Part shown: positions 1 to 54,736 of the stretch, in pieces
Layout of the letters: every line of letters begins with the position of its first letter
How positions within the stretch are numbered: the first letter of the stretch is position 1
DNA from: Candidatus Gottesmanbacteria bacterium GW2011_GWC1_43_10
GTDB lineage: Bacteria; Patescibacteriota; Microgenomatia; UBA10105
NCBI GenBank assembly: GCA_000995415.1
Contig: LCEX01000016.1
Location: 1-54,736, forward strand
DNA length: 54,736 nucleotides
Direction: 5' to 3'
The notes under the pieces: model-generated
Seen by the model: the letters and a program-made list of their open reading frames with translations, nothing else
Database searches by the model: none
What the model was told of the DNA's origin: nothing
Program-made: the position numbers and the translations under genes

Positions 1-255
1 TTCGGCGCGATTCCCGGTCCCTGGGATGTATGGCTTGTCATCCGAGGAATCAAAACATTGAAGGTCCGGCTTGATGCGCAGCAGAAATCCGCGCAGAAAC
101 TTTCAGAATGGCTTTTGACCCATGCAAATGTAACCGATGTTTTCTATCCGGGCCTCGACGGCCATCCCGGGAGGGAAATAAACGAACGGCAGGCTGACGG
201 CGCCGGCGCGGTGCTTTCATTCCGGACCCGGTCTGCCGCTCAAGCGGCCGCTTAG
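1..255 (+). pseudogene. 3' fragment of a Cys/Met-metabolism PLP enzyme, prematurely ended
   Basis: The frame is open from base 1 to the TAG at 253-255 and reads as the stretch just after the PLP lysine in cystathionine gamma-synthase/lyase-type enzymes (G-A-I-P-G-P-W-D-V-W-L-V-I-R-G, then YPGLDGHPG). These enzymes normally continue about 100 residues further with the SLGG...HPASMTH region. That part is missing, because the frame stops after SAAQAAA. The gene is therefore cut by the window edge upstream and broken downstream. The stretch is clearly more GC-rich than the genes that follow, which suggests different ancestry. The family call is from motif recognition; the exact substrate cannot be told. 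Confidence 0.75.
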
Positions 256-505
256 AGAAATCGTTTTAAAAAATAATGCTGTTTTGAAAAATACCCAACC
301 TAGCTTCTCACTCGCCCGAAGGGCGAGAAAACCCCGCGCGCAAAAAATAGTGGAGGCGCGGCGCCTGCCTGCCGGAAGGCAGGCAAGGCTAACACATTGA
401 AGTTAGACATTTTTTGTAAACGGCCAGCTGCGTATTCCTTATGTGTCAAGCTATCCCACACCCGGTGTGGGTATATCAGAAGTTGAAGTGATTGCCAAAT
501 AGGTT
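256..505. repeat. repeat-rich spacer with palindromes
   Basis: No gene is seen. The spacer holds a hairpin at 311-327 (CTCGCCCGAAGGGCGAG), an imperfect copy of the CCTGCCTGCCGG-type palindrome at about 364-388, a CTAAC...GTTAG inverted pair at about 392-408, a motif ATGTGTCAAGCTA at 441-453 that recurs (often inverted) in other spacers of the first 7.7 kb, and a CCCACACCCGGTGTGGG palindrome at about 455-471. Confidence 0.6.
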
Positions 506-1405
506 ATGAACACCAAAAATCAAGACTTTTATCTTCAATTTAGTCAGTATACTAATCCTGGGTTATATGGAGATGTTATCAGAAAAACCTTACATGATGA
601 TGTTAGAAAAATTGGCTTACTGGTAAGAAAACAGCTTATTCACAGGATGATTTTGAAGAATAGCAATACGGGGTCAAATAAGGATTTGAAATATGGCGAC
701 ATGACCAAAGTCCCTTGGTATAGGCAGCCAGAGGATGATGTTTTTATCACTGCCTCAGCCATGTTTTCAGAATTATATCGTAGAGATTCCAAAGGACTTA
801 CTTTGGATAGAGCAGCCAAAGATAAACTTGTTCTCACTTGCAGGTTCACATCAATCCTTATAGCTTCGATTTTGAAAATAAAAGGCGTTCCAACTCGTGT
901 CCGTTCTGGTTTTGCCCCATATTTCAAGGTTGAGGGATTACCTTGTGGTAAGAGTGACGATCATTGGATTAACCTGTATTGGAATAAGAAGGAATCACGC
1001 TGGGTAACGATCGATGTCGATGGTAGTTTAGAGGATTACCTCAGATTTGATCCTTACGATATTCCTGAAGGCACTTTTGATTTTTCTGCCGATGGTTGGC
1101 TTTCAGTGAGAAGTGGTAAGGTCGATGGACAGCATTTTTGGAATAGTGGAGGCAATGGTGGCTTAATCGTTATTGCTTGGGAGCTGTTCTATGACTTCCA
1201 CTGCCTGATGAATGATGAGGTTATTTACTTTCACACTCCAGAAATAACTCACTCTGGAAAGTTTGAGAAACTTCCCGAAGAGCAATTAGCAGAAATTGAT
1301 AGTCTTGCAAAGTTAATGCAGAAGCCTGATAAGAATTTTGAAGAGTTGCAGAAGATTTGGAATACCAAAAAAGAGTTTAGACTACTGAAAGGCGGTCTAC
1401 TTTAA
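506..1405 (+). CDS. transglutaminase-like cysteine protease-fold protein
   Basis: This 299-residue protein carries the order of a transglutaminase-like catalytic triad: Cys at about residue 112 (LTCRFTSIL), His at about 153 (DDHWINLYW) and Asp at about 169-171 (VTIDVDG), with the typical G-V-P-T-R-V-R strand between Cys and His. No signal peptide or membrane segment is seen, so a cytoplasmic location is inferred. Family members act as cysteine peptidases, amidases or peptide N-glycanase-like enzymes, and the substrate cannot be told here. The gene stands alone between repeat-rich spacers, with no functional link to fic downstream. The ATG at 506 has no clear Shine-Dalgarno site. Confidence 0.7.
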   Translation: MNTKNQDFYLQFSQYTNPGLYGDVIRKTLHDDVRKIGLLVRKQLIHRMILKNSNTGSNKDLKYGDMTKVPWYRQPEDDVFITASAMFSELYRRDSKGLTLDRAAKDKLVLTCRFTSILIASILKIKGVPTRVRSGFAPYFKVEGLPCGKSDDHWINLYWNKKESRWVTIDVDGSLEDYLRFDPYDIPEGTFDFSADGWLSVRSGKVDGQHFWNSGGNGGLIVIAWELFYDFHCLMNDEVIYFHTPEITHSGKFEKLPEEQLAEIDSLAKLMQKPDKNFEELQKIWNTKKEFRLLKGGLL

Positions 1406-1550
1406 TTATTATAAGTAAGTTTTATGAGTACACATCGGAAGTGGACTAGCTTGACACATCGGGATTTCCTTAGTATTCACACTCTGTGGGGCATACGGCA
1501 ATATTCGGCAAGATTTGGCAACATTCGGCAAGATTTGGTAATATTACTTC
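1406..1550. repeat. spacer repeat shared with 4960-5000
   Basis: Bases 1429-1465 (ACACATCGGAAGTGGACTAG followed by CTTGACACATCGGGATTT) recur almost exactly at 4960-4998. The spacer also contains the 10-bp iteron array upstream of fic, listed separately. Confidence 0.8.
1492..1541. promoter_or_regulatory. five tandem 10-bp iterons upstream of fic
   Basis: Five consecutive 10-bp units end at 1501, 1511, 1521, 1531 and 1541: CATACGGCAA, TATTCGGCAA, GATTTGGCAA, CATTCGGCAA, GATTTGGTAA. The last lies 9 nt before the fic ATG. A spacing of one helical turn places every unit on the same DNA face. This suits cooperative binding by a regulator, possibly Fic itself through its C-terminal winged helix, but the function is inference. 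Confidence 0.6.
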
Positions 1551-2531
1551 ATGCAAATTCCCCCGAAGTATTATCTGACATCCGAAATCATTGATTTGTT
1601 GACCAAAATCGAAGCCAACCGCTTGCATATAAATTCTTTACAAATTTCTGGTCCGATTAGGAATCGGATTGAGCGGGTAAGTCTTTTAAAAAGCTCGCTT
1701 TTTTCAGCCAGAATTGAAGGCAATCCGTTGACCCTGGATGAGATTGAGACCACTACTGACGACGTGCGAAAGAAGGAAGTAAAAAATATCTTGCGCGCCA
1801 TCACATATATCAACACACAGATTAAACCCGGTGATACTATCACATCAAAAACACTGCAACAAGTTCATAGACTTGTGATCGAGAGTTTGAGTCCTAAAGC
1901 AGGCAGATGGAGAAGTGAAGTCAGTGGGATATTTAATCAGGTAGGTGTCGCTGTTTATTTACCTCCGCCACCGGCAGAAGTTTCCGATTTGGTGAATAGC
2001 TTAGTTGACTTCGTAAATTCCAAAAAAGAAGCAAATAGTTTAGTTTGTGCTTTGATTGCACATTTGGTATTTGAAAAAATTCATCCGTTCTTGGACGGAA
2101 ATGGTCGGGTGGGACGCTTACTGATGCTGGTAATCAACCACAGTCGCGACTGGACATTTCCGGTTTTGGTGCCGGTAGAAGAATACATTGATGAGCATAA
2201 GGAGGGATATTATTATCATTTGGATAGAGGATATCAAGATATCGCCGGATATCTGACCTATATGTTGGAGGCATTTTTGGCTTCAACTGAAAGACTAAGA
2301 ATAGAGATTACCGAATTGATTAATAAAACTCCATTACCTGTTTCGCCGCGGCAGGAAGAAATTTATCAGATAGTCAAAGATAATAGGACTACTTCATTTG
2401 ATTTTATAAGGCGCCGCTTTCTCAAAGTGCCTGAAAGGACGCTTCGCTATGATCTCAAAAAACTTATTGATAAAAAATTGCTACGGAAGATAGGCCAAAC
2501 TCGCGGTACATATTATCAAGTGATAGAATAA
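1551..2531 (+). CDS. fic: Fic family protein with winged-helix C-terminus
   Basis: A 326-residue Fic/DOC-family protein. The catalytic loop HPFLDGNGRVGR at about residues 177-188 matches the H-P-F-x-D/E-G-N-G-R-x-G-R signature that transfers AMP (or another nucleotide part) to a hydroxyl on a target protein. Upstream, at about residues 44-58, lies S-x-R-I-E-G-N, the inhibitory helix motif whose Glu blocks the ATP gamma-phosphate in class II Fic proteins, so the enzyme is probably self-inhibited. The last 60 residues read as a winged-helix DNA-binding domain, as in standalone Fic regulators that repress their own gene. The iteron array at 1492-1541 is a candidate operator. Confidence 0.88.
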   Translation: MQIPPKYYLTSEIIDLLTKIEANRLHINSLQISGPIRNRIERVSLLKSSLFSARIEGNPLTLDEIETTTDDVRKKEVKNILRAITYINTQIKPGDTITSKTLQQVHRLVIESLSPKAGRWRSEVSGIFNQVGVAVYLPPPPAEVSDLVNSLVDFVNSKKEANSLVCALIAHLVFEKIHPFLDGNGRVGRLLMLVINHSRDWTFPVLVPVEEYIDEHKEGYYYHLDRGYQDIAGYLTYMLEAFLASTERLRIEITELINKTPLPVSPRQEEIYQIVKDNRTTSFDFIRRRFLKVPERTLRYDLKKLIDKKLLRKIGQTRGTYYQVIE

Positions 2532-2602
2532 ATTTATTTCCTGAGTAATTACTCACATCCGACGGGGGTAAGCCTTTTTGTTTTAGATTGTTGGAATAAT
2601 TT

Positions 2603-3760
2603 ATGCACAAAAACATCAAATTACTTGCGCTATTCAATTTCTTTACAGATTTTCATTTGTTCAGCGCAATATTAATTATCTATTTTGCCCAGGTAACAGG
2701 TTCATACGCGCTGGGAATGAGTTTATTTTCTGTCGCCATGGTTTCTTCTGCATTATTTGAAGTCCCAACTGGTGTTTTCTCTGACTATATGGGCAGGAAG
2801 AAAACAATGATGATAGGGGCAGTTTGTGCTGTTTTAGCAATTGCTTTTTATGCCATTGGGGTAAACTATTGGATTTTATTTATTGGCGCATTATTCGAAG
2901 GATTACAGCGGGCTTGGTATAGTGGTAACAACGATGCTTTGCTTTATGAAACACTGTCAAACTCAAACAGCAAAGACGACTACGACCATTATTTAGGAAA
3001 GACAAGTGCAATGTTTCAAGTGGCAGCGGCGGTTGGTATTATTGTTGGAGGATTCATTGCTGTTTGGTCATTCCCGCTAGTGATGTGGCTTTCTGTGGTT
3101 CCCCAAGTCATTTGTTTAATCATTTCGTTGTTGATAATTGAACCAGTAAGAAATAGTAATCAAAGTTCCAACATCTACACGCATTTAATAGCAGCTGCCA
3201 AAAAGATATGGATGAATAAAAAGTTAAGATTGTTAAATATCAGTAGTATCATCAGTTATGCAATCGGTGAATCAACCTATCAATTTAGAGCTGCTTTTGT
3301 TAATACACTTTGGCCTCTTTGGGCTGTCGGTTTTTCACAGATTCTTTCAAGCATAGGTGCAGCAATAAGTTATTGGTATAGCGGTAAATTAATAAAAAAA
3401 GTTGGAGCATTTCGCTTACTGTTAATTTCAAATATTTACAGCAAAGTAATTAATATTGGTTCTGTAGCTATGGCAACAGTGGGTTCTCCTGTTCTTTTAT
3501 CGTCTACATCGCTTTTTCATGGTGCTAACGATGTAGCCAACAGTAAATTAATGCAAAAAGAATTCACTGATGAACAAAGAGCTACTCTTGGTTCGATAAA
3601 TTCATTTATGGGTAACTTGGCATTTGGTTTTTTAGCGGTTGTTCTTGGGATCTTTGCCGATAAATTTGGACCAGCAAAAGCACTTCTTTTCGCTTATATT
3701 TTTTCTCTACCAACGCTACTGATTAACTGGGTTTTATTTAAGGAAAACAAAAACGAATAA
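2603..3760 (+). CDS. MFS transporter
   Basis: A 385-residue polytopic membrane protein with about 12 hydrophobic segments. The loop between TM2 and TM3 carries the major facilitator motif G-V-F-S-D-Y-M-G-R-K-K. The size fits a 12-TM MFS efflux or uptake carrier of the multidrug-like group, and the substrate cannot be assigned. Codons are AT-rich like the neighbouring accessory genes. It follows fic by 71 bp on the same strand, but no shared role is apparent. The ATG at 2603 is preceded by TTGTTGGAATAATTT and has no strong Shine-Dalgarno site. Confidence 0.85.
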   Translation: MHKNIKLLALFNFFTDFHLFSAILIIYFAQVTGSYALGMSLFSVAMVSSALFEVPTGVFSDYMGRKKTMMIGAVCAVLAIAFYAIGVNYWILFIGALFEGLQRAWYSGNNDALLYETLSNSNSKDDYDHYLGKTSAMFQVAAAVGIIVGGFIAVWSFPLVMWLSVVPQVICLIISLLIIEPVRNSNQSSNIYTHLIAAAKKIWMNKKLRLLNISSIISYAIGESTYQFRAAFVNTLWPLWAVGFSQILSSIGAAISYWYSGKLIKKVGAFRLLLISNIYSKVINIGSVAMATVGSPVLLSSTSLFHGANDVANSKLMQKEFTDEQRATLGSINSFMGNLAFGFLAVVLGIFADKFGPAKALLFAYIFSLPTLLINWVLFKENKNE

Positions 3761-3764
3761 TAAA

Positions 3765-3894
3765 TACACATCGGGATTTTTTGGCTATATCCATTAAGAA
3801 ATCTAAGTATCAGGAAACAGGTGGCGTACCTGCCTGCCGGCAGGCAGGTCTATTCCACCTAACAGGTGGGAGTACAGGTGGGAGTACAAACCAC
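3765..3894. repeat. duplicated spacer, copy A (with palindrome insertion)
   Basis: The sequence from CACATCGGGATTTTTTGGCT to the region CCACCTAACAGGTGGGAGT is duplicated at 4985-5070. Copy A differs mainly by a 20-bp palindrome at 3829-3848 that copy B lacks. CCACCTAACAGGTGG is itself a hairpin. Confidence 0.9.
3829..3848. repeat. perfect 20-bp palindrome CCTGCCTGCCGGCAGGCAGG
   Basis: This 20-bp sequence equals its own reverse complement. In copy A of the duplicated spacer it sits between GGTGGCGTA and TCTATTCCACC. In copy B (about 5037-5056) these flanks are directly joined, so this is a clean filled/empty-site pair with no target duplication visible. Related palindromes occur at about 364-388, 9818-9840, 29114-29131 (in a ferredoxin frame) and 45327-45345 (in lysS). 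Confidence 0.9.
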
Positions 3895-4110
3895 TTATTT
3901 CAGTTTTAAAAATTCTTCTTCTGTAGATTCAGCTTGTTTAATAATACCTTTGAGAAGTCCTTTTTTTAGGTCTTTTGCATGTATCGGAATAGGAATAATA
4001 TGTTTCCTTTGAGGGTTGTACATGATAAGGTGACTGCCAGTTTGACGTTTTTCTTCAAAACCAAGCTTTTTGAGGATTTTTACCACCTCTTTTGCTTTAA
4101 ATGCTGGCAT
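3895..4110 (-). CDS. hicA: HicA-type mRNA interferase toxin
   Basis: A small basic protein of about 71 residues with the HicA double-stranded-RNA-binding fold signature: K-A-K-E-V-V-K-I-L-K-K-L-G-F, then R-Q-T-G-S-H with the catalytic His, and I-P-I-H near the middle. HicA toxins cleave mRNA when free of HicB. The start at 4110 (MPAFKAK) matches the family better than an in-frame ATG at 4131. Either way the gene overlaps the 3' end of hicB, so the pair is translationally coupled with the antitoxin first. Confidence 0.88.
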   Translation of the reverse strand: MPAFKAKEVVKILKKLGFEEKRQTGSHLIMYNPQRKHIIPIPIHAKDLKKGLLKGIIKQAESTEEEFLKLK

Positions 4111-4369
4111 AGGAGATTGATGGGTTATCAACTGTCACTTTCGTAATAATCACATCAGATTTCTCTTCTGGAATTTCCTTGCCTTCTTGGTTTAACACTT
4201 CCAAATATCCCTGTAAGGCATCTTTGATCATTGCAACAGCTTCTTCAAACGTATCGCCTTCAGAAATACAGCCAGGAAGAGTTGGAATACTCACGGTGTA
4301 CCCGCCTTCTTCGGCAGGCTCAAAAATAGCTGTATATTCTAAAATTTTCTTAGCTAGTGATTTATTCAT
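4097..4369 (-). CDS. hicB: HicB-type antitoxin
   Basis: A 90-residue protein with the HicB partial RNase-H-like fold: YTAIFEPAEEGGYTVSIPTLPGC, a G-D-T-x-E-E-A motif and an amphipathic helix ending LQGYLEVL. It neutralises HicA. There is no obvious C-terminal DNA-binding domain, since only about 35 residues follow the core. Transcription runs hicB then hicA on the minus strand, opposite to all other genes in the first 7.7 kb, as usual for a self-contained toxin-antitoxin unit. Confidence 0.88.
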   Translation of the reverse strand: MNKSLAKKILEYTAIFEPAEEGGYTVSIPTLPGCISEGDTFEEAVAMIKDALQGYLEVLNQEGKEIPEEKSDVIITKVTVDNPSISYASI

Positions 4370-4613
4370 ATCAAATGGATTATATCATGGTTAGGAAAGT
4401 TGGATATTTGTTGTACAATGTCAGGGTATTTGTAACTTTTGAACTAGTGGAAGTTTGGAAAAAATAAAATCGTTCTTGTGAGGTGTGTCATAAAATCCTA
4501 ATTTTGTTAATGTCCGCCAGCTTCGAGTTTCTCAAAAAAAGAATAGGTGTCAAGTTAGACCACCCGGCGGGTGGATAAAATCAATACCTTGCAGGATCGA
4601 GTATAATAAAATC
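4370..4613. repeat. repeat-bearing spacer upstream of the small membrane gene
   Basis: Bases about 4515-4575 (CGCCAGCTTCGAG...CTCAAAAAAAGAATAGGTGT...CAAGTTAGACCACCCGG) are homologous to about 6925-6975 and, in part, to 7077-7105. CCACCCGGCGGGTGG at about 4560-4574 is palindromic. TATAAT at 4602-4607 is listed separately. Confidence 0.65.
4602..4607 (+). promoter_or_regulatory. TATAAT -10 box, leaderless-type
   Basis: A consensus TATAAT ends 6 nt before the GTG start at 4614. A transcript beginning about 7 nt after the -10 box would start at the initiation codon itself. No good -35 hexamer is seen at 16-18 bp. Confidence 0.5.
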
Positions 4614-4862
4614 GTGTCAAAAATTACTGTTGTTGATAGAATCGTCTACGGCATCTTGTCCTTAATTCTTAGTGTAATTGTAGCTACATACACTATACCT
4701 TTATTATTTCCGAGCAGAGACATATTTCAGTGTGGATCTCCAATCATGGGACAAGTATGTATGTTTGGATTATTGTCCTTATTCGCTTGGCCAGTTGTTA
4801 TTATTCTATTGTGGATCTTCGCCTACAAAAAGATAATGAACTTTAAACGAAACAGAAAATAG
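4614..4862 (+). CDS. small two-TM membrane protein, unknown function
   Basis: An 82-residue protein with two hydrophobic segments (about residues 10-31 and 48-70), a short extracytoplasmic loop containing two Cys (FQCGSPIMGQVC) that could form a disulphide, and a basic C-terminal tail (KKIMNFKRNRK) predicted to be cytoplasmic. I do not recognise a family. The start is GTG at 4614, directly after a TATAAT box, consistent with leaderless translation. It lies alone between repeat-bearing spacers. Confidence 0.5.
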   Translation: MSKITVVDRIVYGILSLILSVIVATYTIPLLFPSRDIFQCGSPIMGQVCMFGLLSLFAWPVVIILLWIFAYKKIMNFKRNRK

Positions 4863-4959
4863 CACTGATTGACGCAAGTTATAAGGATAAAAAGGTCCTA
4901 GACTCTACTACTCAGTCAAGACGGGCATCCCGGAGTGACCGAAGTTAAATACACCAAAT

Positions 4960-5075
4960 ACACATCGGAAGTGGACTAGCTTGACACATCGGGATTTTTG
5001 GCTATAGCCATTAAGAAATCTAAGTATCAGGAAACAGGTGGCGTATCTATTCCACCTAACAGGTGGGAGTTTCAT
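4960..5075. repeat. duplicated spacer, copy B (empty site)
   Basis: This repeats both the 1429-1465 segment and the 3765-3870 segment, joined in one unit, but lacks the 20-bp palindrome. The junction GGCGTA/TCTATTCC at about 5040-5049 is the empty site. Confidence 0.9.
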
Positions 5076-5133
5076 TTTCAAGCATAAAATAAACTGTGAA
5101 TATTATCTAATATTATTATTCAGAGGAGGTATT

Positions 5134-5965
5134 ATGATTATTGACGAAAACACACAAATAATCGGCAGATTTCATAAACAAGCTAGTTCAAGGGGTTTAA
5201 ACATATATAACCCGCTCTTTCAAGAAAAAGGGATTAACGCTGTATATCTGCTTTTTTACGATCCTGATCCTAAGGTGTTAATGACGGGATATAGGGCTCT
5301 TAAACTTTCGGGAGCTATTACCGCCGGTTTTGAATCAGACCCGATGTTACCAGGTTTAGTAGATGATTTAGATGAAGTAGCAAAATTTATTGGTAGAATT
5401 GGTTACATTTCTAATGTAAAAGGGAAAGTGGTTGGACATGCTCAAGGAGGTCAAGGGATGCTAAGGACAATAAAACATATCGTTGACCCAGCCCACAAAA
5501 AAAATTATTATTGTAGGAGCTGGCAATGTTGCAAAAGCACTCCTTTTTGAAATAAATAAAGCAAAAATAGGGTGTGAAGTAGAAATATACAACAGGACTT
5601 TAGTAAAGGCAGAAGCGTTAAAAGATACATTTAATTTTGTTAAAACAGTCAAATCCTTAAGCAACATTTCAGAAGCACAGGGAGATGTTTTTGTTAACTT
5701 GACTCACATTGGTGGTCGAGTGACCAATGAAATTTTTCCAGAAGTAGTTATAAATAGATTTGAACATGTAGTAGATGTGACTTTTGAAAACGAACAGACA
5801 GATTTAATCAAAAAGTCACTAAAGTTAGGAAAGAAAATTGCTACTGGGTGGGATATGTTTGCGTATCAAGCACAGGTTTGTATAGAGGGTATTTTGAATA
5901 AAACGGTGGAATATGACGTTTTGAAAAAACATGTGGTGGCTGGGTTATCTGAAACAATAAAGTAA
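5134..5965 (+). pseudogene. AroE-like (shikimate dehydrogenase-fold) gene with an A8 frameshift
   Basis: The start is ATG 5134 with a strong Shine-Dalgarno site (GAGGAGGT at 5123-5130). Frame 1 runs to the A8 run at 5497-5504 and the rest continues in frame 2 (KKIIIVGAGNVAKALL...). Removing one A joins them into about 276 residues, the normal AroE length. The N-terminal half aligns in layout to the AroE substrate domain (INAVYL, LDEVAKFIGRIGYISNV). The C-terminal half is a Rossmann NAD(P) domain (GAGNVAKAL, YNRT, DVFVNLTHIGG). The catalytic Lys of the AroE P-H/F-K motif is absent (AITAGFESD), and the usual N-T-D-G is H-A-Q-G-G, so ordinary shikimate dehydrogenase activity is unlikely. The shift may be a sequencing error, slippage or true inactivation. 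Confidence 0.7.
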
Positions 5966-6045
5966 TTTAAATAAACATTAGATGTCTGACACTGGGTGTG
6001 AGTAAAATGTTGTAAACACCGTTAAATACTAACACAAATAACTAA

Positions 6046-6873
6046 ATGGAAGAAACAACAAAAATCGCAATTTTTAAAGGCCAAAAAATAAGAAAAACCA
6101 TTTATCACAATGAATGGTGGTTTGTAGTAGAGGACGTTGTTTTATCACTCATAGATTCAAATGATCCGAAACAGTATATTCAAAGGATGAAATTTCGAGA
6201 TTCAGAATTGTCCAAAGGGTGGGTACAAATTGTACATACCCTTTCCATTGAAACCACTGGAGGTAAACAGCAAATGAACTGCGCTAATACCGAAGGGATT
6301 TTTAGAATTATCCAATCTATTCCCTCTCCAAAAGCTGAACCTTTTAAGCGCTGGCTTGCCCGAGTCGGTTATGAAAGAATTCAGGAAATAGAAGACCCGG
6401 AGTTAGCTACTAAAAGAACCAGGGTTTTGTATAAAGCTAAAGGATACTCTGATGACTGGATTGAGAAACGGATGCGTGGGATTGCAATTCGCGAAGAATT
6501 AACCGACGAATGGAAAAAACGGAAAGTTGGTGGCGATTTGGAATATGCTATCCTCACTGCTGAAATTTCAGAAGCCACTTTTGGTATGACGCCATCAGAA
6601 TACAAGAAGTTCAAGCGCCTCAAAAGAGAAAATCTACGTGATCACATGGATGATCTCGAACTTATCTTCACTATGCTCGGCGAAGCTTCAACTACGAGAA
6701 TTACCAGAGCTAAAAATACACGAGGATTTCCCCAAAACAAGCAAACTGCCAGGCAAGGCGGAGCTATAGCCGGAAATGCACGTCGGGAACTCGAAAGAAA
6801 ATCTGGACAAAAAGTTTCTACTTCACAAAATTATCTCAAAACTCCACAAGACAAAACGCTTTTGAAAAAGTAA
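6046..6873 (+). CDS. BRO-N / DinD-like protein
   Basis: A 275-residue protein with an N-terminal BRO-N domain (IAIFKGQKIRKTIYHNEWWFVVEDVV, then N-T-E-G-I-F-R-I-I-Q), a DNA-binding module common in phage antirepressors. Its C-terminal half (KRLKRENLRDHMDDLELIF, ASTTRI, NKQTARQGG, GNARRELE) resembles the SOS-induced DinD/P-loop-free family of E. coli. The role is probably DNA-related (damage response or phage-type regulation), but the biochemical activity is unknown. It stands alone in the accessory block with about 80 bp of AT-rich sequence before it and no clear Shine-Dalgarno site. Confidence 0.7.
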   Translation: MEETTKIAIFKGQKIRKTIYHNEWWFVVEDVVLSLIDSNDPKQYIQRMKFRDSELSKGWVQIVHTLSIETTGGKQQMNCANTEGIFRIIQSIPSPKAEPFKRWLARVGYERIQEIEDPELATKRTRVLYKAKGYSDDWIEKRMRGIAIREELTDEWKKRKVGGDLEYAILTAEISEATFGMTPSEYKKFKRLKRENLRDHMDDLELIFTMLGEASTTRITRAKNTRGFPQNKQTARQGGAIAGNARRELERKSGQKVSTSQNYLKTPQDKTLLKK

Positions 6874-7116
6874 ATAATGGCGGGGAAGCTAATACATGGA
6901 CGTTCGACATTTTCGAGAAACGGCTAGCCTTGAGTTTTTATAAAAAAGAACAGGGGGGCAAGTCAAATCACCCGAGTTTGAATATAGAAAAATTACGAAA
7001 TGCAAAAGGTGTATATACCGTTCGTCTTAAGTAATTTCCGTCAATTGGGATGCCTTGGATTTTTATGAAGATGGATTTTCAAAAAAAGAATAGGTGGTAA
7101 GTCCTAAAATAGATTT
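6874..7116. repeat. spacer with two copies of the AAAAAAGAATAGG repeat
   Basis: Bases about 6925-6975 (CGGCTAGCCTTGAG...AAAAAAGAACAGG...CACCCGAG) match 4515-4575, and TTTCAAAAAAAGAATAGGTG at about 7077-7096 is a further copy. A segment at about 6886-6926 (AAGCTAATACATGGA...GACATTTT...AAACGGC) resembles 388-425. No gene is seen. Confidence 0.55.
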
Positions 7117-7640
7117 ATGAATAATACCCAATCGTTATGGACTATTCTTCGCGAAGTAAGCGGTTACGCAGGCGTTGGCCATTGTTGGGTTTGGACTAGT
7201 TTAGCAACTGAAACATTAATGCGGGGGGGTATAAAGTTGCCCCATATGGAGCACGCTTAATCACTGGGGATGGAGGAACAGATATCCAAAATTTTATAAA
7301 AATGAAAGTGCCCGAAGGAAACGTCCTAAAGGTTAAAGGACGGGATATTATATTAGCGATAGAATCATATAATAATCGATCTGATCGTAGATATATTGTT
7401 GAGATGCCAAATGGAATTAATAATAAGGCAGAATTTATTGGTTATATACCAGGTAGAAAAGGAGAAGAAGCTATTTTAGATGGTACAGCTGATCAAATGT
7501 TTGCTGTAGGCAATATACCGCGAGGCTTAGAGGAAGGTTTTTATGGAAGCCTTACATTTGTTCCACATGAACTTACTCAGGTATATAGAAACGCTATTCC
7601 ATGGGGGGTAAGTGAAGATAGGGAGAGACGGAATATTTGA
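7117..7640 (+). pseudogene. orphan gene with a G7 frameshift, unknown function
   Basis: From ATG 7117 (MNNTQSLWTILREV) frame 1 stays open to a G7 run at 7223-7229. The sequence then continues as YKVAPYGARLITGDGG and MKVPEGNVLKVKGRD in a second frame to the TGA at 7640. One extra G would join both into about 175 residues. No family is recognised and there is no signal peptide or membrane segment. Like the AroE-like gene 1.6 kb upstream, it breaks exactly at a homopolymer, so a sequencing error cannot be excluded. Confidence 0.5.
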
Positions 7641-7750
7641 GATTGTAAAGGCGGTTTATATATTTCACTCGTCGGGTAGGTATTTTACAAGTGTATAGTC
7701 CTGCCCATAGTAGGTATCTTAAATATAGTAAGTGGTAATAAGATTTGATT

Positions 7751-8455
7751 TCAGCGAAACCTGACTACGATTGTAGCTATGGTGGCCAGGGCATAGGCAA
7801 CCGTACTGTAGAGGATGTAGGGATGTTTTCTTAACCGGCTTTTAACTTTTATCAAAAATCCAATCGAAATAAAAGCTAAGATTGTCGAAAACAAAAGGCC
7901 AATAAGGACCTTATCAAAAGCAGCATAAGCAAACCAAGTGAAAGCATAGACCAAGCTATTTGCCAGCAAAATCGTTAGGTCTTGATTGTCAAAATGTTCC
8001 AAGGGTTGAATGACAGCAAAACTCATCAGGGAAACATTCAGGAAAACTCCGCCGACAAAAAAGATGATATTGCCGGCATAGAAATCGTTAATAAACAATC
8101 CGCCACACAAATTGCCAATAATATTATTTATAGTGCAGTATTGATTGAGAGTAAAACTAGCCACTTCATGCCAGCCTTCGCCAGCTCCATAAAGATAGGT
8201 TCCTACAATAAAAAGTATCAGAAGTAATTTACTACGATGATCTTTTAGTTTCTGAAAGTTATTGGTGTGTAATCTAAGAATAAAAAAAGATAAAATGACG
8301 GTTGCGGGTAGAAAAATGACTGTTTGATTGATCTCATGTAGCCTGATGAAGTCGTATGGCTGCAGCAGCAATTTGGTGGTCGGGGAGAGTCTTTCGATTA
8401 TTATCACGAGCGCAGTTAGAGAATAAAGAGTAAGCAGCAAGTTAAGGCGTTTCAT
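7751..8455 (-). CDS. seven-TM integral membrane protein, unknown function
   Basis: A 234-residue very hydrophobic protein with about seven transmembrane helices and short loops. A loop after TM3 has G-A-G-E-G-W-H-E-V, and the next loop has two Cys (YCTINNIIGNLCGG). Charged residues inside the membrane region could form an active site, but I recognise no family. It is transcribed divergently from the hydrolase-like gene at 8508. TATA-rich sequence at about 8459-8472 (minus-strand TATATTATATAGTT) lies just before the ATG, again suggesting a nearly leaderless mRNA. Confidence 0.6.
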   Translation of the reverse strand: MKRLNLLLTLYSLTALVIIIERLSPTTKLLLQPYDFIRLHEINQTVIFLPATVILSFFILRLHTNNFQKLKDHRSKLLLILFIVGTYLYGAGEGWHEVASFTLNQYCTINNIIGNLCGGLFINDFYAGNIIFFVGGVFLNVSLMSFAVIQPLEHFDNQDLTILLANSLVYAFTWFAYAAFDKVLIGLLFSTILAFISIGFLIKVKSRLRKHPYILYSTVAYALATIATIVVRFR

Positions 8456-8507
8456 AACTATATAATATAATAAGTTTGAGTGATGTTGAAATAACGAATC
8501 ACTTATT

Positions 8508-9641
8508 ATGAAAATTCATGTCGGTCAAAAAACAAAACAAAAATATCCTACACAGAGTGTGAGTATTACCGGAGGGTGGCGTTGGCTAAAATTTTGTGAT
8601 ATAAATCACTTTTACAAAGCTATGCACCAGCATATAACCGGTTTTTATCTAGCTTTGTTTGCTATAGTCGGGATAGTAGTGGGGGCGGTGGTTTTGACCA
8701 ATGCGACTATTCTTTATTCCCTCAAAGCCAAAGGAACAACCAAAACTAACCAGCCGACCGCTTCATCATCCATAGCCCAAATTCCCGCCGCATCGACCAA
8801 TCCGGGTACAGGGACGGCGCAGATCCCGCCCGCAGTCACTGGTAGATACGTAGGGATCATGGGAGCTATGCCGGAAGATTTTGCCGTGATCAAATCCTGG
8901 GGAGCCAATACAGTCGAATATCACGGGGTAAAATCAGCGGCAAATCTGGCGTCAGTTTTTGCTTCAGCCAAGACCGAGGGCTTAAAATTATTTATCAAAG
9001 GCCCGGGTAAGGAAGAAATCCAAGGTCAAGGTTTTGGTCTCGATCTTGATCAAGTGGCCAGTGTCACCAGAAACTATTTTACCGGCAACACTGTAGCGGG
9101 CGATCCGGATTTTATCGGTTTTTGGATAGTGGATGAGCCGTGTCATGCCAACAAATGGGACTTAAGCGGGCAGGATCTGAAAAATCTTTATTCCACTATT
9201 AAACAGGTAAATTCCGGAATTCCGGTTCTGATCAACTTCGGGACGCTGGAATGTTTCCAGCAAATCATTGCCACCGCCCAACCGGGTTGGAAACTGGTTG
9301 ATGTGGCGATGTTTACAGTGACTGTAAAAAAAACCGGATCCCGTCGGGGTAATTACATCACCGATCAGGCGGCAATTGCCAGAACTATCAAAGCTTTTGA
9401 TCCGGCTATCATCGTATTGCCTAACCTCGCGGTGCTTGAATTTATAGACCACAACGCGCCGATTCCGGATACGGAGTGGGTAAAAAGCAACGGGTTAGCG
9501 ACTTTAGGCCAGTCCAGTTTTGACGGTGTGATGTACTATTCCTTCCGGCCTCTGGCTCCCTGGATGGGGCAGACGATCATCAATGTCAAAGATGATCCGG
9601 CTTACCAGTCAGCCTTCAAAACGGTTTTTGCTGCGAAGTAG
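8508..9641 (+). CDS. membrane-anchored TIM-barrel glycoside-hydrolase-like protein
   Basis: A 377-residue protein with one TM segment at about residues 45-68, a Thr/Ser/Pro/Ala-rich linker to about 108, then a (beta/alpha)8-type domain starting Y-V-G-I-M-G-A. In the barrel, F-W-I-V-D-E-P-C carries a Glu placed like the acid/base in several glycoside hydrolase clans, and the last strand is DGVMYYSFRP. This suggests an extracellular enzyme tethered to the cell surface; the carbohydrate target is unknown. An internal ATG at about 8622 (MHQHITGFYLALF) would give a short N-terminus more typical of a signal anchor, so the upstream 38 residues are doubtful. Confidence 0.6.
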   Translation: MKIHVGQKTKQKYPTQSVSITGGWRWLKFCDINHFYKAMHQHITGFYLALFAIVGIVVGAVVLTNATILYSLKAKGTTKTNQPTASSSIAQIPAASTNPGTGTAQIPPAVTGRYVGIMGAMPEDFAVIKSWGANTVEYHGVKSAANLASVFASAKTEGLKLFIKGPGKEEIQGQGFGLDLDQVASVTRNYFTGNTVAGDPDFIGFWIVDEPCHANKWDLSGQDLKNLYSTIKQVNSGIPVLINFGTLECFQQIIATAQPGWKLVDVAMFTVTVKKTGSRRGNYITDQAAIARTIKAFDPAIIVLPNLAVLEFIDHNAPIPDTEWVKSNGLATLGQSSFDGVMYYSFRPLAPWMGQTIINVKDDPAYQSAFKTVFAAK

Positions 9642-9909
9642 TGGTTTGGTGTATTTATTTTTTTGTTAGTTTTCGTTATTTGCTAATTTTCTAAATTAAT
9701 TCTTTCACTTTATTGCTCCTGACTTTCTCAAATTAGTGTCCAATTTTTGATTATTTTGAGCACACCCTTTTCAGTTTGTGCGTAAACAACCAAAGTTTAA
9801 ATTAGTGTCCTCAAAACCGGCAGGCAGGGGCGGGCAGGCAAGAAATTAAACAAAGAAAAAACACCTCAACGGCAATTAGACCAAGAAAATTTATACAAAA
9901 ACGCTTCAA
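9642..9909. other. spacer without genes
   Basis: An AT-rich spacer between convergent genes. It contains a 12-bp direct repeat AAATTAGTGTCC (9730-9741 and 9799-9810) and a degenerate relative of the GGCAGGCAGG palindrome at about 9818-9840. No coding signal is seen. Confidence 0.5.
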
Positions 9910-11997
9910 TTATAGTTCGGGGGAGGCGGGGGTTGGAGAAGCTAGTTTGGCAGCTCCCGTTGTCTCCTCTGGGATCTCCGGGGTCGCAGTCTGATCAAGT
10001 TTTAAAGGTGGAGTGATTTTTGGTCCGCTATTTGTCGGCTGTTGCAACACTTGTCCTGCGCTAGTTTCGGGAACTGCCGGAACTTTCTTGACTATTTCTT
10101 CTAGTTCTTTTTCGGCTTTTTTATAGTCTTCAGAATTGACCGGAACGATTTTGAGGACTGCCCGCATGGCATTGGCAGCCTGCGCAAAATCGCCTTTTTC
10201 ACGAAGAGCTGCAGCTAGATTGTAGTAACCATTGGCAAAGTCGCTCTTTAAGGCTACACTGATTTGGAATTGTTGGATGGCTTCATCATAGCGTTTGAGT
10301 GTAAAAAAGACGCCGCCTAGATTGACTCGCAACACTGGATTGGTCGGATCAAGCCGGACAGCTTGCTGGTAAGTTTGTAGTGTCCAGTTATCAGCGCCTT
10401 CCACCGCGTTTATTAAAGATCTATAGATGCCGGCCAAATTTTCCCAGTTGGTGGCAATTGCGGGTCCCACCGAAACCGCGATTTTGGCCTGGCGGATGGA
10501 TTCCTGGACCAATTGGGAAATAGTTGTTCGTGTTTGTTCATCAATCTTTTCTTTCTTTTGGCTGGCCAGGTTATTGGCAATGGCTAAATAAAGTTGTGAG
10601 GCGCTGACGTGATATCCATAGACATATGGATTGAGCTTCTGGATTTGGTCGGTTTTCTTAAGTGCCGTATCAGCTTGATTTTTACTAATGGCTACTAACG
10701 TTTGTTTATATAAAACTTCCGCCGCATATGCCCGACTACCGAAGTAGACACTTGGGACAATGATTAAAAGCGCAAAGCCTAGGAATAGCCAAGCCAAAAT
10801 AATTGATGACTCTTTAATCGTCCGGGTTTGAGGATGACGTGCGCCTAGCAAAGCCACACCCAAAAACAAGAAATACCAGGTGGCGATAGAAGCTGGCAAA
10901 AAGAGTTGTACTGCCAGTGCACCCAATGCTCCCAAGACAAAAGGTGTTACGGAATTAACTGACTTAAAAAGTTGTGTTAACCCCACGCGTAAGACCCGGA
11001 AGGCGAAGCTAATATAAAGTAGTAAGCCTACCAGTCCGGTTTCCGTCAGAATCTGGAAAAAAGTATTAGAGGAAATGGCAAAATTGACATTCCAATAAGG
11101 CGTCGAGTTAATAAACGCCGGCTTAATCTGAGTATAAGCAGCCAGAAAATTACCAGGTCCGACACCGAAAAGCGCGGTTTTGATAAGTTTGATGCCATCG
11201 ATTGCGATATACCAACCGGCCCAGTAAGGCAGGAGCGGCAAAGGTTGGGTGGTAGTAAATAGCTGGTAAGCAGCAAGACCAATGCCTACCAACAGAAACA
11301 AACTAGACAGAAGTAGCATAAATATTTCCGTATTTGTCTCTCCCGGTAAGGCTTCAGACTTCATCAAGGAATCTGGGGTGAGGGAAATTTCGGTTTCGCC
11401 AATTTTTTTGAGCGTGCGCATGATGAAAGGAGCACCAAGTATCAGCAGTAACGGAATAGCCACAGTCAAAAAGGTGAGCGCGTCAGGTACAACCAGCAGC
11501 TCATAAGTTCTGATAAATTTGGGCAAAACTATAAAATCCAGCGTTTCCAAGAGTACGAGTGAAGTCACCAAAGATAGAATAATTGCTCCCGCAGCCAGCG
11601 CCAAGCGCAGCTGTTTTGCAAGACCATGACTTACTTCGCCAAATTGGTTGACCACAAAAGTAAAGATAAAAAAGGTGACCAAAGTCCCCACTGATCCAGG
11701 AGTCAATAGGGGATAAACTTTGTTAGCTGAACCCACAAATAGAGCTACAACAGTGCCTATAGTAAACAAAAATAACGGTAGAGTAAAAGGTGTGACCACA
11801 AGAGTGACTTCTCTTTGACGCACTTGTTTGATCGCCCAGAGGAGTAGCATGATGGCAGTGATCACCACTAAAAGCGCGTATTTTGGTAAATTGAGAGGAT
11901 CCAAAGTCAACGGAAGATAAAACACCGGAATGAGGAAAGTAAGTACTAAAAGCAAGAGTTGGCTGAGTTTACTTAAGATGTGTGGTCGAGCAGTCAT
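9910..11997 (-). CDS. O-antigen ligase/polymerase-like membrane protein with TPR tail
   Basis: A 695-residue protein. Residues about 1-430 form roughly 12 transmembrane helices with the Wzy_C/O-antigen-ligase signature L-F-G-V-G-P-G-N-F before a large outer loop (N-T-F-F-Q-I-L-T-E-T-G-L-V-G). Residues about 435-640 form tetratricopeptide repeats (for example LNPYVYGYHVSASQLYLA and YNLAAALREKGDFAQAANAM), followed by a Pro/Thr-rich tail. Enzymes of this class polymerise or transfer lipid-linked glycans at the outer face of the membrane. The Crp/Fnr gene lies 8 bp upstream on the same strand, so the pair is likely an operon. Confidence 0.8.
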   Translation of the reverse strand: MTARPHILSKLSQLLLLVLTFLIPVFYLPLTLDPLNLPKYALLVVITAIMLLLWAIKQVRQREVTLVVTPFTLPLFLFTIGTVVALFVGSANKVYPLLTPGSVGTLVTFFIFTFVVNQFGEVSHGLAKQLRLALAAGAIILSLVTSLVLLETLDFIVLPKFIRTYELLVVPDALTFLTVAIPLLLILGAPFIMRTLKKIGETEISLTPDSLMKSEALPGETNTEIFMLLLSSLFLLVGIGLAAYQLFTTTQPLPLLPYWAGWYIAIDGIKLIKTALFGVGPGNFLAAYTQIKPAFINSTPYWNVNFAISSNTFFQILTETGLVGLLLYISFAFRVLRVGLTQLFKSVNSVTPFVLGALGALAVQLFLPASIATWYFLFLGVALLGARHPQTRTIKESSIILAWLFLGFALLIIVPSVYFGSRAYAAEVLYKQTLVAISKNQADTALKKTDQIQKLNPYVYGYHVSASQLYLAIANNLASQKKEKIDEQTRTTISQLVQESIRQAKIAVSVGPAIATNWENLAGIYRSLINAVEGADNWTLQTYQQAVRLDPTNPVLRVNLGGVFFTLKRYDEAIQQFQISVALKSDFANGYYNLAAALREKGDFAQAANAMRAVLKIVPVNSEDYKKAEKELEEIVKKVPAVPETSAGQVLQQPTNSGPKITPPLKLDQTATPEIPEETTGAAKLASPTPASPEL

Positions 11998-12005
11998 AAT
12001 GGGCC

Positions 12006-12710
12006 TTAATTATATATATGATGGACGCTTCTTTTGACTTTGGCTTCAAGTTCTTCCCGGGCTTCTTTTTCAAGCTTAAATACATTGGTGACTACCAATT
12101 CACTATTTTGTTGACGGATGAGCTTCTTATCCTGAAGTCTGGACATGAAACGGGTGACAGTTTCACGGCTGGCACCCAGCCAACTGGCAATTTCTTTATG
12201 TCCGAGTGGCAAGATGACTTCCCCTACCTTTTCGGATCTGATACCAAAATTTTGTACTAAATAGTTAAGTAAAGCAATAGTTTTGACATATTTATGTTCG
12301 TGAGCCAACTGGCTGATACGCAAAGACAAACCATTTAAGCCTTTGGCGAAGCGCGTTACCAAATCAAATAAAATATCTGGCTGGGATTTTATATATTCTA
12401 AAACTTTCTCCACAGATTCACTGTGCACTTCGACAGCCGTCTGCGTCTGCAAATAATATTCGCTGTGTTTATTGGTGAGAGCTAGCATTAGTGGAAAAAC
12501 AGCCGGAGCTTGAAAAATATGGATAGTAGATTCTTCTCCCTGGTTGTTGACTGCATACATCCGCACCCGACCACGCTTCAGTAAATACAAGACGAAAATT
12601 CTTTCATTCGGACGTAAGATGATTTCTTCTTTTTTGAGACGAAATGGCTTAGAGTCTGCAAAAAATTTCTCCAGTTTTTGGACAACAGTTTTTTCCATAA
12701 GTCGATTCAC
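12006..12710 (-). CDS. Crp/Fnr-family transcription regulator
   Basis: A 234-residue protein with an N-terminal cyclic-nucleotide-binding-like beta barrel (about 15-130), a long dimerisation helix and a C-terminal winged helix (about 165-225). The recognition helix A-S-R-E-T-V-T-R-F-M keeps the Arg-Glu-x-x-x-Arg residues with which E. coli CRP (S-R-E-T-V-G-R) reads TGTGA. The barrel lacks the cAMP phosphate-binding cassette and there are no Fe-S Cys residues, so the effector is unknown. It precedes the O-antigen-ligase-like gene in a likely operon. A perfect TGTGA-N6-TCACA site lies about 70 bp upstream, arguing for autoregulation. Confidence 0.88.
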   Translation of the reverse strand: MNRLMEKTVVQKLEKFFADSKPFRLKKEEIILRPNERIFVLYLLKRGRVRMYAVNNQGEESTIHIFQAPAVFPLMLALTNKHSEYYLQTQTAVEVHSESVEKVLEYIKSQPDILFDLVTRFAKGLNGLSLRISQLAHEHKYVKTIALLNYLVQNFGIRSEKVGEVILPLGHKEIASWLGASRETVTRFMSRLQDKKLIRQQNSELVVTNVFKLEKEAREELEAKVKRSVHHIYN

Positions 12711-12779
12711 TCATTTTAAACACAGATTATTTTAAAAAACAATAGCATAAAATGAGCAGATTTTTTGCTAGGTTCGATA

Positions 12780-12797
12780 TTGTGATGATCGTCACAA
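12780..12797. promoter_or_regulatory. consensus CRP/FNR-type operator
   Basis: TTGTGATGATCGTCACAA is an 18-bp palindrome containing TGTGA-N6-TCACA, the full E. coli CRP consensus. The site is 70 bp upstream of the crp-like start (12710) and about 325 bp upstream of the S74 surface-protein start (13120). It therefore fits autoregulation of the crp-O-antigen operon and could also act on the divergent gene. Confidence 0.75.
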
Positions 12798-12978
12798 CAT
12801 ACTTGATACTCAGATCACTGACAAAACGAAATAGATAGTTCTTAATAGAGTAAGGAAAGAAAATATTTATTTGATTTGAAACAAAATTTTGCTATCCCAT
12901 TGATTGCCGATAAAATCGGCAGTCTGGTTGGGATGGGGAGGTGTTTGTGGAGTTATATCGTTACACCTGTTTTAGGGT

Positions 12979-13093
12979 GTCATTGCGAGCCCGCGAAGCG
13001 AGGCGCGGCAATCTTTTTGTCATCCTGAACTAGCTTCAGGATCTACTGAGATTGCTTCGTTGTCCCGATAGAATCGGGACTCCTCGCAATGAC
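12979..13093. repeat. REP-like inverted repeat (GTCATTGCGAG family)
   Basis: The outer arms GTCATTGCGAG and CTCGCAATGAC are exact inverse complements. Inside lie CATCCTGAACTAGCTTCAGGATC and CCCGATAGAATCGGGA hairpins. The same GTCATTGCGAGC start occurs at 54667, at the right edge of the window. Confidence 0.85.
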
Positions 13094-13119
13094 GAATTAC
13101 ATAAGTTTTGGTAAGTGAT

Positions 13120-16100
13120 ATGCAAGAGTGCAGTCGAAAACTGAAAACGTCAATTACTGCCATTTTGTTTATGGTTTTCCTACTTCTGCCGAGGACGGCG
13201 CAAGCTTGGGAATTATCACTACCCAAACCCTGGTTCCCAACGCCCAAATTTTCTCTCCCCAAAATTACGCTTCCCCAATTTAGGCTGCCGCAGCTGTCTT
13301 TAAACTTTTTCAAGTGGTTTACCCTGAGCGGAGTCAAAAGGTTTACCCTGAGCGGAGTCGAAGGGTTTGTCCCGAATGAAGCTAAAAATCTGGAGGCTGA
13401 TAAAACCCCTGAAGAAACGGAAAAATTTAAACTCGTGGTCTTACAAGAACTAGCCAAACTTTACCAATATAAAAAAGACCAAGGCGAAAAGGTGCTAGCT
13501 GTCGATACGCAAGCCATCACAATCACCGAGTTCAACGCCGCCGACAGCAATCTGCTGCGAAATACCTCATTTGAAGCCGAAGTCAGTGACGTCCCCAGAC
13601 AATGGACTTATATGCTTGATTCTCACGCCGGAAATACTTTTACGACCGAAGAGGGGATCCATTCCGGATATTATGGTTTGAAATTTTTGGGCAGTGGCAA
13701 TGGTAATTTTGGTATTTCTCAACCGGATACTAAAACCGTACCTGAGCGAAATTATACATATTCTGCATATATAAAGGTATTAAATGCTCCTAAATTCACT
13801 GTGCGTCTGGGTTTTTGGGATGAACATTTAAACCGTTATGGCAAGCTCAAAGAATTTACTTTTTCCGGCACCAAAGATTGGGTCAGGATCAATATGTCAG
13901 CAGCTACCAATGGCATCATCACTGACAGCAAAAACTGGTATCCGATTTTTGAAGTGCACGGACTGACTTCCGGTACAGTGTATCTTGACGATCTGATGAT
14001 TGAAGAGGGAAGTGTCCTGACTACTTATGATAGTGGCCAAGCCAGCAACAACGGGATTATCTTGGGCTCCAACGGTTCAATTCTTTCCAATTATAACGGC
14101 AATATTTATCCGGCAGTTCCAAGTGTCGGCAGTTTGGGTACAGCAAATAATAAATGGTTGAGCTTAAATCTGGATAAAGGCAGCATTGATAAAGACGGCC
14201 ACCTGACTTTGGAAGGTGGTGCCAACATCAAGGGAAGTACGACTTTAGGAGATGCCACGAGCGATACGGTGAAAGTAAATGCCCGGTTTAACTCGGATCT
14301 GGTGCCGGATACGACCGGAACATATAGCTTGGGTTCGAGTTCGCTTTATTGGAGCAATATGTATGTGAATAACCTGTATACTAACTCCAGCGGCACTTCT
14401 GGATTTTGGCAAAGAAATTCCCAAGCGCTTTCGCCTACTACTATAAGTGATGATTTATTATTGGGTGCCACAGCCACTGCTTCTGCTTTAATAAAATTCA
14501 CCGGCACCTCTGGTAGCAATTCCTGGATCAATACCGGCAATGTGGGCATCGGAACGACTGCCCCAAGTGCCAAACTCGATGTTTCGGGAACACTCACAGT
14601 TACCGGTAGTAATTTGACTACCCTGGGCGGAAATCTGACCGTCACCGGCACAGCCTGGACAGCTACCCCAACTATTTCCGGATTAATTACCGCCACATCA
14701 GGTCTGACTGCCAATGGCGCTCTCACTGCCAATTCAACATTTACTTTGGGTGACGACGGCGACTTGGGAAGTATCAACACTTCAGTCTGGGATATAACGA
14801 CAGGCGGCGTAGCTTCAGGTCTAACAGGTATCACTTCATCAGGGACGATAAATTTCTCCGGCCTGACTGCTTCTTCAGGCGTTTACACCGATGCTTCCAA
14901 AAATCTGACCTCTACTCCCCCCACCTCAGGTACCGCCGGTTACTGGACGAGAACCGCCGGAAATTTGTATCCGGCAAATACCAATGACACTCTCTCTGCC
15001 ACCACCTCGGCCGCAGTTGCCCTGACCATCACCCAAACCGGAGTCTTTAACGCCCTCCTAGTCGAAGACGCCGCCTCCGACACTACCCCATTTGTGATTG
15101 ACCAAAGTGGGAATGTGGGTATCGGGACAACAGTACCGGACGCAGCATTGGAAATAAACCACGCGACCGGTGATTCTCTGCGACTCACCTACAACGACTC
15201 TGATGGTTCTGCCACCAACTACACTGATTTTTCCCTGGGATCGACTGGTGAACTTACTTTAACCGGTTCTGCTGCAACTCTGGGAGCAGGCGCATCGGCT
15301 GAAAAAACGTTTTTAACTTTAACTCCAGGAACTATTACTTTAACCGCCCCAACGCAAGTTACATCACTCATGGAAACTGTCGCAATAACTGGAGCTACCT
15401 TAGCTGCCGACAGCGCACTCACAGTTGACAAAGCTACCGCACTTTCCTTGTCTGCTCCGGTGGACTCAACCAATGTGACACTTACAGCATCGTCAGCCCT
15501 TCGTATACTAAATTCACCCTCTGGCGCTGGAACTTTATCAGGTCAAGCTGGCATCTATATAGATAGTTTATCGGCGGGAGTAGTAGATTATGGCATTTTT
15601 ATAACCGCAGCCGACTCATATGCTCTGTACGCCGCAGCCGATGATGTGGCCATCCTGGATGACCTTTTTGTTGGCGCCACAACTGAAACAATTACCCATG
15701 GTGACTTTTCGCTCGATGGAGATGACGCCTTCATCTCCGGAACACTTGGAGTCGAAAGCACGATTTACACCGATGGAGACGTAGACATTGCCGGAGGAGA
15801 CGTAACCACAGCCAATACTACCGCGACCTTGTTCAATTCCACCGCCACCACTTTATCCCTGGGCGGAGCGGCAACCACGTTAAATCTGGGAGCCACCACC
15901 GGTACTACTACCATTGCCAATGATTTGACCATCGGCAATGCTACCACCGACGCCATCACCTTTACCGGCCGGGTGGCTGTCGACTCTGACCTTCTCCCCA
16001 TCGGTACCACTGGCACCAATGACCTAGGTTCTTCTGCCCTGCCATGGGATAACGTCTACGCCGTAGCTTTCACTGAAAATGGCACTGCTCTTTCTGGAAC

Positions 16101-19100
16101 CTACGCTCCCATTAATGCCAACTTCGTCACCGTCACCGCCAATGCCACTCTCACCGGTGAAACCGGCATTGACGCCCTGACCACTGCCATTTCCACTACC
16201 TCTACCTTGAATGTAGATGATGCTTCTACTCTCAACGCCGTTACCATTGATGCCAATGCCAACCTTACCCTCTCCTCGGGTACCGGTCTATATTCTCAAA
16301 CGTTCACAGGTACCTCAACAGACGCCTTCACCATAACTGCCGCCTCCCTAACCTCCGGCTCTGGCCTAGTTCTTACCGGCCCTTCTTCCACCGGAATCAC
16401 CGATCACTTCGTCAAATTAACCTCCGACGTAGGCTCAGGTGCAGCTCTGATCTACGGCGCTCCAGACTTTTCAGGTGCTGGAGTTACGGGATATGGCCTC
16501 AATATTACCGGCACCGATGCCACTGCTGCTACTAATACCGACTACGGGGTGTATTCTTCTTTGGCTTTAACCGGTAACGCTGCCAAGACCGGAGTTGGCC
16601 TGTATTCCACCCTCTCCACCTCCTCAACTACAGCTGATACTTTAATAGGAGCTGATCTAATTACTTCCACATCAGGGATTATTACCACAGGTACCAGAAG
16701 TATTTACGGACTCAGATCCCAACCTGCCTCCACTGGTGCCTCTACCGGAGGAACTACCAATGTATATGGTGGCTACCTCAAACCAGGTGGAGTAGTCGGA
16801 ACCGACGGCACCATCAATTCATACGGATTATATGTGGCCAATGGCACCTTTGACACCACTGGCACTTCCACCAACATCGGTCTATATGTTGAATCCCCAA
16901 CTGGAGCTGATACCAACTACGCCGCCATATTCGCCGGAGGGAATGTAGGGATTGGGATCACTGCTCCCACCTCACCTCTCCACGTCGTAGCCACGACAGA
17001 CGTCGCCTCGGTTGGCAGCGACCTGGTTACCAATGGCGCATTTACTGGTAACGCCACTGGTTGGACCTTGGGTTTAGGTGGTGGCAATCCAGACTGGTAC
17101 TACAATTCAAATAATGTTTCCCATGCCGATGGTGGAGGAACTGCAACACTTGAACCCACAACTCCTTTAACTGTCACGGCAGGCTCTTCGTATCTCGTTG
17201 TCTACACTGTTAGTGGTTATTCAGCCGGAACGGTAACCGCTTCTATTGGTGGTACTAATGGGACGACAATTTCCTCCAATATCAGCTCCTATGCCCAAGT
17301 CTTGATTGCTACCAACACCACTAACCTCAAATTCACTCCTACAACTACTTTCGTGGGAACCATAGATACTGTTTCAGTAAAACTTATAACCGTTGCTCCG
17401 GCCACCATGACTATCGCCAATAGCGCTGGTACCACTTCACCAGTAGAACTACGCTCCGGAGGGAATGCTCTATACAATACTTTTATCGGTAGTGGAAGTG
17501 GACAACATGATACCACCGGAAATTATAACGCAGCGGTAGGCTATCAAGCCTTTTACTCCAATACATCAGGGAATAGCAATGCCGCTCTTGGCTACATGGC
17601 CCTAAAAAGTAACACCACCGGGGTCGAAAATAACGCTGTAGGAAAAGAGGCCCTCTCCAACAATACTACCGGCTTTGAAAACAGCGCAGTCGGGTTTCAA
17701 GCTCTATATTCCAACACCTCTGGATACGAAAATAACGCTATGGGCTACCGATCGCTCTACAACAACAGTATTGGATACTACAATAACGCAATAGGTAACT
17801 ATGCTCTCTTCTCCAACACTACTGGTTACAGTAACAGCGCATTAGGGTATACGGCTCTGTACTATACACAAACTGGCTCAGCAAATACTGCAGTCGGTCT
17901 AGAAGCTGGGTGGGGTTCTATCAATAGCTCTTTTAGTAATAACTCACTGTTTGGGTACAAAGCAGGTCGTAATCTCTCCACCGGATCCAACAATATTTTA
18001 TTGGGCTACCAAGCCGGAGATGCACTCACAACCGGTGCCAACAATATCGTCATCGGCTACGATATTGACGCCCCCGCTGCCACCAGTGCCAATATTTTGA
18101 ATATCGGTAATCTCATTTTTGGTACGGCTTTAGATGGTTCCGGCACGACAATTTCCACAGGCAACGTCGGTATTAAAGACTCATCACCTGATTACCTTCT
18201 CGAACTCTATGATGCCACCAATACTCCAGCCTTCGCTCTTTCGGATGATGACATAGGTCACGGAGTGACGACTATAGCTGAAACTGATGCTTTTTTCCAC
18301 CTATCATCCATATCTACCACAGATGGTGGCGCCCAAATTACCGGACTGGCTGATGCGACAGGAATCGCTCTGGGACTAAAAGGTGTCCAATCATCAAACC
18401 CCACCGACACGACTCCAGCAATTTCTTTAATCGGCACTAAAGCCAGTGGAACAGGTGTAGTTGATTTGCTTGCAGCCGAAACAGTTTTGCAAATTGCCAA
18501 TAATGACGATACTGCAGCGATCACTGTGTTGGGAGATGGCAAAGTGGGCCTGGGCGATGCCACTCCGAGTTATCAACTGGAGTTGTCCACTGATTCTGCC
18601 GGGAAGCCGACCAGTAATACTTGGACAATTGTTTCTGACCAAAGACTTAAAGAAAATATTGCTGCCTTTAGTGATGGACTGGCGGTTTTGAATAAAATCA
18701 ACCCCGTAAGTTATGAGCTTAATGGTAAAGCTGGTACTCCGGCTGGTGCTCCGGGAATAGGAGTCATTGCCCAAGATGTCAAAGATATCATTCCTTATAC
18801 CATTTCCACTTTCAAGGGTGACCTGGACGGAGTCGAAACCGAGCTGTATAGTTTCAATTCCTCAGCTTTAACTTTTGTGACTATCAATGCTGTCAAAGAA
18901 CTTAGCGCCAAAATCGATAGTCTTGGTAATGTGATTTCAACAAGTCAACTGGCAGCAAATGACACTATAGCCATGACTACTTTGGAGGCCAAGATTTCGG
19001 CTTTGGCTGACTCACTAAGTCTTACCCAACAGGATGTAGCCACAGCTTCGGCTACAATCACAGATCTTTTGAAGCGCATCGAAATTTTGGAAACACAAAG

Positions 19101-19680
19101 CAGTATTTATGATTTAGCCGGAGGACCTACGGCATCAGGTAGCGCGGTTTTGGGTATTTCAACTGAAGATGCGACCATTTCCGGAAATCTTTTAGTCGGC
19201 GGCCGAAGTAATTTATCCGATGTGGGTATAACAGGCAGACTGACCATGGGAGTCTTAACCATCGACGGCTTGGATATGGACAGCTCGAGTTCGGCTACCA
19301 TCAATACGCTTTCCGGTCCACTTAAACTCCAATCATTGGGCCTAGCTGGCATAGATATTCTAAACGGCAAAGTCACGATTGACCAAAACGGCAATATGAA
19401 AGTCCTGGGCGACCTGACTGTGTCGGGCAATTTGACTGCCCAAAAACTGATCATGCAGGGGGATAGCGTCGGAGAGGCCACAGTTTCTGCGGGAAAGGTG
19501 TCAACCGAAGTTAAAACACCTTTGGTTACTGATAAATCCCATATATTTACGAGTTTGCGCTCGCTGACCGGCAAGCAAAGCCTGTTTATTTCAAATATTG
19601 CGCCCAATGTTTCCTTCACCGTCAGCCTCGAAGAAATATTTACCAAAGATGTGACGTTTGATTGGTGGGTGGTGAACTAA
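13120..19680 (+). CDS. giant secreted S74-chaperone surface protein
   Basis: About 2186 residues from ATG 13120; an upstream TTG at 13108 is less likely. The signal peptide (basic start, hydrophobic core, cut after RTAQA) predicts export. Domains in order: a carbohydrate-binding-module-like jelly roll at about 140-310; long Thr/Gly/Ser-rich beta-helix-like repeats (TTTIANDLTIGNATTDAITF style) to about 1290; a second jelly-roll-like segment at about 1300-1430; about eight YadA-head-like 17-residue repeats of the N-T-T-G-Y-x-N-x-A-V-G-x-x-A-L-Y-S type at 17509-17920; an S74 intramolecular chaperone domain at about 1838-1940 with the S-D-Q-R-L-K Ser/Lys dyad; a coiled-coil-prone stretch; and a final beta-rich domain. 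Such proteins are trimeric fibres that self-cleave, and here a cell-surface adhesin or enzyme-like fibre is inferred. Confidence 0.8.
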   Translation: MQECSRKLKTSITAILFMVFLLLPRTAQAWELSLPKPWFPTPKFSLPKITLPQFRLPQLSLNFFKWFTLSGVKRFTLSGVEGFVPNEAKNLEADKTPEETEKFKLVVLQELAKLYQYKKDQGEKVLAVDTQAITITEFNAADSNLLRNTSFEAEVSDVPRQWTYMLDSHAGNTFTTEEGIHSGYYGLKFLGSGNGNFGISQPDTKTVPERNYTYSAYIKVLNAPKFTVRLGFWDEHLNRYGKLKEFTFSGTKDWVRINMSAATNGIITDSKNWYPIFEVHGLTSGTVYLDDLMIEEGSVLTTYDSGQASNNGIILGSNGSILSNYNGNIYPAVPSVGSLGTANNKWLSLNLDKGSIDKDGHLTLEGGANIKGSTTLGDATSDTVKVNARFNSDLVPDTTGTYSLGSSSLYWSNMYVNNLYTNSSGTSGFWQRNSQALSPTTISDDLLLGATATASALIKFTGTSGSNSWINTGNVGIGTTAPSAKLDVSGTLTVTGSNLTTLGGNLTVTGTAWTATPTISGLITATSGLTANGALTANSTFTLGDDGDLGSINTSVWDITTGGVASGLTGITSSGTINFSGLTASSGVYTDASKNLTSTPPTSGTAGYWTRTAGNLYPANTNDTLSATTSAAVALTITQTGVFNALLVEDAASDTTPFVIDQSGNVGIGTTVPDAALEINHATGDSLRLTYNDSDGSATNYTDFSLGSTGELTLTGSAATLGAGASAEKTFLTLTPGTITLTAPTQVTSLMETVAITGATLAADSALTVDKATALSLSAPVDSTNVTLTASSALRILNSPSGAGTLSGQAGIYIDSLSAGVVDYGIFITAADSYALYAAADDVAILDDLFVGATTETITHGDFSLDGDDAFISGTLGVESTIYTDGDVDIAGGDVTTANTTATLFNSTATTLSLGGAATTLNLGATTGTTTIANDLTIGNATTDAITFTGRVAVDSDLLPIGTTGTNDLGSSALPWDNVYAVAFTENGTALSGTYAPINANFVTVTANATLTGETGIDALTTAISTTSTLNVDDASTLNAVTIDANANLTLSSGTGLYSQTFTGTSTDAFTITAASLTSGSGLVLTGPSSTGITDHFVKLTSDVGSGAALIYGAPDFSGAGVTGYGLNITGTDATAATNTDYGVYSSLALTGNAAKTGVGLYSTLSTSSTTADTLIGADLITSTSGIITTGTRSIYGLRSQPASTGASTGGTTNVYGGYLKPGGVVGTDGTINSYGLYVANGTFDTTGTSTNIGLYVESPTGADTNYAAIFAGGNVGIGITAPTSPLHVVATTDVASVGSDLVTNGAFTGNATGWTLGLGGGNPDWYYNSNNVSHADGGGTATLEPTTPLTVTAGSSYLVVYTVSGYSAGTVTASIGGTNGTTISSNISSYAQVLIATNTTNLKFTPTTTFVGTIDTVSVKLITVAPATMTIANSAGTTSPVELRSGGNALYNTFIGSGSGQHDTTGNYNAAVGYQAFYSNTSGNSNAALGYMALKSNTTGVENNAVGKEALSNNTTGFENSAVGFQALYSNTSGYENNAMGYRSLYNNSIGYYNNAIGNYALFSNTTGYSNSALGYTALYYTQTGSANTAVGLEAGWGSINSSFSNNSLFGYKAGRNLSTGSNNILLGYQAGDALTTGANNIVIGYDIDAPAATSANILNIGNLIFGTALDGSGTTISTGNVGIKDSSPDYLLELYDATNTPAFALSDDDIGHGVTTIAETDAFFHLSSISTTDGGAQITGLADATGIALGLKGVQSSNPTDTTPAISLIGTKASGTGVVDLLAAETVLQIANNDDTAAITVLGDGKVGLGDATPSYQLELSTDSAGKPTSNTWTIVSDQRLKENIAAFSDGLAVLNKINPVSYELNGKAGTPAGAPGIGVIAQDVKDIIPYTISTFKGDLDGVETELYSFNSSALTFVTINAVKELSAKIDSLGNVISTSQLAANDTIAMTTLEAKISALADSLSLTQQDVATASATITDLLKRIEILETQSSIYDLAGGPTASGSAVLGISTEDATISGNLLVGGRSNLSDVGITGRLTMGVLTIDGLDMDSSSSATINTLSGPLKLQSLGLAGIDILNGKVTIDQNGNMKVLGDLTVSGNLTAQKLIMQGDSVGEATVSAGKVSTEVKTPLVTDKSHIFTSLRSLTGKQSLFISNIAPNVSFTVSLEEIFTKDVTFDWWVVN
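13317..13364. repeat. in-frame tandem 24-bp repeat inside the S74 gene
   Basis: Two consecutive 24-bp units (GTTTACCCTGAGCGGAGTCA... and GTTTACCCTGAGCGGAGTCG...) encode FTLSGVKR and FTLSGVEG. The core CCCTGAGCGGAGTCGAAGGG resembles intergenic repeats I know from CPR genomes. It lies in frame just after the signal-peptide region of the fibre protein. Confidence 0.8.
17509..17920 (+). repeat. coding tandem repeats, 51 bp / 17 residues
   Basis: About eight in-register 17-residue units within the giant protein: an N-T-T/S-G turn, two variable residues, N-x-A-hydrophobic-G, then A-L-Y-S/N. This is the pattern of the YadA head, which builds a trimeric left-handed beta roll. Confidence 0.75.
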
Positions 19681-19686
19681 ATTTTT

Positions 19687-19779
19687 GGAGCCTGTTTGGA
19701 AACTCCCAACAATGTCATTCCGAGTCCCTTATTCACCGGGAAAGAAATGACAAAAAAGCTAATTTCCAAACAGACCATT
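19687..19779. repeat. MITE-like element, copy 1 (GAGCCTGTTTGG ends)
   Basis: The left arm GGAGCCTGTTTGGAAACT and the right arm AATTTCCAAACAGACC are imperfect inverse complements, with a short GTCATTCCG...AATGAC REP core between them. The same ends bound elements at 40401-40566 and 50530-50700. It lies just downstream of the S74 gene stop. Confidence 0.75.
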
Positions 19780-19817
19780 AGATACCGTTCTAAGTAATCG
19801 CGAAACCCAACTATAAT

Positions 19818-20219
19818 TTATCTTTTCTGATTGTGGGCAGTGAGTTTCCACACCAACCATTGCACCAGATTTAAGATAAATCCCAACATCACCGCCACCC
19901 AGGCATTGGCTACCCCAACTCCGGTCAGATCAGCATAGCGGGCAAGCACCCACACGCCCAAGACATTTACGAATAGAAAAACCAAAGCCCATTGCCACTC
20001 ATCTTTCAGTTTGATTTTGAGTGCATCAAATACTGGCATGGTTAAAGTGTCTGCCACAGTCAGTAAAAAGCCGCTGATTAAACTTGCCAAAAATGGGGCT
20101 AAACGCGCGTTGCCGGTGATCACGAGGCCCACAAACACAAACGGCGCAAAATAGAAAATGATGCTATTGACCAGCCAAAAAGCGATCAAAACCTGCGGAT
20201 TTTTCATAAATTTCACCAC
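19818..20219 (-). CDS. small four-TM membrane protein, holin/superfamily-4-TM-like
   Basis: A 133-residue protein with four hydrophobic segments separated by short loops (about residues 10-30, 40-62, 75-92 and 100-122) and a basic C-terminus. The layout resembles small four-TM proteins annotated as phage-holin-superfamily or YvlD-like membrane proteins, but no diagnostic motif is visible and the function is unknown. AGGTGGTGA lies just before the ATG (minus strand), a clear Shine-Dalgarno site, in contrast to the leaderless-looking neighbours. Confidence 0.55.
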   Translation of the reverse strand: MVKFMKNPQVLIAFWLVNSIIFYFAPFVFVGLVITGNARLAPFLASLISGFLLTVADTLTMPVFDALKIKLKDEWQWALVFLFVNVLGVWVLARYADLTGVGVANAWVAVMLGFILNLVQWLVWKLTAHNQKR

Positions 20220-20262
20220 CTTTCCCTAAGAAAAAACTATTCCTAAACTATTGTATGCATGT

Positions 20263-20290
20263 TTGGGGAAACTTGCAAAGGGTATATAAT
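20263..20290 (+). promoter_or_regulatory. promoter of the alpha/beta hydrolase gene, leaderless-type
   Basis: TTGGGG (20263-20268), a 16-bp spacer and TATAAT (20285-20290), which ends 6 nt before ATG 20297. The predicted transcript starts at or within one base of the start codon. Confidence 0.6.
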
Positions 20291-20296
20291 ACAAGC

Positions 20297-21064
20297 ATGA
20301 AATACGATCTGCGGGTTCCGATTCAATCGGGAAATTTACTGGAAGTAGTGCAGGATGTGCCGGAAAAAGGGATGCGTTTTCCGACGGTTTTACTAGTACC
20401 GGGATTTGGTATGGACTTACATGAGTCCGGCTATTTTGATCAGGCGAGTGATATTCTGGTCCGAAACGGGTTTCAGACATTTCGCTTTAGTTTCAGCGGC
20501 ACGGGCAAATCCCAAGGAAATTTCGTTGATATGACGCTCACTAAACAAGCGGATGAACTGCGGGAGGTATTAAAGAGCATTAAAACCGACAGATTCACCA
20601 ATCCCAGGAAAATCGGGATATTGGCCCAATCCTTTGGTTCGGTGGCGGCAATTGCTGCCCAGCCTTTGGCTGGAATCAAATCTTATGTTTTCACCAGTGC
20701 TCCGGCCGATCCGTACCAGTCTTTGGAAAAATGGTTTAAACGACAGCGTGGATACAACCCCGAGGGGATTTCGGAAATTGAACGTACTGATAAACGGATC
20801 ACTCGGGTGGGACGGGAGTTTTGGCAAAATTTAAAACAGCACGATTTATCAAAGCAAATGCAGCATATCAAGGAGCCCATCAAACTGATTTATGGGGGCA
20901 AAGATATCCGGATCAAACCCTGGGAATTTCAAGATTTATACGTGCATGCTTCCGGACGCAAAAATTTGGTAGTAGTGGAAAAGTCCAATCACGCATTTAC
21001 TGGTAAAGCGAGACCCGTGGTTTTAGCCTTGATTGCAGAATGGTTCAATGAAACTTTGCGCTAA
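20297..21064 (+). CDS. alpha/beta hydrolase
   Basis: A 255-residue serine hydrolase of the alpha/beta fold. VLLVPGFGMDLHESGYF forms the oxyanion-loop region, the nucleophile elbow is A-Q-S-F-G at about residue 120 (G-x-S-x-G variant with Ala first), the Asp region is YGGKDIRI and the His is in S-N-H-A-F. There is no signal peptide, so it acts in the cytoplasm, probably on an ester, thioester or peptide. The ATG at 20297 is chosen because it directly follows a TATAAT box and the upstream in-frame codons carry the promoter. Its stop overlaps the stop of the convergent ligase gene. Confidence 0.8.
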   Translation: MKYDLRVPIQSGNLLEVVQDVPEKGMRFPTVLLVPGFGMDLHESGYFDQASDILVRNGFQTFRFSFSGTGKSQGNFVDMTLTKQADELREVLKSIKTDRFTNPRKIGILAQSFGSVAAIAAQPLAGIKSYVFTSAPADPYQSLEKWFKRQRGYNPEGISEIERTDKRITRVGREFWQNLKQHDLSKQMQHIKEPIKLIYGGKDIRIKPWEFQDLYVHASGRKNLVVVEKSNHAFTGKARPVVLALIAEWFNETLR

Positions 21065-22086
21065 TGTTTTTTGGTTAGGTGATAGCGCTTACTTGCAGCT
21101 TCTAAAATAGCCAGTAGCATCGAATTGTATGAATATCCGGCAACTCGGGCAGCAATCGGAAAATAAGAAATGATATCTTCCCCCGGGATCAAACCCGGCA
21201 TAGTATTTATTTCGAGTACATGTGGTTTCCCATTTTTATCTAACCTGATATCGACACGTGCTACATCGCGGCAATTGAGGGCAGCAAATGTATCTTGGGA
21301 AATATTCTGTATCTCTTTTTCTAAATCAGGGTTCAACTTAGCTGGACAATCATAGGCGATACGGGGGTCAGACAACGTATCTTCCCACAGCCACTTGACT
21401 TCGTAAGAGGCAAATTTTTGCAAATTTGAAGGGAGGCGATCGAGTCTTTGTTCAATGATTGGTAAGGTTTGAGGCGGATTTCCCAAGAGAGCCACCGTAA
21501 ATTCACGACCGGGCAAAAATTCTTCGACCAACACTGGTTGGGAAAAGGCTTTAAATAACCAACGCAAGCGCTCACGCAGCTGTTTTTCATTTTTGACCAG
21601 ATTGGCATTTAAAATTCCTTTACTCGAGCCTTCAGCATTGGGTTTAAGTAAGAGCGGATATTGAAAATGAGAATTGATCGGTTCATTGGGACGGGAAAAT
21701 AACTGAAATTCGGGGGTGCGAATACCGTGATACAGTAGGACTTTTTTGGTGAGGGCTTTATCAAGTTTGATCGCATTGGTTAGGGCACTCGAATGGGTAT
21801 AGGGAATTTCCAAGATGTCGCAAAAAATTGGAACTTGAGCTTCTCTGGCATCACCATACATCCCTTCAGCGATATTAAAAACGATATCGAGACGGTTTTG
21901 TAGCTTATACAGTTTCAAATAGCATTCTTGGTCAGCCTCGATTTCAATGACTTTGTGGCCGCCACTTATAAGTGCAGCTTTGATCGCAGCGATGGTTTCT
22001 GGAGCATCATATTCGGCATCAGTTTGAGCCGTCGGGTCGGTGGAAGGCGCGTTGGTTTTGACGTTGAAACACAGGCCAATTACCAT
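21061..22086 (-). CDS. ddl: D-alanine--D-alanine ligase family (ATP-grasp)
   Basis: A 341-residue ATP-grasp enzyme laid out like Ddl: an N-terminal domain with F-N-I-A-E-G and REAQVPIFCDILEIPYTHS, a central ATP-binding part (KLDKALTKKVLL, PLLLKPNAEGSSKGI, VEEFLPGREFTVALLG) and the C-terminal metal/ligand loop RVDIRLDKNGKPHVLEINTMPGL. Ddl joins two D-alanines for peptidoglycan. In CPR genomes proteins of this type are often divergent, so another D-amino acid or small-acid substrate is possible. Minus-strand TATAGT ends 5 nt before the ATG, another leaderless-type start. Confidence 0.75.
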   Translation of the reverse strand: MVIGLCFNVKTNAPSTDPTAQTDAEYDAPETIAAIKAALISGGHKVIEIEADQECYLKLYKLQNRLDIVFNIAEGMYGDAREAQVPIFCDILEIPYTHSSALTNAIKLDKALTKKVLLYHGIRTPEFQLFSRPNEPINSHFQYPLLLKPNAEGSSKGILNANLVKNEKQLRERLRWLFKAFSQPVLVEEFLPGREFTVALLGNPPQTLPIIEQRLDRLPSNLQKFASYEVKWLWEDTLSDPRIAYDCPAKLNPDLEKEIQNISQDTFAALNCRDVARVDIRLDKNGKPHVLEINTMPGLIPGEDIISYFPIAARVAGYSYNSMLLAILEAASKRYHLTKKH

Positions 22087-22117
22087 AAAAAACTATACTA
22101 ACATATTCATATACCGA

Positions 22118-22147
22118 TTGCATCTGTAAATGCATCGTGTATATAAT
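22118..22147 (+). promoter_or_regulatory. promoter TTGCAT-N18-TATAAT
   Basis: TTGCAT (22118-22123), an 18-bp spacer and TATAAT (22142-22147). The ATG at 22158 follows 10 nt later, leaving room for only a 2-4 nt leader. Confidence 0.6.
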
Positions 22148-22157
22148 TCTCAGAACT

Positions 22158-22736
22158 ATGGCGCAACCTGTGGTGATTGACGTGGAGACTCAGTTGACCT
22201 TTCGGGATGTTGGGGGATATATTCCACAGAAATTGAAAATTTCGGTGGCCGGGTTATTTGACTATGCTACCAATACTTATTTAACTTTTACCGAAAGTGA
22301 ACTACCAAAACTTTTTCCATATCTTGAGCATGCTTCGGAAGTCATCGGCTTTAATATCGTTGATTTTGATTTACCAGCCTTGAATCCTTATTATATAGGT
22401 GAGCTGGCGCGTTTGCCCACGATTGATTTACTAAAACACATTGAAAAAAGTTTGGGTTTCCGGATCGCGCTTGATGATCTAGTAAGAGAAACCCTAAATG
22501 CCCATAAAACCGGACATGGACTCTTGGCAATAGAATATTTCAAAAATCAGGAATGGGAAAAGCTGAAAACTTATTGTTTGTCTGATGTGAAATTGACTAA
22601 AGAACTATATGAATATGGAAAAACCCATGGGAAAGTCTTTTACAAAGCTCCTGCCGGCAGAAGAGAAATCAGTGTCAATTGGGGACAGCCACGTGCGAGT
22701 TCAAGCGCCAACGTCAATTTGACGTTGCCTTGGTAG
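22158..22736 (+). CDS. RNase H-like 3'-5' exonuclease-fold protein
   Basis: About 192 residues with a DEDD-type exonuclease layout: V-I-D-V-E-T (Asp/Glu of motif I) at the N-terminus, G-F-N-I-V-D-F-D (motif II) in the middle and C-L-S-D-V-K-L-T-K-E-L-Y-E-Y-G (motif III, Asp and Tyr) near residue 155. This resembles the YprB/helicase-associated exonucleases that trim DNA or RNA ends. The C-terminal 40 residues are low-complexity. The ATG at 22158 is chosen over an earlier in-frame start because the earlier one lies inside the -10 box. Confidence 0.65.
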   Translation: MAQPVVIDVETQLTFRDVGGYIPQKLKISVAGLFDYATNTYLTFTESELPKLFPYLEHASEVIGFNIVDFDLPALNPYYIGELARLPTIDLLKHIEKSLGFRIALDDLVRETLNAHKTGHGLLAIEYFKNQEWEKLKTYCLSDVKLTKELYEYGKTHGKVFYKAPAGRREISVNWGQPRASSSANVNLTLPW

Positions 22737-22749
22737 ATGGCCATACTTT

Positions 22750-22776
22750 TTGCAAAAGCCTAAGTTGGTATATAAT
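22750..22776 (+). promoter_or_regulatory. promoter upstream of sufC
   Basis: TTGCAA (22750-22755), a 15-bp spacer and TATAAT (22771-22776). The sufC ATG is at 22786, 9 nt after the box, so the suf mRNA would have almost no leader. Confidence 0.55.
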
Positions 22777-22785
22777 TCATCATCT

Positions 22786-23532
22786 ATGGACAAGACCATC
22801 TCCTTAACTATTAAAAACCTCTATGTATCTATCGAAGACAAAACCATACTTCACGGAATTGATTTAATTATCAAATCGAGAGAACTACATGTGGTGATGG
22901 GACCAAATGGCAGTGGCAAATCAACCTTGACTTATGCGCTGATGGGACACCCGAATTACAAGTTCAAAGATCAAAGTTCAAAGATCAAAGTAAATAATAC
23001 CCTAATTAATACATTAGCTCCTCATGAACGGGCAAAATTAGGTTTGATGTTGGCATTTCAAAACCCATTGGCCGTTCCCGGAGTGACTTTAGGTAGTTTT
23101 TTGCGAACTGCTTACCGGGAACTTTATAAAAATGAAAAAATAGACCTGATTTCCCTGCATAGGCAAATTCAACAAACCGCCAAAGACTTGCGTCTTGATG
23201 AAGCGTTTTTGAAGCGGGCAATCAACGATGGATTTTCCGGAGGCGAAAAGAAAAAAGCCGAGATGTTACAGCTCATTACCTTAAAACCCAAATTTGCGAT
23301 CTTTGATGAGATTGATACTGGACTTGATGTCGATGCTTTAAAATCTGTGGCAAATGGCATTGAGCTTTTGCAAAAACAAGGAACCGGGATTTTGCTGATC
23401 ACCCATTATCAACGGATATTAAATTATTTAAAACCCACTCATGTGCATATTATGAAATCGGGCAAATTGGTCAAAAGTGGCGGGGCAGAACTCGTCAAAA
23501 TAGTTGAGGCAAAAGGCTATGCAGACTTTTAG
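22786..23532 (+). CDS. sufC: SufC, Fe-S assembly ATPase
   Basis: A 248-residue ABC-type ATPase: Walker A G-P-N-G-S-G-K-S-T at about residues 40-48, Q-loop A-F-Q-N-P, signature F-S-G-G-E-K-K-K (the SufC variant), Walker B F-A-I-F-D-E-I-D and H-loop T-H-Y-Q-R. SufC powers the SufBCD scaffold that builds iron-sulphur clusters in the cytoplasm. A small tandem repeat (TTCAAAGATCAAAG twice, about 22967-22994) encodes part of the loop after Walker A. Its 3' end overlaps sufB by 14 bp, implying translational coupling. It is the first gene of the suf operon. Confidence 0.93.
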   Translation: MDKTISLTIKNLYVSIEDKTILHGIDLIIKSRELHVVMGPNGSGKSTLTYALMGHPNYKFKDQSSKIKVNNTLINTLAPHERAKLGLMLAFQNPLAVPGVTLGSFLRTAYRELYKNEKIDLISLHRQIQQTAKDLRLDEAFLKRAINDGFSGGEKKKAEMLQLITLKPKFAIFDEIDTGLDVDALKSVANGIELLQKQGTGILLITHYQRILNYLKPTHVHIMKSGKLVKSGGAELVKIVEAKGYADF

Positions 23533-25984
23533 CGGATTAGATAATTACAAATACGGGTTTAGTAAACCGGAAAACTATGTTTTCAAATCCAAAAAAGGGT
23601 TGGACGAGCGCGTGGTAGCCAATATTTCCTGGCATAAAAATGAGCCTGACTGGATGCGGCAGTTTAGGCTGAAGTCCTATCAAATTTTTTTAAATAAAAC
23701 TCTGCCGATTTGGGGAGGAGATTTGTCCCACATAAATTTCCAAGACATTTTTTATTATATAAAGCCAACAAAAGACAAAGCCGCCTCTTGGGAAGAATTG
23801 CCGCCGGAAATAAAAGATACTTACGACCGCATCGGCATGCCTGAGGCGGAGAAGAAATTTTTGGCCGGAGTTTCAGCCCAGTACGAAAGTGAAGTGGTAT
23901 ATAAAAGTATCCAAAAAACTTTATCCCAAAAAGGAGTCGTATTTTTGGATATGGATTCGGGGTTGCGCGAGTATCCGGAACTCGTTAAAAAATATTTTGG
24001 AACGATCATCCCTCCGGGAGATAATAAATTTTCAGCCCTAAATAGTGCCGTCTGGTCAGGCGGATCATTTATTTATGTACCAAAAGGGGTTCGTGTTGAA
24101 CTTCCTCTTCAAGCTTACTTCCGAATTAACGCCGCCAACATGGGTCAGTTTGAGCGAACATTAATTATCGCCGACGAAGGCAGTTACGTGCATTACGTGG
24201 AGGGATGTTTTCCTGCAGGCGAACAGATCAGTACCGGTGACCAATGGGTGAATATTGAAAGTATTAAACCAAAAGACTTAGTAGCAGATGACCAAGGGAA
24301 ATTACGAAGAGTAAAATCGGTGATGACTCGCCCCTACACCGGAGATCTGATCGAAGTGACCCCGATTTCCGCTTACAACAAATTTAGTTTAACTCCCGAG
24401 CATCCGGTTTTGGCTATTAAGCGTAGAGAAGTACTCGTAAAACGAAAGCAACGAAAAAATTGGCAAAGAGAAGTAAACTCAAAAATTCTGTTAAATGTAA
24501 AACCAAAATATCTTCCGGCACGTGAATTGGAAGTAGGCGATTTTATCATCTATCCCAAGATCAAAACAACTGCAAATGATTTGTGGTCCCGTGAAACAAT
24601 GCGACTATTGGGTTACTACTTGGCAGAAGGTTCAGCTTATATCCATAAGCAGTTGAAGATGCATATCGTCAGTTTCTCTCTAGGTGAAAATGAAACAGAG
24701 ATCATTGATGAGGTTACTCAATTAATTACAAAAACTACCGGTAAAAAACCTATGAAAATTTGGGATAAAAAAAAGCACGGCATGGAAATCAGAGTTTACT
24801 CCAAAGAACTTTACGAATTGTGTTTAAAAACATGTGGTAAAGGAGCTGCGACCAAAAAACTAAGTAAAGAAATCATGGAAGTTTCTGATGATCATGTTGA
24901 GCAATTGCTTCAAACTTACTTTTTAGGAGACGGAAATATCTGCAAAAAAGGCAGTAGCGTGATGTGTCGAGCAGCTACCGTATCAGAGCAACTGGCACGT
25001 CAACTTCAGGAACTGTTAGCCAGATTAGGAATGTATGCAAGTATTTTTATCCGCAAAGGCGGTAAAGATGTGATTGCCGGTAGAGTCATTACCAGGAAAG
25101 ACCAATTTATTATCGTTTATACCAAAAACAAGCGTATAGGCGAAGTCCGGGAAAGCCATGATTATTTTATTGTACCAGTCAAGTTAATAAGAAAAATTCC
25201 CTATACAGGTTTTGTATTCAATATGGAAGTTGCTGATACCAACTCTTATTTGGTACGCGGTTTTGCAGTCCACAATTGTACAGCCCCAATTTATACTACT
25301 GATTCTCTTCATTCGGCAGTGGTTGAGATCATTGTCAAAAAGGGCGCGCGGGTTCGTTACACTACGATTCAAAATTGGTCCACCAATGTTTACAATCTCG
25401 TTACCAAACGGATGCGCGTTGAGGAAGAAGGAATTGGGGAGTGGGTTGATGGGAATTTGGGTTCTAAGCTGACTATGAAATACCCGAGTGTATATTTAGT
25501 CGGGCGAAAAGCGCGAGGTGAAGTTTTATCTATCGCTTATGCCGGTCCGGGTCAACATCAGGATGCAGGTGGCAAAGCTATTCATTTGGCCTCAGAAACA
25601 ACATCTCGCATTACTTCAAAGTCTATTTCCAAAGGCGGGGGACGGACCTCTTATCGGGGACTACTGCATGTGATTCCTTCAGCTAAAAATGTGAAATCAA
25701 AAGTCGTTTGCGATGCGCTTCTACTTGATGAAACATCGCGTTCGGATACATATCCCACCATGAAGATCCACTCACAAGATGTGCAAATTGAACATGAAGC
25801 CACAGTTTCCAAAATTGGGGAAGAACAGCTCTTTTATTTACAGAGTCGAGGACTCACCAAGGAACTAGCAGAAGCCATGATTGTAAATGGTTTTATTGAG
25901 CCGATTGTCAAAGAACTTCCACTCGAATATGCGGTTGAAATGAATCGGCTAATTGAACTACAGATGGAAGGCAGTGTGGGGTAA
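23519..25984 (+). CDS. sufB: SufB with an in-frame intein
   Basis: The precursor has about 821 residues: N-extein 1-229, intein 230-586, C-extein 587-821, giving a 464-residue mature SufB, close to the family norm. SufB is the core scaffold of SufBCD. The C-extein carries the conserved beta-helix (KKGARVRYTTIQNWSTNVYN) and the HEATVSKIGEEQLFYLQSRGL terminal motif. The start at ATG 23519 overlaps the end of sufC; an in-frame ATG at 23504 would only lengthen the overlap. The intein splits Y-V-E-G-C-T-A-P-I-Y, so splicing is needed for active SufB. Confidence 0.92.
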   Translation: MQTFSGLDNYKYGFSKPENYVFKSKKGLDERVVANISWHKNEPDWMRQFRLKSYQIFLNKTLPIWGGDLSHINFQDIFYYIKPTKDKAASWEELPPEIKDTYDRIGMPEAEKKFLAGVSAQYESEVVYKSIQKTLSQKGVVFLDMDSGLREYPELVKKYFGTIIPPGDNKFSALNSAVWSGGSFIYVPKGVRVELPLQAYFRINAANMGQFERTLIIADEGSYVHYVEGCFPAGEQISTGDQWVNIESIKPKDLVADDQGKLRRVKSVMTRPYTGDLIEVTPISAYNKFSLTPEHPVLAIKRREVLVKRKQRKNWQREVNSKILLNVKPKYLPARELEVGDFIIYPKIKTTANDLWSRETMRLLGYYLAEGSAYIHKQLKMHIVSFSLGENETEIIDEVTQLITKTTGKKPMKIWDKKKHGMEIRVYSKELYELCLKTCGKGAATKKLSKEIMEVSDDHVEQLLQTYFLGDGNICKKGSSVMCRAATVSEQLARQLQELLARLGMYASIFIRKGGKDVIAGRVITRKDQFIIVYTKNKRIGEVRESHDYFIVPVKLIRKIPYTGFVFNMEVADTNSYLVRGFAVHNCTAPIYTTDSLHSAVVEIIVKKGARVRYTTIQNWSTNVYNLVTKRMRVEEEGIGEWVDGNLGSKLTMKYPSVYLVGRKARGEVLSIAYAGPGQHQDAGGKAIHLASETTSRITSKSISKGGGRTSYRGLLHVIPSAKNVKSKVVCDALLLDETSRSDTYPTMKIHSQDVQIEHEATVSKIGEEQLFYLQSRGLTKELAEAMIVNGFIEPIVKELPLEYAVEMNRLIELQMEGSVG
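24206..25276 (+). mobile_element. SufB intein with LAGLIDADG homing endonuclease
   Basis: A 357-residue protein intron. Block A starts with Cys1 (CFPAGEQISTGD), block B is L-T-P-E-H-P-V-L with the Thr/His pair, and block G ends V-R-G-F-A-V-H-N followed by Cys+1. Two LAGLIDADG-type helices are recognisable, LLGYYLAEGSAY and LQTYFLGDGNI, each keeping its acidic residue, so the endonuclease may still be active. Splicing residues are all present (Cys1, His-Asn, Cys+1). Confidence 0.92.
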
Positions 25985-26058
25985 TAACTCACCCCAACCC
26001 TCTCTTAATTTAAGAGAGGGAATTCCTCCTCTTAAGATAAGAGGAGGTTAGGAGGAGT
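25985..26058. repeat. two stacked hairpins between sufB and sufD
   Basis: CCCTCTCTTAATTTAAGAGAGGG (about 25996-26020) and CCTCCTCTTAAGATAAGAGGAGG (about 26026-26048) are adjacent palindromes of the (T)AAGRGAGGGTTAGG repeat family, also found at 29668-29759 and 38708-38745. The second supplies the purine-rich ribosome-binding sequence of sufD. Confidence 0.8.
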
Positions 26059-26059
26059 T

Positions 26060-26674
26060 ATGAAGTTAATGAAAACAATTATTCAACAATTAGATCAAAT
26101 AAGCTCTCCACAAACTTTTACTGTGAGCATAAACCAACACTTAACGCTTATTCTTCTAGCAACAAAAAGCACAGATTATGTAACTGAGGTAGTTTTGAGT
26201 GGTGATGGTGCAAGCGCCGACATTTTTGGAATTGTTTTGGGTAATGAAAGTCATGTTATTAAAATTAACACTCTCCAAGATCACCAAGCTCCTCATACGA
26301 CTAGTAACTTACTTATTAAAAGTGTTTTAGCTGGTCGTAGTCAGTTGAAATACGAAGGTTTTATCAAAGTGCGCAAAGACGCGCAACTAACCAATGCTTA
26401 TCAGCGCAATGAAAATTTGATGTTGTCACCTGAAGCCAAAGCCGAGTCAAAACCGGCTCTTGAAATTCTAGCCAATGATGTGAGGTGTACACACAGCGCG
26501 ACCATTGGCAAAGTCGATCCGGAACAGTTGTTTTATCTCCAAAGCCGAGGGATAAGTGTAAAAAAAGCGACCCAACTCATTGTTGAGGGATTTTTCGATG
26601 TTATACTGAGTAAAATACAGGACCAAAAACTTAGGCAATCAATTTATAATACTGTTGGTTTGTTGGTGCAGTAA
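26060..26674 (+). CDS. sufD: SufD-like protein, short form
   Basis: 204 residues, about half of a typical SufD. It keeps the C-terminal half: the beta-helix strands (TTSNLLIKSVLAGRSQ, Y-E-G-F-I-K-V-R) and the signature N-L-M-L-S-P-E-A-K-A-E-S-K-P, L-E-I-L-A-N-D-V-R-C-T-H, then HSATIGKVDPEQLFYLQSRGI. SufD forms a heterodimer with SufB in the SufBC2D scaffold. The N-terminal helical domain is missing; either short SufD is normal for this lineage or the repeat upstream marks a deletion. A strong AGGAGGAG lies before the ATG at 26060, and a second ATG at 26069 is possible. Confidence 0.85.
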   Translation: MKLMKTIIQQLDQISSPQTFTVSINQHLTLILLATKSTDYVTEVVLSGDGASADIFGIVLGNESHVIKINTLQDHQAPHTTSNLLIKSVLAGRSQLKYEGFIKVRKDAQLTNAYQRNENLMLSPEAKAESKPALEILANDVRCTHSATIGKVDPEQLFYLQSRGISVKKATQLIVEGFFDVILSKIQDQKLRQSIYNTVGLLVQ

Positions 26675-26697
26675 GCAAATAGTCAAAGGTATCTGTT

Positions 26698-26952
26698 ATG
26701 AAATGGTGGATAATTATTATTGTGCCATTATTGCTAGGAGCATGGATAGCATATTCTCTTGAAAAACCGTGTCTATCTGGTGGTGGTCTTCCACCACCTT
26801 CAGATGTGAAAGAAACTCACGTCCGAAATTGTACCTGTCTGGGATTTTTGCAGCTTATTTATTCAGGGCCAACACAAAGAGGCATTACTGATTCATACAT
26901 CACTGAAGAAAAATGTATAGGTTTAAGGCTTCCAATAAATAGTTCATTCTGA
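26698..26952 (+). CDS. small membrane-anchored or secreted Cys-containing protein
   Basis: 84 residues: one N-terminal hydrophobic segment (about 3-20), then a short hydrophilic part with four Cys (P-C-L-S-G-G-G, N-C-T-C, E-K-C-I-G-L). There is no lipobox, so it is a signal anchor or secreted peptide. No family is recognised. It sits inside the suf cluster 23 bp after sufD, and its stop overlaps the start of the Rieske-like remnant. The gene seems unrelated to Fe-S assembly and may be an insertion. Confidence 0.45.
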   Translation: MKWWIIIIVPLLLGAWIAYSLEKPCLSGGGLPPPSDVKETHVRNCTCLGFLQLIYSGPTQRGITDSYITEEKCIGLRLPINSSF

Positions 26953-27089
26953 AAATCAGAGTTGCAGCAACGAATGAAATTCGACCGGGAAGCATGAAAT
27001 AAATTCGAGCTGCAGGAAAAGCGATACTATTAACCAACTTGGATGGAACAGTCAAGTTGGAAAGTGATGAGATATACATCGAAGTATAA
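26949..27089 (+). pseudogene. remnant of a Rieske-type [2Fe-2S] protein gene
   Basis: Reading from CTG 26949, the frame gives K-I-R-V-A-A-T-N-E-I-R-P-G-S-M-K, a TAA at 27000, then I-R-A-A-G-K-A-I-L-L-T-N-L-D-G-T-V-K and a stop at 27087. This is the N-terminal third of Rieske/NirD-like ferredoxins (V-A-x-x-x-E-I-P-P-G, G-K-x-x-x-L-x-N-x-D-G). The Cys-His cluster part is gone, the start codon is lost and there is an internal stop. Genes of this kind often accompany suf clusters, so this is a decayed member of the operon. Confidence 0.6.
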
Positions 27090-27112
27090 ATTTGTTCAAC
27101 TCTGTCGTTAAT

Positions 27113-28330
27113 ATGATTGATGGTAATCAAATTAAAAAAGACTTTCCCATTTATCGTCATCAACCAAATCTGGTGTATCTTGATACAACAGCCACTTCAC
27201 TTAAGCCGCAACAGGTAATTGATAAAGAAAACGAATACTATACAAAATATTCAGCAAATATATTTCGCGGAATATATAAAATAAGCGAAAAAGCAACTGA
27301 AGAATACGAGCGAGTACGAGAAAAGATTGCGCACTTTATTGGTGCAAAAAGTGCGGGTGAGATTGTTTTTGTGCGAAATGCGACAGAAGCTATTAATTTG
27401 GTAGCAGCAGGGGTAGGCAAAACTCTCAAAACAGGAGATGAAATAGTGACGACGATCATGGAACATCATTCCAACTTCGTGCCTTGGCAACAAAGAGCTT
27501 TGAAGAAACATATTGCGTATCACGTATCACGTATCACTTCCGAAGGTAAATTGGATGAAAAAGACCTGTTGGGTAAAATCAACAATAAAACTAGAATGGT
27601 TGCTTTTACACATGTGTCAAATGTTTTAGGAACAATTAATCCGGTTAAAACGCTAATCAAGAAAATAAAAGCGAAAAATCCTCATTGTTTGATTCTGGTT
27701 GATGGGGCTCAAGCTGCTGCGCATTTTAAAATTGACGTTCGTGACCTAGGATGTGACTTTTATGTCTTTTCTTCACATAAAATGTTGGGACCAACCGGAG
27801 TAGGAGTTTTATGGGGCAGATATGAACTCTTGGATAACATGAATCCATATCAATATGGGGGAGAAATGATTTCTGCTGTCTATGTCGACCGCACAGAATT
27901 TAAAGATCCGCCACACAAATTTGAAGCCGGAACGCCGCATATTGCCGGAGTCATTGGTCTTGGAGCGGCAATAGATTATTTGCGAGTGTTAGGGATGGAC
28001 AAAGTGCGTCAACATGAGATTGAGATGACGTCGTATGCACTTAAGTTACTTAGGTCACTTAAGGGATTAAAAATATATGGACCGCAAAACCCCGAAAATA
28101 GAGGTGGGGTTATCGCTTTTACTATTGAGAGAATCCATGCACATGATATTGCACAAATATTGGACTCGAATAATATTTGTATTCGAGCGGGTCATCACTG
28201 CGCCATGCCGCTGCATTTATCCCTGGATGTCGCTTCCACAGCCCGGGCGTCGTTTTATGTTTACACCACCAAAGAAGATATAGATGCATTGGTTAAAGGG
28301 TTAAAAAGGGTACAAGAAATATTCGCTTAA
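27113..28330 (+). CDS. sufS: SufS cysteine desulfurase
   Basis: A 405-residue class-V aminotransferase-fold PLP enzyme: YLDTTATSLKPQQVID at the start, T-E-A-I-N-L-V-A, D-G-A-Q-A-A-A-H, the PLP lysine in S-S-H-K-M-L-G-P-T-G and the catalytic Cys in R-A-G-H-H-C-A-M-P. It takes sulphur from cysteine as a persulphide and passes it to SufU/SufB. The start at ATG 27113 follows the family N-terminus (MIDGNQIKKDFPIY). A CGTATCA heptamer repeated three times at 27516-27536 encodes part of residues 135-142 and could be prone to slippage. Confidence 0.93.
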   Translation: MIDGNQIKKDFPIYRHQPNLVYLDTTATSLKPQQVIDKENEYYTKYSANIFRGIYKISEKATEEYERVREKIAHFIGAKSAGEIVFVRNATEAINLVAAGVGKTLKTGDEIVTTIMEHHSNFVPWQQRALKKHIAYHVSRITSEGKLDEKDLLGKINNKTRMVAFTHVSNVLGTINPVKTLIKKIKAKNPHCLILVDGAQAAAHFKIDVRDLGCDFYVFSSHKMLGPTGVGVLWGRYELLDNMNPYQYGGEMISAVYVDRTEFKDPPHKFEAGTPHIAGVIGLGAAIDYLRVLGMDKVRQHEIEMTSYALKLLRSLKGLKIYGPQNPENRGGVIAFTIERIHAHDIAQILDSNNICIRAGHHCAMPLHLSLDVASTARASFYVYTTKEDIDALVKGLKRVQEIFA

Positions 28331-28337
28331 ATTAATT

Positions 28338-28502
28338 GTTTCTTTCTCTGCTTGTCCAGAGAAAGAAACCAAAGAGAAGACAAACCCGTGAAGGTTTGCT
28401 TGATTTTCTAACTTCAGGCAGTCAGGCGGAGCCTCGGACTAGTGAGCCGTTTCCGCACTTTTGCCTTTCAGTAAGAAAATCTACGCAAACACTTCAAGGG
28501 TT
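28338..28502. repeat. hairpin plus long inverted repeat between sufS and sufU
   Basis: A 12-bp perfect stem (GTTTCTTTCTCT 28338-28349 / AGAGAAAGAAAC 28358-28369) is followed by an imperfect inverted repeat of about 28 bp. The arms are 28383-28409 (AACCCGTGAAGG...) and 28474-28502 (...CACTTCAAGGGTT). This gives a 120-bp MITE-like unit with no coding sequence. Confidence 0.8.
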
Positions 28503-28512
28503 AAATAATTAA

Positions 28513-28887
28513 ATGGACGACTTATATCGAGAGCAAATATTGGATCACTATAAACATCCCCGCAATTTTGGTGAGTTGGATCATCCCAGCGTGGCATCAA
28601 GCGACAACTTGGTTTCGTGCGGTGACCAGTTGTCGATGCAGCTACTGATTGAAGCAAAAAAACAAATAGTGACTGATATTCGATTTCAAGGGATTGGTTG
28701 TGCGATCAGTATGTCGAGTGCCTCAATGTTGACGGAAGTAGTGAAGGGTAAAAAAATTCATGACTTGCAAACACTCACCAAGGATGATATTTTGAAAATG
28801 CTTGGGGTAAAATTGACTCCAACTCGTTTGAAATGTGCATTGTTGTCACTGGAAGTATTGCATAAAGCACTAAACAACATGAAGTGA
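28513..28887 (+). CDS. sufU: SufU/IscU-like protein
   Basis: A 124-residue SufU-type protein: LYREQILDHYKHPRNFGEL, then the three Cys in V-S-C-G-D, G-I-G-C-A-I-S and R-L-K-C-A-L-L, and the C-terminal helix. SufU is a Zn-dependent sulphur relay that receives persulphide from SufS. The family's first motif is usually N-P-x-C-G-D; here it is L-V-S-C-G-D, a modest divergence. It is the last intact gene of the suf cluster and has no evident Shine-Dalgarno site. Confidence 0.9.
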   Translation: MDDLYREQILDHYKHPRNFGELDHPSVASSDNLVSCGDQLSMQLLIEAKKQIVTDIRFQGIGCAISMSSASMLTEVVKGKKIHDLQTLTKDDILKMLGVKLTPTRLKCALLSLEVLHKALNNMK

Positions 28888-28995
28888 ATGTCAAAGTTCA
28901 AATGACAAATGTCAACTCAAATCTAAAGCTCAAAACTTAATAATTTGGATTTTTGAAATTGATTTGAAATTTGGATTTTGACATTTGTGCTTTCT
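28885..28995. repeat. TCAAAGTTCAAAT inverted-repeat element, copy 1
   Basis: Starts TGTCAAAGTTCAAATGACAA and ends GAAATTTGGATTTTGACATT, imperfectly complementary arms of an AT-rich element of about 105 bp. A second copy lies at 33720-33822. Confidence 0.75.
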
Positions 28996-28999
28996 AGTT

Positions 29000-29299
29000 A
29001 TGGTCAAATATAAAGTCACTGTTGATCGAAATCTTTGCATCGGAGCCGGAAGTTGTGTGGCTGTGGCACCACTGGCATTTGCTCTCGACAATGAAGCCAA
29101 AGCCATCCTAACGCCCTGCCTGCGCAGGCAGGTCTCTTTGAAAAAGAGAGGGGATATAAAGATAATCCTCGAGTTCATAACATCCGTCCTTGTCCCAACT
29201 GCGATGAACTTATCCATGGTATGCCCGGCGGCCGCGATGCACACTGCAAAAATTGCGGTTACAAAGATCCCTGTTGTAGTGATTAGACTACTTTATTAA
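29000..29299 (+). pseudogene. ferredoxin N-terminus joined to a zinc-ribbon tail in another frame
   Basis: From ATG 29000 the frame begins like a monocluster ferredoxin (Y-K-V-T-V-D-R-N-L-C-I-G-A-G-S-C-V-A-V-A-P-L-A-F) and then meets the palindrome CCTGCCTGCGCAGGCAGG (29114-29131). After it the same frame stays open to 29299 but looks unlike a ferredoxin apart from M-V-C-P-A-A-A. The +2 frame from about 29095 to TAG 29286 instead reads N-I-R-P-C-P-N-C-D-E-L-I-H-G-M and H-C-K-N-C-G-Y-K-D-P-C-C, a convincing zinc ribbon with no start. So two gene fragments seem joined at the repeat. Second ferredoxin-cluster Cys residues are not convincingly present. Confidence 0.55.
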
Positions 29300-31892
29300 C
29301 TCTCAACCATTTATAAAACCCGGCGGGGCGGGAGAAGGCGATGACGTGTTTGATTCCTTGTTTTTGGGCAAACATCAGCGCGTGTTCAATCAGCATAATG
29401 CTGGAAGTTGAAGAAGCTGAGTGAATGATTTTTGTACCTTTGGGAATTTGGGGATACTTCATCAAAACGTTATAACCACAAGCTTCTCTATCATCTGGTC
29501 GACCGTTTGCCAATATTTTCCAGACTGTGGCACCTGGTAAGTCGCCTTTTGGTTTGCGGTGGAAATTGAGGACGTGGTCAAGATTTGAGTTTGCATATTG
29601 TTGAATGTGTTGTTTGGCGAGTTGGGTTAGGAGTGAATTGTTAAATTGTTTTATTGTTACATTGTTTAACCCCTCCTCACCTCCCCTTAAATTAAGGGGA
29701 GGAAGGGTAGGGTTAAGAGGGGGAATTCCCTCCCTTTGTAAGGGAGGGTTAGGGAGAGTTATTGAGATAGCAACACAAAGTAATGTGTCACCTTGAGGGT
29801 TGTGGTTGGATAAGGTGCCATTTGCCGTGGCTTCTCGCCAGGTTTTGAGTTGTTTGACTTGGTTAAATAGCATTTGTACGTAGCACAGTGAGCCAACCAG
29901 TTGAGCACTGTCATTAAACACCCCCAAAACTATGCCGTTTTTGGCCCGCTTTCGAAATTCATGGAGTGTAGCAGGCAGTCCTGTCCAGCGGTCATTATTG
30001 ATTTCAACTGCTTTTTTAAGTATTTCTATTTCTTGTGGTTTAATTTGCCGGACATAATAATAAGTGAGTTTTTCTGGTTTCATTTTTTCTGCTACCAATT
30101 TTTTCACTTCCACTCGCTGAATTTTTCCGGTCGAAGTTTTGGGAAGACTATCAACCACAAAAACTTTTTTTGGCATTTCATAAGGCGAAAGACCGGAAAT
30201 TTTATTTTGAGCAGCAGCATCAAGAATTTTCTTAACAATGTCATTCTGGGGAGCGTTAGCGACTCCAGAATCAGGATTTTGGATGCTGCTCCCGACTTCA
30301 TTTGAAGTTTGGTGACTGTCGGGATTACCAGAATGACGTTTGAGTACAACGACAGCTGCTACTTCTTCACCCATGCGTGCATCGGGAAATCCCACGACGC
30401 TGACTTCGTTGATTTCTGAAAAATTATTCAGCAGAGCATCCTCAATCAGGGCCGGAGACAAATTGACGCCGCCTTTAATAATGATTTCTTTGAGTCGGCC
30501 GATGATATAGAAATATTTTAATTTGTCATCCTGGCTTGTCCAGAGCTTGTCCCGAACTTGATTCGGGAATCTATCTTGGTTTGGATTCTGGATGCGCCCT
30601 TCGGGCTTACCAGAATGACGTGTATAATGAATTTTCCAATATCCCAAATCTCCGGAGTGGAACCAGCCGTCATGAAACGATTCTTGAGTTGCTTGTTTAT
30701 TATTCAAATATCCTTCGGCCATGATTGGTCCGCGGATACAGATTTCTCCGGTTTCTTTTTCGTGAGCTTCTGTGCCATTTTTTTTCAAAATGGCTACATT
30801 ACAATTCATTAATTCCGCGCCAATGGTATTTTCTTTGACCTGTTTTTTGTATTGGGCCTCTTTTAAATCAATTGGCACGCCGGTGACTCGGAGTGCGGTT
30901 TCGGTTTGACCATACCCTTGAACTACACGAATTTTAAAGTGTTCATAAAACCTCAATGTTTCTTCAGGCAAAACCGGAGCCGAGCCGACGAGAATCCGTT
31001 TCAAGCTCGAGTTTTTGATACTTTTAGTATTTACTTCGTTTTGGCGGGTGAGGAGATCATGGATGATAGTAGGTACAACACTCGTAATAGTGCATTTTTC
31101 CTGATCAATCACTTGCCAAAAGCGTGAAGCGGAATAACGCGAATTGACGACGATAGTCCCGCCGACCAAAAGGGTAGCAAATGACATAGTTGTAGAGTTG
31201 ATGTGGTGGAGAGGAAGAATGATATTAAACCGATCACGGCTCGTTAATTTTTGCCACTTGGCGATGCCTTCGGCGTTAGCCAACAAAGCTTGGGCCGTGA
31301 TGGGTACGCCTTTGGGTAAAGCAGTGGTACCGGAGGTATAGAGGATGAGGTATAAAGAATGAAGATCAGCACTGGGTTCAAATGTAGGTTGGATAGGATA
31401 TTTTTCAATCATTTTGAAAAATGCCTGGGTATTTGGAAAAACGCTGACTTTTATTTTACGCGCCAGGTTTTGGATTTCCGCGGTGGCGGTCTCGGCCTTG
31501 ATGAATAAAACTTGGCTTTTGGTATCTTGCAGTTTATAAAGTTTGCGTTCAAACGTATCGCGTTTGGCATCAAGCGGTACGGTAGCAGCGCTGATCACGC
31601 CTCCTGCCAGCTCCAGGATCAGGACTTCCAGAGTATTGGACATGAGTATGGCAAAGCGGTCACCCTTTTTTATACCCAGTGCCTGCAAATAATGGGCTGC
31701 TTGGACGACCCGGTTTAGTAGTTGTTGGAAGGTAAGTTGGGTGCGTTCCCCGGTATCGACATTGACAGCTGACAGAGCTATGTGGTTGGTCAAATCACGC
31801 GCGTGATTTTGCAATAGGGTGAAGACTGACTTTACGGGCGGTTGATAAGTGATCGGGCGCCCATTTTTGACTAAAAGTTGGATACTGGTCAT
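29283..31892 (-). CDS. AMP-forming acyl-CoA synthetase with C-terminal GNAT-like region and repeat-derived insertions
   Basis: An 869-residue adenylate-forming enzyme. Motifs: Y-T-S-G-T-T-A-L-P-K-G (phosphate loop), G-Y-G-Q-T-E-T, G-W-F-H-S-G-D-L-G-Y, G-R-L-K-E-I-I-I-K-G-G and P-K-T-S-T-G-K-I-Q-R with the catalytic Lys. It activates a carboxylic acid as an acyl-AMP and then a thioester. Residues about 600-869 form an extra domain with acetyltransferase-like features. Three stretches do not belong to the family: about 424-456, 518-551 and 711-741. Each is encoded by a dispersed repeat, in frame, in a surface-loop position. The substrate is unknown; the neighbouring oxidoreductase suggests acyl-CoA/2-oxoacid metabolism. 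Confidence 0.85.
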   Translation of the reverse strand: MTSIQLLVKNGRPITYQPPVKSVFTLLQNHARDLTNHIALSAVNVDTGERTQLTFQQLLNRVVQAAHYLQALGIKKGDRFAILMSNTLEVLILELAGGVISAATVPLDAKRDTFERKLYKLQDTKSQVLFIKAETATAEIQNLARKIKVSVFPNTQAFFKMIEKYPIQPTFEPSADLHSLYLILYTSGTTALPKGVPITAQALLANAEGIAKWQKLTSRDRFNIILPLHHINSTTMSFATLLVGGTIVVNSRYSASRFWQVIDQEKCTITSVVPTIIHDLLTRQNEVNTKSIKNSSLKRILVGSAPVLPEETLRFYEHFKIRVVQGYGQTETALRVTGVPIDLKEAQYKKQVKENTIGAELMNCNVAILKKNGTEAHEKETGEICIRGPIMAEGYLNNKQATQESFHDGWFHSGDLGYWKIHYTRHSGKPEGRIQNPNQDRFPNQVRDKLWTSQDDKLKYFYIIGRLKEIIIKGGVNLSPALIEDALLNNFSEINEVSVVGFPDARMGEEVAAVVVLKRHSGNPDSHQTSNEVGSSIQNPDSGVANAPQNDIVKKILDAAAQNKISGLSPYEMPKKVFVVDSLPKTSTGKIQRVEVKKLVAEKMKPEKLTYYYVRQIKPQEIEILKKAVEINNDRWTGLPATLHEFRKRAKNGIVLGVFNDSAQLVGSLCYVQMLFNQVKQLKTWREATANGTLSNHNPQGDTLLCVAISITLPNPPLQREGIPPLNPTLPPLNLRGGEEGLNNVTIKQFNNSLLTQLAKQHIQQYANSNLDHVLNFHRKPKGDLPGATVWKILANGRPDDREACGYNVLMKYPQIPKGTKIIHSASSTSSIMLIEHALMFAQKQGIKHVIAFSRPAGFYKWLRVNKVV
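29668..29759. repeat. GGGAGGTTAGG-type repeat inside the acyl-CoA synthetase gene
   Basis: Hairpins CCTCCCCTTAAATTAAGGGGAGG and CCCTCCCTTTGTAAGGGAGGG lie back to back, the same family as 25996-26048. They encode a Pro/Leu/Gly-rich insert on the minus strand without stops. Confidence 0.85.
30240..30338. repeat. REP element inside the acyl-CoA synthetase gene (1)
   Basis: Bounded by GTCATTCTGG and CCAGAATGAC, exact inverse complements. It is 99 bp (33 codons), open in the minus-strand coding frame, and lies in the C-terminal subdomain before P-K-K-V-F-V-V-D-S-L. Confidence 0.85.
30524..30620. repeat. REP element inside the acyl-CoA synthetase gene (2)
   Basis: Bounded by GTCATCCTGG and CCAGAATGAC, with inner hairpins (CCCGAACTTGATTCGGG, GCCCTTCGGGC). 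It is inserted between G-D-L-G-Y-W and F-Y-I-I-G-R-L, where other family members have a short D-x-D-G turn. Confidence 0.85.
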
Positions 31893-31976
31893 ATGTTTTA
31901 CGTCGTACCGGATAGAGTATTTCCTGCAGAGTGATTGCTTAAATAGACAAAAACTAGTATTCTAAATAAGATAATT

Positions 31977-33734
31977 ATGGCAGAACTTACAAGTTTGCAT
32001 ATCAAAGTTGGGGGTGAAGCCGGGTTTGGGATCATGGCTTCGGGACTATTACTTGTACGCACTTTTTCCCGCGGCGGACTCAAAGCTATCACGATCAATG
32101 ATTATCCCTCTTTGATCCGCGGAGGACACAACGTCATTTTGGTCAAGGTCGCAAACCACGACATTTTTGCTACCGATGATATAGCGGACATACTTATTGC
32201 TCTAAATCGTGAAACGATAGATCTTCACAAAAATGAAATGACGGCAGGGGGTGCAGTGGTATTTGATCCGGAAAGTTTCTCGGTAGTAACCACAGATTTT
32301 CCCAAAGCGGTGACTTTGGTACCCGTGCCCCTGATGCGGCTTGCAAAAGAACAACAAGGTGATGTCCTGATGCGCAATACTGTGGCCTTGGGTGCGACTT
32401 TGGCCCTCATTGATTATGATTTTTCGTTTCTGGAAAGCGTCATCCGTGACCAGTTTGGTCGAAAGGGCGAAGAGGTGGTGACTAAAAATGTCAATCTAGC
32501 CCGCGCCGGATATGACTTTGTCAAAAAGAATTTTCCACAGGGGTATCCGCGCAAACTAGGTCCGCAACCAGTTAAACCCAAACAAATGGTCTTGACCGGA
32601 AACGAGGCGGTTGGTCTGGGAGCTGTCGCTGCGGGCATGAAATTTTTTGCTGCCTACCCCATGACGCCGATCAACGGTTTACTATATTATCTAGCCGGGA
32701 TTGCTGAAAAAACCGGATTTGTCTACAAACAGCCGGAAGATGAAATTTCGGGGATCAATATGGCGATTGGGGCTTCATTTGCCGGCGCGCGGTCCATGGT
32801 CGCAACTAGCGGCGGCGGATTTTGTTTGATGACTGAAGGCGTATCTTTGGCAGGGATGATCGAACAGCCGGTAGTGGTCATTTACGGACAACGTCCCGGT
32901 CCGGCTACCGGACTTCCTACCTGGACGACACAGGGCGACCTGCATTTTGTTTTAAATGCTTCCCAAGGCGAATTTCCGCGATTGGTGCTGGCTCCGGGCG
33001 ATATGGAAGAAGCGTATTATTTGACCGGTATAGCTTTTAATCTGGCTGAAAAATACCAAACTCCGACCTTTGTTTTAGTCGATAAATACATTTGCGAGTC
33101 ATATTTTTCAGTCGACTTGGCCAAAATGCAAAACCCGGTGAAAATTGAACGGGGAAAATTGCTTAAGCCTGAGGAACAAGCTCAAGAAATGGAACTCAAA
33201 CGATACTTACTCACAGATGATGGTATTTCCCCACGGCCGCTGCCGATCCCCGGAAACAAAGGCGGGATTTTTCATGCCAATTCTGATGAGCATGATGAAT
33301 ATGGTTATTCGATTGAAGAAGCGCACTTGACGAAAGCCATGATTGAAAAACGGATGAAAAAAATGGCTGAGGCCCAAAAAGAAGTCCCAGACGCCACTCT
33401 TTACGGAGAAGCTGATGCAGAGCATACTCTAGTTGGTTGGGGATCAACCAAAGGTGTGGTACTTGAAGCGATGCGGCAGCTTACGGAGGCAGGTCAGGGA
33501 AAACTCGTAAATTATTTGCATATTGCGTGGGTGAATCCATTTCCGGTTGAGTCGGTGAAACGGATTTTATCTAGTGCCAAGCACATCATAGATATTGAAG
33601 GCAACCATAATTCACCGATGGCGGATTGGATATTATTAAAAACAGGTATCGCGATCAAAGACAGAATCAATAAATATGACGGCCGGCCGTTTTTTCCGGC
33701 GGAGATCATAACAGAAATTTCAAAGTTCAAATAA
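31977..33734 (+). CDS. korA: 2-oxoacid:acceptor oxidoreductase, fused gamma-alpha subunit
   Basis: 585 residues. About 1-190 is the gamma domain (VGGEAGFGIMASGLLL, Y-P-S-L-I-R-G-G-H-N). About 200-585 is the alpha domain (TGNEAVGLGAVAAGMKFFAAYPMTP, EDEISGINMAIGASFAGARS, SGGGFCLMTEGVSLAGM, Q-R-P-G-P-A-T-G-L-P-T). With the beta subunit it decarboxylates a 2-oxoacid to an acyl-CoA and reduces ferredoxin, or runs in reverse. No cluster-binding delta domain is in the window. The gene is followed by a repeat and then the beta subunit, and it is divergent from the acyl-CoA synthetase. Pyruvate versus 2-oxoglutarate cannot be told. Confidence 0.88.
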   Translation: MAELTSLHIKVGGEAGFGIMASGLLLVRTFSRGGLKAITINDYPSLIRGGHNVILVKVANHDIFATDDIADILIALNRETIDLHKNEMTAGGAVVFDPESFSVVTTDFPKAVTLVPVPLMRLAKEQQGDVLMRNTVALGATLALIDYDFSFLESVIRDQFGRKGEEVVTKNVNLARAGYDFVKKNFPQGYPRKLGPQPVKPKQMVLTGNEAVGLGAVAAGMKFFAAYPMTPINGLLYYLAGIAEKTGFVYKQPEDEISGINMAIGASFAGARSMVATSGGGFCLMTEGVSLAGMIEQPVVVIYGQRPGPATGLPTWTTQGDLHFVLNASQGEFPRLVLAPGDMEEAYYLTGIAFNLAEKYQTPTFVLVDKYICESYFSVDLAKMQNPVKIERGKLLKPEEQAQEMELKRYLLTDDGISPRPLPIPGNKGGIFHANSDEHDEYGYSIEEAHLTKAMIEKRMKKMAEAQKEVPDATLYGEADAEHTLVGWGSTKGVVLEAMRQLTEAGQGKLVNYLHIAWVNPFPVESVKRILSSAKHIIDIEGNHNSPMADWILLKTGIAIKDRINKYDGRPFFPAEIITEISKFK

Positions 33735-33822
33735 CAAATGTCAAATCAATTTCAAAATCAAAATTTGATATTTAGAACTTTGAGCTTGATTTGAACTTTG
33801 GTTTTTGACATTTGAAACTTTA
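33720..33822. repeat. TCAAAGTTCAAAT inverted-repeat element, copy 2
   Basis: Starts TCAAAGTTCAAATAACAAAT and ends GATTTGAACTTTGG...TTTTGACATTTGAAA. It fills the whole gap between the two oxidoreductase subunits, and its first bases encode the last residues of the alpha subunit (ISKFK). Confidence 0.8.
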
Positions 33823-34676
33823 TGTCAATGCTTAACGATTTTAAAACCGCATTCATGCCCAACTGGTGTCCGGGGTGTGGAGACTTTGGGATTTGGGGCA
33901 GTCTCAAAAATGCGCTGGTGGAAAAGGGCTGGGGACCGACTGATTTTTGCATGGTGTACGGTATCGGCTGTCATGGTCACATGGTCAATTTCCTCAAGTC
34001 TTATGCGATTGAGACTTTGCATGGCCGGCCTATACCCGTAGCCCAGGGGATCCGGCTAGCCAATCATAAGCTGCCGGTAGTTATCGTCGCCGGTGACGGA
34101 GACACATTTGGTGAAGGGACCAATCATCTAGTGCACATCGCGCGTCGCAACGTCCAGGCGACGATGATCGTGCATGACAATCAAGTGTATGGATTGACCA
34201 CCGGCCAAACCGCCCCCACGGCGCAAAAAGGCTTTAAAACCAAATCTACTCCATCCGGAGTTTTGGAAGATCCGGTGAACCCGGTGGCTATAGCTCTTGC
34301 AGCCGGAGCCACGTTTGTTGCCCGCGGATTTGCCGGGGATATTCCTGGACTGACGAAACTTATTGTCCAGGCCTTGAGCCACAAAGGTTTTGCCTTCGTC
34401 GACGTATTTCAGCCCTGTGTCACATTTAACCATGTAAATACTTATGCCTGGTACCGGGAACATATTTATAGCCTGGGAGCGGAACATGACGTGACAAATA
34501 GAGCGAGCGCTTTTGAAAAAGCTTTGGAGTGGGGACCCCGGGTGCCCACCGGCATTTTTTATCAGGTGGAAAAACCTACATATGAAGATCAAACGCCCCA
34601 ACTTATAAAAGAGGTTTTAGTCGAGCAAACACTTCCGCCGCAGAATCTGACTTCACTCATGGAGGAACTGGTTTAA
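33822..34676 (+). CDS. korB: 2-oxoacid:acceptor oxidoreductase, beta (TPP) subunit
   Basis: 284 residues: N-W-C-P-G-C-G-D-F-G near the start (cluster-binding Cys pair), Y-G-I-G-C-H-G-H, and the thiamine-diphosphate motif G-D-G-D-T-F-G-E-G-T-N-H-L-V-H-I-A-R-R-N followed by H-D-N-Q-V-Y-G-L-T-T-G-Q-T-A-P-T. It binds TPP and carries the active site of the complex with the fused gamma-alpha subunit. The start is ATG 33822; a second in-frame ATG two codons later is equally possible. The operon with korA is interrupted only by the repeat. Confidence 0.9.
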   Translation: MSMLNDFKTAFMPNWCPGCGDFGIWGSLKNALVEKGWGPTDFCMVYGIGCHGHMVNFLKSYAIETLHGRPIPVAQGIRLANHKLPVVIVAGDGDTFGEGTNHLVHIARRNVQATMIVHDNQVYGLTTGQTAPTAQKGFKTKSTPSGVLEDPVNPVAIALAAGATFVARGFAGDIPGLTKLIVQALSHKGFAFVDVFQPCVTFNHVNTYAWYREHIYSLGAEHDVTNRASAFEKALEWGPRVPTGIFYQVEKPTYEDQTPQLIKEVLVEQTLPPQNLTSLMEELV

Positions 34677-34684
34677 ATTTTCTC

Positions 34685-34713
34685 TTGACACTTAGCACTG
34701 CCTATGTTAGACT
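34685..34713 (+). promoter_or_regulatory. lon promoter TTGACA-N17-TAGACT
   Basis: TTGACA at 34685-34690, a 17-bp spacer and TAGACT at 34708-34713. The ATG of lon is 50 nt downstream. A long open frame starting with TTG 34685 covers this promoter and is not a real start. Confidence 0.75.
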
Positions 34714-34718
34714 GCTAA
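34692..34718. promoter_or_regulatory. CIRCE-like operator (HrcA site) upstream of lon
   Basis: TTAGCACTG, nine bases, GACTGCTAA. The CIRCE consensus is TTAGCACTC-N9-GAGTGCTAA, so each arm matches 8 of 9 and the spacing is exact. The element spans the -35/-10 spacer and the -10 box, where bound HrcA would block RNA polymerase. Heat-shock control of lon by HrcA is inferred. Confidence 0.8.
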
Positions 34719-34762
34719 ATACTTTAGGCGAAACAAATTCTATAGTTAGATTACAAATATCC

Positions 34763-37198
34763 ATGACACAACTGACTGTCGCAAACAAAAATGAACGTTT
34801 ACCCATCATCCCCATCCGGGACGGAGTAGTTTTCCCCGGTACCGAAGTTGTTCTCACTTTTGGTCGCCAGCGTTCCGTTTCCGCTATAGATGCCGCATCC
34901 AATTTCAACCGCCAAGTGGTTCTCGTGATGCAAAAAAATCCCAACGTCAACGATCCGACTCCCAACGATTTATACCGGATTGGGACCAAAGCTACGATTG
35001 AACGGATGTTTAAGCACGACGGCGAAATCAACGCCCTAGTGCGTGGTAGCGAAAGAGTCGAGGTCGTGTCTTTTGACATGCTCGAACCGTATTTCTTGGG
35101 CCGGCTCGTGCCGGTACCGGATGTGGGGGAAACCTCCGATCAGGTCAAGGCACTCATGAACCACATCGTGTCGGAGCTAAGAAAAGCGGTCAATCTGGGT
35201 AAAGCGGTAGATTTCCTGATTTTCATGAACATCATGTCGTCTCCCCCGGCAGGTGATTTGGCCAACCAGGTAGCCAATATCTTAGACATCAAACCTCAGG
35301 ACAAACAAGGGTTACTAGAGATGAACGATATCAAAGCCCGTTTGGAAAGAGTAGATGCTTTGGTGGCCAACGAAGTCAAAGTTTTGGAGTTGGAAAAGAA
35401 AATTTCTTCCAAGACCCAGGAGCGGTTTGACAAAAATGTCCGCGAATCAGTGCTACGCGAGCGCTTAAAGACCATCGAAAAGGAACTGGGTGAAGAGGAA
35501 AACAAAGAGACCAAAGAATTAGCTGATAAAATCGCTGCTGCCAAAATGCCGGCTGACGTAAATGAAAAAGCCAAAAAAGAGCTAGCTCGGCTATCACAAA
35601 TGTCCCAATACAACCCGGAAGCCTCTTATGTCAGGACGTATCTGGATTGGCTGGTGGATCTACCATGGAGTATCAAAAGTGATAACAACGTCGATATAAA
35701 ACAGGCCCAAAAAGTCCTCGATGATGATCACTACGGACTAAAAAAAGTCAAGGAACGGATCGTCGAATATTTGGCTGTGATGAAACTAAAATCCAGGCCC
35801 CAGATTACCAAAACCAGCAAAAAAGAAGCAGCCAACCCCAAAAAAACCGGCGCCAGTCCGACTATTTTATGTTTTGTTGGTCCACCCGGAGTCGGCAAAA
35901 CTTCTTTGGGCAAATCGATTGCCAAAGCCTTGGGCCGCCAATTCGTAAAAATGTCTTTAGGCGGGATTCGGGATGAAGCCGAAATCCGCGGACACCGGCG
36001 GACTTATGTCGGGGCTATGCCAGGTAGGATCATTCAAGGCGTCAAACAAGCCAAGACCAAAAATCCGGTGTTTATGCTTGACGAGATTGACAAAATTGGG
36101 ACTGATTTTCGCGGCGATCCTTCGTCAGCTCTACTTGAAGCTTTGGATCCCGAGCAGAATAATTCCTTCTCGGACCATTATTTGGAAGTGCCGTTTGATT
36201 TGTCAGACGTATTTTTTATCACCACTTGCAACGTCTTGGATACGATTCCGCCGGCGCTTAGGGACAGGTTGGAAATCATCCATTTCCCAGGTTACACCGA
36301 GGATGAAAAATATCACATCGCCAAAGGCTTTTTGGTAAATAAACAGATTGAAAACAGCGGCTTGGATCTAACCAAATTAAAAATCACCGATGAAACTATC
36401 CGCCAGATCATCAGAAATTATACGCGCGAAGCCGGAGTCAGGAGCCTCGAGCGCGAAATTTCAACTATTTTTAGAAAAATTGCCAAAGAAGTAGCCGAGG
36501 GTAAAAAGGAAACAAAGACTGTATCAACAAAAGACTTGCACAAATATTTGGGTCCGGCCAAATTCACGTCTTACTTTGCCGAGAAAAAAGATGAAGTCGG
36601 GATGTCGACAGGACTAGCCTGGACTGAAGCCGGCGGAGATATTTTATTCATCGAAGTCGCACTGATGCCCGGGAGAGGTCAATTGACTTTGACAGGACAT
36701 TTAGGTGAAGTGATGAAAGAGTCTTGTCACGCCGCTTTGTCTTATGTCCGTAGCCGTTGGAAGACTCTGGGACTTCCGGAAAAATTCTACCAAAAAATTG
36801 ATGTCCACGTCCATGTGCCGGAGGGGGCTGTACCCAAAGACGGGCCGAGTGCCGGGGTGGCTATCACCACGGCTTTAGTTTCGGCTCTGACCAAGATTCC
36901 GGTTAGACGATTAGTCGGGATGACCGGAGAAGTTACTCTGCGGGGCAGAGCCCTAGAAATCGGCGGCGTCAAGGAAAAAGTGATTGCGGCACATCGGGCC
37001 GGTTTGAAAAAGATCATCATGCCCAAAAACAACCAAAAAGACCTGGAAGATATCCCCAAATACGTCCTTAAAGACTTGGAATTTGTGTTTGTGGAACACA
37101 TGGATGAGGTACTAAAAGTCGCCTTGACCAAACCTCTGCTTATCACCAAATCCCGGATTGAACCGGCTCTTCAGACTACGCCGCCGCTTCAAGCTTAA
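34763..37198 (+). CDS. lon: Lon ATP-dependent protease
   Basis: An 812-residue LonA-type protease: N-terminal substrate domain (LPIIPIRDGVVFPGTEVVL), coiled region, AAA+ module with Walker A G-P-P-G-V-G-K-T-S at about residue 372 and Walker B F-M-L-D-E-I-D-K, and the peptidase domain with catalytic Ser in K-D-G-P-S-A-G-V (about 694) and the Lys about 43 residues on. It degrades misfolded and regulatory proteins in the cytoplasm. ATG 34763 gives the usual family N-terminus. A small basic insert (KTSKKEAANPKK) precedes the Walker A strand. Transcription is from a CIRCE-controlled promoter. Confidence 0.96.
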   Translation: MTQLTVANKNERLPIIPIRDGVVFPGTEVVLTFGRQRSVSAIDAASNFNRQVVLVMQKNPNVNDPTPNDLYRIGTKATIERMFKHDGEINALVRGSERVEVVSFDMLEPYFLGRLVPVPDVGETSDQVKALMNHIVSELRKAVNLGKAVDFLIFMNIMSSPPAGDLANQVANILDIKPQDKQGLLEMNDIKARLERVDALVANEVKVLELEKKISSKTQERFDKNVRESVLRERLKTIEKELGEEENKETKELADKIAAAKMPADVNEKAKKELARLSQMSQYNPEASYVRTYLDWLVDLPWSIKSDNNVDIKQAQKVLDDDHYGLKKVKERIVEYLAVMKLKSRPQITKTSKKEAANPKKTGASPTILCFVGPPGVGKTSLGKSIAKALGRQFVKMSLGGIRDEAEIRGHRRTYVGAMPGRIIQGVKQAKTKNPVFMLDEIDKIGTDFRGDPSSALLEALDPEQNNSFSDHYLEVPFDLSDVFFITTCNVLDTIPPALRDRLEIIHFPGYTEDEKYHIAKGFLVNKQIENSGLDLTKLKITDETIRQIIRNYTREAGVRSLEREISTIFRKIAKEVAEGKKETKTVSTKDLHKYLGPAKFTSYFAEKKDEVGMSTGLAWTEAGGDILFIEVALMPGRGQLTLTGHLGEVMKESCHAALSYVRSRWKTLGLPEKFYQKIDVHVHVPEGAVPKDGPSAGVAITTALVSALTKIPVRRLVGMTGEVTLRGRALEIGGVKEKVIAAHRAGLKKIIMPKNNQKDLEDIPKYVLKDLEFVFVEHMDEVLKVALTKPLLITKSRIEPALQTTPPLQA

Positions 37199-37363
37199 GG
37201 TCGCGTACCAAAATCACCTTCACAAACTGCCGCGTCTATTTGGCGAGATTCGTCGTTACCTGACTTGCTCAAGTATACATCGTATACTATCGCTTAATCA
37301 GACGCCTAGAATCTCATCCAAATATCCGGCGTGATTTTATAAACGTTATTTTGGTACGCGACC
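37199..37363. repeat. 165-bp element with perfect 16-bp inverted ends
   Basis: GGTCGCGTACCAAAAT (37199-37214) and ATTTTGGTACGCGACC (37348-37363) are exact inverse complements. The element begins on the base after the lon stop and ends at the stop of the convergent beta-lactamase-like gene. Inside is AGTATACATCGTATACT (about 37272-37288), itself palindromic. It could act as a bidirectional terminator or be a MITE. Confidence 0.85.
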
Positions 37364-38355
37364 TAATTTGCTTGGTTCATAAATTGATACACCAAAAGGG
37401 ATATTTGGCCAATCGTTGTTTCAGCTTGCTCTTCACCGGAAATATCACTAGTCATGACTCCGATATAGTAAGGATGGCCTATTGTTTCCACAATGCCGAC
37501 GTCATGGACGAAACCCACTTCGGTACCGATTTTATGGTAAACTTTCACATTTTTTGGTAAAAGTGCCGGCAGACGGTTTTCAAAATCACTATTGCTCATC
37601 ATTTCGAGTAACGCTCGGGTGTTTGTTTTGGTAACGATTTGCCCGGAGTAGATTTTTTGAAAAAGTAGCGCCATGTCTTTATTGGAGGTCAGATTCTCTT
37701 CGATATTGGTTTGCGTCAAGCCCAGGTTATTTACCGTCCCCTGGACCTTGGTAGCACCCAGTTTTTGCATCAGGACGAAGGCTGCAGTATTGTCGCTTTT
37801 TTTTATCATCAGTTGTGCCAGACTTTTGAGTGAATACTCGCCTCCGGGTCCCTCGCCCTGGAGTATGCCGGTGCCGTAGTATTGGATGTCATTGGGCTGG
37901 AGAGTGATGATTTCGTTCAAATCAATGGTACCTGCAGCCGCATCTTTATAAAGAGTTGCCAATATCGGTATCTTGTTGACCGAAGCCGCGGTCAAGATCA
38001 CAGATTCGTTTATCCCAAAAGCCTGATTGTTAATCAGATCCAAAACATAAACCGAATAATTGCCTGGTTGTTGGTCAATGATTTTTTTAATTTGAGTTAG
38101 AAGTAACGTCGGGTCTTTGGTTTCTTTTGTGAAAAAAAGTGAAAAAGTACCGCTTTTGCCGGTAGGATCGGGTAGCGGGGAGATGGTTTGGGGTTGAGTT
38201 TGAGCAAAAATTATTTTCACTACAATGGCTATGATCACCGTAAGCACTAAGATAGTAACAAACGAGAATAAGTTGATTTCTTTAGTTCTTTGGTGATAGG
38301 CTCCTTTTTCGATCAGCATGTGGTTTATTCTCGGTAAATCCACCCAACTTGTCAA
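37363..38355 (-). CDS. membrane-anchored class A beta-lactamase-like serine hydrolase
   Basis: 330 residues (318 if started at the more typical Met at about residue 13, MLIEKGAYHQ). One TM anchor at about 30-51 and a linker, then a class A-type domain: S-V-N-K (S-x-x-K nucleophile), K-S-D-N (S-D-N), an omega-loop-like I-E-E-N-L-T-S and K-I-G in place of K-T-G. It is predicted to face outside. Class A enzymes hydrolyse beta-lactams, but such divergent anchored forms may instead be peptidoglycan-related D,D-peptidases. A resistance role is unproven. Confidence 0.75.
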   Translation of the reverse strand: MTSWVDLPRINHMLIEKGAYHQRTKEINLFSFVTILVLTVIIAIVVKIIFAQTQPQTISPLPDPTGKSGTFSLFFTKETKDPTLLLTQIKKIIDQQPGNYSVYVLDLINNQAFGINESVILTAASVNKIPILATLYKDAAAGTIDLNEIITLQPNDIQYYGTGILQGEGPGGEYSLKSLAQLMIKKSDNTAAFVLMQKLGATKVQGTVNNLGLTQTNIEENLTSNKDMALLFQKIYSGQIVTKTNTRALLEMMSNSDFENRLPALLPKNVKVYHKIGTEVGFVHDVGIVETIGHPYYIGVMTSDISGEEQAETTIGQISLLVYQFMNQAN

Positions 38356-38821
38356 GGCTTCTCTTCCTCCGCAGCCACTTCACGGCAGCCGAAAAACATG
38401 ATTCTAAAATGAGATTTAGGGCGTCATGACGCCATTTTATCCGTGTTTTGTCAATCACGGGTGTTTACCGGGTGTTTTACTTTGGAGCCTCCTGGAAGCC
38501 TTTTTAGCCGATTTTGCACGGCTGGAATCCGGATGAGCCTAATACCCAGTATTTGATACTGCCTCAAAAAGTCATCCGTATTCCAGCCGTGGAAAATAGC
38601 CCAGAATTGATCCTAGTGGCAAGTGAGCCTCCGCGGACTAAAGTCCGCGGCTTCTCGTTTGATACCGGAGGCGAAACCCCGTACCGAAAGCCCAAAATGC
38701 CATTCATCCCCCGACTGAAATAAGAGGGGGTTAGGGGGAGTTAGCAATTTAGCCATACAATCATGAAGTCATTTGCTACCTCCCTTGTTTTTCTCTGCCT
38801 ACTGATTTAGTCTTAAGGTAT
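38356..38821. other. 466-bp repeat-filled intergenic region
   Basis: It contains the hairpin 38517-38591, a CCGCGGACTAAAGTCCGCGG palindrome at about 38631-38650, and a TAAGAGGGGGTTAGGGGGAG repeat at about 38722-38741 of the same family as 25996-26048. No coding sequence is convincing. Confidence 0.7.
38517..38591. repeat. 75-bp hairpin with 20-bp arms
   Basis: The arms CACGGCTGGAATCCGGATGA (38517-38536) and TCATCCGTATTCCAGCCGTG (38572-38591) differ by one base from perfect inverse complementarity. There is no T-run after it, so a simple terminator is unlikely. Confidence 0.85.
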
Positions 38822-39436
38822 ATGGTAGAGTCAAACGATCCTTCCCAGCCTCGGGATAATAAGGGCCACTTCGCGACCAACAAGGCTAAGTCAACGGGTT
38901 CAGCCAATATTCTCTCTCACCTTATTCATACCGGCGAAGGCCATGATGATACGACGTTGATTGACGTCAAAGTCACCAATCCGTTGAAGCGGATTGTGGA
39001 AGCGATTCAGGATCTGAAAAAGCACCAGCCAACTACCTTTAGTTTGAGGTTTACCATTCCACTTATCGCTTTGCCGATATTTTTACTGGTGGCGTTTCAG
39101 CTTGGTAGAGTCCAAACAGCGTGCAATCAGGCAATCACTTCCAAAGTTGGTACCGTCAAAAATGTGACAGTGCAAATTCCCCAAGAAAATGCCAACTGGT
39201 TTTCCTGGATTTGGACATTTTTTCCCTCACTTCCGAAACTGGGTACCAATGAGCCACTCGTATCTGAAGAACGAACCGTGTTGATCAACTCTCAAGGGGA
39301 GACACTCATGGTACTTCATCATCCTGCACTCAATTTGAAACCCTTTGAAAACCAAACAGTGCTCCTTACCGGTAAATTTTCTGCCTGTTCATCCGTCATC
39401 ACCCTCGAGTCGGAGAAAAACATTAGTTTGTTGTAA
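38822..39436 (+). CDS. single-TM protein of unknown function
   Basis: 204 residues: a hydrophilic Lys/His/Asp-rich N-terminal part (about 1-72), one TM helix at about 76-97 (I-P-L-I-A-L-P-I-F-L-L-V-A), and an outer C-terminal domain of about 100 residues with beta-strand character and one Cys pair candidate. The terminal part (GETLMVLHHPALNLKPFENQ, V-L-L-T-G-K-F-S) resembles a small OB-like barrel, but no family is recognised. It is 22 bp upstream of the JAMM-like gene on the same strand and may be co-transcribed. Confidence 0.5.
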   Translation: MVESNDPSQPRDNKGHFATNKAKSTGSANILSHLIHTGEGHDDTTLIDVKVTNPLKRIVEAIQDLKKHQPTTFSLRFTIPLIALPIFLLVAFQLGRVQTACNQAITSKVGTVKNVTVQIPQENANWFSWIWTFFPSLPKLGTNEPLVSEERTVLINSQGETLMVLHHPALNLKPFENQTVLLTGKFSACSSVITLESEKNISLL

Positions 39437-39458
39437 GTTTTATTAACGAAAAATTACT

Positions 39459-40385
39459 ATGAACGAAGGAGAGGCATCATTTCCCAATAATGTTCCGGAT
39501 AATGGTCTTTTTATAGAAGCTCCTCGAGGTTTGGTGGTCGAAGTTCCGGAAGCGGTTAGACACGCGATTTCAGCAAACGCACTTATCCAAATGGATGAAG
39601 TGGCAAAACGAACCAGAGAAAATGCCCAATCTCGTCAGGAATTTGGGGGAATTATTGGTGTAGGTTTTGCATTTGAGCAAGCTATTCCAAAGTTAGAAGC
39701 GGATACTAGCCAGATCGTTGTTGGTCAAGTACCTGACGAAGGATAGCGCAGTAGTATCAACCTATATGCAGCAATAGAAAACATGCAATTGAACAACGCG
39801 TTACCTGTATTTATGGCTCATTCTCATCCTCTTCGATATCGGACTGTGGATGAAGCCCGAGCAAAGGCTAAGTTTTCTCAAGGAGATATGAAAGCTCTTC
39901 GTGGTCGGGGAAGAGATTATACACTTGTCGATACCGATACCACTGGAACCTGGATTTTTTCTGCGAACTTGTATAGGCCTCTCTACGCAGAAGTTTTACC
40001 TACTTTAGGTGGGAAAACCGTAGTACGGATATTGGCCCAAGATCCGAGAAAAAGATATGATGCAAAGCTTACCGAACAGGTGGGAACGACGCAGGCTGGA
40101 ACAGCAGGTCTGGTTTCTACTCTCTCTGACCCCAATCCTCTTGATATTCGGATCGAGGAAGAGCTTGCTAAACCTGAAGAATTACAGGACCAAAAGCTTC
40201 TCAAAGAGCTTCTACGACGAGAAAAAATGAGAGATATGCGGGAGGGTAGGGTGGCAAAAATGATGGGTGTCCACAGTGGAGTTTTTGTGCTCGAAGGAAA
40301 GTTCGATCGACCAAGACTTGAACACTTTATTCAAACTCATCTTCCGCCGCGATTCACCTTCCGAGCAGAACATATGCCAGTTTGA
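39459..40385 (+). pseudogene. JAMM/MPN-type metalloprotease-like gene with an internal TAG
   Basis: A single frame from ATG 39459 to 40385 (309 codons) is interrupted only by TAG at 39744-39746. Upstream is Q-E-F-G-G-I-I-G (the JAMM Glu). Downstream is H-S-H-P, then F-S-Q-G-D-M, completing E...H-x-H...S-x-x-D, the zinc site of JAB/MPN isopeptidases and related enzymes. Without read-through neither half holds the full site; a restart at ATG 39783 would give 200 residues with the His-His-Asp part only. TAG is an ordinary stop elsewhere in the window, so this is a nonsense mutation or a read-through site. The substrate is unknown. Confidence 0.6.
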
Positions 40386-40400
40386 AAGTCAAACCCCTAA

Positions 40401-40566
40401 GAGCCTGTTTGGATACTTCCCAATACGTCATTCTGAGCGTGTCCGCCCGCGAAGAATCTAGCGAAGCGTCTCAATTAGGTAACGCTGCGGCTAGATCCTT
40501 CTCCCGACTTAGTCGGGCTCAGGATGACAAGTGTTGATAAAATAAGAAAAGTTTTCAAACAGGCTC
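40401..40566. repeat. MITE-like element, copy 2 (GAGCCTGTTTG ends)
   Basis: Left GAGCCTGTTTGGATACTTCC, right GTTTTCAAACAGGCTC. Inside is a GTCATTCTGAGCG...CAGGATGAC REP unit with a CCCGACTTAGTCGGG hairpin. It lies between the JAMM-like gene and the VOC gene. Confidence 0.85.
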
Positions 40567-40634
40567 CAATAGCAGGTATTATCTGGAGATGCGGGTTCTC
40601 CGTACGCCGTAATTTTGATGCTTTCTGCAAGAAG

Positions 40635-41000
40635 TTAGGTAGTTATCTCCCAAATAGTGTTGTCAGGGTCTTTGAAGTACGCGACTTTTTGCCCCCAGGG
40701 TGTCGTTTTTGGTCCTTCGAATATTATTATGCCTTTCTTTTGCAGCTTTTTGCAGGTTTTTTCAACATTATCGACTTGATATGCTAAAACGCATCCTCCA
40801 CCGAATGTCATATATTTTTTCGGAAACATGGCTGCCGCTTCGTTCTTCTCAAAAATCGCGAGCAGTGTGTCTCCGAGTTTGAAATCTGCATATTTATTAT
40901 CCTGGGAATTCATGGTTAAACCAAGTACATCACGATAAAAAGTAAGAGATTGCTCAAAATTCTCAACCAATAAACAGACAGCGTACAATTTGTTTATCAT
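40635..41000 (-). CDS. VOC/glyoxalase-family protein
   Basis: 121 residues with the paired beta-alpha-beta-beta-beta modules of the vicinal-oxygen-chelate superfamily: LYAVCLLVENFEQSLTFYRDVLGL at the N-terminus and VAYFKDPDNTIWEIT at the C-terminus, which includes the metal-ligand Glu. Members are glyoxalases, dioxygenases or antibiotic-binding proteins, and the substrate is unknown. Its ATG overlaps the TGA of an upstream fragment (ATGA), typical of a former operon. Confidence 0.85.
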   Translation of the reverse strand: MINKLYAVCLLVENFEQSLTFYRDVLGLTMNSQDNKYADFKLGDTLLAIFEKNEAAAMFPKKYMTFGGGCVLAYQVDNVEKTCKKLQKKGIIIFEGPKTTPWGQKVAYFKDPDNTIWEITT

Positions 41001-41206
41001 ATTCTTTTAGCAAAATCCTGAAAAAAATTAATAATGTCTGAAAATACCTTTTCTTCTTGAGTCAGAGCAATTTGTGTATATGCTTCAGTGACTCTCATTT
41101 CTTCCACCTTAATAATAGAGCAATAGCGTTTATAGATTTCTTTCCCTGAAAACGAATTTAACCATCCTCCGTTTTTTAATTCATTTTCTATTTCGGTACT
41201 GACTAT
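40997..41206 (-). pseudogene. fragment of an unrecognised gene upstream of the VOC gene
   Basis: A minus-strand frame open from 41206 to the TGA at 40997-40999, overlapping the VOC start. It reads V-S-T-E-I-E-N-E-L-K-N-G-G-W-L-N-S-F and KVEEMRVTEAYTQIALTQEE, which looks like real protein with an amphipathic helical end. No suitable start codon exists (a TAA lies just upstream), so it is the 3' end of a broken gene. The family is unknown. Confidence 0.4.
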
Positions 41207-41579
41207 TTAGGAGACGGGGTGAATTTAGGTTGTTTGAATAGTAATTTTTTTACATTTTTCTAAATTCGTACACGAAACAGAGCTTGATTTGGTACTGGTT
41301 TTTAGAAAAATTCGTACCTTTTTTTGAGAAAATTTCTAACTTGAGTGATAAAATGATAGAAGAAAGCCCTTTATTCCCTTAAAAATGACAAAACCTTATG
41401 CGCTATTTATGAGGAACCTATACGGAGCCCCACGCATAAGGAATTACTTGTCTACTTGTATTATATAGCAAATGTCAAGAAGAAAAGAAATAAGAAATTT
41501 ATCAAGCCAATCACAGCCAAAAGTATTATAGTGAACTTTGTGTTTAATTTTTCATACAGCAATCTGACTATTTAAACTT
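41207..41579. other. AT-rich spacer
   Basis: It contains an inverted pair CCTTATGCG (about 41394) / CGCATAAGG (about 41434) and two similar segments with AAATTCGTAC (about 41260-41310). No gene or clear promoter is seen. Confidence 0.45.
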
Positions 41580-42407
41580 ATGTCACTCGATTTGGGAGAA
41601 ATATTAAACAATTTGAGGGGAAGTCCTGATCGGCCATTTAAACCAGTTGATCCGGCTGGACTACATCCAGTCTTCGATGTAGTTCACCCGCTCTTTAGCG
41701 AAAAACCAATTTCCGCTGCATTTACGATAAAAGTGGGGGAGCAAGAATATATTAGTGCTATCCCACCGCGGGATTTATCGATGCGCGGTCGGATAGAGCA
41801 TGTGGCAGTTCCGCAAGAAAAATATCACCAGATTGCATATATCTTCCCGGAAAAGGCGCACGCTGCCCTTACTGACGAAAGGCAAATCGTCATGCTCGCA
41901 ACGCCCAGTATTCTCACAGTTCAAGGAGCACTTCGGCAAGTTGCGGAAACTATCAAAGACAAAATGAATACTGTTATGGTTTTACCAGGTGATGTTTGTC
42001 CTCTCCATGTACCATTTGCTGGGGGTATGTTTGCAGATTTAGTCACCAACGGGTCAGTTTATTTACCCAAAAGTCAACCGATATCAGAAGAGCTTCTTAC
42101 CACTTCACATCGCGAAATTGCATTGTTTCGGCGACAAGGTGACAAAGTATACTGGTATAGCCGAAATCGAAAAAAGGAAGAATTTGGAGTCATCCCTTAC
42201 GAACCTCGTGGACAGATAAGATTTGACCTTGATGAATTGTATTTTTCCAGTGCTGAACCAAAGTACGAACGCGCACGAGAAGTAGCACTGGATATCGCCC
42301 AACGGGATACGGTCGTTCGTGTACTTACACCAGGATCTGCAGAACGTCAAACCCAAGGTCATACTTCAACACTTCAACAGCAAGCAACCGTTCCATCAAC
42401 CGCATAA
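41580..42407 (+). CDS. protein of unknown function
   Basis: 275 residues, soluble, without signal peptide or TM segment. The middle part has regular alpha/beta character (I-V-M-L-A-T-P-S-I-L-T-V-Q-G, MNTVMVLPGDVCPLHVPFAGGMF), and the C-terminal 30 residues are Gln/Thr/Ser-rich and probably disordered. The D-V-C-P-L-H stretch could bind metal. I do not recognise a family. It is flanked by the spacer at 41207 and a convergent unknown gene. Confidence 0.5.
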   Translation: MSLDLGEILNNLRGSPDRPFKPVDPAGLHPVFDVVHPLFSEKPISAAFTIKVGEQEYISAIPPRDLSMRGRIEHVAVPQEKYHQIAYIFPEKAHAALTDERQIVMLATPSILTVQGALRQVAETIKDKMNTVMVLPGDVCPLHVPFAGGMFADLVTNGSVYLPKSQPISEELLTTSHREIALFRRQGDKVYWYSRNRKKEEFGVIPYEPRGQIRFDLDELYFSSAEPKYERAREVALDIAQRDTVVRVLTPGSAERQTQGHTSTLQQQATVPSTA

Positions 42408-42466
42408 GTAAAACCGGAAATTTGATTTAACCTCGGTAGTGGTTTGGAAATCCCTGATAATTATTT

Positions 42467-42916
42467 TTATTGATCAGTCTTCTCAGAATCTCTGTAAATA
42501 TCGACAGCCAGACGGGAATATTTTTTTATTGTTTCAATCTCTTGCGGACTCTTTTCCTCTAAGTAGTCCTTTCCACGCTTTGATCTGTCATAAGACTGGG
42601 TTGCTTGATGAAGAAAATGAAAAGTATGCTGAATTGTTTCAGAGAGAGCTTCTTTTACAGTTCTCCCGGGCCAATCATGGACGTTAGTTTCTCTTTTCCA
42701 ATATGACTTAAACCAATCTGTGACCAACTGACTTTCCAAAAATATCGGAAATTCTTGAAGAACTTGATCTATACTCAAACCTGTACGGTGAGTTTGTAAA
42801 TATCGATTGATTGCATCAGGTTGAAAGTACTGCTCTTTGACAAAAGCCAGAACCTTTTCAACCGGTGAAGCCATGGTTAATGTTTCTTGACTCATATCAA
42901 AATGCAACTGAGACAA
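42467..42916 (-). CDS. helical protein of unknown function
   Basis: 149 residues predicted mostly alpha-helical, rich in aromatic and charged residues (W-F-K-S-Y-W-K-R-E, HTFHFLHQATQSYDRSKRGKDYLEE). No known motif, signal peptide or TM segment. Starts at Met 9 or Met 15 are also possible. It lies between the unknown gene at 41580 and tRNA-Glu, and I infer no function. Confidence 0.45.
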   Translation of the reverse strand: MSQLHFDMSQETLTMASPVEKVLAFVKEQYFQPDAINRYLQTHRTGLSIDQVLQEFPIFLESQLVTDWFKSYWKRETNVHDWPGRTVKEALSETIQHTFHFLHQATQSYDRSKRGKDYLEEKSPQEIETIKKYSRLAVDIYRDSEKTDQ

Positions 42917-42963
42917 CCTCGGGAGTGATTGGGATAGTTCTGACAGCTATTTTATTTACTTTG

Positions 42964-43037
42964 TAGCGCGTGCGGGAGTCGAACCCGCGATTTGTTGGTT
43001 GAGAACCAACCGTCCTAGGCCACTAGACGAACGCGCC
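42964..43037 (-). tRNA. tRNA-Glu (CTC anticodon)
   Basis: A 74-nt cloverleaf on the minus strand: acceptor GGCGCGT/ACGCGCT, anticodon stem GTTGG/CCAAC with loop TTCTCAA (anticodon CTC, reads GAG), and T-arm CGGGTTCGACTCCCG. The CCA end is not encoded. The divergent promoter shares its -35 region with greA. Confidence 0.93.
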
Positions 43038-43057
43038 ATTAATAGATTTAGACCTCA

Positions 43058-43087
43058 ATTATAACCTAAATTTGCCCTACTTGACAA
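43058..43087 (-). promoter_or_regulatory. tRNA-Glu promoter TTGTCA-N18-TATAAT
   Basis: On the minus strand TTGTCA (43087-43082) and TATAAT (43063-43058) are 18 bp apart. The start point would be about 14 nt before the tRNA 5' end. The -35 hexamer overlaps the greA -35 on the other strand by five bases. Confidence 0.75.
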
Positions 43088-43109
43088 GAAAAATCGTACC
43101 TCGTATACT
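43081..43109 (+). promoter_or_regulatory. greA promoter TTGACA-N17-TATACT
   Basis: A near-consensus promoter: TTGACA 43081-43086, a 17-bp spacer and TATACT 43104-43109. The predicted start is at about 43116, giving an 85-nt leader before greA, unusually long for this window. Confidence 0.85.
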
Positions 43110-43152
43110 GTCCCAACTGTTGAGTTTTGTGGCTAAATAACCACTCACCAGA

Positions 43153-43188
43153 GGCCCCAGCCAGAGAGAGTTTGCGGGGCTATTTTTT
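43153..43188 (+). terminator. attenuator-like hairpin in the greA leader
   Basis: GGCCCC-A-GC (43153-43161) pairs with GCGGGGCT (43174-43181) with one bulged A, followed by A and T6 (43183-43188), 11 nt before greA. The shape is that of an intrinsic terminator inside the leader, so much transcription may stop before greA and yield a short leader RNA. Confidence 0.6.
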
Positions 43189-43205
43189 GTAAAAAGGATA
43201 TGCAT

Positions 43206-43667
43206 ATGCCAAATCAATTTCTTCTCACAGCCGAAGGTTTGGAAAAAATTAAACAAGAGTTCGACTTGCTCGTAAACGGGAAACGGCCGGAATGCGTCAA
43301 ACGCGTAGCCGCAGCCCGGGAACAAGGCGACTTGTCAGAAAACAGCGAATACGCCGCAGCCCGGGAAGAGCTGTCATTTATCGATGGCCGGATTTTGGAA
43401 CTAGAAGAGATCATTCACAATGCCAAACTGATTTCCCACCAGCACTCCAAATCTGCTGTCGATATGGGTTGTCAGGTGACGCTACATGTTGATAGCCGAA
43501 AAGACGTTTTTACGATCGTCGGTGAATGGGAAGCCGATCCCAAACAGAAAAAGATCTCGCACTCCTCACCTCTGGGTAAGGCACTCATGGGTAAACGTGT
43601 TGGAGATGAAATTGAAGTACAGGCGCCGGCGGGTAAGCTACGATATAAAATACTACATATCGAATAA
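43206..43667 (+). CDS. greA: transcription elongation factor GreA
   Basis: 153 residues from ATG 43206 (an ATG two codons earlier at 43200 is also possible). The N-terminal coiled coil has R-E-Q-G-D-L-S-E-N-S-E-Y-x-A-A-R-E, whose Asp and Glu at the tip promote RNA cleavage by stalled RNA polymerase, and the C-terminal FKBP-like domain has SSPLGKALMGKRVGDEIEV. It rescues backtracked transcription complexes. AAAAAGGA precedes the start. It has its own promoter, an attenuator-like leader and a clear terminator, so it is monocistronic. Confidence 0.95.
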   Translation: MPNQFLLTAEGLEKIKQEFDLLVNGKRPECVKRVAAAREQGDLSENSEYAAAREELSFIDGRILELEEIIHNAKLISHQHSKSAVDMGCQVTLHVDSRKDVFTIVGEWEADPKQKKISHSSPLGKALMGKRVGDEIEVQAPAGKLRYKILHIE

Positions 43668-43684
43668 TTAGAAAAAATCCACCA

Positions 43685-43708
43685 AACCCGCGATCAGGCG
43701 GGTTTTTT
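43685..43708 (+). terminator. intrinsic terminator of greA
   Basis: Stem AACCCGC (43685-43691) / GCGGGTT (43698-43704), six-base loop, T6 at 43703-43708, 18 bp after the greA stop. Confidence 0.88.
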
Positions 43709-43718
43709 GGTATTACGT

Positions 43719-43724
43719 TATAAT
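43719..43724 (+). promoter_or_regulatory. TATAAT box upstream of lysS
   Basis: TATAAT ends 12 nt before the ATG at 43737, leaving a leader of only about 5 nt and no Shine-Dalgarno site. No strong -35 hexamer is found. Confidence 0.5.
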
Positions 43725-43736
43725 AGTATAAAACCT

Positions 43737-46076
43737 ATGTTCTGGGCTGATCGAATCGCAAAAACCATTATAGATTCTGGAAAGTATAAACCCTATTGGG
43801 TGGATGATATGAAGACGCCGTCAGGCAGGATTCATGTCGGTTCTCTTCGTGGCGTGATCATTCACGACTTGGTTTATAAAGCGTTACTTGATGCGGGGAA
43901 CAGTGCGACTTTTACTTATGTCTTTGAAGACCAGGATCCGATGGACGCCTTGCCGCATTATTTAGATGCAAACAAGTGGAGTCAGTATTTAGGCCAACCT
44001 CTTTTTACGATTCCTTCTCCGGATGATAAGGCTCCCAGTTTCGCGCATTTTTATGCCAATGAATTTCAGGAAGTATTTAATAAAATTGGGGCAACACCCC
44101 AGATTCTCTGGAGTGGTGATTTGTACCGTAGCGGACGGATGAATGAGGGAATCAAAACCTGTTTAGATAAAGTAGCCATTATTCGCGAAATTTACAACGA
44201 AACTTACAAAAAAAGAATGGCCGATGACTGGTATCCGTTTCAGGTGATGTGTCCCAAATGCCAGAAAGAATCAACCACCCGTGTGACTCATTGGGATGGC
44301 AAAGAAGTGACATTTGCTTGCAAAGTAGACGCAGTTGAGTGGACGCGCGGTTGCGGATTCAAAGGCAAAATTTCTCCATTTAGTGGAGGAGGCGAGTATC
44401 ACGGAAAACTTTCCTGGAAAGTGGAATGGCCGGTCAAATGGATGGTGATTGGAGTGACAGTTGAAGGAGCGGGTAAAGACCATATGAGTGCCGGTGGTTC
44501 ACATGACATTGCCAAATTGATTTGTGATCGGGTACTCCACTTCCCCGTTCCATATCCGGTCGCGTATGAATTTTTTTTGATTGGCGGCAAGAAAATGTCT
44601 TCGAGTAAAGGTTTGGGGTCATCTTCCAAAGAAGTTTCCGAGATTTTGCCGCCCTACTTACTCCGGTTTTTATTTACGCGAACTGATTTTAACCAAACAA
44701 TTGATTTTGATCCGGTTGTTAATATGTATATCCCGGATTTATTTGATGAATATGATCGGTGTTGGCAGGCATATATTGAAAATGGGGACGAGAATCTGGC
44801 GCGGGCATTTATACTAGCTCAAATTAGTAAGGTGCCCGATAAAGAAAAAATATTTATTCCGCGATTTAAGGATGTAGCCAATTACATCGAGCATCCAAAT
44901 GTTGATTTAAAACAAAAATTTGCAGAAATTAAAGGTTCGGTATTGACTGTCGCCGAAGAAAAAATATTGGCCGAACGTGAACAATACGCTCGGATTTGGA
45001 TCGGTAAATATGCCCCCCCAGAATACAAGATGCAAATGGTTAAGAAACTACCGGAACAAGTTGGGCATTTGACGGATGAGCAGAAAAAATATCTGGCAAA
45101 AATCGTGAGTTTGATTGAAGTAGATATGACTGCGGACAAATTGCAGTTAGCTCTTTATAATTTGGCAAAAGAATCACAGCTTGAAACTAAACAAGCTTTT
45201 GCTGCTATTTATACTGCATTTATTGGGAGCACTCATGGGCCCCGGGCTGCCTGGTTTTTGTTGCAATATCCCAAAGAACAGGTGATTGAGCGTCTCAAAG
45301 AAGCGAGCGTGGATTCTGGGCTTGCCTCGCCGACAGGCAGGCGCACTACGTTTGCCAGAATGACAACTAATTCAACAGTTCCGATAACTCAGCGACCCGA
45401 TTTATTTTCTATTTCAGATGACATAAAGATAAAATATCCTTCTATTTCAGTTGGTATTGCACTTATTAAAAATGTTCACATCGCAAAAACCAATCCGCAA
45501 CTAGAGTTGGAAAAGAAAGAACTCTTAGTCACTTTGCAGGCGTTAACTACCGAGCAACTCGGAAAATATCCAGAAGTTGTTAGTTATAGAAAACTGTACA
45601 AGGAAATGGGTATTGACTGGCATTCACGAAGACCTTCCCCTGAAGCACTGCTTAGACGAGTGGTACTCGGTAAAGGCTTATATACGGTTAACACCTGTGT
45701 CGATGCTTATAATTTAGTAGTGATGAAACATCGGGTGTCAGTGGGTGCATTTGATGCAGACAATATTAAGTTTCCCACTGTATTACGTTTTGCAGGGGAG
45801 GGTGATCAAATATTACTACTTGGCGATTCAGAACCAACAAAATATCATAGCTCTGAAATTACCTATTATGATGGGGAGGGTGGTTACAATATTGATTTCA
45901 ATTTTCGGGATGCGCAAAGAACTAAGGTGACAGAAAAAACTAAAAATTTGTGGATCAATGTCGATGGAGTGTTTGATATTACCCCCGAACAAGTATACCA
46001 GTCGCTTCAAGAATCAGTTGAGTTAATTACCAAATATTGCGGAGGAACTGTTGAAGTCATAGGAGTGGTGAAATAA
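43737..46076 (+). CDS. lysS: class I lysyl-tRNA synthetase fused to a B3/B4 editing-like domain
   Basis: 779 residues. About 1-524 is a class I (archaeal-type) LysRS: T-P-S-G-R-I-H-V-G (HIGH variant), a zinc-binding Cys cluster (M-C-P-K-C-Q-K and RGCGFKG) and K-M-S-S-S-K-G. About 565-779 matches the B3/B4 domain of PheRS beta and standalone editing proteins: YRKLYKEMGIDWHSRRPSPEALLRRVVLGKGLYTVNTCVDAYNLV is the hallmark region, with RTKVTEKTKNLWINVDGV further on. The two parts are joined by about 40 residues, of which about 19 are encoded by a REP-like element (45309-45366). It charges tRNA-Lys, and editing of mischarged tRNA by the C-terminal part is inferred. ATG 43737 is chosen because it matches the family start. 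Confidence 0.88.
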   Translation: MFWADRIAKTIIDSGKYKPYWVDDMKTPSGRIHVGSLRGVIIHDLVYKALLDAGNSATFTYVFEDQDPMDALPHYLDANKWSQYLGQPLFTIPSPDDKAPSFAHFYANEFQEVFNKIGATPQILWSGDLYRSGRMNEGIKTCLDKVAIIREIYNETYKKRMADDWYPFQVMCPKCQKESTTRVTHWDGKEVTFACKVDAVEWTRGCGFKGKISPFSGGGEYHGKLSWKVEWPVKWMVIGVTVEGAGKDHMSAGGSHDIAKLICDRVLHFPVPYPVAYEFFLIGGKKMSSSKGLGSSSKEVSEILPPYLLRFLFTRTDFNQTIDFDPVVNMYIPDLFDEYDRCWQAYIENGDENLARAFILAQISKVPDKEKIFIPRFKDVANYIEHPNVDLKQKFAEIKGSVLTVAEEKILAEREQYARIWIGKYAPPEYKMQMVKKLPEQVGHLTDEQKKYLAKIVSLIEVDMTADKLQLALYNLAKESQLETKQAFAAIYTAFIGSTHGPRAAWFLLQYPKEQVIERLKEASVDSGLASPTGRRTTFARMTTNSTVPITQRPDLFSISDDIKIKYPSISVGIALIKNVHIAKTNPQLELEKKELLVTLQALTTEQLGKYPEVVSYRKLYKEMGIDWHSRRPSPEALLRRVVLGKGLYTVNTCVDAYNLVVMKHRVSVGAFDADNIKFPTVLRFAGEGDQILLLGDSEPTKYHSSEITYYDGEGGYNIDFNFRDAQRTKVTEKTKNLWINVDGVFDITPEQVYQSLQESVELITKYCGGTVEVIGVVK
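45309..45366. repeat. REP-like element at the LysRS/B3-B4 junction
   Basis: GGATTCTGG ... CCAGAATGAC with a GCCTCGCCGACAGGCAGGC core, the same ends as the elements inside the acyl-CoA synthetase gene. It encodes V-D-S-G-L-A-S-P-T-G-R-R-T-T-F-A-R-M-T in frame. Confidence 0.75.
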
Positions 46077-46161
46077 TCAATAAACAACAGTATCGATACA
46101 AAAATACTAATGGATACTAATTAACCTGAGTTAAGAAATGAATGAAGCTAAATTACTCATT

Positions 46162-46234
46162 GTCATTCCCGACCTGATCGGGAATCTATAAAAATAAAGT
46201 ATTTAGCGGATTCCCAGCTTTTACCGGGAATGAC
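46162..46234. repeat. REP-like inverted repeat (GTCATTCCCG family)
   Basis: GTCATTCCCGACCTGATCGG... and ...TTACCGGGAATGAC form the outer arms, with a CCCGACCTGATCGGG hairpin. It lies between lysS and rdgB. Confidence 0.85.
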
Positions 46235-46297
46235 AAGTTATAATGACTAGAATAGTAACAACCCATTTCGTAACTCAAGCTATATTAACATCGATAC

Positions 46298-46915
46298 ATG
46301 AGCAAATTATTAATCGCCACTACCAACCCTGGTAAACTTGCAGAATTTAAACAATTTCTTGCAGATGTGCCAATTGAGATAGTTAGTCTTTCCGATGTAT
46401 CGATACATCGGAAACCTGAAGAAACTGGAAAAACATTTGAAGAGAACGCGATTTTAAAAGCCAATTTTTATCAAAAACTCACAGGACTTCCAACACTGGC
46501 TGATGATGGGGGATTTGAAATCGATGCATTGGATGGAGAACCTGGAATTAAATCCCACAGGTGGGTTAACCCAGAACGGGAAAGCAGTGATGAGGAATTA
46601 ATTACATACACCATAAAACGACTAACCGGAATTCCCCTGGACCAGCGCGGAGCCAAACTGCGTTTAGTATTGGCTCTAGTTTTATCAGATGGAAACACAC
46701 ATACTGTAGAAGCAAAAATTAGGGGAATTGTTCCCCTCAAACCAGGAACACATCGGACTGAAGGATTTCCTTATCGTTCACTCCTGTTTTTGCCGGAAAT
46801 AAACAAATTCTATGATAAACAGTTGCTTACTGTAGCTGAAAACGAGCAGTACAATCACCGCAAAAAGGCAGTAGAACAACTAAAACCTATTATTGACAGA
46901 TTATTGACAAGCTAG
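46298..46915 (+). CDS. rdgB: RdgB/HAM1-type non-canonical purine NTP pyrophosphatase
   Basis: 205 residues: the signature start L-L-I-A-T-T-N-P-G-K-L-A-E-F (S/T-x-N-x-x-K), ETGKTFEENAILKA, A-D-D-G-G-F-E-I-D-A-L-D-G-E-P-G-I and a C-terminal part with R-T-E-G-F-P-Y-R. It hydrolyses dITP, XTP and similar nucleotides to protect DNA. A TATATT box (46281-46286) ends 11 nt before the ATG, another short-leader start. The promoter of the next transcript begins inside its last codons. Confidence 0.9.
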   Translation: MSKLLIATTNPGKLAEFKQFLADVPIEIVSLSDVSIHRKPEETGKTFEENAILKANFYQKLTGLPTLADDGGFEIDALDGEPGIKSHRWVNPERESSDEELITYTIKRLTGIPLDQRGAKLRLVLALVLSDGNTHTVEAKIRGIVPLKPGTHRTEGFPYRSLLFLPEINKFYDKQLLTVAENEQYNHRKKAVEQLKPIIDRLLTS

Positions 46916-46931
46916 AAAATAGACGTATACT
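46904..46931 (+). promoter_or_regulatory. promoter TTGACA-N16-TATACT of the structured leader
   Basis: TTGACA (46904-46909) lies in the last codons of rdgB and TATACT at 46926-46931, with a 16-bp spacer. The predicted start is about 46938. Confidence 0.8.
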
Positions 46932-46937
46932 ATATGA

Positions 46938-47112
46938 AGGATAGAACAAGCGTTTGAGACAGCTTCCAACTGTCGATGCTTCCCGATAGACCTTATTATT
47001 TTAAATAAATCGGGACGGGAGAGTCCGTAATAACTCAAATTAAGTATTGTTAGGGTGGCATCTTTCCGACTTAGTCGGGACCATAACACGCATATAGTAT
47101 GCGTGTTTTTTT
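46938..47112 (+). ncRNA. structured leader RNA, candidate T-box (serine type)
   Basis: About 175 nt from a strong promoter to an intrinsic terminator. Predicted parts: hairpin AAGC...GACAG-CTTCCAA-CTGTC...GCTT, hairpin CCCGAT...ATCGGG, hairpin GGAC/GTCC, then an antiterminator-like element. In that element lower helix GTTAGGG (47049-47055) / CCATAAC (47081-47087) and upper helix TTCCGAC (47064-47070) / GTCGGGA (47074-47080) flank a 7-nt bulge TGGCATC (47056-47062). The T-box bulge consensus is UGGNACC, so six of seven match, and N = C would pair with the G73 of tRNA-Ser. The loop CTTCCAA contains TCC, a Ser codon. Canonical Stem I features are not clear, and the overlap with the terminator stem is only three bases, so the call is tentative. 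Confidence 0.4.
47086..47112 (+). terminator. intrinsic terminator just before the phosphatase gene
   Basis: Stem ACACGCATA (47086-47094) / TATGCGTGT (47098-47106), three-base loop, T7 ending at 47112, only 8 nt before ATG 47121. The downstream genes can be read only by passing this terminator or from an unseen promoter. Confidence 0.88.
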
Positions 47113-47120
47113 ATAGAAGT

Positions 47121-47759
47121 ATGACAAAAATTTATTTAGTCAGACATGGAGAATCTGTTGCCAATACCCAAGGAATTTATCAAGGTATTACATATAATAC
47201 ACCTTTATCTGATCTTGGGAGTCAACAAGCACGAGCACTAGCTGGGCGCTTTCAAAACACGACCATCAGCAAAATAATCGCCAGCCCACTTGAACGAACT
47301 CACCAAACGGCAAGTATTGTGGGTTCTTCTAAACAAATAAATATTGAAATAGAAAAAAATATTATTGAAACCAATCATGGACTTTGGGAAGGAGAACATA
47401 AAAATACTATTGCCCAAAATTGGCCTGATCTTTATAAAAAATGGCAAAAATTTCCATCAGGGGTCCAATTTCCTGACGGCGAACATTTTTTAGATACCCA
47501 AAAACGGGTTTTGAATTGGTGGAAGAAAGTTGTCTCCGATAACTCGCATAATTTATTGGTCGTGTCTCACGATAATATTATTCGGATCATCATTGCCAAA
47601 GTTTTGAATATGAAACTCAACCGGATCTGGAAGTTTCATTTACATCCGACAGCGGTGACAGTCATTGATGTTGAAGCCGGCAATGCAGGTTTGGTTGATC
47701 TAAATAATGCCAGTCATCTAGGGAATTTACAAACCAATCTTGCATTACATGCATTGTAA
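47121..47759 (+). CDS. histidine phosphatase (phosphoglycerate-mutase-like)
   Basis: 212 residues of the histidine phosphatase superfamily: L-V-R-H-G-E-S-V-A-N at the start (phospho-His), P-L-S-D-L-G-x-Q-Q-A-x-A-L, A-S-P-L-E-R-T-x-Q-T-A, E-T-N-H-G-L-W-E-G (proton donor) and V-V-S-H-D-N-I-I-R. Related enzymes act on 3-phosphoserine, alpha-ribazole phosphate or sugar phosphates. Its place directly ahead of serS, after a possible serine T-box, makes phosphoserine phosphatase attractive, but this is inference. The start at 47121 fits the family and lies 8 nt after the terminator. Confidence 0.82.
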   Translation: MTKIYLVRHGESVANTQGIYQGITYNTPLSDLGSQQARALAGRFQNTTISKIIASPLERTHQTASIVGSSKQINIEIEKNIIETNHGLWEGEHKNTIAQNWPDLYKKWQKFPSGVQFPDGEHFLDTQKRVLNWWKKVVSDNSHNLLVVSHDNIIRIIIAKVLNMKLNRIWKFHLHPTAVTVIDVEAGNAGLVDLNNASHLGNLQTNLALHAL

Positions 47760-47812
47760 ATGTATGCTTGTCGTGATTAATGTTTGAGCGAAGTGAGAAC
47801 TGACGCATTTGT

Positions 47813-47872
47813 GTCATTCCCGCGCAGGCGGGAATCCATTTGTATAGATCCCCGATCGGAGTCGGGGATGAC
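47813..47872. repeat. REP-like repeat between phosphatase and serS
   Basis: GTCATTCCCGCGCAGGCGGG ... CCCGATCGGAGTCGGGGATGAC; two hairpins of the GTCATTCCCG family. Confidence 0.8.
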
Positions 47873-47905
47873 AATATTTTTAACTTCGTTCTAGGAGTAA
47901 ATAAT

Positions 47906-49183
47906 ATGTTAGACATCAAATTTATCCGGGACAATTTAGAACTTTGTAAAAATGCTGCCAAAAATAAAAATCGGGTAGTGGAGTGGGAAAAATTATTACA
48001 ACTTGACGACAGACGGCGAGAACTGATTAGGCAAGTTGAAACACTTAGAGCAGAAAGAAATGAAATTAGTTCACAGTCTGCAGTTTCGGCCAAAGGCCGA
48101 TCCGCCTTTGGCGGACGAAGTTCGCAGTTAAGAGGAAAAGAAATAAAAGGCGAGTTGAAAAAGCTGGAAGAAGAGTTGCGAACTGTTGAACAGGAATTTA
48201 CCCAACTCATGTACACCGTTCCCAATGTGCCTGACAAAAGCGTTCCGGTGGGAAAAGATAGCACCGGCAATGTGGAGATCAAAAAATGGGGGGAACCGAC
48301 AAAATTTTCTTTCAAGCCAAAAGACCATATCCAACTCGCAAAAGAATTAGATCTTATTGATTTTGAACGCGGGGTAAAAGTTGGTGGGTACCGGGCTTAT
48401 TTCCTCAAAAATGAAGCCGCACTTTTGGAAATGGCGATACTTATGTACGCCTATCAAAAGTTAGTTAAAAAAGGCTATATACCCCTCATTGCTCCGAGTA
48501 TATTAAATGAATTTACACTTTTTGGCATTGGACAATTTCCGTGGGGGAGAGAAGAAGTATATCATTTGGAAAAAGATGATAAATATTTGGCTGGCACGGC
48601 CGAACAACCGGTCACCGCTTATTTTGCAAATGAAATTCTAAATGAAAAAGATCTACCCAAAAAGTTTGTGGCTTTTTCTCCCTGTTTCCGGCGTGAAGCC
48701 GGCAGTTATGGAAAAGATACTAAAGGCGCATACCGCGTGCATCAATTTAACAAAATTGAGCAAGTGATCATTTCCACAAACGACATGAGTAAATCCTTTG
48801 AGCTGCATGAAGAGTTGTTACGAAATTCTGAAGAAATTTTACAAGATCTCAAACTACCATATCGCGTGTTACTTATGTGTACCGGTGACATGGGCGAGCC
48901 CCAGGTAAAAAAATATGATGTCGAAACCTGGATGCCCAGTCGCGTGGCGTATGGTGAAACGATGTCAAATTCGGTCATGGGTGATTTCCAAACCAGAAGA
49001 CTGAAAATCCGTTATCGCACAAAAGACGGCCAAACTCTTTTTTGCCACTCATTAAATAATACCGCAATTGCCTCACCGCGGATTCTTATACCCATTTTAG
49101 AAAATTATCAAAATTCAGATGGATCTGTGACAATCCCTGAAGTGCTTAGGCTATACTTAGGCAAAGACAAGATTTCGCGATGA
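47906..49183 (+). CDS. serS: seryl-tRNA synthetase with a repeat-encoded insert in the tRNA arm
   Basis: 425 residues: MLDIKFIRDNLE start, N-terminal coiled-coil arm (about 30-110) and the class II core with TAEQPVTAYFANEILNEKDLPKKFVAFSPCFRREAGSYG (motif 2), HQFNKIEQV, and E-T-M-S-N-S-V-M-G-D-F-Q-T-R-R-L and NNTAIASPRILIPILENYQ (motif 3). It charges tRNA-Ser. Residues about 61-70 (A-K-G-R-S-A-F-G-G-R) come from two adjacent palindromes (48087-48115) placed near the tip of the arm that grips tRNA-Ser. TAGGAG lies upstream of ATG 47906. Its TGA overlaps the next ATG (ATGA). Confidence 0.95.
   Translation: MLDIKFIRDNLELCKNAAKNKNRVVEWEKLLQLDDRRRELIRQVETLRAERNEISSQSAVSAKGRSAFGGRSSQLRGKEIKGELKKLEEELRTVEQEFTQLMYTVPNVPDKSVPVGKDSTGNVEIKKWGEPTKFSFKPKDHIQLAKELDLIDFERGVKVGGYRAYFLKNEAALLEMAILMYAYQKLVKKGYIPLIAPSILNEFTLFGIGQFPWGREEVYHLEKDDKYLAGTAEQPVTAYFANEILNEKDLPKKFVAFSPCFRREAGSYGKDTKGAYRVHQFNKIEQVIISTNDMSKSFELHEELLRNSEEILQDLKLPYRVLLMCTGDMGEPQVKKYDVETWMPSRVAYGETMSNSVMGDFQTRRLKIRYRTKDGQTLFCHSLNNTAIASPRILIPILENYQNSDGSVTIPEVLRLYLGKDKISR
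48087..48115. repeat. paired palindromes inside serS
   Basis: CGGCCAAAGGCCG (48087-48099) and TCCGCCTTTGGCGGA (48101-48115) lie in frame within the region coding the tRNA-binding coiled coil. Confidence 0.85.
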
Positions 49184-50544
49184 AAATAAAGGTGAAAGTT
49201 GTTATTACGGAAGCGGGTTTTGACGTTTATTTAAACCAACACCCCCACCAGGTAAGTTACCCCAAACCAATTTGGCAAGCTTTCCCCCAAAAACTTAAAT
49301 TACCTTTTGCCGAATTTGTGGCATTTATGACGACAGTTCCCAAGGCTTTTACAAACTCAACCAATATTGAGTATCAATTTCCGCGGCCGATTGCAGAATC
49401 ATTTTTTTATTTTGGTCTACTACTTTCACAACCTGAAAACCTGATCGATTTTTCGGGTTGGAAAACTTCAGATTATTTGCGCCAGGTTATGAATAGTTTT
49501 TACAAGATTTCATTTACCGGCCAAACTCGCGAAATTATTACAGACGTAAGTTATACACCTGATAAACAATCAGCGATCGTTCCGTTTACATTTGGTAAAG
49601 ACAGTTTATTGACCTTTGGTTTGTGTCAGGAAATGGGTTTGAAACCTATTCCGATTTTTATGCTAGAGCCAACTAATTTGTACGAAAATAAATTAAAGCA
49701 AAAATTGCTGGCCCAATTTATCAAAGAATTTAAACAGCCGATCTATACGTTTCCGGTGCCACTAGCCCAACTTAAACAAACGCGGGGCAAGTGGTGGGGT
49801 TGGGATATTTTTCTGACCCAATATACGATATTTTTACTTCCATTTTTGTATACGCACAAAGCCAATTATTTATTTTGGTCCAATGAAAGCAATTGCAATG
49901 AAGTAGTTTCGGATTCCGAAGGATTTATGGTTAACGCAACTTTTGAACAGTCAACTAAGTGGATGCAAGTTCTCTCATCCGGTTTGAGACTATTTGGCGT
50001 AAACGCCAAGCTTGGGAGTTTGCTTGAACCTTTGACGGAGATCGGGATTTTATCCATGTTGCATCGTTATTATCCTGATTTGGGCCGATACCAAACTTCT
50101 TGCTTAAATGACGAACCAATATCAGCTACCAAACGTTGGTGTGGTAAATGTTATGAATGTGCCCGGGTATATATTTCTTTATTGGCACTTCGGATTGATC
50201 CGCGCCGGGTCGGGTTTGATGTAGATATGCTTAGGAGATCCAAACGCCACTTGTATTACATTTTTGCAAAAACTCAGGATGATTTGCATAACAAGTTTAC
50301 ATTTACACGAAATGAAAAATTATTTGCATTTTTCTTAGCTTACAAAAATGGTAATCGCGGAAAACTGATGGACGAATTCAAAACGCGATTTTTGAAAAAT
50401 GTCAAAGCAAAACAAAAACATTACCGACATTTATATCTGGGAACATCGTCAACTCAAACTATCCCTGAAGAATTAAAATCCCGAGTGCACCGGCTCTACT
50501 CCCAAAGACTCGACCAAATAAAAAAAGACTTAGAGCCTGTTTGA
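49180..50544 (+). CDS. PP-loop ATPase of the MurL/QueC-like type, copy A
   Basis: 454 residues. The PP-loop is P-F-T-F-G-K-D-S-L-L at about residues 134-143 (S-G-G-K-D-S-type). F-W-S-N-E-S-N-C-N-E, a phenylalanine/Glu-rich F-E-Q-S-T-K-W motif and SLLEPLTEIGI follow. A Cys site is at about 307-328 (T-S-C, then W-C-G-K-C-Y-E-C). From memory this order matches MurL, the ATP-dependent UDP-MurNAc-L-Ala-L-Glu epimerase, and less closely QueC. Such enzymes split ATP to AMP and pyrophosphate. Its ATG overlaps the serS stop, so it is translationally coupled to serS. Its last codons and TGA lie inside the 50530 inverted-repeat element. Confidence 0.6.
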   Translation: MKIKVKVVITEAGFDVYLNQHPHQVSYPKPIWQAFPQKLKLPFAEFVAFMTTVPKAFTNSTNIEYQFPRPIAESFFYFGLLLSQPENLIDFSGWKTSDYLRQVMNSFYKISFTGQTREIITDVSYTPDKQSAIVPFTFGKDSLLTFGLCQEMGLKPIPIFMLEPTNLYENKLKQKLLAQFIKEFKQPIYTFPVPLAQLKQTRGKWWGWDIFLTQYTIFLLPFLYTHKANYLFWSNESNCNEVVSDSEGFMVNATFEQSTKWMQVLSSGLRLFGVNAKLGSLLEPLTEIGILSMLHRYYPDLGRYQTSCLNDEPISATKRWCGKCYECARVYISLLALRIDPRRVGFDVDMLRRSKRHLYYIFAKTQDDLHNKFTFTRNEKLFAFFLAYKNGNRGKLMDEFKTRFLKNVKAKQKHYRHLYLGTSSTQTIPEELKSRVHRLYSQRLDQIKKDLEPV

Positions 50545-50700
50545 GAAGTCCATATTTGGCTATAATTGCCCACATTTGGCTAAAAACCATTCACCGTTCG
50601 TCACTGTATCTAGTCTCGATACAGCTCCTCACGCTTCATGGTTTTTACCTCGAACTTGGACAATTCTATCTCAAAAGAGACTTTTCAAACAGGCTCTTAA
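50530..50700. repeat. MITE-like element, copy 3, between the convergent PP-loop genes
   Basis: Left TTAGAGCCTGTTTGAGAAGT (50530-), right GACTTTTCAAACAGGCTCTT (to 50699). The left end supplies the last codons and TGA of copy A (50542-50544), and the right end supplies the TAA of copy B (50697-50699). Confidence 0.9.
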
Positions 50701-52157
50701 ACTAAATCAGCCAGTTCCTGATGATAGATTCGAAGCACCTTTGCTCTGAAGGCTTTGGGAATAGTTTTGGTAGAGTGGATACCAAAAAAACGCTTGCGAA
50801 AAGCCCGTTCATTTTTGGTGGCATATTTGATGTATTTACGGACAAACAATGACATAAGAGGTCCTTTGACTCCGCGTTTATAAGCCAGAAAGTACGCAAA
50901 AATTTGTTCATCTTTACCAGCCTGGCTTTGGTCATAACCATATTCTTTGATCCTTGTCGAACTAAAAATAGAATAGAGATGTTGGTATTTAGCAGCCAAC
51001 AACTGGTGAGTGAAACCGACAGTTTTGGGATCAATCCCCAACCCCAAAAGGAAAATATAAATCCGGCCGCACTTGGAGCAATTTTCGCACCAGCGGTTAT
51101 CGCCCTCGGGTCGGTATTCCAGATCACAGGAGCTTTGATATTTAGCGATGTCCGGATAGCGGGAATGTAGGATTTTTTCTATCGCGATTTCGTAAAGCGG
51201 TTCAAGGAGTGTCCCGATAGACAAAGAGTTACCTCCGACGATGCTTGTCATCAGTGAATTCTGCAGTAGCCATTCATGTGATTGTTCATACACCGGATTG
51301 CAGCGAAAACCATCTGGATCCACAATTGTGTCATCACAACTTTGTTCATTGGAAAAAAGGATATAACCGGCGCGTTTGGCATAAACATAAGGCAGGAGCA
51401 TCAGTGAATAATGAGTAAGTTGCAGTTCCCAGCCAAACCAGCCCGATGGTTCACGCAAAACTCCGAGAGTATTTTTGAGGAATGCCAATTTGATTTTGAA
51501 TTCCTTGCGGAAAGGGATAGCCAGTAGTTTTTTGATGACTGCCTCATATGGATAATCAGGTTCGGAGATAAAGACGGGATTGACCGTAAGTCCCAACTCG
51601 CGAGCCAGAGCAAAAGTGAGTAGGCTGTCTTTGCCAAAAGTGAAAGGCATGATGATGTGGTCTGAAAGGCTGGTGCGATTGTACGGCGGAATATCTGTTT
51701 TTTGATTGGAAAATAAGTAGTCCACATCATACAACCGGCGCAGTAAATTGGAGGTAAGCTTTTTATCTTTTTCTGACTGCATGATAGCAGTTGCAGGTAA
51801 AGACAGCGAAAATGCCTTAAATAGAAACGATTCCGATAGTGGTACGGGTAAGTTGTAAGACATTTTTTTAAGCGACGTAAATATATATGGCAGATGAAAT
51901 GTCAGACCAAATGTGATATTTTGGGCTAGGATTTTACGCTGAATTTTAGGAAATCTTTGCCAAACTCCGGGCGGGTAATGCAGACTAAAAGTTTTGTTGT
52001 TGATTTTGACCTGGATACCGCGGTCTACTACTTGAGTTGAAATCTCCGCCAGCCCATTGACTTTTATTTTAGGAAAAGTATTTTTGGGTGGGGTGATATT
52101 TATTTGCGGCAAATCAGCGATTGGAACTGTCGACAAGAGGTTGAGATTTTGATTCAT
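50697..52157 (-). CDS. PP-loop ATPase of the MurL/QueC-like type, copy B
   Basis: 486 residues, a clear paralogue of copy A along its full length: P-F-T-F-G-K-D-S-L-L-T at about 172, L-F-S-N-E-Q-S-C-D-D, Y-E-Q-S-H-E-W, G-T-L-L-E-P-L-Y-E-I-A and S-S-C-D then W-C-E-N-C-S-K-C-G-R-I at about 342-365. The N-terminal 110 residues are predicted beta-rich. It presumably uses ATP in the same way; whether the pair works as a heterodimer or on two related substrates is unknown. It is transcribed towards copy A and ends in the same repeat element. GTTTTGACATAATAAATA lies near its upstream side (about 52150-52175). Confidence 0.6.
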   Translation of the reverse strand: MNQNLNLLSTVPIADLPQINITPPKNTFPKIKVNGLAEISTQVVDRGIQVKINNKTFSLHYPPGVWQRFPKIQRKILAQNITFGLTFHLPYIFTSLKKMSYNLPVPLSESFLFKAFSLSLPATAIMQSEKDKKLTSNLLRRLYDVDYLFSNQKTDIPPYNRTSLSDHIIMPFTFGKDSLLTFALARELGLTVNPVFISEPDYPYEAVIKKLLAIPFRKEFKIKLAFLKNTLGVLREPSGWFGWELQLTHYSLMLLPYVYAKRAGYILFSNEQSCDDTIVDPDGFRCNPVYEQSHEWLLQNSLMTSIVGGNSLSIGTLLEPLYEIAIEKILHSRYPDIAKYQSSCDLEYRPEGDNRWCENCSKCGRIYIFLLGLGIDPKTVGFTHQLLAAKYQHLYSIFSSTRIKEYGYDQSQAGKDEQIFAYFLAYKRGVKGPLMSLFVRKYIKYATKNERAFRKRFFGIHSTKTIPKAFRAKVLRIYHQELADLV

Positions 52158-52263
52158 GTTTTGACATAATAAATACAGCTTGTTAATTCATCATACGATC
52201 TTTGTTAGTCTTGTCAAGTAAACTTTTGGATCGGACTGTACCGAAGCCATCAATTGAACAGAT

Positions 52264-52899
52264 ATGAATTTATTATCGTTATTTTTTCCGCAAAAAATTG
52301 CAGTATACAAATCAAAATACAACTCCGAAATCAAAGTCTACGAATTTTTGGGAAGAAAATATATCGAAGTCGGAAGACTCATGCAGTCAGGAAACATGGT
52401 AAAGCAGTTATTTAGTCAGATGCTCAAAAAATTTCATTTGCAACATCAACCATACATTAAACGCATTTTGGTACTAGGTTTAGGTGGCGGTTCGGTGGTA
52501 GAGCTACTAAATAAAACTTATCCCGAAGCAGAAATCACAGCCATTGAAATTGATCCGATGATGGTTCAAGCGGGTAGAAAATATTTACAACTTGGTAAGA
52601 GCAGGCGTCTTAAAATAATTTTTGCCGATGTGTTCAAGCTGCCGAGGAGTAAAATAAAATATGATTTAGTAATAGTAGATTTGTTTCGGGGAGAAGAGAC
52701 TCCGGCGCAACTTGGGGAGCCAAGCTTTTTGCGATATCTGAAAAGCTTGACTACAGAACAGGGATGTATCGTTTTTAACCGCCTGTATTTCCAAAAACAC
52801 ATTTTTGAAGCCAACCAATTTCTTAACAAACTTGAGGGCATCTTTCAGCATGTAGATACAACGAAGGTTTACTTCAATCTATTCATCAAAGCCTGTTGA
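52264..52899 (+). CDS. spermidine-synthase-like SAM-dependent transferase
   Basis: 211 residues with a Rossmann-like SAM-binding core: ILVLGLGGGSVVELLNK (glycine loop), A-I-E-I-D-P-M-M-V-Q-A-G-R (acidic residue for the ribose) and Y-D-L-V-I-V-D-L-F-R-G. This is the spermidine-synthase/polyamine-aminopropyltransferase-like fold. The beta-hairpin N-terminal domain is reduced and the catalytic Asp region D-L-F-R-G differs from the usual D-x-x-D-P, so methyl transfer is as likely as aminopropyl transfer. It is divergent from PP-loop copy B, about 105 bp away. Confidence 0.7.
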   Translation: MNLLSLFFPQKIAVYKSKYNSEIKVYEFLGRKYIEVGRLMQSGNMVKQLFSQMLKKFHLQHQPYIKRILVLGLGGGSVVELLNKTYPEAEITAIEIDPMMVQAGRKYLQLGKSRRLKIIFADVFKLPRSKIKYDLVIVDLFRGEETPAQLGEPSFLRYLKSLTTEQGCIVFNRLYFQKHIFEANQFLNKLEGIFQHVDTTKVYFNLFIKAC

Positions 52900-52930
52900 T
52901 CTCTCTTAAAGATACTGCAAAATAGTAATT

Positions 52931-53080
52931 CCTCACAGCTCGCGGCGTAATTGTCATTCCCACCCCGTATGTCATTCCCGCGAAGGCGGGAATCTGCGGG
53001 GTAAACTCCAGCGGGAATCTATAAGATCCTCGCGACCCAAGTCGGAGATGACAGGATACCTCGCAGCGTGCCGCGAGGAG
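52931..53080. repeat. REP cluster
   Basis: Outer CCTCACAGCTCGCGG / CCGCGAGG arms enclose two GTCATTCCC starts (about 52952 and 52971), a CCCGCGAAGGCGGG hairpin and a GATGAC end. It lies between the convergent spermidine-synthase-like and GT39 genes. Confidence 0.75.
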
Positions 53081-53082
53081 TT

Positions 53083-54528
53083 TCAATCATACAACCAGGG
53101 GAAATAGTCCGGGGGAGAATCTATCCACCACTCAAGCGTCTCTTTATGCACTTTCAGAGCTGATTTATCATACCAAACAGGATCTTTCACCAGAAGTTCC
53201 TCCGTCAGTAACACTCTGGTTTCTATTGGATCACCTTCAAAACAGACGCCAATTTTGGTTCCATTCCCATCATTCATACCATCTCGATAAATAAGATATG
53301 ATAACGCGTAAGCACTTAAAAATCCGGTATGCTTACAGCCATACAAAGCAAATTTTTGATTTGGAAAACCTTGATACAGAGCATTTTTTACCGATGCCAC
53401 CCGGGTATAAGAAACTATCGTAGCCTGTTGCATATTTTCACCCACCTGCATCAGGCTTCCTCCAACAAGCATAAGAAACAAGATGGCCCCGATCCATTTA
53501 TTGATACTTAAAACTCTCTGTACTACCCATGCAGAAAGAATGATGACTGTGCCGTGGGCAAAGAAACTATAGTAGACAAATCTTTCTCCTCTATAAGATC
53601 GAAACAAAATGACTTCAAGAACAAACACGATAGCTACCAATAAAAATAAAACGTGTTTTTTCCATTGCCGAAGTGACATGAGCGTCAAAATTGATATCAA
53701 AGACATGAGTAAACCGCCTATCATCTGGTATCCTCCAATGATGTAACTCCACGTTTTTGGCCAATATTCTCCGGCGTAGGTCAACCAGCGATTGGGAACC
53801 CAAATCTTGTATTGACCTTTGGTCAAATACCAATAGACGCTTTTGCTGTTGTACCAATCAAATTTGAGATCAAAAATCAGGAGTGGTATAAACGGGAGAG
53901 CTAAGAAGAGGAGAAATAAGAGGCCTTGTTTGACTCCCGGACGGCGACTTACCAAAGCTACCAGCAAAACCGGAAGAGTCAAAATGGTCTGAAAGTGAAT
54001 AGTCATTGCCAAACTCCAAAAAAATCCTATTCCGATAAAGTCCTTGGTTTTTCCATATTTGAACCACCTGACCAAAAAGAAAAGAGATGTAAGTGATAGT
54101 AACGGAATAATAGATGGATTCCAGATAGAGAGAGCGTTACCGACTTGTGCTTGGGATACAGAAGCAAAAATTCCTGCGAGTACCGCCAGTTTTATACCCC
54201 CGATTTCCCATCCAACTGCCATAGTTATGATGATAAATATCATTGAGAGGACGATGGCTACATACCAATATGTCAAATATCCCAATGGTAATCTGCCAAC
54301 AATTGATAAAAACCAATACCACCACGGACCGTAATAAAAGGGTCCGGCTGAAGTCACTTGTCCAATAAGTGGCCATTTATGATGGTCTTTTGCATAGTCG
54401 GCAACGAGCGCATCTCGGGTATTGTCAGTTTCAAAGTTGATTCGATCCGCAAAGTGATATGTGCGAAGAAAAAAAGCCAGAAGGAAAATTCCTGCTCCTA
54501 TTAACCAAAGGCGCTTATTCATTTTCAT
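53083..54528 (-). CDS. GT39/ArnT-type membrane glycosyltransferase
   Basis: 481 residues with about 10-12 TM helices. An N-terminal signal anchor is followed by the first outer loop with F-E-T-D-N-T-R-D-A, the catalytic-loop Asp pattern of the dolichyl-phosphate-mannose/ArnT family (GT-C fold), then Q-V-T-S-A-G-P-F-Y-Y-G-P-W-W-Y-W. The C-terminal 90 residues form an outer domain. Such enzymes transfer a sugar from a lipid-linked donor onto proteins or lipids outside the cell. The acceptor is unknown, but abundant surface proteins such as the S74 fibre are candidates. ATG 54528 or the Met two codons later may be used. Confidence 0.78.
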   Translation of the reverse strand: MKMNKRLWLIGAGIFLLAFFLRTYHFADRINFETDNTRDALVADYAKDHHKWPLIGQVTSAGPFYYGPWWYWFLSIVGRLPLGYLTYWYVAIVLSMIFIIITMAVGWEIGGIKLAVLAGIFASVSQAQVGNALSIWNPSIIPLLSLTSLFFLVRWFKYGKTKDFIGIGFFWSLAMTIHFQTILTLPVLLVALVSRRPGVKQGLLFLLFLALPFIPLLIFDLKFDWYNSKSVYWYLTKGQYKIWVPNRWLTYAGEYWPKTWSYIIGGYQMIGGLLMSLISILTLMSLRQWKKHVLFLLVAIVFVLEVILFRSYRGERFVYYSFFAHGTVIILSAWVVQRVLSINKWIGAILFLMLVGGSLMQVGENMQQATIVSYTRVASVKNALYQGFPNQKFALYGCKHTGFLSAYALSYLIYRDGMNDGNGTKIGVCFEGDPIETRVLLTEELLVKDPVWYDKSALKVHKETLEWWIDSPPDYFPWLYD

Positions 54529-54736
54529 CGGATATTAAACAATTTGCGTAATCAGGCTGGTGCTGTAGTATTAAATAGAAGGATCGTTGTCTATACTACC
54601 ATAAAAGCTCTTTAGCGTATAGATTTACCCCAGTACAGTAACAGTTCACACTTCCGCTATTATTTTGTCATTGCGAGCGTAGCGAAGCAATCTCATGAGA
54701 TCGCCACAGGGCCATTGGCCCTTCGCGATGACGATT
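54529..54736. repeat. intergenic end with REP element
   Basis: The GTCATTGCGAGCGTAGCGAA-type repeat begins at 54667 and runs to the window edge, ending CGCGATGACG. It shares its start with 12979-13093. No gene is seen before it. Confidence 0.75.

Follow-up and report, generated by a model that had tools for sequence, protein, structure and literature searches.

Two convergent genes, A and B, in a 54,736-nucleotide stretch of Candidatus Gottesmanbacteria bacterium GW2011_GWC1_43_10 (the window) encode proteins that, judging from sequence and modelled structure, are PP-loop ATP pyrophosphatases with a zinc site. They fall within the MurL/QatC/QueC superfamily, in a family that has no name and is here called MURLX. 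Relatives of A and B adjoin genes for peptide-joining enzymes even in organisms without a bacterial cell wall, and MURLX therefore probably helps to build a small peptide. By analogy to MurL, we tentatively favour a reaction in which a peptide made by a ligase is adenylated at its carboxylate by MURLX, which then inverts that residue.

Locus organization and predicted proteins

Table 1. Features of the locus and a possible partner gene in the window
Feature	Position	Strand	Remarks
serS (seryl-tRNA synthetase)	47906..49183	+	stop overlaps ATG of A
Protein A, MURLX family, 454 aa	49180..50544	+	complete ORF; G139-K140-D141-S142, E236, Q257, C308/C321/C324/C327
Protein B, MURLX family, 486 aa	50697..52157	-	complete ORF; G175-K176-D177-S178, N270-E271, Q292, C344/C357/C360/C363
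SPEE, short spermidine-synthase-like SAM-binding protein, 211 aa	52264..52899	+	PF01564; divergent from B
D-Ala-D-Ala-ligase-like ATP-grasp protein	21061..22086	-	PF07478 9.1e-34; possible partner, not linked here
MITE-like element, 166 bp	50532..50697		41-nt imperfect terminal inverted repeats, between stop codons of A and B

The two genes are paralogous, with 38% identity over their length. The initial annotation had described two convergent paralogues here with the motifs T-F-G-K-D-S-L-L, S-N-E, L-L-E-P-L and W-C-x-x-C-x-x-C, and both proteins indeed contained FTFGKDSLLTF, SNE, LLEPL and W-C-x2-C-x2-C in identical order. The zinc-like site was spaced C-x12-C-x2-C-x2-C in A and B, a layout similar to that of the QueC zinc site (C(x)8CxxCxxC), the first spacer being longer than in QueC; both proteins also have a predicted PP-loop fold. 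Twelve positions were invariant across 77 relatives, including P106, G175, K176, S178, E271, C344, W356, C357, C360 and C363 (B numbering). The PP-loop Lys and Ser were thus kept in all 77 relatives; Asp was replaced by Glu in some members.

The only named sequence match of A and B was MurL (NCBIfam NF041275), with 25 bits (E 4.6e-6) for A and 36 bits (E 2.8e-9) for B. Both scores are far below the curated cut-off of 700 bits, and canonical CPR MurL proteins encoded beside murD reached merely 234-354 bits. When the 77 MURLX relatives were compared with eight MurL proteins using hhalign, homology was found across the PP-loop core and the Cys4 site (probability 99.6, E 2.3e-24, 306 columns), which bears out the MurL relationship first proposed. 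MurL shares most of these MURLX-invariant residues, which comprise P106, the PP-loop G-K-x-S, E271, W356 and the four Cys. In contrast, residues invariant in eight CPR MurL proteins, for example H219, H264, K268 and R295, were not kept in MURLX, which mostly has W, P, Q or E there; the second half-reaction may therefore differ.

The AlphaFold model of B was confident (pLDDT 91.5, pTM 0.92), and that of A had a pLDDT of 82.6 and a pTM of 0.86. The best Foldseek matches of the B model were QatC, QueC and Cap9, in agreement with the QueC-like core and Cys4 site of the initial annotation. The model of A matched QueC and Cap9 with E values of about 0.003-0.005. Searches of Pfam and PHROGs gave nothing significant for A or B, nor did a PDB sequence search. 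An anti-phage role was rejected, as neither protein had a PADLOC match and no MURLX relatives were found in the viral contigs searched.

The serS stop codon and the start codon of A overlap as ATGA (49180-49183), which indicates that the predicted coupling of A to serS is real, and SerS and MURLX genes are coupled likewise in loci L094 and L098. The leader 5' of serS folded strongly (z -3.5), as had been noted. However, an Rfam search matched no family, and the main hairpin is a dispersed palindrome with a second copy at 52974; the hairpin is thus no evidence of regulation, and a riboswitch upstream of serS was rejected.

The element at the A/B 3' junction looks from its sequence like an inserted MITE and provides the final codons of A. 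Ends resembling its own are also present at 19688 and 40549. At this junction in relatives, the 3' ends usually overlap slightly.

The SAM-dependent transferase-like gene reported as divergent from B matched Pfam PF01564 (Spermine_synth) with an E of 2.9e-10, above the Pfam cut-off. Its match to PRK04457 (E 6e-18, 64.8 bits) was below the cut-off of 304, and it scored 38.6 bits against the curated speE model, whose cut-off is 249.6. SPEE was found in the same position at 9 loci, the window included, and B belongs to a conserved block with this gene. The gene order at locus L095 is GreA-LysS-HD-SerS-MURLX-Ddl-SPEE-SecA, from which the window block 43200-52899 can be recognized as the same neighbourhood, with A replacing the Ddl-like gene.

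Distribution and partner genes of MURLX

Within the class, 26 of the 280 genomes carried MURLX (E 1e-20). Scanning GTDB genomes yielded 71 loci from many CPR lineages, from DPANN archaea (Woesearchaeota, Aenigmatarchaeota, Micrarchaeota, Nanoarchaeota, Diapherotrites and Altiarchaeales) and from a few other bacteria (Spirochaetes, deltaproteobacteria and Chitinispirillaceae). Single occurrences may reflect MAG binning errors; L082, for instance, is labelled Brocadia and has a CPR-type locus. Seven of the 11 archaeal genomes with MURLX lacked a match to any Mur ligase.

In the tree, a long stem separated MurL from MURLX. B fell in a tight clade of 12 and A in a clade of 8, whose terminal branches ranged from about 0.1 to 0.8 changes per column, most of them being ≥0.5. 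The pair recurs in other genomes: all eight A-type genes lay tail-to-tail with a B-type gene, A-type genes were found only in this arrangement, and they retained the active-site motifs. The gene was probably duplicated in the window's lineage, A being a fast-evolving paralogue and B the conserved copy, in the block with SPEE. The A copy of genome G188 was rejected as a pseudogene candidate, since the stops are outside the ORF and the ORF is complete in L088, and the split B of G016 was caused by masked bases (N) in the record.

The initial annotation suggested an uncharacterised pathway that might also be found in other CPR genomes. This was the case, although a partner far commoner than SPEE, a D-Ala-D-Ala-ligase-like (Ddl-like) ATP-grasp enzyme, had been missed. 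A Ddl-like gene was located within three genes of MURLX in 29 of the 71 loci, and in 26 of these 29 the two genes shared a strand; it was the immediate neighbour in 24 of the 71. About 0.4 adjacencies would be expected at random assuming three such genes per thousand, a figure that serves as a guide because the loci are related. The link recurred across many phyla and gene orders. The neighbouring ligases had PF07478 and LAL_C2 domains, and some were fusions of about 800 aa with an L-amino-acid-ligase-type half and a Ddl-type half.

Other recurrent neighbours were L-Ala-D/L-Glu-epimerase-like (7 loci), LysA-like decarboxylase (7), another ATP-grasp (6), DegT-like (5; labelled by eye, with no model match), lysine-2,3-aminomutase-like (4) and FemAB-like genes (4). 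In CPR bacteria the operon starts with the LAL/Ddl fusion, followed by MURLX, dipeptide epimerase, DegT-like, ATP-grasp and LysA-like genes. The dipeptide epimerase matched the model for the L-Ala-D/L-Glu epimerase of Thermotoga (1.3e-61). At L096, MURLX was beside a MurL-type gene, together with Ddl-like and lysine-2,3-aminomutase-like genes, and at L104 it overlapped a DgcN-like gene. The literature searched contained no description of such a gene combination with a MurL-like protein.

The genome of the window has two Ddl-like ligases away from A and B, one at 21061-22086 and the other on contig C25. The former scored below every listed curated Ddl cut-off and was 47-49% identical to the MURLX-adjoining ligases of L114, L112 and L096. 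Ligases of this type (type 1) were present in 13 of 26 genomes with MURLX compared to 23 of 254 without it (odds ratio 10, Fisher p 1e-6, uncorrected for kinship).

Proposed reaction and alternatives

The substrate of MURLX would be a small peptide, or a peptide end, produced by ATP-grasp enzymes that resemble D-Ala-D-Ala ligase or L-amino-acid ligase. MURLX would adenylate the peptide carboxylate, converting ATP to AMP and PPi, and the activated residue, as in MurL, would be inverted at the alpha carbon and then released. An L-residue inserted by the ligase would in this way become a D-residue. A, with its active site kept, probably acts on a second residue or substrate.

Epimerisation is favoured because MurL is the only named match, the residues described above are conserved, the partners are Ddl-like, and D-residue and MurL-linked genes occur at L096 and L104. 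Counted against it were the solved fold relatives QueC and Cap9, which form amides or nitriles instead, and the Ddl-like gene of the window, which is about 27 kb from A and B and is of a type also carried by 23 genomes that lack MURLX. Furthermore, some operons carry an enolase-type dipeptide epimerase, so a second epimerase might be redundant.

The main alternative, which we regard as less likely, is that MURLX is an amide-forming PP-loop ligase, which would pass the adenylated peptide carboxylate to an amine with no inversion. As the amine, ammonia or, as with Cap9, the N-terminus of a protein might serve; the LysA-like decarboxylase might supply a diamine and SPEE a polyamine. Such a ligase would be consistent with the predicted fold, nearest to QatC, QueC and Cap9, with the recurrence nearby of genes that could supply amines (LysA-like in 7 loci, SPEE in 9, lysine-2,3-aminomutase-like in 4), with the missing MurL-specific residues and with the epimerase already present in some operons. 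However, MurL is the nearest named family by sequence, and no Pfam or PADLOC model of QueC or QatC was matched; A and B had no match to QueC PF06508 at E 1. In ten genomes tested, QueC was absent save weak PP-loop matches below 30 bits and PTPS/QueD was absent, which excludes a 7-deazaguanine acyl donor there. A queuosine or deazaguanine role, that is, the QueC-like nucleotide chemistry initially considered, was rejected on the same grounds.

If MURLX is an epimerase, a further route of the 'ligate first, invert later' kind can be imagined, in which Ddl-like ligases would join L-amino acids and MURLX (here the pair) would use ATP to give D-residue peptides. The product would be D-Ala-D-Ala in some CPR bacteria without alanine racemase, whereas DPANN archaea would make a different peptide, either soluble or of the surface. 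We consider this general scheme improbable.

Quite improbable, too, is the specific proposal that A, B and the Ddl-like ligase form a D-Ala-D-Ala route without alanine racemase, with L-residues joined first and each inverted by one paralogue, as MurD2 and MurL do for D-Glu. G000 and the one-contig G003 have the A/B pair, a MurF-like protein and a type 1 Ddl-like ligase and lack Ala_racemase_C and a canonical Ddl, and the co-occurrence of MURLX with type 1 ligases in the class (p uncorrected for kinship) points the same way. On the other hand, alanine racemase was also missing from all 12 CPR genomes without MURLX that were tested, five tested genomes carried both MURLX and alanine racemase, and G016 has the A/B pair yet gave zero Ddl-like matches. 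Murein D-Ala-D-Ala would also be useless to the archaeal members. A simple correlation in which MURLX replaces alanine racemase was thus unsupported by the genome tests.

The canonical murL-murD pair and comparison with known systems

MurL requires ATP and Mg2+, yields AMP, works from L to D only and inverts the terminal Glu (PMC5808125, PMC8788868). Elsewhere in the source genome (1.42 Mb, 94% complete), a canonical murL (product 253 bits) lies immediately 5' of a murD whose product scores above the MurD cut-off, and the pair was also found in 7 other genomes of the class (8 in all). The handedness of Glu is controlled by residues D182 and K348 of the E. coli MurD (numbering omits Met1) and by Glu and Arg, their counterparts in MurD2 (PMC8788868). 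The MurD of the window's genome has E and R in these columns, as in L-Glu-using MurD2; among the eight genomes E was found in 6/8 and R in 8/8, the K348 column being read from the alignment. Given the separate murL-murD pair and these residues, D-Glu is probably made by the MurD2/MurL route, with no need for A or B, and A and B are not MurL itself. Of the genes whose presence the initial annotation had left to be checked, a MurD with MurD2-type residues was found, QueC and QueD were absent and MurI was not recognized, the sole Asp/Glu racemase-family protein found scoring as asp_race/CuyB-like.

It is very improbable that A and B act as additional MurL enzymes giving D-Glu for peptidoglycan, the precursor role first suggested: their homology to MurL and the lack of a recognized MurI would fit, but a separate murL-murD operon with MurD2-type residues is present in the genome, MURLX is a separate long-stem clade never seen adjoining murD in the gene maps made, and it occurs in archaea without Mur ligases.

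These results bear on the D-amino acid supply of CPR bacteria that make cell walls: several of these apparently use the MurD2/MurL route, and most genomes tested had no alanine racemase. MURLX represents an unnamed enzyme family with a probable small-peptide pathway common to CPR bacteria and DPANN archaea. On one side of the family stands MurL, an epimerase driven by ATP that is itself poorly understood, and on the other the QueC-like proteins that modify proteins in phage defence; solving one member would therefore inform both.

Like MURLX, MurL has a GK[DE]S PP-loop, an NE motif, a C-terminal E and W-C-x2-C-x2-C with an upstream Cys, in an order kept over about 300 residues. MURLX differs in forming its own clade, in having ATP-grasp peptide ligases as neighbours instead of murD, and in occurring in a genome that also has a true murL. 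QatC and Cap9, its best structural matches, share the PP-loop core with a Cys zinc site. QatC (9y01_B) matched B with an E of 6e-5 over 449 columns and has N- and C-terminal extensions and a similar length. In QueC, Cap9 and probably QatC, the same core carries out amide or nitrile chemistry (PMC13329287, PMC13279940). Identity of MURLX to QatC and Cap9 (type IV CBASS) was about 12-16%, with no PADLOC or QueC model match, and no qat or CBASS genes were recognized near A and B. With ligase-based peptide pathways (LAL/BacD-type ATP-grasp enzymes, D-Ala-D-Ala ligase and dipeptide epimerase), the MURLX loci have both the ligase domains and the epimerase in common.

Repeated elements and an apparent intein in the window

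The two convergent MurL-like paralogues A (49180-50544, +) and B (50697-52157, -) are separated by a MITE-like element inserted exactly between their stop codons, and related ends were also found at window positions 19688 and 40549. The initial annotation had described a structured leader for serS, the gene upstream of A; its main hairpin is the dispersed palindrome ATTCCCGCGCAGGCGGGAATCC. The SufB-like ORF appears to carry an intein, the insert starting after "..YVEGC" and ending with "..VHNC".

Features mapped in the window and in other loci
Feature	Location	Remarks
Canonical murL-murD operon	G000:C19:2986-5717 (L028)	window's own genome; in other genomes of the class L029, L157-L162
MITE-like element	window 50532-50697	41-nt imperfect terminal inverted repeats
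SufB-like ORF	window 23504-25984	826 aa; putative intein inside
E1/ThiF-like adenylating enzyme	L101 7944-8888; also L103	Aenigmatarchaeota
Dispersed palindrome ATTCCCGCGCAGGCGGGAATCC	window 47816-47837 and 52974-52995

Gene neighbourhoods

One syntenic slot adjoining GreA holds either of two apparently unrelated lysyl-tRNA synthetase types (window 43707-46076; L080, L089 versus L081, L084, L087, L088), class I-like in the window and class II-like in relatives. At L101 and L103 in Aenigmatarchaeota the gene directly downstream of MURLX, the family of A and B, encodes the E1/ThiF-like enzyme.

Peptidoglycan precursor genes in CPR genomes

An Ala_racemase_C match was present in just 5 of 33 CPR genomes, yet MurF-model matches, many of them strong, occurred in all 25 CPR genomes tested for MurF. 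The published MurD2/MurL distribution consulted here does not include CPR. Eight genomes of the window's CPR class have the canonical murL-murD operon, and 6/8 of the MurD proteins from these operons contain the E/R pair typical of L-Glu-using MurD2.
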